Shown here in pieces: positions 1-22,444 of a stretch of DNA of 22,444 nt (position 1 is the stretch's first letter; every line of letters starts with the position of its first letter). Source of the stretch: a virus. The notes under the pieces are model-generated. The model did not search any database and was not told where the DNA came from. It saw only the letters and a program-made list of their open reading frames with translations. Where the stretch lies: positions 1 to 22,444 of the IMG/VR virus record IMGVR_UViG_3300042517_000592. One strand, 5' to 3'. Both the position numbers and the translations under genes were made by a program.

Positions 1-2
1 TG

Positions 3-2300
3 GTGGAACAAGTATTGCTTAAACTGGGGAGTAATTTAATTAAGAAGATTGGAGGCAAAAAAACTTTGCCTTCAATTCTTTTTATATTCCTTTCGTTTAC
101 CCTTTTCGCGCAATACCCAAACACGGGAAATAAACAACGCCTTGGTTTCCAGACGACTGGCGACGGGCTTGTTTGGCGTGGTTCATTGTCCGACACAGCA
201 TCCATTCAACCGATAAACAACCAAAACGCATGGGTTATTCTTGATACCGTTAATTTAAAATTTTATTCATTTGATTTTACTTCAAACGTTTGGAACTTGG
301 TCGGCGGTGCGCCTGGATTAACCATGCCCTTTGATTCTATCACATTTAATACGGCAAAAGATGGCACGGTAGGAGTTGGTGAAGTGGAGTATAATGATAC
401 ACAAGGCTCTTTAATACAAGGCTTAAAAGGTGGTTTAGTTACTAATGTCATCGGTCAACAATTACACCAACGGGTAAATAACAGAACAGGCGCAACTCTT
501 AATAAAGGCGATGTTGTTTATTTGTCAGGAAGTCAGGGAAACAGAATAACCGTCGCGAAAGCCATTGCAACAAGTGATCCGACATCAGCTAATACTTTTG
601 GCATTGTTGCGGAGCAAATATTAAACAATGCAAGCGGTTACATTATCACAGAAGGATTAATAACAAATATAAACACATCTGCATTAACGCAAGATAGTGC
701 GGTTTATTTATCAGGAACCACATCAGGCGCACTTACATCTACTAAGCCACAGGCACCTATCCATGGCGTGTATATTGGAGTATGCGTTAAAACAAATGCA
801 GGAAGCGGAGAAGTATTTGTAAAAATAAGAAATGGGCAAGAATTAGACGAGCTTCACGATGTTCAAATTTCTAATCCTACAAATAACGCTTCACTTTATT
901 TCAAAAGTAGTGAAGGATTATGGAGAGATACAACCGCGGTTCTTTTGGTTAGTGACACGGCTTCCATGCTTACGCCGTATTTCAGGGATGCAGATACATC
1001 TTTATTAAACCTTACTTCAAGATTTGCAGCTAAATTAAATTTATCTGACACGGCTTCCATGCTTACAAATTACTTGCGCACGGGCACGGCGGCATCAACT
1101 TATTTGCCTTTGACGGGTGGAACAATGACGGGAACAATAAATAGACAAGAAGGCTCACACGATGGAAGCGCAAATACATTTTATTATAATTTATTAAATT
1201 ACTTTGCAAAAAGAGATAATAACAAAGGAAATCAAACGGCTCAAATAACATTTACGGATAGACCTGGAACATCTACGTTTCCAAATAATGTAAGAACATC
1301 TGATATATATTTAATGACTGCTAAAAATTTTAGTAGTGGTCAATTAGGGCAATATCTTGACACAACCTTATCCGTTGTGGCAAATCAAGATGGAGGCAGG
1401 GTTGGAATAAGTAAATTAAACCCAGCTTATAAATTAGATGTAAATGGAACGCTTGGCGTAACAGGCGAAACCACATTGCTAAATAAAACGTTTGTTGGAA
1501 ATTTTACCGACAATACTCCAACCTCAGGGGGAAATCACAATATAAGGCTTGAATCAAATGATGTTTCAAGTATTGGATTTCACGACGCAGGAAACACAAT
1601 AGCTAATATAAGATTTTCCGCTGCAAATGGATTTGTTATTGGCGCAAGCGACGGATTATACGGTCCACACTCGACAACAATCGCAGGAAACGCCACATTA
1701 TCCGCACCGCTTACCGTCAATTCCTCCGCCGTGTTCAATGAAGCCGCAACTGATTCCGACTTCCGTGTGGAAAGTGAAGCAAACGCACACATGCTTTTCG
1801 TGGATGCGTCAACAAGCAAGGTAGGCATTGGTTACGCGTCACCTACAAAGACACTTGATGTGAATGGAACATTAGGTGTATTTGGTGCAACAAATTTATC
1901 TAATACTTTAACAGTTGACGGCAAAACTATTTTAAATGATTCTGCAAGATTTGAAGGAAATATTTTGTTTAAAAAAAATATGGGATTACCTATTGTAAAA
2001 ATAAGTAATGCAGATTATACAGCTACAACTTATAATCATACAATTATTTATACAACATTAACATCGGATAAAACATTGACTATTCCTAATGCGTCTGATG
2101 CAGTTGGTGTTAAATTTATAATCTCAATTTTTGATATACCTGAAGGTAATGAGGCGTTAACATTAGTTACTCCATCGTCAAATTTATTTGTAAGAACTGA
2201 TGGTGAAAATTCAAGTGTTGACATTGTTGGTGGTTATTGTACTACTATACAAAGCGATGGCACTAAATGGTATATTTTATCCTATGCTCCAATGTATTAA
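3..2300 (+). CDS. Tail fibre / receptor-binding-like structural protein with N-terminal signal peptide
   Basis: Large (about 765 aa) protein likely to form a trimeric tail fibre. Seen: two LSDTASML repeats (around residues 317 and 348) leading into the fibre motif LPLTGGTMTG (about 369), two LDVNGTLG repeats (about 478 and 618) in a repetitive beta-rich shaft, and a compact C-terminal domain ending near ILSYAPMY. Such LPLTGGTMTG and LDVNGT repeats are common in fibre proteins of tailed phages, so the role is inferred from family knowledge. Residues about 19-37 form a Lys-rich then hydrophobic stretch ending in LFAQ, like a Sec signal peptide, which is odd for a virion protein. The start is uncertain: a GTG lies at the window edge, an upstream start may lie outside, and a TTG at 66 sits 10 nt after GGAGG. 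It is first in the rightward lysis-side operon. Confidence 0.75.
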   Translation: MEQVLLKLGSNLIKKIGGKKTLPSILFIFLSFTLFAQYPNTGNKQRLGFQTTGDGLVWRGSLSDTASIQPINNQNAWVILDTVNLKFYSFDFTSNVWNLVGGAPGLTMPFDSITFNTAKDGTVGVGEVEYNDTQGSLIQGLKGGLVTNVIGQQLHQRVNNRTGATLNKGDVVYLSGSQGNRITVAKAIATSDPTSANTFGIVAEQILNNASGYIITEGLITNINTSALTQDSAVYLSGTTSGALTSTKPQAPIHGVYIGVCVKTNAGSGEVFVKIRNGQELDELHDVQISNPTNNASLYFKSSEGLWRDTTAVLLVSDTASMLTPYFRDADTSLLNLTSRFAAKLNLSDTASMLTNYLRTGTAASTYLPLTGGTMTGTINRQEGSHDGSANTFYYNLLNYFAKRDNNKGNQTAQITFTDRPGTSTFPNNVRTSDIYLMTAKNFSSGQLGQYLDTTLSVVANQDGGRVGISKLNPAYKLDVNGTLGVTGETTLLNKTFVGNFTDNTPTSGGNHNIRLESNDVSSIGFHDAGNTIANIRFSAANGFVIGASDGLYGPHSTTIAGNATLSAPLTVNSSAVFNEAATDSDFRVESEANAHMLFVDASTSKVGIGYASPTKTLDVNGTLGVFGATNLSNTLTVDGKTILNDSARFEGNILFKKNMGLPIVKISNADYTATTYNHTIIYTTLTSDKTLTIPNASDAVGVKFIISIFDIPEGNEALTLVTPSSNLFVRTDGENSSVDIVGGYCTTIQSDGTKWYILSYAPMY

Positions 2301-2319
2301 TAAACTTAAAAAAATAAAC

Positions 2320-2934
2320 ATGAAACAAATCATTTTCTTTTTATTATTTGTATCTCAATTAAGTGCACAATCTATCACTTTTGATACATCGTATGTTAAA
2401 ATTATTGACAATGCTTATTACCTTATTTACCGTGCAGATTATACCGAAGGTGGATATTATGAAAAGGCTTCTATTATTGGTGATACAAGTCAACTATATA
2501 ATGGTGCTATGGCAAGTTTTGAAAACAATGCAAATAACTTTGCTGACAAGGTAATTGCTTATTATGACTTCGGAAGGAAAACAACAGCAGCCATAAGAGA
2601 GAATAATAACATTCAAGAATTAACAGGCAAAAATCCATTGGATACCATTTTAAAAAACAATGAGGCATTTTACACAGATAACAAATGGCAGATAAACGCA
2701 CTTACAACAACCTTAGCCGTTGACTTTAATTACAATAAAAATACAAGTGCATTCAGGTACATTGTCGAAGGTTCAACGCCAAAAAATGCTATTGTATTTT
2801 CAAAGTTTGCCATAAGATTAATTAGTTATCCAGTGTTAGGGCAATTTATTGATTTATATTGGGAGGAGGCAAAAAATAGGTATATTTCACAGGATGGTAA
2901 AATAATTTTGAGGCAGTTAAAAGTAACTCGATGA
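2320..2934 (+). CDS. Small secreted protein of unknown function next to the tail fibre
   Basis: About 204 aa. I chose the ATG at 2320 because it gives a classic signal peptide (MKQIIFFLLFVSQLSAQ) 19 nt after the fibre stop; a longer frame would begin inside the fibre gene. The mature part begins SITFDTSYVKI and is rich in Asn, Tyr, Thr and Ala with no motif I recognise. It contains no Cys-based lipobox at the cleavage site, so export rather than lipidation is suggested. Its stop overlaps the holin start (ATGA), which implies translational coupling with the lysis genes. It could be a fibre accessory or chaperone, a superinfection-exclusion factor, or a periplasmic lysis helper; sequence alone does not decide between these. 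Confidence 0.7.
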   Translation: MKQIIFFLLFVSQLSAQSITFDTSYVKIIDNAYYLIYRADYTEGGYYEKASIIGDTSQLYNGAMASFENNANNFADKVIAYYDFGRKTTAAIRENNNIQELTGKNPLDTILKNNEAFYTDNKWQINALTTTLAVDFNYNKNTSAFRYIVEGSTPKNAIVFSKFAIRLISYPVLGQFIDLYWEEAKNRYISQDGKIILRQLKVTR

Positions 2935-3335
2935 AAACAACCTTAATAAACTTTTTGCACCTCGGATGGGAGAAGATAACATACGCTATTTGTTTTGGCT
3001 GGGTGGCATCTTTTTTCATACCAATAAAGGGATTTTTGATTTTTACGGTATTTGTTGTTTTTGCTGACATGGCAACGGGAATCCTCGCGGCAAAGAAGGA
3101 GCAACAAAAGATAAATAGCAAAGGGTTATATCGGACAATGGAAAAGATAGTTGTATATTTTTGTGGCATCCTGATATTCGAGGGTGCAAGAAATACTTTT
3201 AGCCTTCCGTTCAACATAACGTACATGGCGGCGTTCTTAATTGCAACGGTGGAGCTTTATTCTATTTCGGAAAATATTAAACGCATAACAGGTGTAAACC
3301 TTGGCGTTTTAATCACACGTTTTTTTAATCGTTAA
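2931..3335 (+). CDS. Phage holin family protein
   Basis: 134 aa, membrane protein expected to accumulate in the inner membrane and open it at lysis so that the amidase two genes downstream reaches peptidoglycan. Seen: hydrophobic segments at about residues 15-45, 65-80 and 92-110, with the motif DMATGILAAKK between the first two and a conserved-looking GLYRTMEKI stretch. This layout (DMxTGxxAA followed by basic residues and a short KG(L/Y) region) matches the Phage_holin_4 / toxin-secretion holin family (PF05105) that is common in Bacteroidota and Firmicutes phages. Length is typical for the family. It overlaps the preceding gene by four bases (ATGA). Context with the amidase strongly supports the role. 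Confidence 0.88.
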   Translation: MKTTLINFLHLGWEKITYAICFGWVASFFIPIKGFLIFTVFVVFADMATGILAAKKEQQKINSKGLYRTMEKIVVYFCGILIFEGARNTFSLPFNITYMAAFLIATVELYSISENIKRITGVNLGVLITRFFNR

Positions 3336-3345
3336 AATAAATAAT

Positions 3346-3639
3346 ATGCAGACTAATTTAAAAGAGGCATTGAAAAATGCAGATGGGATAAAGTCACCAA
3401 TGGGTGACGTGGCTTGTTACTCAATGAACTTTGCGGAGCTGGCTTCGGAGATAAACGTTCATCTTGAAGGCAATAAAGTGAAGTTCACCTGGCGCGAATA
3501 TATCCAACTTGCTCAAATAATTTGGGATAAGATTAAGGAGACATCAAGGGAGTGCGCTGGGAAGGAAATTTCTGTAAATTTACCTCCTAAGTTTTCTTTG
3601 GTTTCTGCAGCTTTTTCACTCATTGGATTTCGTTTGTAA
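3346..3639 (+). CDS. Unknown small protein in lysis operon
   Basis: 97 aa, not recognised. The ATG lies 10 nt after the holin stop, so it belongs to the same rightward operon. Visible features are an N-terminal Lys/Asp-rich helix, a central FTWREYIQLAQIIWDKIKE amphipathic segment, and a hydrophobic C-terminus (SLVSAAFSLIGFRL) that could associate with membrane. The frame after its TAA stays open for 28 more codons (to the TGA at 3724) and encodes a hydrophobic stretch, but I see no slippery site or reason to assume readthrough. A lysis accessory role (antiholin or spanin-like) is possible only by position. Confidence 0.6.
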   Translation: MQTNLKEALKNADGIKSPMGDVACYSMNFAELASEINVHLEGNKVKFTWREYIQLAQIIWDKIKETSRECAGKEISVNLPPKFSLVSAAFSLIGFRL

Positions 3640-3679
3640 GAAATAGGCGCAGCAGGATTCGCTACCTTATGCGTTTTAC

Positions 3680-3707
3680 AGGGCGGTGCATTGACTTGCA
3701 TCGCCCT
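3680..3707 (+). promoter_or_regulatory. Strong hairpin in amidase leader
   Basis: An 11-bp stem (3680-3690 with 3697-3707, one G-U pair) closes a 6-nt loop and ends 15 nt before the amidase ATG. It is not followed by a U-tract on the rightward strand, so it is not a normal terminator. It may set mRNA processing or translation of the endolysin. Function is inference only. Confidence 0.5.
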
Positions 3708-3722
3708 TAAAAATATCAAAAT

Positions 3723-4385
3723 ATGAAAGCATCTAAATTTTGTGTTTTCCTCGACGCGGGTCACGGAGGCATTGACGCAAAGAAAAAATTACCTTACAAT
3801 TATACCACGTATCCTTCAAAGTGCGCTCAGCATAACAACGCAAAGTTCCACGGTTACGGATGGTTCTTTGAAGGCGTGTTTAACCGTGACGTTGCGGCAA
3901 AGATTGAGCAGTATTTGATTGACTGGGGGTTTTCCGTGGTTCGCGTGTACGATCCTGTCTTGGACGTATCATTGACAAAGCGCGTGGCGAAGGCAAATAT
4001 AAACGCCCAGAATTATGAGGCTTCGTTATACCTCAGCATCCACGGCAACGCGGCAACGTCGCCCAATGCAAGGGGCTTCGAGGTGTTCACCAGCAAGGGC
4101 AAAACGCGTTCGGATATTTACGCGGAGTTTCTTTTTAAAGAGGTTCAGGAGGCTTTTCCAAAATGGGTTTATCGCATGGATACCACGGATGGCGATAAGG
4201 ACAAGGAGGAAAGTTTCTTTGTCATTACCCAAACCAATATGCCAGCGGTCTTAAGCGAAAACGGCTTCTTTACAAATTACCATGATGCCTTAATGATGTT
4301 TGACCCTGTGTTTCAAAATACGTTGGCTTTGTCTCATGCACGGGCAGTCGTGGATTACGCGAAGACGCAAGGGGTAATCTTTTAA
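3723..4385 (+). CDS. N-acetylmuramoyl-L-alanine amidase (Amidase_3 endolysin)
   Basis: 220 aa zinc amidase that cleaves the bond between N-acetylmuramic acid and L-alanine in peptidoglycan. Seen: FLDAGHGG with H14, a Glu at E50 in WFFEGVFNRD, SIHGNA with H107, and the catalytic Glu E179 in AVLSENGFF. These are the three metal ligands (H, E, H) and catalytic Glu of the Amidase_3 (PF01520) fold in the expected order. The domain fills the whole protein and there is no separate cell-wall binding domain or signal peptide, so release through the holin is expected. The ATG at 3723 follows an A-rich leader with a strong hairpin. It is the last rightward gene before the convergent leftward operon. Confidence 0.93.
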   Translation: MKASKFCVFLDAGHGGIDAKKKLPYNYTTYPSKCAQHNNAKFHGYGWFFEGVFNRDVAAKIEQYLIDWGFSVVRVYDPVLDVSLTKRVAKANINAQNYEASLYLSIHGNAATSPNARGFEVFTSKGKTRSDIYAEFLFKEVQEAFPKWVYRMDTTDGDKDKEESFFVITQTNMPAVLSENGFFTNYHDALMMFDPVFQNTLALSHARAVVDYAKTQGVIF

Positions 4386-4393
4386 ATAAAAAA

Positions 4394-4415
4394 GGGCTGG
4401 TTCAAATGCCAGCCC
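4394..4415 (-). terminator. Rho-independent terminator of the leftward early operon
   Basis: A 7-bp GC-rich stem (4394-4400 with 4409-4415) has an 8-nt loop. On the minus strand it is followed by a U-rich tract (plus-strand A run 4385-4393). On the plus strand no U-tract follows, so it ends the leftward transcript, while the rightward amidase transcript may be stopped only weakly. Confidence 0.75.
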
Positions 4416-4449
4416 CGATATACACATCAACAATTCAACAAATTAGTAA

Positions 4450-4734
4450 TCAATCAATTATAAGTTTAATTAGCTTTGCGGCTGACTCTTTTAAAGTATC
4501 GGTTTCCTTTGAGTGATAAAGTTGGTAACAAATGCTAACCATTCTTTCTTTATTCATTGATTGATAGGTGGGCATGGTCTCAGGAATCAAAGGATTAAGG
4601 TAAAAATTTATTACCGATTGTTTGCTATTTACCGTGTCGGCAAATCTTATCGGAGCTGGGCGAGCGTTGAAACATCTTTGCGCTTCCTTCCATTGTTCAT
4701 TGGTTAATCCGTCTGTTATTTCGTTATTTTTCAT
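4450..4734 (-). CDS. Unknown small phage protein
   Basis: 94 aa, not recognised. It begins MKNNEITDGLTNEQWKEAQ, has a central Pro-rich piece (LNPLIPETMPTY) and a C-terminal helix. No transmembrane segment, metal site or nucleotide motif is visible. It starts one base after the stop of the upstream gene and is the last gene of the leftward operon, just ahead of the terminator at 4394-4415. Co-transcription with the RuvC-like resolvase suggests a late-early DNA-metabolism or host-takeover role, but only by position. Confidence 0.65.
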   Translation of the reverse strand: MKNNEITDGLTNEQWKEAQRCFNARPAPIRFADTVNSKQSVINFYLNPLIPETMPTYQSMNKERMVSICYQLYHSKETDTLKESAAKLIKLIID

Positions 4735-4735
4735 C

Positions 4736-4978
4736 TTACTTTGTTTTGTTTAGTTCCTCAATTAAGGCGTCTGCCGTGTCGACCGCACTTTCAACAATGC
4801 GTTCAATTTTAATATCAAGTCCATCTTTGTTACTTATTATTCCTTGCATTGCCATTGATGCAAAGTATTCGCGTTTGGTTAGACCATTACTTTTATAAAT
4901 ATTATCGTCCGAATAATCCTTTTTTGAATTAATAACGTTGTGTATTGGATCGTTTGCTTTTGTTTCAAGATTTTTCAT
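4736..4978 (-). CDS. Unknown small phage protein (GLTKREYFASMAMQG motif)
   Basis: 80 aa. The central stretch GLTKREYFASMAMQG, followed by a helix and a C-terminal ALIEELNKTK, resembles a small hypothetical protein I associate with many Bacteroidota and enterobacterial phages (GLTKREYFA-type), whose function is not known to me. It is soluble and slightly charged. Its ATG overlaps the stop of the RuvC-like gene (ATGA), so it is translationally coupled to it. Confidence 0.7.
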   Translation of the reverse strand: MKNLETKANDPIHNVINSKKDYSDDNIYKSNGLTKREYFASMAMQGIISNKDGLDIKIERIVESAVDTADALIEELNKTK

Positions 4979-5451
4979 CTTTTGATATAATTTTTTGCCA
5001 TAAGCGCAAGAAAGAAAGCGTCGATTTCATCTTGACTTATTTTGGCGGGTTTAAAATCTGGTTCAAATTTCAATCGCTCACTTGCGACAACTCGCATAAA
5101 GACGTCTTTATTAAACTTTTTACCCTTTGCTTCAGGGCTAATATTATAGGCTTCAATGTCATGTTCCTTTATCCATTCATAAGCAATCCTGGAAGAGGCT
5201 TGATTCATGCCAACGTTGCGGGACATTCGAGAAAGGATCGCGCGGTTGATTGAATTATTAAAGGTCACATTCTGGAGGCTTGAATCTTCCACTAAAACAA
5301 TGGGGTTTTCGTATGTCACCCAGGTTATAACGTCGCCGATAAAATCGACAAACCTTTTATACCTTTTAAAAATCATGGTGCGGTCTGCAATAATGCAAAC
5401 CGCCATTCCCTTTATTCTTAACGCTGGGTCAACGCCTATCAGTGTCCTCAA
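4975..5451 (-). CDS. RuvC-like Holliday junction resolvase
   Basis: 158 aa nuclease of the RNase H-like fold, expected to cut Holliday junctions or branched DNA during phage recombination and packaging. Seen: GVDPA with D8 at the first strand, VLVEDSS with E55, and QDEIDAFFLA with D141 and D144 near the C-terminus. This D...E...D-x-x-D pattern in the right spacing is the catalytic signature of RuvC and the related poxvirus A22-type resolvases. Length is close to bacterial RuvC (about 170 aa). It overlaps both neighbours by four bases (ATGA), so it sits in a tight operon with an upstream membrane protein and a downstream unknown. It may act on replication intermediates made by the helicase and SSB encoded further right. 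Confidence 0.82.
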   Translation of the reverse strand: MRTLIGVDPALRIKGMAVCIIADRTMIFKRYKRFVDFIGDVITWVTYENPIVLVEDSSLQNVTFNNSINRAILSRMSRNVGMNQASSRIAYEWIKEHDIEAYNISPEAKGKKFNKDVFMRVVASERLKFEPDFKPAKISQDEIDAFFLALMAKNYIKR

Positions 5452-5996
5452 AGTGTTATTGTTTTAAATGAAGATACAAAGTTTTTTGCCGTTGTTCCCG
5501 TGGTTTCATTGTTTTCTTTTGCCTCAACCTTTACGCGTGGTTTCCTTTTGCGCTTTGGCTTTGGCTCAGGTACATTGATACCGTATGCTTCAACGCCCTT
5601 GTCAACAAAGTTGATTTCAAGGAGGTAACCGAAAACAACGATGGTGCCAACGAATAAAAACATTGTGATAAATTCGCCGCCTTCGTACTTTTCCTGCAAG
5701 CCGAAAAAGATTTCAACCAAGGCGACAAGTGTCGCGCCCAGGGCAATCTTTGGTGGGTATGTGCTTCGCCCTTTGGTTGGATTCAAGAAGTCCATGAAAA
5801 CCACGGCGAAGCGTCCGAGTTGCAAGATACTGGCGGCAATGATCGCAAGCCAAAAGTCAATGGGGAGAAAAATGGCGGTTAGGTAGGCGTTAATGCCATA
5901 CGTTAAAACGATTGTTAAAAGCATGATGGTTGGAATGTTATCCGAAATACTTTCGAATGTCCATTTGAATTGAAGGTTGTTAAAATTCTTTTCCAT
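5448..5996 (-). CDS. Four-helix membrane protein with basic cytoplasmic tail
   Basis: 182 aa, not assigned to a family. Hydrophobic segments lie at about residues 21-43, 47-66, 83-100 and 108-125, followed by a Pro/Lys/Arg-rich tail (PEPKPKRKRKPRVKV at about 142-156) likely to face the cytoplasm and perhaps contact nucleic acid or acidic lipids. The stop overlaps the start of the RuvC-like gene. The ATG at 5996 comes about 25 nt after the U-tract of the terminator at 6028-6050, leaving no room for a full promoter, so expression probably depends on readthrough. Possible roles are anchoring replication at the membrane, superinfection exclusion or membrane stress; the sequence does not decide. 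Confidence 0.7.
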   Translation of the reverse strand: MEKNFNNLQFKWTFESISDNIPTIMLLTIVLTYGINAYLTAIFLPIDFWLAIIAASILQLGRFAVVFMDFLNPTKGRSTYPPKIALGATLVALVEIFFGLQEKYEGGEFITMFLFVGTIVVFGYLLEINFVDKGVEAYGINVPEPKPKRKRKPRVKVEAKENNETTGTTAKNFVSSFKTITL

Positions 5997-6027
5997 TTGG
6001 TTTTGTTTTTGTTGTGTGTAAAAAATT

Positions 6028-6050
6028 AGGGCAGCTGGGGGAGCTGCCCT
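6028..6050 (-). terminator. Intra-operon terminator hairpin
   Basis: Perfect 9-bp stem (6028-6036 with 6042-6050), 5-nt loop, followed on the minus strand by UUUUU (plus A run 6021-6025 after AA). It lies between the genes ending at 6060 and starting at 5996. Confidence 0.8.
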
Positions 6051-6059
6051 GTGAGGTAA

Positions 6060-6278
6060 TTAATAATTTACTTTTCTTGCGCCTACTAATTGGTTTTCAT
6101 TAAACTTACATTCCTGTACTGCCTTCATTAAGCATTCAGAATAATCTTTGCCATCGGTTACAATAAAAGAACATTTACTATTTCTGCCTTCTTTCAATGC
6201 GCCTGTTTTTGTTACGGCTTGCTTTACACTTAAATGTTTAGTGTATAAAAATCTCCAAGATTGCATTTCGTTTGTCAT
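6060..6278 (-). CDS. Unknown small protein behind promoter element copy 1
   Basis: 72 aa, starting MTNEMQSWRFLYTKHLSVK; not recognised. A longer frame beginning with TTG at 6305 would start inside the 48-bp promoter-like element and encode only Lys/Asn from the A-rich leader, so I chose the ATG at 6278. It is a small basic protein with three Cys and no clear zinc site spacing. It is the first gene after promoter-like element copy 1 (6303-6350) and is followed by a strong terminator, so it can be a monocistronic, strongly expressed early gene. Host-takeover function is plausible but inferred. Confidence 0.65.
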   Translation of the reverse strand: MTNEMQSWRFLYTKHLSVKQAVTKTGALKEGRNSKCSFIVTDGKDYSECLMKAVQECKFNENQLVGARKVNY

Positions 6279-6302
6279 GATTGATACGTTTTTGTTTTTT
6301 TT

Positions 6303-6350
6303 CAATACGTAAATTTAATATTAAATATTGAAACAAAAAAATATTTACAA
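6303..6350 (-). promoter_or_regulatory. 48-bp promoter-like element, copy 1
   Basis: One of three 48-bp intergenic elements (others at 7636-7683 and 13127-13174) with nearly identical ends. On the minus strand each starts TTGTAAATATTTTTTT and ends TAAATTTACGTATTG, with an inverted GTAAAT/ATTTAC at the two ends. Each lies directly upstream of an A-rich leader and a small leftward gene. The TTG start and the TACGTATTG end recall a degenerate Bacteroidota -33/-7 promoter. Promoter function is inferred. Confidence 0.65.
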
Positions 6351-6368
6351 AAATAAATGCAAAATAAT

Positions 6369-7211
6369 TTAAAATTCATCTCTTTTCCCTTTCAATGGGT
6401 AATGGTTCTTTTTCAACTCCCAGAACTCAGCCATAAGCGAAGCGCGAAACTTGTAATCTCGATCCGTGTGATACCCGCTTTTGTAAACGCACTTACAAAT
6501 GGATTCGTACAACCGTATGCCTTTCATCTTGTAATTTGCCTTTTTACATTCCGCGTATCTTCCTGAGTTCAAAACACCTGCCCAAAGTTTCATGCCTTCT
6601 TCCGTGGTGCTTGCGCTCATAAATTTGGCGCGTATGTATTTGTCACGTCCGCGAATGACCTCCCGTGTTTTGTACGTCACCGACTTTTGATTTTTCAAAG
6701 CCTTCACACCCCCAGCGTTCGCGTGTTTTCTCCAAAGTTCGGTTTCAACCCCTGAGGTCGTCGCCTCAATGATGAAAAAGGAATAAATCATGGATACGGG
6801 GAAATCGGTTAAATGATGTACATTCATCAACATGGATTCATAAGAATACGCCAGCCATATACGACGAATTTTAAAAAGGTCAATTTTATCAAGATTTCTG
6901 AATCCTTTGCCTTCAAGGTTTTTTCTTAATTCATGAATATTCATTTTCCTTATCTCCCAACCGTATGACCTTGAGCCATAAGCCATTTCATTTACTTCGC
7001 CTTTTTCTTCCTTTGCAGGAAAAGTAAGCGTGGTTATTTTGTGAACATACACCGTGTCGCGCTCAATGACTGGCACGAAGGAAGTATAATGGTACTGGGT
7101 ATTTATTGGGGAATAAATCAACCCAACAACGAAGGCAACGCCAACGCCTGCGGCAACTTGGTACGGGAGGCGTTTGTTCTGAGGTACGTAATCAATGATT
7201 TTGTCTTTCAT
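6369..7211 (-). CDS. Membrane-anchored glucosaminidase-like peptidoglycan hydrolase
   Basis: 280 aa. A single N-terminal transmembrane anchor (about residues 17-33) places the rest in the periplasm. From about residue 135 to 275 the sequence resembles the N-acetylglucosaminidase domain (PF01832): FFIIEATTSG with probable catalytic E149, then GVKALKN, a KFMSAST segment, SGRYAECKK, and SGYHTDRDYKFRA near the end, corresponding to the usual GY.TD..Y motif. It is expected to cleave glycan strands. It would be the second wall hydrolase in the window, on the strand opposite the holin-amidase cassette and in the early region, so it might act in wall opening other than final lysis, or as a signal-anchor-release lysin. 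The terminator at 7241-7262 lies about 30 nt upstream of its ATG. Confidence 0.62.
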   Translation of the reverse strand: MKDKIIDYVPQNKRLPYQVAAGVGVAFVVGLIYSPINTQYHYTSFVPVIERDTVYVHKITTLTFPAKEEKGEVNEMAYGSRSYGWEIRKMNIHELRKNLEGKGFRNLDKIDLFKIRRIWLAYSYESMLMNVHHLTDFPVSMIYSFFIIEATTSGVETELWRKHANAGGVKALKNQKSVTYKTREVIRGRDKYIRAKFMSASTTEEGMKLWAGVLNSGRYAECKKANYKMKGIRLYESICKCVYKSGYHTDRDYKFRASLMAEFWELKKNHYPLKGKRDEF

Positions 7212-7240
7212 AAAAATGGTTTTTAAACTGGTAAATAATA

Positions 7241-7262
7241 AAGAGGGAGTTTACCCCCTCTT
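7241..7262 (-). terminator. Intra-operon terminator hairpin
   Basis: 7-bp stem (7241-7247 with 7256-7262), 8-nt loop. U-rich tracts flank it on both strands (plus T run 7264-7272; minus UUUAUUAUUU). It sits just after the gene ending at 7277 and before the glucosaminidase-like gene. Confidence 0.75.
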
Positions 7263-7276
7263 GTTTTTTTTTATTT

Positions 7277-7612
7277 TTAGTTTTCATCCATAAATTGATG
7301 AAAAAGATTTTCAAATTCGTTCCATCCTGCCATTGTCATATATTCTATTTTATATTCTTTTTCGCTTATTTTTATAACTCTTGCTTCGCAAAAAATTGAA
7401 CCATCTTGATTTATCATAAAAATACCAGTTAATCCATCTATTCTTGATGCCGATGGTTTATACCATCCTGAATTTGTACTATCTAAATTTATTCCTGTTA
7501 AACAAGCATCTAAATTTGTGTGAATAGTTGTTCCAGTCCATTTAGTCTCAGCTATTTTTTTAAGTGCTTTTACTTTTGCGTTGTTTTCTGTTGTTTTTGC
7601 TAAAGTTGTCAT
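7277..7612 (-). CDS. Unknown protein behind promoter element copy 2
   Basis: 111 aa, not recognised. It has an N-terminal Lys/Ala-rich helix (MTTLAKTTENNAKVKALKK) and then an aromatic, Gly/Asn-rich beta-type domain (SGWYKPSASRIDGLTGIFM, GSIFCEARVIKI, EYMTMAGWNEFENLF). No catalytic motif is clear. The ATG follows an A-rich leader (AAAAACAAAACAA) immediately downstream of promoter-like element copy 2 at 7636-7683, and a terminator follows the stop, so it is probably an independently and strongly expressed early gene. Confidence 0.7.
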   Translation of the reverse strand: MTTLAKTTENNAKVKALKKIAETKWTGTTIHTNLDACLTGINLDSTNSGWYKPSASRIDGLTGIFMINQDGSIFCEARVIKISEKEYKIEYMTMAGWNEFENLFHQFMDEN

Positions 7613-7635
7613 TTGTTTTGTTTTTGTTTTTTTTT

Positions 7636-7683
7636 CAATACGTAAATTTAATATTATTTATTTGAATAAAAAAATATTTACAA
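7636..7683 (-). promoter_or_regulatory. 48-bp promoter-like element, copy 2
   Basis: Second copy of the element at 6303-6350, same length, differing mainly in the middle 12-15 bp. It lies between the terminator at 7701-7726 and the gene starting at 7612, as expected for a transcription restart. Confidence 0.65.
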
Positions 7684-7700
7684 TAATAAAATAAAAAAAA

Positions 7701-7726
7701 ATGTCCGCATCGAAAAACGCGGACAT
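7701..7726 (-). terminator. Rho-independent terminator
   Basis: Perfect 8-bp stem (7701-7708 with 7719-7726), 10-nt loop, followed on the minus strand by nine U residues (plus A run 7692-7700). It ends the transcript of the small genes from 7763 upward and directly precedes promoter-like element copy 2. Confidence 0.85.
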
Positions 7727-7762
7727 GAATTAGAACACTTTTAACAACTTACTACTTACACT

Positions 7763-7909
7763 TTATTTCCTGTACTCGCCAAACTTTGAAATACTAATCT
7801 CAAAGTTTTTCACGTCAATTTTTAATTCCTTGAATTGCTCAAGCGCCTTTTCAACGCTTTCGGCTTCAATGATCATTCTTTTGTCATTGTACTTTATTTC
7901 GTATTTCAT
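7763..7909 (-). CDS. Small acidic/basic protein (48 aa), unknown
   Basis: 48 aa, beginning MKYEIKYNDKRMIIEAESV and ending SKFGEYRK. The strand-helix-strand pattern suggests a small folded domain. Its ATG shares one base with the stop of the next upstream small membrane protein (TGATG), which argues that both are translated. It is the last gene before the terminator at 7701-7726. Function unknown; it may be one of the many small host-interaction proteins of phage early regions. Confidence 0.6.
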   Translation of the reverse strand: MKYEIKYNDKRMIIEAESVEKALEQFKELKIDVKNFEISISKFGEYRK

Positions 7910-8037
7910 CAGTACCATTTTTTTATAAGGTCAAAAATAAAGTAAATGGCGAAAGCCAAGGTAATAATACCTCCAGCTGCAACGAAGATGCTGGCGGCAT
8001 CTTTAATCAATTTTTGTTTTTCTCTTTCAGTAATCAT
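7909..8037 (-). CDS. Single-pass small membrane protein (42 aa)
   Basis: 42 aa: a charged N-terminus (MITEREKQKLIKDAAS), one hydrophobic helix (IFVAAGGIITLAFAIYFIF) and a basic end (DLIKKWY). The start overlaps the stop of the coiled-coil gene upstream (ATGA), and the stop overlaps the start of the 48-aa gene downstream, so it is a real link in a coupled chain. Topology suggests a single inner-membrane anchor. Function not known. Confidence 0.6.
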   Translation of the reverse strand: MITEREKQKLIKDAASIFVAAGGIITLAFAIYFIFDLIKKWY

Positions 8038-8228
8038 TTTTTTTCTTTTTCTAAATTTAAAATATGGTCTTCAAGTTCAATAATTCTATCAGACATTTTT
8101 TCAATTTCTGTGTCTAAAACATTCATATCGTCTTCTAAATTATCAATTTTTTCAATCAAATTATCAATTACTTCTTTGGCATCGGCATATAAATCATACG
8201 CTTTCCTTTGTAAATTCTTATCATTCAT
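8034..8228 (-). CDS. Small coiled-coil protein
   Basis: 64 aa. Starts MNDKNLQRKAYDLYADAK and continues as an almost uninterrupted Leu/Ile/Glu heptad-like helix (VIDNLIEKIDNLEDDMNVL then IIELEDHILNLEKEKK). The N-terminus resembles that of the coiled-coil protein at 11247-11465 (MNDKYLERALDN), so the two may be diverged paralogues. It overlaps both neighbours by 3-8 bases. Likely an oligomerising adaptor; no function can be assigned. Confidence 0.68.
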   Translation of the reverse strand: MNDKNLQRKAYDLYADAKEVIDNLIEKIDNLEDDMNVLDTEIEKMSDRIIELEDHILNLEKEKK

Positions 8229-8478
8229 GATTTTTCTTTTCTTTTTGTTTTAAACGATATTCTTTTTGATAGGCTTTTATCTTTTCAGCATTTTTAAGCC
8301 TAAATCTTTTGTGTTTGTCATATAATAACTCAGGCTTTTCCACCTTGTTTTTGTAATACCTTATTTTTTTGGTTTCTAAATTTCTTAAGCGCCTTTTCTC
8401 TTTGTGGTATTCGGACATATTTCTATAATATGCCTTCATGTATTCCGATTTTCGGGCTTTCTTTTCTTCTTCACTCAT
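8221..8478 (-). CDS. Tyr/Lys/Arg-rich small protein, family copy A
   Basis: 85 aa, extremely rich in Lys, Arg, Glu and Tyr. Seen: SEYMKAYYRNMSEYHKEKRR near the N-terminus, RYYKNK in the middle and YQKEYRLKQKEKK at the end. It is clearly related in pattern to the adjacent gene at 8471-8722 and the distant gene at 19837-20061 (YR.KM..YQK.KRR). I know such Y/K/R-rich segments from phage proteins next to HNH or NUMOD-type DNA-binding modules, but no catalytic residues are present. It may bind nucleic acid. Overlaps its neighbours by 8 bases each. Confidence 0.65.
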   Translation of the reverse strand: MSEEEKKARKSEYMKAYYRNMSEYHKEKRRLRNLETKKIRYYKNKVEKPELLYDKHKRFRLKNAEKIKAYQKEYRLKQKEKKNHE

Positions 8479-8722
8479 ATTTACTTTTTAATTTTCGTTC
8501 TCGATAGGCTTTTGCTTTAATTTTCAATGCTTCAATGTTCGCATAATAATAAGCAAGACTTTTGTCTTTTCTTATTTGCCTTTGTTCGTCCGTCAACTTC
8601 CAATAATTGTCCTTATTCCTGAGCCGTGTTGCCTCCCTTCTTTTATCCTTTTGAAAAGGTAACATTTTTCTATAATATTCGCGGTCATACGCCCTTTGCT
8701 TTTCCCTTTCTTCTTCGGTCAT
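8471..8722 (-). CDS. Tyr/Lys/Arg-rich small protein, family copy B
   Basis: 83 aa: EREKQRAYDREYYRKMLPFQ at the N-terminus, KDKRREATRLRN next, then SLAYYYANIEALKIKAKAYR and a Lys-rich tail. Shares the (Y)YR.M...QK.KRR pattern with the overlapping downstream gene, suggesting tandem duplication. It begins three bases before the dCTP deaminase stop region ends. Nucleic-acid binding is likely from charge, function otherwise unknown. Confidence 0.65.
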   Translation of the reverse strand: MTEEEREKQRAYDREYYRKMLPFQKDKRREATRLRNKDNYWKLTDEQRQIRKDKSLAYYYANIEALKIKAKAYRERKLKSKYE

Positions 8723-8725
8723 AGG

Positions 8726-9259
8726 CTATTTATTAAGATAGTTTTTAGAAGCTACTGGATCTTTGCCTTGATTCGAATACTTTGCGTCTTGCTTTTTATC
8801 ATACGACACATTTGGCATCTCGCTTATGTCCTGGTAAGTCAGCTGAGCAATTTTCATTCCCGCGTAAATCTTCAGCGGTTGAACCGTCAAAAGCTCCAAC
8901 GTCCAATGTCCCTTGAATCCAACGTCGCCAAATCCTGCTGTCACGTGGACGAATAAACCAAGCCTCCCGAGACTTGATTTGCCTTGAATGATTGGCACGT
9001 GTTTCAACGTCTCCGTGTATTCCACCGTTGATGCAAGGTAAACAATGCCAGGTTGCAGAATTATCCCTTCATCTGGAATAATGATTGGTGCGGATGGGTT
9101 TTTCTTGCGCACATCCAACACGCGCTCCGTGTAAAGCACCAAAGTATTTGACAAGGTCAAATCATACGAGTTGGTGCCAAGGTTCTCAGGAATAAAAGGC
9201 TCTATAACGATGTTACCTTCGTTAATTTCGTCATTAATTGTCTTGTCGGTTAAAATCAT
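8726..9259 (-). CDS. dcd: dCTP deaminase
   Basis: 177 aa trimeric enzyme of the dUTPase-like fold that converts dCTP to dUTP for thymidylate synthesis. Seen: MILTDKTINDEI start, ENLGTNSYDLTLSNTL, LDVRKKNP, ASTVEYTETLKHVP, GKSSLGRLG (about 93-101), HVTAGFGDVGFKGHWTLEL with catalytic-type Glu E122, AGMKIAQLTY and AKYSNQG near the end. These are the family motifs in the right order, and the sequence resembles Bacteroidota cellular Dcd closely. Length fits (about 180-190 aa). It sits with small unknown genes and upstream of the MazG-like diphosphohydrolase gene, indicating a nucleotide-pool module. A bifunctional deaminase-dUTPase activity cannot be excluded from sequence alone. Confidence 0.9.
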   Translation of the reverse strand: MILTDKTINDEINEGNIVIEPFIPENLGTNSYDLTLSNTLVLYTERVLDVRKKNPSAPIIIPDEGIILQPGIVYLASTVEYTETLKHVPIIQGKSSLGRLGLFVHVTAGFGDVGFKGHWTLELLTVQPLKIYAGMKIAQLTYQDISEMPNVSYDKKQDAKYSNQGKDPVASKNYLNK

Positions 9260-9271
9260 TTTGTTTCGTTT

Positions 9272-9475
9272 TTAAAGTTTTAGAAGTTCCTCTTTTACTT
9301 CTTGCCAAAAATCATATTCATCAATATCAGTATTCCATATTACATTTAATATTTCAGCAACTGCAACTAACGCACATCTAATACATTGACTATCTGCGTT
9401 GTCTTGGTCAGTGTAAATTATCATATCCATTTTATTGAACAATTCTTCTGCTTTTTGTTTTGCTGTTTGTTTCAT
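9272..9475 (-). CDS. Small protein, paralogue of 9472-9741
   Basis: 67 aa: AKQKAEELFNKM, CIRCALVAVAEILNVI and FWQEVKEELLKL. The same three blocks (AK..A.EL, CAL.AV..IL, FW.EVK.E..KL) recur in the overlapping upstream gene, so the two are tandem paralogues. I associate this pattern with small hypothetical proteins of Bacteroidota phages; function unknown. The start overlaps the upstream stop (ATGA). Confidence 0.66.
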   Translation of the reverse strand: MKQTAKQKAEELFNKMDMIIYTDQDNADSQCIRCALVAVAEILNVIWNTDIDEYDFWQEVKEELLKL

Positions 9476-9741
9476 AATTTTTCTATTTCTTGTTTAACTT
9501 CTAACCAAAAATTAATTGTTCCGTTTATTTCTTCTGTCCAAAAATCTAATTTTGTCCATTCGTTATTAAAAATTTGTAGTATCTTATCAACTGCAATCAA
9601 AGCACATTGTTTAGCATGGTTTAAAGCCGCAAAAATTTCTTGAAATTCTCCTAAAGGCTCATGAATCAAAGTGTCGTTAGGCATTGTCATATAGAATAGT
9701 CCAACTAATTCTTTTGCTTCTTCTTTGGCTGTTAAAATCAT
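9472..9741 (-). CDS. Small protein, paralogue of 9272-9475
   Basis: 89 aa: TAKEEAKELVGLFY, then AKQCALIAVDKILQI, then INFWLEVKQEIEKL at the C-terminus, matching the blocks of the next gene but with an extra 20-odd residues (a second FW near WTKLDFWTEE). Tandem duplication with length change is the simplest reading. The start overlaps the upstream stop (ATGA). Function unknown. Confidence 0.66.
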   Translation of the reverse strand: MILTAKEEAKELVGLFYMTMPNDTLIHEPLGEFQEIFAALNHAKQCALIAVDKILQIFNNEWTKLDFWTEEINGTINFWLEVKQEIEKL

Positions 9742-9959
9742 TTTGTTTCGTTTTTAAAAGTTTCGTTGTAATATTTTTCAAACCAACGATTTGAATTTTC
9801 GTCAAGTGCTTCATTAAAAGTAATTTCGTGTTGTTCCTTTTCTATTTGTTTGGCAATTTTAAAACGCTCTTTGTATTTATCTCTTAGTACTTCTGAATCA
9901 AAAGAAACAATGCCAAGTAAACTTGTTTCTAAAATTTCAACTGCCGTTTTTATTTTCAT
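9738..9959 (-). CDS. Unknown small helical protein
   Basis: 73 aa, mostly helical and charged (MKIKTAVEILETSLLGIV, KYKERFKIAKQIEKEQHEI, FNEALDENSNRWFEKYY). No known motif. Both ends overlap neighbours by four bases, so it is part of the coupled chain between the MazG-like and deaminase genes. Confidence 0.62.
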   Translation of the reverse strand: MKIKTAVEILETSLLGIVSFDSEVLRDKYKERFKIAKQIEKEQHEITFNEALDENSNRWFEKYYNETFKNETK

Positions 9960-10324
9960 TTGTCGTATTTTTTACGGTTATCAAATTCCTTTTTTGTGTA
10001 AAAATATTCAGTCAACATCTGAGCGTTGCATTGCAAGTGCGCCGCGTGCAAACAACCGCTTTCCTGGTCAATGTCCTCACCGAGGCGAATGGCTTCAAGG
10101 TGACGTAAGGCGGAGGCAATCACCTCGCTCCACGGCATTCCCTTTTCCCAGTTGCCAGCTGGATATTTGTCCAAACCCTTCGTCCAAACTTTGGCGCATT
10201 CACGGTTAGCCAACGGGGGAATAAGGTCGTATCTGATTTTTTCATCGTTGAACCTCAGTCCCCTTGTATCTGATTTCATTATCTTTTTCAATTCATTTTC
10301 CAAATCGTCGGTCATAACTTCCAT
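9956..10324 (-). CDS. MazG-like dATP/dGTP diphosphohydrolase family protein
   Basis: 122 aa. Seen: GLRFNDEKIRYDLIPPLA, WTKGLDKYPAGNWEKGMPW, ALRHLEAIRLGEDIDQESG and HAAHLQCNAQML. This series matches the phage family formerly called DUF5664, now described as dATP/dGTP diphosphohydrolase (N-terminal MazG-like domain), in which Glu/Asp and His residues of the helices hold metal. The expected activity is hydrolysis of purine deoxynucleotides, which would reshape the host dNTP pool. Members occur in phages with 2-aminoadenine DNA but also in many without; no purZ-like gene is visible in this window. It overlaps the small gene downstream (ATGA) and starts one base from the nuclease gene. Confidence 0.75.
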   Translation of the reverse strand: MEVMTDDLENELKKIMKSDTRGLRFNDEKIRYDLIPPLANRECAKVWTKGLDKYPAGNWEKGMPWSEVIASALRHLEAIRLGEDIDQESGCLHAAHLQCNAQMLTEYFYTKKEFDNRKKYDK

Positions 10325-10325
10325 T

Positions 10326-10928
10326 TTAATGGGTATGTAAAAAACTTTTGTAAACCTCGCTTATCTGCTTGCAAGTCTGCTCAATTAAAACAATGGCTTT
10401 GAGTAAGTCATCCATTTCAAAGGTATGGTTTAATTCATAACTTTCACCGGTAAAAGATAAGCCGTTTTTCGTCATCTTTGTCCCCAGCCAGTTGATTTGA
10501 CTTTCGGGAATTGTTTCCCCATTTACAAACATTGCCAGGGCGTACACTTTCATTTGAAGGCTTGTTTTCAAGGTCTCCATTGTCCACGGTCTTCCTGAGG
10601 TTTTAAAGTCAATAACGCGGTTGTTCTCCCTGTCCCATGCGTCAATGTATCCAACGACTTGAATGTCATTAATACTCAGGCTTATTGGTTTCTCAGCTTC
10701 AAGCCCTTTGAAGCCTTGTATTTTATCAATGTAAAAATCGGGAAAGGTTTCCATGATTATACCATTTTTGATAAACGCCTCCGTATCCTCGGCAAAGCGC
10801 TTGCCAAAATCCATGTAAATGGATGGTTCTTCAGGAAGGTTTAAAAAGTAACGATTAATGTACTTTTGACGGTCACTGTACCAAAGGTTGATTTGGCTGA
10901 CTGATATATATTTTTTTGGAAGGAGCAT
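10326..10928 (-). CDS. PD-(D/E)XK nuclease, RecB/Cas4-like
   Basis: 200 aa single-domain nuclease. Seen: SQINLWYSDRQKYINRYF at the N-terminus (typical of PDDEXK_1 proteins, which begin S.S.l..y..CP..y), then VVGYIDAWDRENNRVIDFKT with D96, D107 and K109, then SLQMKVYALAMF (Q125...Y129). This D...DFK...Q..Y set is the RecB-nuclease-type active site. The Cys residues of the Cas4 iron-sulphur cluster are absent. A role in phage recombination or end processing alongside the RuvC-like resolvase and SSB is likely. Confidence 0.8.
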   Translation of the reverse strand: MLLPKKYISVSQINLWYSDRQKYINRYFLNLPEEPSIYMDFGKRFAEDTEAFIKNGIIMETFPDFYIDKIQGFKGLEAEKPISLSINDIQVVGYIDAWDRENNRVIDFKTSGRPWTMETLKTSLQMKVYALAMFVNGETIPESQINWLGTKMTKNGLSFTGESYELNHTFEMDDLLKAIVLIEQTCKQISEVYKSFLHTH

Positions 10929-10936
10929 GGTTAATA

Positions 10937-11233
10937 TTATTTATTTATATTAAGACGTAATTTTGTTTCATAATCATATTGTTCCTTTTGTTCCTTTAAA
11001 TATCTATTTTTTGCACCTTCCCATATTTGTTTTTTAAATGGTTCAAGCCACTCCTTAGCCCCTTGTATATAACCCTTTTCAAATGCCTTAGCAATTTCCT
11101 CAGCATACATTTTCTTTGCCTCATTCAAAGCATCGACAATGGCTTTGTATTCGCTTTCGTAAAACTCGGAGGCGTCCAATACCTTATCGTAAAAGTATTC
11201 CAACGACGTTTCTTTTTCTTCTTGGTTTTCCAT
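10937..11233 (-). CDS. Small coiled protein with AFEKGY motif
   Basis: 98 aa, starting MENQEEKETSLEYFYDKV. A longer frame reaches 11323 but would overlap the upstream gene by about 77 bases; the ATG at 11233 lies 13 nt after that gene's stop with an A-rich leader. Seen: AKAFEKGYIQGAKEWLEPF, which matches AFEKGYEEGVKY of the upstream protein, so the two share a duplicated motif. Mostly helical, no enzyme motif. Function unknown. Confidence 0.62.
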   Translation of the reverse strand: MENQEEKETSLEYFYDKVLDASEFYESEYKAIVDALNEAKKMYAEEIAKAFEKGYIQGAKEWLEPFKKQIWEGAKNRYLKEQKEQYDYETKLRLNINK

Positions 11234-11246
11234 GGTTCTTTTGTTT

Positions 11247-11465
11247 TTAAAATGGGAATTTTTCGTCTTTAATAAGTCCGTCGGTATATTTAACACCTTC
11301 TTCGTAACCTTTTTCAAAAGCAACTTTTAAAGATTGTTCATGCTGCTCTTCTAATTCAATCAAATCATTTTCAAGTTCTTCAATTTTTTGTTTAAGCATA
11401 ATAAAAATATCATTAATTTCAGTCGATATATTATCTAATGCTCTTTCTAAATATTTGTCGTTCAT
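11247..11465 (-). CDS. Small coiled-coil protein with AFEKGY motif
   Basis: 72 aa: MNDKYLERALDNISTEIND, then a Leu/Ile/Glu coiled coil (IEELENDLIELEEQHEQ), then AFEKGYEEGVKY. The start resembles the coiled-coil protein at 8034-8228 and the end resembles the downstream protein, so it looks like a mosaic of modules reused in this phage. It starts about 30 nt after the terminator at 11493-11516. Function unknown. Confidence 0.64.
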   Translation of the reverse strand: MNDKYLERALDNISTEINDIFIMLKQKIEELENDLIELEEQHEQSLKVAFEKGYEEGVKYTDGLIKDEKFPF

Positions 11466-11492
11466 TTTTTTTGTTTTTGCGGCGCGGTAAAA

Positions 11493-11516
11493 CCCCAGCC
11501 ATTTTTCAGGCTGGGG
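11493..11516 (-). terminator. Intra-operon terminator-like hairpin
   Basis: Perfect 8-bp GC-rich stem (11493-11500 with 11509-11516), 8-nt loop. On the minus strand only four U residues follow, so termination is probably partial. It separates the OB-fold-like gene from the coiled-coil gene. Confidence 0.65.
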
Positions 11517-11534
11517 AAAAACGTACCAAATTGA

Positions 11535-11993
11535 TTAAAAATATTTTCCGATTTGAATAAAGATCGTGGCGGCGGCAGGTTGCGCCTGGGCAGGTTCTAA
11601 GCCTGATGCTTGCAACTGGTGAAATATGTCAGCATAAACCGAAGTCATTAACGTCGCCTTTTCCGTGATTTCATCATGTGTTAGCTTACCGTTGCTTTTA
11701 GGGGGTACATTTGCCGCCTGCTGCACGTTCGCGCCTTCGGTGGGTGTTTGTACCTTTTCAGGTATTTCGTCGGCTGTGACCATGTCAAATGCGACCTTGT
11801 AACTTTTGCCGTCGTGAATGATGGTAACGGTGTCGTCTTTTTTCAAAGCCATTAACTTTGTATCGTCTGGTTTTCCGTAAACGCGGATGTCCGTACCGTT
11901 GTCTAATGTGATTGCGGCGTTAATGGATGGTCCATATTGACCCTCGAACACTTTTCCCGCCGTGTATTTAACCCTGCCTTTTAGAATATTCAT
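11535..11993 (-). CDS. Probable OB-fold protein with disordered linker and C-terminal helices
   Basis: 152 aa from the ATG at 11993 (AGGA just upstream); an earlier start at 12050 would lie deep in the upstream gene. The N-terminal 75 residues have the alternating pattern of a beta barrel (MNILKGRVKYTAG, GPSINAAITLDNGTDIRVYG, LKKDDTVTIIHDGKSYKVAF), consistent with an OB fold that could bind single-stranded nucleic acid. A Pro/Gln/Ala linker (VQTPTEGANVQQAANVPP) follows, then helices with an Ala/Gln-rich stretch. A true SSB is encoded at 19457, so this may be a second ssDNA-binding or replication accessory protein. Assignment is by pattern only. Confidence 0.6.
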   Translation of the reverse strand: MNILKGRVKYTAGKVFEGQYGPSINAAITLDNGTDIRVYGKPDDTKLMALKKDDTVTIIHDGKSYKVAFDMVTADEIPEKVQTPTEGANVQQAANVPPKSNGKLTHDEITEKATLMTSVYADIFHQLQASGLEPAQAQPAAATIFIQIGKYF

Positions 11994-12228
11994 TTCCTGC
12001 TTGAATTTGAAAATTTTGAGAATCGTACCACATTTGTTTTTTGTGGTCACTTATTGCCTTCCAGTCTATTTCCTGAGCGTAACTAATCTTATTTCCTGTG
12101 TAAAAGTATTTTTCAAGTTCACCGACTCCCCTTTGCCTCCACCATTTTTGCAAGTGCTTTGGTTCAACGATATGGTTGGGACAAATGCTTAATGAGGCAT
12201 TGAGCGCGAAGTCTTGTATATTAATCAT
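11968..12228 (-). CDS. Unknown small protein
   Basis: 86 aa starting MINIQDFALNASLSICPNHI; the ATG at 12228 overlaps the stop of the upstream gene (ATGA), which is preferred over an in-frame ATG at 12252. Seen: KWWRQRGVGELEKYFYTG in the middle and a basic C-terminus (SKRQG). Its 3' end overlaps the OB-fold gene by about 26 bases. No known motif; a nucleic-acid contact is possible from the Trp/Arg-rich centre. Confidence 0.6.
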   Translation of the reverse strand: MINIQDFALNASLSICPNHIVEPKHLQKWWRQRGVGELEKYFYTGNKISYAQEIDWKAISDHKKQMWYDSQNFQIQAGNEYSKRQG

Positions 12229-12575
12229 CTTGATTCGGTTATTTGTTGGCATTTAATAATCGCGATTTTGCAACAAGCAATAACTTCAATTCTTAGTTTA
12301 TTAATCGCAGTATCCAAAACCCTTGTTTCATGAGCCTCCAATGTTTCAAGCATCGTTTTTATACAATCAAGGTAATGATCGTGCTTCGCTTCATTATGCC
12401 AACTAACATAAGCCTGAATCATTCTTTGAGAGTAAATCCAAAAATCAAGAACAATCCAAAAGTCGGCGCGAGCCTCGTTTCTTAATCTTTCGTTTTCGCC
12501 TTCAAGATACACGATGCGTTCCTCGTAATAACGGGTAAGAGCGTTGTTTGTAAAAGTGCTTTCAATGTTTTCCAT
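12225..12575 (-). CDS. Unknown helical protein
   Basis: 116 aa, predicted all-helical: RYYEERIVYLEGENERLRNE resembles a short coiled coil, followed by FWIVLDFWIYSQRM and a His-containing piece (WHNEAKHDHYLD). Ends in a Cys-containing helix (VIACCKIAIIKCQQ). No enzyme motif seen. Overlaps the downstream gene by four bases. Confidence 0.6.
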   Translation of the reverse strand: MENIESTFTNNALTRYYEERIVYLEGENERLRNEARADFWIVLDFWIYSQRMIQAYVSWHNEAKHDHYLDCIKTMLETLEAHETRVLDTAINKLRIEVIACCKIAIIKCQQITESR

Positions 12576-12587
12576 TTTGGTTTGTTT

Positions 12588-12851
12588 TTAAAGTGATTGA
12601 TTTGTTAAAATTGTCCAGTCCATTTCGTTCTCAGCAACAAGAGGCATGAGGTTTCGACTGTTGATTTGTGGATATAATTCAAGGTCAATGTCATGCGGCT
12701 CAAATGTCCAGCCGTGAATCTCCATGTTATCTTCAGGCGAATGCGGCGACGTTTGCCCGTACAATCCGAAGCCGTGGGAGAAGATAACGTGTACAAAGTG
12801 ACCCAGCTTTTTATCAAGGGTACATTTGCAGGTGTATTTTGTAATATTCAT
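12588..12851 (-). CDS. Unknown small protein
   Basis: 87 aa: MNITKYTCKCTLDKKLGHF, then HVIFSHGFGLYGQ, then IHGWTFEPHDIDLELYPQ. Two Cys near the N-terminus and several His are present, but no clear zinc-binding spacing. It lies between the unknown genes at 12225 and 12886, with a 12-nt gap downstream and a 34-nt gap upstream. Function unknown. Confidence 0.6.
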   Translation of the reverse strand: MNITKYTCKCTLDKKLGHFVHVIFSHGFGLYGQTSPHSPEDNMEIHGWTFEPHDIDLELYPQINSRNLMPLVAENEMDWTILTNQSL

Positions 12852-12885
12852 TTGGTAAGTTTTTGAAGGTGGAAAAATGGAGTTG

Positions 12886-13104
12886 TTAGCTCCATGATTC
12901 TTGAACTTTTTTAATATCCTGGTCTAACTTGTTTAGATACTCGTTTGCCATTCTTGCAACTATTGGCATTTTGTTTGCCTCCCATTCTTCATCGGTGCAA
13001 CCCTGAGATTTTACCGCGTGATAAACAGTTTTTACAAATGCTGCATCGGCTACTAATTCGTGAACCTTGTCAAAGTGGTTTTTTAATTCATTCATTGTCA
13101 TCAT
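12886..13104 (-). CDS. Unknown small protein behind promoter element copy 3
   Basis: 72 aa from ATG 13104 (MMTMNELKNHFDKVHELVAD); ATG 13095 is an equally good start. A helical charged protein with HAVKSQGCTDEEWEANK in the centre. It is the first gene after promoter-like element copy 3 (13127-13174), so it is probably expressed early and well. Function unknown. Confidence 0.63.
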   Translation of the reverse strand: MMTMNELKNHFDKVHELVADAAFVKTVYHAVKSQGCTDEEWEANKMPIVARMANEYLNKLDQDIKKVQESWS

Positions 13105-13126
13105 GATAATTGGCTTTTGTTATTTT

Positions 13127-13174
13127 CAATACGTAAATTTAAATATAATTATTTGAATAAAAAAATATTTACAA
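13127..13174 (-). promoter_or_regulatory. 48-bp promoter-like element, copy 3
   Basis: Third copy of the element at 6303-6350 and 7636-7683, same length, same ends, diverged in the middle. It lies between the terminator at 13192-13216 and the gene starting at 13104. Confidence 0.65.
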
Positions 13175-13191
13175 AAATAAATTAAAAAAAA

Positions 13192-13216
13192 GTGAGGTAT
13201 AATTTCTATACCCCAC
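13192..13216 (-). terminator. Rho-independent terminator
   Basis: 10-position stem (13192-13201 with 13207-13216, one A-C mismatch), 5-nt loop, followed on the minus strand by a run of U (plus A run 13184-13191). It ends the transcript that includes the gene at 13241-13465. Confidence 0.72.
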
Positions 13217-13240
13217 CAAAACAAAACCAAATTATGAAAC

Positions 13241-13465
13241 TTATTCCTTCAATAAATGTCCTTTTATTTCCTCATATTCTTTTTGTAAACCATAAATTTC
13301 ATGGTGATGAGTAAAAAATCTACAAAACATTTTTGTTTTTACATTAAAATACCAATCAGAATCTCCACAAAGTTCTTTTGGCAAACATTCATTGGAATTT
13401 AAAATAAAAGAATTTCCGTTACATTCATTATCAATGACTGCGTAATAAATTAATGCTTTTTTCAT
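13241..13465 (-). CDS. Unknown small protein
   Basis: 74 aa: MKKALIYYAVIDNECNGNSF, an LPKELCGDSDWYFNVKT centre, a FFTHHHEIYGLQKEY block and a Lys/Glu end. Three Cys and three consecutive His are visible but without a recognised metal-site pattern. It starts 9 nt after the stop of the 13475-14212 gene, and a terminator follows its stop. Function unknown. Confidence 0.62.
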   Translation of the reverse strand: MKKALIYYAVIDNECNGNSFILNSNECLPKELCGDSDWYFNVKTKMFCRFFTHHHEIYGLQKEYEEIKGHLLKE

Positions 13466-13474
13466 ATTATTTTT

Positions 13475-14212
13475 TTAATCTCTTAATAACACCTTGCGCC
13501 AGACGGCTAACTTGTAAGCAAGTGCGCGGGCCCGTGGCATATTTCCTTCCTCAATTTTTCTCATGTGGTTCTTGCGATCAATCATATTGTCGGAATCAGG
13601 CTTTTCCTGCTTTGCCATTTCCTGAGCCTCAAGCCACAAGGCTTCCTTTTCGCCTTCCTTCCATTCGTTGATATAACCACGCTTCACACATTCGTCGTAC
13701 CAAAATACGGGTATTTCTTCCAGCGGCTTTTGAAAGTTTTTCAACTTGTTATCAAAGTCCTTATCGTATTCCTCAGCAACTTTGCCCAGGCGTTTAATCC
13801 GATCCTCTTCTTCCTTCTTCGCTTGAATATCGGAATCCATCGCGAAATATATCTTTTGCCTCCAGGTAATGTACGCGGTCAGGATTCTTCCAATCGCATG
13901 AAGGTCAACTTTGCCGTAAAATTTATGGTCATTAATATCAAGTTCTTGTTTTGCAAACTTTTCAAAAGCAAGTTTAATCTCATCAACGGCAAGTAACTTG
14001 TAATTTGAAATAAAGTCGGTGACCTCCATCAAGTGTTCGGGCTTTGGCTCAATGCCATACACGGGGAGCAAGTGGCTTAAGGTTTGGGCAATCTTCGGGA
14101 TGGCTTCCTTTGTTCCCGTTTTAAAAATCCTTAATTCGCGGTTCTGGATAACAAGCTGCACGTCTTGTATCTTTTCTTCCACGCGATTGGCAATCATTGG
14201 TAAGTTGTTCAT
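13475..14212 (-). CDS. Replication-module protein, possibly helicase loader-like
   Basis: 245 aa, helical and charged. Seen: SHLLPVYGIEPKPEHLMEV, then DEIKLAFEKFAKQELDIND and KVDLHAIGRILTAYITWRQK, then a long Lys/Glu-rich coiled stretch and a C-terminal basic piece (ARALAYKLAVWRKVLLRD). I know this type of protein, with FEKFA.Qel followed by a VLT.YI..R segment, from replication modules of Bacteroidota phages next to initiators, but I cannot name a family. It lies directly downstream of the winged-helix initiator (14 nt gap), fitting a loader or accessory role. That role is inferred. Confidence 0.6.
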   Translation of the reverse strand: MNNLPMIANRVEEKIQDVQLVIQNRELRIFKTGTKEAIPKIAQTLSHLLPVYGIEPKPEHLMEVTDFISNYKLLAVDEIKLAFEKFAKQELDINDHKFYGKVDLHAIGRILTAYITWRQKIYFAMDSDIQAKKEEEDRIKRLGKVAEEYDKDFDNKLKNFQKPLEEIPVFWYDECVKRGYINEWKEGEKEALWLEAQEMAKQEKPDSDNMIDRKNHMRKIEEGNMPRARALAYKLAVWRKVLLRD

Positions 14213-14226
14213 AATTGGTTGGTTTT

Positions 14227-15180
14227 TTAATCTTGAAACTTTGCCATCCTTTCGGCAAGCAATTCTTGAAGCCTGTCATTATACGCTTTGTCCTTTGCCG
14301 CTGGGCTTGTCGTTTGGTATGCCGTAAATATCTTTGAGGCTTGTCCATAAATGTTTGCTATGGTGAAATTTGCCCTCAGCCATTTGTCATTCAAGTTCCA
14401 CGCGGCTTGTATAAACACCTTCAATGCCTCAAGGCTATCGCCCTGCCTGTCTATTTTGTCAATGTATTTCAGGAGATTTCCCATTTGCCCTGCATCTTTG
14501 GGCATCATAATATAATGTCCATTTTGATCCGTGGGATACGCGGCACCGGATAAGGATTCAAACGTTTGGCAAAACACGGTGAAGGCGGCGTAAGTGGGGG
14601 AGGGCGTCTTTTCTTTTTCTTTTTTCGCGGAACTTTTTTCTTTTTCTTTTTCACTTTGCAACTTAGCAACAACGGTAAAGGGGTTTACTTTGGGGGTTTG
14701 GACATTTGGAAAATCATTTGAAACTTTTGTAAAGTCGGTAAAATCTGAAGGATTTTCAACTAATACTTGAATATGGTTAATACTTGAATTGGCTAATACT
14801 TCAAGGGGCTTCATTGGTGAAGGCGTCCCCCCTTCATGGATGAATATCCCCCCCTCTTCATCATTAAAGGGGGAGGTATCCAAATTTGACATATTTTTAC
14901 CCGTTACAAATACGCCGATTAACTCCGTGGTAATCTTATAAAGGTTACTTGTTTGGCTTCCATCAGGTCTAAAGCGTTGTTTTACGCTTATAATTTTCCG
15001 TGTTACCAATTCATTTTTAACCCGTAAAATCTTTGAATCGCTGAATCCAGATTGTTCAATCAATTTTTTGTTTGAAGGGAAACACATACGGTTTTCATTC
15101 ATAAAATTTACAATGTGACAAAGGAGAAACAACTGGTCAGGCGTCACCTGCGGCAAAAGTCTTGTATCAATGTTTATCAT
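14227..15180 (-). CDS. Winged-helix replication initiator-like protein
   Basis: 317 aa. The N-terminal ~80 residues read as a winged helix: LPQVTPDQLFLLCHIVNFM, then PSNKKLIEQSGFSDSKILRV (helix-turn-helix with recognition helix), then KIISVKQRFRPDGSQTSNLY (wing). This is the pattern of phage replication proteins with an N-terminal DnaD/Rep-type wHTH. A Ser/Lys/Glu-rich linker (about 175-190) follows, then a C-terminal helical domain with WNLNDKWLRANFTIANIYGQ, similar to DnaD/DnaB2-type C-terminal regions. It is expected to bind the phage origin and recruit the helicase. Its ATG lies 13 nt after the base of a terminator-like hairpin that belongs to the loop-loop leader at 15194-15285. Confidence 0.72.
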   Translation of the reverse strand: MINIDTRLLPQVTPDQLFLLCHIVNFMNENRMCFPSNKKLIEQSGFSDSKILRVKNELVTRKIISVKQRFRPDGSQTSNLYKITTELIGVFVTGKNMSNLDTSPFNDEEGGIFIHEGGTPSPMKPLEVLANSSINHIQVLVENPSDFTDFTKVSNDFPNVQTPKVNPFTVVAKLQSEKEKEKSSAKKEKEKTPSPTYAAFTVFCQTFESLSGAAYPTDQNGHYIMMPKDAGQMGNLLKYIDKIDRQGDSLEALKVFIQAAWNLNDKWLRANFTIANIYGQASKIFTAYQTTSPAAKDKAYNDRLQELLAERMAKFQD

Positions 15181-15193
15181 AAGTTTATAAAAA

Positions 15194-15285
15194 AACCCAG
15201 CAGGTGCAAGGCTACTGGGTTAGATGAAACAATGCGGATATTGTCCCGAAGTTCTTTTGAATGACTTGCACCTCGTTCAAAAGAA
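15194..15285 (-). promoter_or_regulatory. Loop-loop RNA leader A (structured 5' leader of initiator gene)
   Basis: On the minus strand: hairpin P1 (10 bp, 15276-15285 with 15252-15261, 14-nt loop), a middle hairpin around 15228-15248, then hairpin P3 (15215-15221 with 15194-15200) followed by a U7 tract and the ATG at 15180. The P1 loop segment 15265-15273 is a perfect 9-nt complement of the P3 loop segment 15202-15210. A TATCTTTA box (15290-15297) ends about 6 nt upstream of the P1 8-bp core. Compare leader B at 17733-17821. Confidence 0.78.
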
Positions 15286-15303
15286 TGATTAAAGATAAAG
15301 AAT

Positions 15304-15909
15304 TTATTTCATTTCCTTCAGGTATAAAGTAAGGTCTTGCACTAATTTTTCAATCTGATTAATTTCAAGATTATTTATTGCCTTAGTTACAAAATCTTCA
15401 GCCTTGCATTTTACAACAACTGTTCTATCTTTTAACCCAGCTATTTCCATGCCTTGCTTTGCGCTTATTTCACGGTTAATTACCTTAGTGGCAATGTCAG
15501 GGGCATCACGTTTAAGGCGTTGAATTTGGTATTGTCTTGAAGTACCTTTATCAATTTGAGGAGGTGATATATAACCTCCTTTATTGTGTTGATTAATGCC
15601 GTGTTTAGGCATTGCATTAATTTGTTCTTCATGTTCCTGCCAAATATTAGGTTTTCGCTTACAATGTGCTTTTATAACATCAATGTCCCAGCCTAATCCC
15701 CAGGGCACTTCGTACCTTGCAAATTCTACATAAGTTGTAAAAGTTTTAGGAGACAAACCATAAGGGTGTCTGTTACTCCAAAAGTCTTTAAATGAATATA
15801 AAGAATCAAAATAGGTCATGGCTAAACCAAAACTGTTTATACCATTTATGTCAATAAGTTTATTGTAAACTTCCTCTGGATTAGTGCTTAGTGAAATTGC
15901 TGATGTCAT
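15304..15909 (-). CDS. HTH/ParB-like DNA-binding protein
   Basis: 201 aa. N-terminus YFDSLYSFKDFWSNRHPYGL and a WGLGWDIDVIKAHCKRKPN centre are not recognised, but residues about 125-165 (GTSRQYQIQRLKRDAPDIAT followed by KVINREISAKQGMEIAGLK) closely follow the pattern of a small DNA-binding segment common in plasmid and phage ParB-like proteins (GnS..Y.l.RLkrd.Pel...v..gelsa..A...AG). It overlaps the end of the HNH-helicase gene by 29 bases, so both come from one mRNA. A role as DNA-targeting partner of the helicase, or as a regulator, is inferred. Confidence 0.6.
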   Translation of the reverse strand: MTSAISLSTNPEEVYNKLIDINGINSFGLAMTYFDSLYSFKDFWSNRHPYGLSPKTFTTYVEFARYEVPWGLGWDIDVIKAHCKRKPNIWQEHEEQINAMPKHGINQHNKGGYISPPQIDKGTSRQYQIQRLKRDAPDIATKVINREISAKQGMEIAGLKDRTVVVKCKAEDFVTKAINNLEINQIEKLVQDLTLYLKEMK

Positions 15910-17719
15910 CGTTAATGATTTGTAATTTTTTATTTAATAATCTTAAGTCCATACAAGTTTTATGATCCTTAATATTTGCAGCTTCATTGTATTTATAATG
16001 AGCGTTTTGATACTCAGTGTAAATACCTAACCTTATAGCATATCCAACTCTTTTGTGAATTTCCTTTTTTACAAGTTTGATTTTTTCGTACTTAGGAATT
16101 TCATCTATTTTATTGTTTTCCTGAGGTTCATCTTTCTGAATATTCCTTGCAATCATATTTTCAAAAATACTTGCTAAAGCATAGTTTAAATCTTTGACTT
16201 GGTTTAAAGCATCTATTTCTTGGTCAGTAAACTTATATCCATTGTTTATAATACCATGATTTCCAGCTATTATATCGTCGAATAAAGTTTGTATTGTTTT
16301 AGGTTTTCTTTCTAAACCTTCACTTAGTCCAGTATTAATCCTTTTATTTTCGTCTATTACAAAATGCTTATAGCCTGCTTCAAGAGTTTCTGCAACCTCA
16401 GTAAATAAAGAAAAATTAGGATAATAAAAATAGCAATGGTCTATTGCATTTTGATAAACCTTGCAATTTCTTACACCTCTACCCATTACTTGTTCAAAGT
16501 ATGTCCTGGTTGTAATATTGTTTAAATACAGGATAACACGTATTTGAGGAATGTTTACTCCTTCAGAAACCATTTGAACAGTCACAACCCAATGCTTATT
16601 ATTATTTCTAAATTCTTTTATTGTTTCGGTAGTTGAATCCGCGTCACTTGTAATAATAGAACAGCTTATATTTTGATTTTGTAGATTACTAAAAATACTT
16701 TTAGCATCTTCAATCGTGTTGGCAATAATTAAACCTTTTGCCTCAGGATAATAAGTATTTCTTATTCCTTTTAATTCTTTGTTAGCTTGATTAAAAGCAA
16801 TGTCAATAAAATTACTATTTCCATTTGAGGCATCTATTATTTGATTTAAATATTTTTTATTCTCCTCACCTATTATAACGCCACCTTCTCCATTAATAAT
16901 TACATCAATAGGTCTAAATGAAGTAGGGCAACATATACGATCTTTTACACTTTGAGCATACGTGTAAGAATAATCTGTTTCAATTTCCCAACCATCAATA
17001 TCATTAGATTTTGTTTCCTTATATTTTACAAAAGGTATTTTACTATTATCGCTTCTAAAAGGAGTTCCTGTTAAACATAAAATTACCCCAGCATTCTCAC
17101 AAATATTTTCAAGTTCAATACCCCAGCTTCCAGAATCAGAAGCATGGTGATGTTCATCTAAAACTACAATGGTTTTATTTGTTATCTTGTTTTTTAATGA
17201 ATTAGTATTGTTTTTTAAAATTTGATAGCAAAGGGAAACACCATGAAAGTCAGGTTTCCAATGATATTTAAACAAATAATTTGCATCAATTTCAAGGTTA
17301 AATTTTTTACATTCAATAGCCCAATCCGTTTTAATAGCATCTTTTGGACTAAAAATAACAACATCAAATCCATCGTCAACGAAATTTTTTATAATTGACG
17401 AAGCCCACAAAGTTTTTCCTGAACCTACTCCAGCATGAAGTAAAAATACTTTGTTAGATTTAATTTCCTCATAGAATTTTTTAGTGGCTTCTATTTGCCA
17501 TTGTCTCGGTTTAAATTCAAACATTTTATTAGATTTTTTTAAGTTACAAGTTGGACATAATGCCTGGGCATTATTTAATGAAGTTATCCCTCCTTTGCTA
17601 AAAGGTATAACGTGGTCAGCATGCCAAAACCTTGGAAGGTTGCATTTACACAACTGGCATTTGCCGTCAGCAAGTCTGTATAAAAATGCTTTTTCTGAAT
17701 CGGAGTAATTCCTTTTCAT
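15881..17719 (-). CDS. HNH endonuclease-SF2 helicase fusion protein
   Basis: 612 aa from the ATG at 17719; a longer frame from 17830 would translate the structured leader and is rejected. Residues 1-66 are an HNH/zinc module: C21-x2-C24, HADH at 33-36, FSKGG, N50 and C55-x2-C58. Residues about 72-600 form a superfamily 2 helicase: Q-like region, Walker A AGVGSGKT (96-103), DEHH box (188-191), TGTPFR (217-222), motif V MVSEGVNIP (383-391) and motif VI QVMGRGVR (410-417). It is expected to move on duplex or branched DNA using ATP, and the HNH part may cut or anchor DNA. The C-terminus is Lys-rich and helical. It could be the phage replicative or recombination helicase or a DNA-attack enzyme. 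Its leader is the second loop-loop element. Confidence 0.85.
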   Translation of the reverse strand: MKRNYSDSEKAFLYRLADGKCQLCKCNLPRFWHADHVIPFSKGGITSLNNAQALCPTCNLKKSNKMFEFKPRQWQIEATKKFYEEIKSNKVFLLHAGVGSGKTLWASSIIKNFVDDGFDVVIFSPKDAIKTDWAIECKKFNLEIDANYLFKYHWKPDFHGVSLCYQILKNNTNSLKNKITNKTIVVLDEHHHASDSGSWGIELENICENAGVILCLTGTPFRSDNSKIPFVKYKETKSNDIDGWEIETDYSYTYAQSVKDRICCPTSFRPIDVIINGEGGVIIGEENKKYLNQIIDASNGNSNFIDIAFNQANKELKGIRNTYYPEAKGLIIANTIEDAKSIFSNLQNQNISCSIITSDADSTTETIKEFRNNNKHWVVTVQMVSEGVNIPQIRVILYLNNITTRTYFEQVMGRGVRNCKVYQNAIDHCYFYYPNFSLFTEVAETLEAGYKHFVIDENKRINTGLSEGLERKPKTIQTLFDDIIAGNHGIINNGYKFTDQEIDALNQVKDLNYALASIFENMIARNIQKDEPQENNKIDEIPKYEKIKLVKKEIHKRVGYAIRLGIYTEYQNAHYKYNEAANIKDHKTCMDLRLLNKKLQIINDDISNFTKH

Positions 17720-17732
17720 AGTAAAAATAAAA

Positions 17733-17821
17733 AAACCCACAAAGGCACTACTCTTTATGGGTTTAATGAGGTAAATGGTTTCCTCAAATACCTTTTGCTG
17801 GGTAGTGCGTCCTGCAAAAAG
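17733..17821 (-). promoter_or_regulatory. Loop-loop RNA leader B (structured 5' leader of HNH-helicase gene)
   Basis: On the minus strand: P1 (8 bp, 17814-17821 with 17791-17798, 15-nt loop), middle hairpin P2 (17782-17786 with 17767-17771), then P3 (12 bp, 17753-17764 with 17733-17744, 8-nt loop), U-tract and ATG 17719. P1 loop segment 17802-17808 is a perfect 7-nt complement of P3 loop segment 17745-17751. The exact -7 box TATATTTG (17828-17835) ends 6 nt before P1. The P3 stem ends 13 nt before the ATG, as in leader A. Confidence 0.8.
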
Positions 17822-17846
17822 TTTAAGCAAATATACAAAATATTAT

Positions 17847-17939
17847 TTACTTTCTCCTCCTTTTTTTCCACGGCGGATTCCCCAGTGCGCTTTGCATTTC
17901 CATGTATTTTACCACGGCTGGCGGCGTTTCGTATGTCAC
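17847..17939 (-). CDS. Very small basic ORF (30 aa, GTG start)
   Basis: 30 aa, reading TYETPPAVVKYMEMQSALG after the start residue and then NPPWKKRRRK. It begins with GTG 9 nt after the stop of the 17-aa ORF and ends shortly before the promoter of leader B. The amino-acid make-up (PPAVV, WKKRRRK) looks protein-like, but length and a weak start limit confidence. Function unknown; the basic tail could bind nucleic acid. Confidence 0.4.
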   Translation of the reverse strand: MTYETPPAVVKYMEMQSALGNPPWKKRRRK

Positions 17940-17948
17940 AGACGGAAA

Positions 17949-18002
17949 TTAATTTCCCTCTGTGAAAACCTTGTCCAATGCTTCTTTTATGAAATTTGCC
18001 AT
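17949..18002 (-). CDS. Very small ORF (17 aa)
   Basis: Reads MANFIKEALDKVFTEGN. It starts a few bases after the methyltransferase stop and is preceded by GGGAG. It may be a real micro-peptide or a remnant; only position and a plausible start support it. Confidence 0.3.
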   Translation of the reverse strand: MANFIKEALDKVFTEGN

Positions 18003-18005
18003 AAT

Positions 18006-18614
18006 TTACTTTTTCTCCCTTTTCACGAACAAAAGCCCCCAGGGCGTCACCTCCGTCGCTTCCCTCAGCAAGTCAAAACCGTGCCTTGCAAACATGGCAA
18101 CCCATTCATCCTTTTGCTTCAAGTTGATATGTCCCCATTCAATGTCAAAGGCAGGATCGGCTGAGGCATGAGGCGTGGATGTGAAATAAAAATACTTCTT
18201 ACAAGCTTTGTAAAGTATCGGCATGACAAAGGATATTTGTTGGTCGGTCATGTGTTCAAATACCTCCGTGGAATAAATGGCATCGTAACTGCCATACGTT
18301 TTTAATTCATACCTGCCCAGTTGGTACTTTGTCACCCATTTTGCAAGTAAATATCTCCCTGGGTCAATGCCCTTGCTTATCGCAAATTCTCTTTCATACG
18401 GGTTAATGTCATACCCAACGTGTTTATATAAGCCCACGCGCTGGCAGGCGGATAAAAAGAATCCAAGTCCTGAGCCAAATTCAAACACGGATTCGCACCC
18501 CATGATTTGCAAAACCCTTGCACCGTTGGTATGCAAGTTTACAAGGGGTTCGTAATCCGTGGTGGTAAAACCAAGTTCCACGGATTTGTCAAAAAAGAAT
18601 TTGTTATCAATCAT
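18006..18614 (-). CDS. SAM-dependent class I methyltransferase
   Basis: 202 aa. I chose the ATG at 18614, preceded by the A-rich leader seen before other genes here; an in-frame ATG at 18632 overlaps the upstream palindrome. Seen: motif I VFEFGSGLGFFL (about 43-54), acidic end of strand 2 in HVGYDINPYERE, AIYSTEVFEHM (strand 4 region), and FARHGFDLLREA near the end. This is a Rossmann methyltransferase of the Methyltransf_11/23 type. No target-recognition domain or DNA-methylase motif such as DPPY is present, so a small molecule, glycan or peptide substrate is more likely than DNA bases. It may act with the glycosyltransferase at 20218. Confidence 0.75.
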   Translation of the reverse strand: MIDNKFFFDKSVELGFTTTDYEPLVNLHTNGARVLQIMGCESVFEFGSGLGFFLSACQRVGLYKHVGYDINPYEREFAISKGIDPGRYLLAKWVTKYQLGRYELKTYGSYDAIYSTEVFEHMTDQQISFVMPILYKACKKYFYFTSTPHASADPAFDIEWGHINLKQKDEWVAMFARHGFDLLREATEVTPWGLLFVKREKK

Positions 18615-18629
18615 TTGTTTTGTTTTTAT

Positions 18630-18653
18630 CATTTTGTTGACGTCAACGAAATG
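18630..18653. promoter_or_regulatory. 24-bp near-perfect palindrome upstream of methyltransferase
   Basis: CATTTTGTTGAC at 18630-18641 is followed by GTCAACGAAATG at 18642-18653, a 24-bp inverted repeat with one mismatched pair and a perfect 12-bp core GTTGACGTCAAC (18636-18647). It lies 16 bases upstream of the methyltransferase ATG on the minus strand. An operator for a dimeric regulator is likely; it could also fold as an RNA hairpin. Confidence 0.65.
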
Positions 18654-18661
18654 GTGTAATT

Positions 18662-18705
18662 TTAAGAGAGATTAAGAGAGATTTAATTAGAGATTTAAGA
18701 GAGGT
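18662..18705. repeat. Four helically phased TTAAGAGAGAT-like repeats
   Basis: Four AT/purine repeats start at about 18662, 18672, 18684 and 18695, close to 11-bp (one helical turn) spacing: two exact TTAAGAGAGAT units, one TTAATTAGAGAT, one TTAAGAGAGGT. They lie between the palindrome and tRNA-like gene 1. Such phased iterons are typical of initiator or regulator binding sites. Confidence 0.6.
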
Positions 18706-18713
18706 TTAAAAAA

Positions 18714-18824
18714 AGCAAGGGCAGCATTCGAAACTGCACGGTGGATTTTATAAGGTTATTTTCTCTGTTTTACGTTGCAACATCCACCCAACCCTTAAGC
18801 GTCTACCAATTCCGCCACCTTGCT
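18714..18824 (-). tRNA. tRNA-like gene 1 (Leu-type D arm, long abnormal middle)
   Basis: Seen: acceptor strands AGCAAGG/CCTTGCT (7 bp), U8-G9, D arm GCGGAATTGGTAGACGC as in tRNA-Leu, and T arm GCAGT-TTCGAAT-GCTGC. Between D and T arms lie 61 nt, about 25-30 more than a type II tRNA needs, and no 5-bp/7-nt anticodon arm can be found. TAAGG pairs with a later CCTTA, and GGTGGAT with a later ATCCACC, in an interlocked (pseudoknot) order. It could be a tRNA-Leu with an insertion or intron, or a tRNA-like RNA. No CCA is encoded. Confidence 0.5.
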
Positions 18825-18838
18825 AATTAATTTTAAAA

Positions 18839-19003
18839 TTAACTTAATAAATTACCTAAGAAAATACCTAATGCAAAAGTTGCTAACACTAGTCCTACAA
18901 ATCTTCTGCTAGATACATCTTTAATAGGTACATCTTTAATAAAAGATGGTATTGTCCAACTCGATATGATAATTACCCATCCTACAATCATTGCTATTTC
19001 CAT
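18839..19003 (-). CDS. Small two-helix membrane protein
   Basis: 54 aa starting MEIAMIVGWVIIISSWTIP; a longer frame would run into tRNA-like gene 2 and is rejected. One hydrophobic helix is at residues 3-16, then a charged loop (KDVPIKDVSSRR), then a second helix FVGLVLATFALGIFLGNLL. It is sandwiched between tRNA-like genes 1 and 2 with 15 bases on each side, so all three are probably on one transcript. Function unknown. Confidence 0.5.
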   Translation of the reverse strand: MEIAMIVGWVIIISSWTIPSFIKDVPIKDVSSRRFVGLVLATFALGIFLGNLLS

Positions 19004-19018
19004 AATTAAAATTTTAGT

Positions 19019-19112
19019 AGCAAGGGCGGGAATCGAACCCGCTTGTGCACCGCTCAACGTTGAGTAGCTTGCGTACACGGTTAGCCCTGGCGATACCTTT
19101 CGCCACCTTGCT
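19019..19112 (-). tRNA. tRNA-like gene 2 (abnormal middle)
   Basis: Acceptor AGCAAGG/CCTTGCT is identical to that of gene 1. A GCGA-AAGGTA-TCGC hairpin sits at the D-arm position and the T arm is GCGGG-TTCGATT-CCCGC. The 47-nt middle has no proper anticodon arm; instead GTGTAC pairs with GTGCAC (one U-G) enclosing a CTCAA-CG-TTGAG hairpin. The T-arm plus acceptor sequence is shared with gene 3. No CCA encoded. A standard tRNA identity cannot be given. Confidence 0.45.
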
Positions 19113-19177
19113 TTTTACACCGTTCCATCCCTTTATCAACGCACGGTGCCAGCATTGCTCAACCTTCGGGTGGTAAG

Positions 19178-19298
19178 TACAAGGGCGGGAATCGAACCCG
19201 CGGCACACTCGCTTGACACCCTACACACCTCATACTTTCGTATGGAACGGACTCGAACCGTTGTCGCCAGTTGCTCTAACCTACTGAGCTACCTTGTT
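19178..19298 (-). tRNA. tRNA-like gene 3 (composite, two T-arm-like hairpins)
   Basis: 5' part: acceptor AACAAGG, U8-A9, canonical D arm GCTC-AGTAGGTTA-GAGC, A26, then ACTGG like a 5' anticodon strand. Its 3' partner is missing; a second T-arm-like hairpin AACGG-TTCGAGT-CCGTT (19246-19262) and a CATAC-GAAA-GTATG hairpin (19231-19244) follow. The 3' end is GCGGG-TTCGATT-CCCGC then CCTTGTA (acceptor pairs 6 of 7). It reads like a fusion of two tRNA pieces, or like a tRNA with a large insertion. If the second T-like arm is instead an anticodon arm, its anticodon would be CGA. Confidence 0.45.
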
Positions 19299-19375
19299 AA
19301 ACCTGCAAGTGAAGGAATCTAATCTTCGTCTTTTTGCCGTCGCAAAACATTTTAACATTAAACTAACTTGCGCCA

Positions 19376-19391
19376 CAAAGTTACAAATATA
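19376..19391 (-). promoter_or_regulatory. Candidate leftward promoter -7 boxes for the tRNA-like array
   Basis: Two exact Bacteroidota-type -7 boxes are on the minus strand: TATATTTG (plus 19384-19391) and TAACTTTG (plus 19376-19383). Neither has a clear -33 TTTG at standard distance. Either could start the leftward RNA through the tRNA-like genes toward the methyltransferase. A small TTTTGC-CGTC-GCAAAA hairpin (19332-19347) lies downstream in that RNA. Confidence 0.45.
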
Positions 19392-19411
19392 TTCTTAAAA
19401 AATATTTTAAA

Positions 19412-19439
19412 TTTGATAACAAATAAAATATTATCTTTG
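19412..19439 (+). promoter_or_regulatory. Bacteroidota-type promoter of the rightward SSB operon
   Basis: TTTG at 19412-19415 and TATCTTTG at 19432-19439 (exact TAnnTTTG) are separated by 16 nt, close to the Bacteroidota -33/-7 spacing. Transcription should start near 19446, about 11 nt before the ssb ATG at 19457. Confidence 0.75.
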
Positions 19440-19456
19440 CAGAAAGAAAAAATACA

Positions 19457-19834
19457 ATGATAAAATTAATAGTCGCAGGTCGCATTGGTACAGATGCTGA
19501 AATCAAGTCCGTTGGCGATACAACCGTTTGTTCATTCTCGGTAGCTCATACGGAAAAGACATTTGGAAACAATCCAACTGAAAAGACGGTTTGGGTCACC
19601 TGTTCAATGTGGGGTGAGCGTGGCTCCAAACTTGCGCCTCACTTGCTAAAAGGTACTTATGTTGTCGTGGAAGGAACGGGCGGCGTGAATGCGTACATGA
19701 AGAACGGAGAACCGACGGGCGTAATTCGTTGCATGGTAAACAACATCGAGTTTGGAGGCAAGGCAACGGCTGGGGAAAATAACCCGAAGATGACAAATGA
19801 AACAACGGTAAAAGACGAATCACTCCCATTTTAA
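19457..19834 (+). CDS. ssb: Single-stranded DNA-binding protein
   Basis: 125 aa OB-fold protein that coats ssDNA during replication and recombination. Seen: MIKLIVAGRIGTDAEIKSVG start, CSFSVAHTEK, KTVWVTCSMWGERG (conserved Trp positions of SSB), HLLKGTYVVVEGTGGVNAYM and an acidic C-terminal tip DESLPF, equivalent to the DDLPF tail that recruits partner enzymes. The tail is short compared with bacterial SSB (about 175 aa) but usual for phage SSB. It is the first gene of the rightward operon and directly follows a clear promoter. Confidence 0.93.
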   Translation: MIKLIVAGRIGTDAEIKSVGDTTVCSFSVAHTEKTFGNNPTEKTVWVTCSMWGERGSKLAPHLLKGTYVVVEGTGGVNAYMKNGEPTGVIRCMVNNIEFGGKATAGENNPKMTNETTVKDESLPF

Positions 19835-19836
19835 TT

Positions 19837-20061
19837 ATGACGCCTGAGTATCAAAAGCAGTATCGGGAGAAAATGACCGAGTACCAGAAGCAAAAGCTAA
19901 GGGAATATTTTAGGCTTTATCACCAGAATCAATCACCTGAGAAAAAGGCCGAGAAAAGCATTAGGAATAAAGCGTGGTATCAAGCGAACAAAGAGAGGGT
20001 AAATAAATACCAAATGGAACGTTATTACAGATTAAAAGAACAAAAAAATGAATGTCAATAA
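19837..20061 (+). CDS. Tyr/Lys/Arg-rich small protein, family copy C
   Basis: 74 aa. The start MTPEYQKQYREKMTEYQKQK and the end YQMERYYRLKEQKNECQ share the YR.KM..YQK.K and YYRLK patterns of the leftward proteins at 8221-8478 and 8471-8722. It follows ssb by 2 nt. Three copies on two strands suggest repeated use of one nucleic-acid-binding module in this phage. Function unknown. Confidence 0.65.
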   Translation: MTPEYQKQYREKMTEYQKQKLREYFRLYHQNQSPEKKAEKSIRNKAWYQANKERVNKYQMERYYRLKEQKNECQ

Positions 20062-20221
20062 AACAGCCGCCGCCGTGTTTTCGGTAAGCTATCGGGATGA
20101 GAAAATAAGAAAGAAGTTGCTTGATTTGCAATTTCAGTTGTGGAAGGAAACCAACGTCAAGCACTCGATGGAAGAGGTTTTAAACCTTTTATTGGATAAT
20201 TACCAAAAGAATAATAAATGA
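20048..20221 (+). CDS. Small RHH-like DNA-binding protein (57 aa)
   Basis: 57 aa starting MNVNKTAAAVFSVSYRDEK. Its start overlaps the preceding gene by 14 bases and its stop overlaps the glycosyltransferase start (ATGA). The end, HSMEEVLNLLLDNYQKNNK, resembles the second helix of ribbon-helix-helix proteins (T.EEVI..LL..Y), and the earlier FSVSYRDEKIRKKLLDLQ could form the ribbon and first helix. A small transcription factor is therefore possible. The assignment is by pattern only. Confidence 0.55.
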   Translation: MNVNKTAAAVFSVSYRDEKIRKKLLDLQFQLWKETNVKHSMEEVLNLLLDNYQKNNK

Positions 20222-21222
20222 GGCTAGGCATTGTAACCAATTTAACCAGCCCAACGACTGATTATTATCGGTCGGTCAATCCATTTATGCGGCTTCGTTC
20301 TCAAATGGTAAATCTTCATATTACTTACCTCAATCCTGAGACGGTAAAGTGGTACGATTTTTACGACGTTGATGTTATCTTATTTCAACGCCCAAACGGT
20401 GACGGCATGTTATCAATGATTGCTGAGGCGAAGAAGATGGGTAAGAAAATCATCCTTGACCATGACGATCTTTTGCATGAGGTTAACGCCGCGAATCCAG
20501 CGTCGGCACACTTCGGGAAACCTCAGGTAAAAGAATCGGTTGAAAAGGCTTTCAAGTACGCTGATTATATCATCGTTTCAACGCCATACCTCAAAGAGTT
20601 TTACAAGCAATTCTTTGACGAAAGTAAAATAATGGTTATTCCCAATGCCATTGACTTCCAAGTAACGCCCCTTTGTCCCGTGTCACCTGATAAGCTGGAG
20701 GCAAAAGTAAAACGCGTGTTGTGGCGTGGAAGCATGACGCACATTGAGGACTTGAAAACTGTGGATACGTTTTGGCATTATGTCAGCAGCCGCAAGGACA
20801 CCGAGGTGGCATTCATTGGAATCCCTGAGTGGTTGGGAAAAACATTGTATCCGAATGTCAAGGTCATACCGTGGAACAATTCCTTATTTCAATATTTCGA
20901 GTTAATCAAAAACAGTGCGGCTCATTACGCCGTGTTTCCGTTGACAAATGACAATTTCAATCAAAGTAAGTCGAATAACTTTGCTATGGAAATGCTTGTC
21001 ACAGGTTGCGTGCCTTATGCACCGAAGGAAATAACGGAGTTCAATGTTCCAGGCGTTCGGTTGTACGAGGGTTCAGACGATTTGTATTATCAATTTGAAA
21101 AGGCTTTGGAAAAGGATGGGAATTATTTTAATCATTTGCAGGCAGGCAGGAAATGGCTTTTGACTGAGCGAAATTTGCTCACCGTCAACAACAAACGTAA
21201 ACAAGTGTTAAAAGGAATATGA
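20218..21222 (+). CDS. GT-B (GT4-like) glycosyltransferase
   Basis: 334 aa. Seen: MRLGIVTNLTSPTTDYYRS start, VILFQRPNGDG, IILDHDDLLHE, a YADYIIVSTPYLKEFY segment, VIPNAID (Rossmann donor domain entry), RVLWRGSMTHIEDL, VKVIPWNNSLFQYFELIKNS and NNFAMEMLVTGCVPYA with the C-terminal E of the GT4 donor site. This is the two-domain layout of GT-B enzymes that use nucleotide sugars. No DNA-glucosylation family signature is certain. It might modify DNA bases, a virion protein or host surface sugar; neighbours (ParB-like, ATPase, methyltransferase) leave DNA modification open. Coupled by ATGA to the small upstream gene. Confidence 0.77.
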   Translation: MRLGIVTNLTSPTTDYYRSVNPFMRLRSQMVNLHITYLNPETVKWYDFYDVDVILFQRPNGDGMLSMIAEAKKMGKKIILDHDDLLHEVNAANPASAHFGKPQVKESVEKAFKYADYIIVSTPYLKEFYKQFFDESKIMVIPNAIDFQVTPLCPVSPDKLEAKVKRVLWRGSMTHIEDLKTVDTFWHYVSSRKDTEVAFIGIPEWLGKTLYPNVKVIPWNNSLFQYFELIKNSAAHYAVFPLTNDNFNQSKSNNFAMEMLVTGCVPYAPKEITEFNVPGVRLYEGSDDLYYQFEKALEKDGNYFNHLQAGRKWLLTERNLLTVNNKRKQVLKGI

Positions 21223-21602
21223 TGGGAAATGTAAACGAAAAATCATTATATGAATTTAAATTAATTCCTGGAATTGCTCCGACGGCTCAGGTTGTGGACT
21301 TAACATTTAAAACCATTGAAGTAACGGCGTATAATCCAAATAACATTATGGTAACAGCAGAAGAAAATAATAATTTATCGTTTGACCCAAACGAAAAAGA
21401 AAACACGTCAAAAGATTTGTATAAATCAAACGCCGAGTTTAACGCTAATCAGGAACAATCCTCAGGCGCTTATTGGGATCCAGAAGCCGAAAGACGTTGG
21501 AAAGAAAGGGCGGCTGCAATCAACGCACAAAGACGGTTGGAAAAGAAAATTGAAACAAAGGTTTACAAGCGATTAATTAAAGAGTTGCTGAAGAAAATAT
21601 GA
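21219..21602 (+). CDS. Unknown protein with disordered middle
   Basis: 127 aa; either of two adjacent ATGs (21219 or 21222) can start it. The first ~45 residues look folded (SLYEFKLIPGIAPTAQVVDL then FKTIEVTAYNPNNIMV), the middle is Asn/Glu/Ser-rich and probably disordered, and the end is a basic helix (RRWKERAAAINAQRRLEKK, then KVYKRLIKELLKKI). No enzyme motif. The stop overlaps the ParB-like start (ATGA). Confidence 0.62.
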   Translation: MMGNVNEKSLYEFKLIPGIAPTAQVVDLTFKTIEVTAYNPNNIMVTAEENNNLSFDPNEKENTSKDLYKSNAEFNANQEQSSGAYWDPEAERRWKERAAAINAQRRLEKKIETKVYKRLIKELLKKI

Positions 21603-22111
21603 AGCTAAAAGACATAAAACCAAACCCAAACAACCCACGGGTTCTCAGGGATGACAAGTTTCAAAAGCTAAAGCAAAGTATCAAGGAGTTTCCAAAAATG
21701 CTTTCGCTTCGCCCTATGGTCATTGATGAAAACAACGTGGTTCTTGGTGGAAACATGAGGCTCAGGGTTTTACAAGAACTTGGATTTAATGACATAGACG
21801 AGGCATGGGTAAAACGAAGCAGCGATTTAACCGAGGAGGAAAAGAAGCGGTTTATTATTGCGGATAACGTCGCCTTTGGCGAATGGGATTGGGACACACT
21901 TGCGAACGATTGGGAGGTTGTGGACTTGGAGGCATGGGGCTTGGATATACCGCAGTTTGACACGGTGGAGAAGCAAGAAATGGAAGATTTATCTGATAAA
22001 ATAAAATCAATGTTTAAGATTGAAGTTATTTGCAAAGATGAACAAGAGCAAGAAAGAACTTATAATAAACTAATTGAACAGAACTACGAATGCCGACTTT
22101 TGACATTATAA
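21599..22111 (+). CDS. ParB/sulfiredoxin-like domain protein
   Basis: 170 aa. Seen: IKPNPNNPRVLRDDKFQKLK, then PMVIDENNVVLGGNMRLRVL with the GGNMR box that is the ParB-N signature (G-N/H-x-R), then VKRSSDLTEEEKKRFIIADN. The C-terminal part (residues ~105-170) is acidic. Phage ParB-N proteins are usually DNA-modification or nuclease-associated rather than partition proteins, and this domain can bind CTP or ATP in other families. It overlaps the following P-loop ATPase gene by 22 bases, which suggests a joint function. Confidence 0.8.
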   Translation: MKLKDIKPNPNNPRVLRDDKFQKLKQSIKEFPKMLSLRPMVIDENNVVLGGNMRLRVLQELGFNDIDEAWVKRSSDLTEEEKKRFIIADNVAFGEWDWDTLANDWEVVDLEAWGLDIPQFDTVEKQEMEDLSDKIKSMFKIEVICKDEQEQERTYNKLIEQNYECRLLTL

Positions 22112-22444
22112 AAGAAATCAAGCCAAAAGAATCTTTTCGCATTGCAAGTGTAATCGGAAGATTTGATTTACAAAGTAACCATATAACCGAAAGGTTTAAA
22201 GGTAGTATTGATATTGATGATGATTGGCAAATTGGTTTAATAGTTGGTAAAAGTGGAACAGGAAAAACAACGATTGCAAAACAGTTGTTTCCAGAAAGTT
22301 ATATTACTAAAAAAAAAAATAAAAGCGAAAGCATATTAGACGATATGCCTAAAGATTGTTCCATCGAAGAAATCACAAACACTTTTAGTAGCGTTGGATT
22401 TAGTACGCCCCCAAGTTGGTTAAAACCTTATCATGTTTTGAGTA
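22090..22444 (+). CDS. P-loop (probably ABC-type) ATPase, truncated by window end
   Basis: 118 codons visible from ATG 22090. Seen: FRIASVIGRFDLQSNHITE, then Walker A GKSGTGKTT (from residue 53), then a charged region, DDMPKDCSIEEI, and SVGFSTPPSWLKPYHVLS at the edge. The last motif, just before the place where an ABC signature (LSxGE-like) would come, suggests an ABC-type ATPase fold. I recall phage proteins of this type next to ParB-like genes, sometimes fused to an acetyltransferase, but the rest lies outside the window. It overlaps the ParB-like gene by 22 bases. Confidence 0.7.
   Translation, partial: MPTFDIIKEIKPKESFRIASVIGRFDLQSNHITERFKGSIDIDDDWQIGLIVGKSGTGKTTIAKQLFPESYITKKKNKSESILDDMPKDCSIEEITNTFSSVGFSTPPSWLKPYHVLS

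Follow-up and report, generated by a model that had tools for sequence, protein, structure and literature searches.

The control of a phage gene by its own leader, through RNA pairing and premature termination of transcription, is a device of a kind that is already known. In T4-type phages a promoter and a terminator-like stem-loop are shuffled as mobile cassettes among unrelated genes, and in the RNA I/II pair of ColE1 the loops are fully paired over 7 nt, as they are in the cassettes described here. Attenuation in pT181 involves a kissing hairpin (PMC3753616). In P4 transcription of the replication genes is stopped when the CI RNA base-pairs with segments of its own leader that are complementary to it, and in Gifsy-1 the prophage promoter of IsrK gives rise to a short terminated RNA, which acts on the longer read-through mRNA (both PMC4825925).

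The window considered here is a viral record of 22,444 bp. The amidase/endolysin that it encodes has its nearest relatives in phages of Tenacibaculum, Cellulophaga and Maribacter, and the promoter boxes are of the Bacteroidota type; the host therefore probably belongs to the Bacteroidota. Three intergenic stretches on the minus strand, at about 6310-6370, 7615-7690 and 13110-13190, have TGTAAATATTTTTTT...TTAAATTTACGTATTGAAA in common ahead of genes, two of them directly after a simple terminator, which probably represents a further repeated promoter element of the phage. The same strand holds a tRNA-like array (18660-19400). A tRNA match of 40.5 bits lies in it at 19303-19372, and the tRNA-like piece at 19244-19293 has a very short region in place of the anticodon arm; there are also two tmRNA-like T arms (19185-19202 and 19026-19042). 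ARAGORN reported none of these.

Two leaders of identical plan lie on the minus strand. Leader B (17717-17835) begins with a Bacteroidota-type -7 box of the form TATNTTTR, TATATTTG (17835-17828). Hairpin P1 (17822-17790) has 9 bp, 17822-17814 with 17798-17790, and a 15-nt loop (17813-17799) containing the word GCACUAC at 17808-17802; P1 is the probable 5' end of the RNA. It is followed by the small hairpin P2 (17786-17767), whose 5 bp UGAGG/CCUCA join 17786-17782 to 17771-17767 and which is kept, with other sequences, in aligned relatives. The terminator-like hairpin P3 (17764-17733) has 12 bp, 17764-17753 with 17744-17733, and an 8-nt loop (17752-17745) that carries the word GUAGUGC at 17751-17745. 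A U-rich tract lies in the 13-nt gap (17732-17720) that separates P3 from the ATG at 17719, a start position that is kept in relatives, and the gene behind it (15881-17719, minus strand) encodes 612 aa with HNH and ResIII/Helicase_C domains (Pfam, PHROGs). No conserved -33 element was found upstream of the box. The minimum free energy of the leader is -31 kcal/mol vs a mean of -18.4 for shuffled sequences (z = -3.8).

Leader A (15178-15297, minus strand) has its box, TATCTTTA, at 15290-15297 (TATCTTTG in the relative L008), a P1 of 10 bp with a 14-nt loop (15252-15285; word GUGCAAG at 15271-15265), a P2 of 8 bp including G-U (15226-15247; GGGACAAU/AUUGUUUC) and a terminator-like P3 (15194-15221; word CUUGCAC at 15210-15204) with a U-tract from 15193. 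Its words, too, form 7 Watson-Crick pairs between the P1 and P3 loops, its ATG stands 13 nt 3' of P3 as in leader B, and its gene is a replication initiator (14227-15180, minus strand; HTH_36/O-like in Pfam and PHROGs). All the elements of the original prediction for leader B were thus located on the minus strand: the perfect loop complementarity, which is 7 Watson-Crick pairs, the 12-bp P3 with its U-tract and 13 nt to the ATG (17764-17719), the small middle hairpin, found as P2 in both leaders, and the likeness of A and B in box, P1, P2, P3, U-tract and ATG. The exact box that it placed 6 nt ahead of P1 is 6 nt from an 8-bp core of P1 and 5 nt from the 9-bp stem.

Like the P4 immunity leader, these are short structured leaders with internally complementary segments ahead of replication genes, and we propose that here, as in P4, RNA pairing decides premature termination (for P4, PMC4825925). 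Unlike P4, the complementary segments are hairpin loops with 7 pairs and the U-tract terminator stands right before the ATG; there are at most two cassettes per genome and many words. Loop-loop kissing by 7 Watson-Crick pairs, found in 85 of 85 cassettes, is shared with antisense control of the pT181/ColE1 type, but here both partners are in one RNA and no separate antisense gene was found; a scan for the exact box only gave no TANNTTTG on the plus strand near leaders A and B. A short terminated form and a read-through form, as proposed here, would recall the Gifsy-1 IsrK leader, which is a different RNA with a single locus and no self-matching loop pair in the available part of its description (PMC4825925). 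The cassettes resemble riboswitches and amino-acid attenuators in that a terminator-bearing leader precedes a gene, but they have no conserved unpaired ligand core, no link to metabolite genes and no exclusive antiterminator hairpin. A riboswitch was rejected: loops and linkers vary, and the invariant columns are those of the box, stems and U-tract, save for single letters. Unlike T4-type cassettes, those described here have, after the promoter, a structured leader that ends in a terminator, and a conserved kissing pair.

The two leaders are far more than AT-rich DNA provides by chance. A descriptor comprising P1 and the P3 terminator with its T-tract, and demanding at least 7 consecutive Watson-Crick matches between the loops, matched the window twice, exactly at leaders A and B, while dinucleotide-preserving shuffles of the window (n=553, both strands) gave 12 matches, an expectation of 0.022 per window. 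When only the two loops of leader B were shuffled a 7-nt match arose in 196 of 200,000 trials (0.1%), and loop shuffling across all cassettes produced a match in 0.3% of trials. By themselves the TANNTTTG boxes are no commoner in the window than expected (34 vs 34.3), which is a point in favour of chance hairpins; it is their position relative to P1 that is fixed, at 4-6 nt in 79 of the 83 cassettes measured. The shuffles, the covariation, the 85 loop matches and the concerted changes in the loops rule out chance as a candidate, and with conservation and covariation against it we give it practically no credence. What the original prediction saw is genuine, with a stronger case than it had made.

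Relatives provided the covariation. A query with the helicase led to 8 loci in which the corresponding place has the same architecture with different loops. Searching by pairing model, in the form of the descriptor, yielded further relatives, which together with those from pattern scans made up an alignment of 38 distinct cassettes (A1). In A1 covariation is seen in the kiss as well as in P1, P2 and P3, with double changes in 27 of 34 pairs, and none of 500 shuffles was as good. In the kiss helix all 266 of 266 cells are paired, every one of them Watson-Crick, with double changes in each of its 7 pairs; sliding the register by 1-3 columns abolishes the signal, one column being enough. The view that the loop pairing has covaried is therefore upheld, both by these 7 of 7 pairs (n=38) and by 85 of 85 matched cassettes. 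RNAalifold, run independently, recovered P1 and P3 only, with P1 extended to leave a loop of about 10 nt and with a P3 loop of 8 nt, 7 of them in the kiss. A scan with a palindromic-P1 pattern gave mostly chance loci, which were reused as a negative control: these 73 loci (0.82 Mb) contained one true cassette (L048) and nothing further above 30 bits. P2 and P3 contain G-U pairs, which are pairs on the sense strand only; this makes a function of the hairpins at the DNA level less likely, and that candidate was set aside. Comparison of the sequences shows instead a conserved sense-strand RNA that is under selection and is present more than once.

The 38 cassettes had been picked by loop match and were therefore unable to test it. 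A covariance model of P1, P2 and P3 that ignores the kiss was run on loci; it was trained on those same 38 loop-matched cassettes, which leaves it blind to the pairing, though not to typical loop letters. Its E-values are rough, but its scores separate true cassettes (70-116 bits) from the rest (below 40 bits, topped by a remnant in L291). In addition, 76 loci were gathered through the conserved C-terminal domain of the replication initiator, with no use of the leader: 70 had a cassette in the 3 kb ahead of the gene and the other 6 had at most 364 bp of upstream sequence, so that all 70 with longer upstream sequence carry it. The pooled set comprises 85 distinct cassettes on related phage contigs, all metagenomic, and was mostly collected without using the kiss. 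A perfect 7-nt Watson-Crick loop match is found in all 85, with 18 words and no G-U pairs; the cassettes are related by descent, and so they are not 85 independent events, the 18 words being nearer to the independent number.

Some cassettes depart from the standard form. The remnant in L291 (7523-7657, plus strand), which was excluded from the 85, lies ahead of an ATG, and the opposite strand carries an intact cassette divergent to it; the remnant retains P3, with loop AGTCCTAC, together with the 3' half of P2, and lacks a matching P1. A variant in L144 (5478-5593, minus strand), L154 (4455-4570, minus strand), L339 (667-782) and L340 (3996-4111) has a P1 mismatch and an interrupted U-tract (GTTCTCATTTTT), with the 7-nt kiss GTGCAGC/GCTGCAC intact. 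In L358 two plus-strand cassettes (4159-4273 and 4771-4889), only about 500 bp apart, each have an imperfect P3 stem adjoining an intact kiss.

Bacteroidota promoters have a known spacing from the -7 box to the transcription start. Across the 85 cassettes the box has the profile T-A-T-M-T-T-T-R, and since it ends 4-6 nt ahead of P1, the RNA would by this spacing begin at or next to P1. Conservation extends from about 8 nt 5' of the box to the end of the U-tract; no conserved -33 element was found across the cassettes, which would be compatible with a weak promoter or with one that depends on a phage factor. In 80 of 83 cassettes the 8 nt that follow P3 include at least 6 T, and judged by sequence P3 and the U-tract make a good intrinsic terminator, though P3 could instead be a 5' structure of the mRNA and no terminator. 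At the level of sequence, then, the order is that of an attenuator, a promoter followed by a leader with a hairpin and U-tract ahead of the first codon. The series P1-P2-P3-U-tract would equally make up a complete small RNA (~95 nt), and a free small RNA gene might be imagined, with its own promoter and terminator and with the adjoining genes expressed in some other way. The distance from P3 to the ATG speaks against this: it is 13-17 nt in 70 of 83 cassettes whatever gene follows, too short for another promoter, which makes a free small RNA very unlikely and suggests that the gene is expressed by read-through of P3.

RNA truncated ahead of the 3' arm of P3 was folded in search of a mutually exclusive antiterminator hairpin, and none was found: the 5' arm of P3 lacks a consistent partner (mean paired 0.30). 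This alternative was rejected, as no competing hairpin is conserved in the truncated RNAs and RNAalifold gives P1 and P3 only. Because there is no such competitor, no conserved element was seen, apart from the loop-loop contact, that would be able to modulate P3. We think it somewhat probable that the unit is a mobile promoter with a self-attenuating leader, in which the kissing loop of P1 and P3 sets the read-through of P3 for early phage genes; the cassette gives the impression of a self-contained RNA switch acting on such genes. Transcription from the TATNTTTR box would start at or next to P1 and produce an RNA of about 95 nt that contains P1, P2 and then P3, an intrinsic terminator directly before the start codon. 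Most transcripts would stop at P3, and the gene product would come only from read-through. A 7-bp kissing helix of tuned strength would take the place of the classical antiterminator, forming while P3 emerges and setting the frequency of termination there; it might also affect the accessibility of the AUG. Start, termination, read-through, the direction of the effect and action in cis rather than in trans are the inferred parts of this picture. Against it stands the lack of a classical antiterminator through which the kiss would alter termination, and the kiss could also merely stabilise the RNA.

The words themselves bear on these possibilities. Their duplex energies are -9.1 +/- 1.0 kcal/mol although the words vary, whereas shuffling their columns gives a standard deviation of 2.1, with none of 3000 shuffles as narrow as observed; the words share ancestry, so this supports tuning and does not prove it. 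Kisses that are too weak and too strong both appear to be avoided, which fits a switch better than a mere brace. The changes in the loops are concerted: L328 and L344 differ by one compensated loop pair (U-A to A-U) with scaffolds that differ at 3 of 80 letters, and L310 and L361 by two compensated pairs with 2 differences in 79.

Phage leaders that are read as antitermination shapes, by put- or Q-like logic, are known elsewhere and lend some weight to an architectural RNA, a kissed P1-P3 fold read by RNA polymerase or by a phage antiterminator protein, in which the words matter for pairing alone. The shape is indeed kept while the sequence varies, and the cassette stands at the start of early-type gene transcripts. 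Purely architectural function, however, needs no upper bound on the strength of the kiss, the U-tract of P3 points to termination at this very site, and no candidate factor was identified, so we consider it unlikely.

The main rival to a kiss in cis is an effect of the terminated RNA in trans, which is possible though we doubt it. As in P4 CI or pT181, the terminated leader of ~95 nt would accumulate, and its P3 (or P1) loop would pair with the nascent leader of another copy and cause termination; the words would be specificity codes, serving copy-number feedback or the exclusion of like phage. Each leader has both a word and its complement, as does the P4 leader (PMC4825925), and the attenuator of the pT181 replication gene works through a kissing hairpin (PMC3753616). 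The 18 words circulate among related phages with strictly Watson-Crick pairing and bounded energy, and no contig with two cassettes has the same word twice. This avoidance of equal words is not significant, however (0 of 15 combinations, 1.4 expected from the pooled set, P = 0.20), and the two words of one genome may differ at a single base (GTAGCAG/GTAGGAG). The two words of a cassette are, moreover, always 48-55 nt apart with a one-hairpin linker (P2) between them, a constant geometry that suggests intramolecular pairing and favours the kiss in cis.

The cassette is separable from the gene that follows it. One word occurs before different genes, and one gene family has different words: GTAGCAG and GTAGGAG each precede at least 5 gene families, while methyltransferase genes carry at least 6 words. 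Contigs have one or two cassettes. Where there are two, the second is ahead of the replication initiator; the other, or the sole one, heads an exchangeable gene slot that contains DNA methyltransferases with a ParB-like N-terminus, the HNH-helicase, HNH/AP2-type proteins or others (names based on sequence motifs unless Pfam or PHROGs is cited). Some methyltransferase homologues (L384-L387, L395) have no cassette, which shows that cassette and gene can part. In the replication initiators that follow the leader, one conserved C-terminal domain is joined to dissimilar N-terminal parts, of which there are at least four (alignment A3; window 14227-15180), so that domain exchange adjoins the cassette. 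With words and downstream genes shuffled in this manner, the leader behaves as a mobile regulatory cassette, one regulatory unit before unrelated genes. The original prediction of a duplicated RNA regulatory module for replication genes holds in that this is an RNA module present in more than one copy, selected and covarying; its restriction to a duplication and to replication genes is not supported, as A and B are members of a large shuffled family much of whose cargo is DNA methyltransferases or HNH proteins.

The spread of one word over at least 5 gene families, the six or more words of the methyltransferase genes and the variable Rep N-termini directly downstream would suit a cassette that serves mainly in recombination, for swapping cargo between phages through the promoter-terminator sequence that they share, with the kiss as a by-product. 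That reading leaves the 85 of 85 loop matches and their concerted changes unexplained and is highly improbable as the main function; as an added role of the cassette, recombination is compatible with a self-attenuating leader. Rather speculatively, the family might be a natural library of coded switches, in which recognition by a terminated leader is confined to leaders bearing the word that it has itself, at least 18 near-isoenergetic codes in co-circulating phages serve copy-number feedback or the exclusion of like phage, and codes and cargo are swapped as a unit.

Within the scope of the searches made, the RNA family is new. No family of Rfam 15 covers the leaders at gathering score and E-value thresholds, there is no DNA similarity to cultured phages, and protein searches gave only distant helicases and the N-terminal part of Rep. 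The cassette is absent from the three cultured phages examined (Flavobacterium tant8-1, Croceibacter P2559S and Bacteroides BK649P1). The exact P2 sequence occurs in 3 records of a genome collection, from other phyla, with 0 matches to the model, and no description of the cassette was found in the literature searched, which covered few subscription journals.

Comparative evidence supports this RNA family very strongly, and the phages that carry it are so far known only from metagenomes. The 18 natural, matched and near-isoenergetic kissing-loop pairs of the family are carried on a common scaffold, so that exchanging the words would put loop-loop control of intrinsic termination, acting in cis or in trans, to a direct test. 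In these phages, whose hosts are probably Bacteroidota, promoter-plus-leader cassettes shuffle among methyltransferase, HNH-protein and replication-initiator genes.
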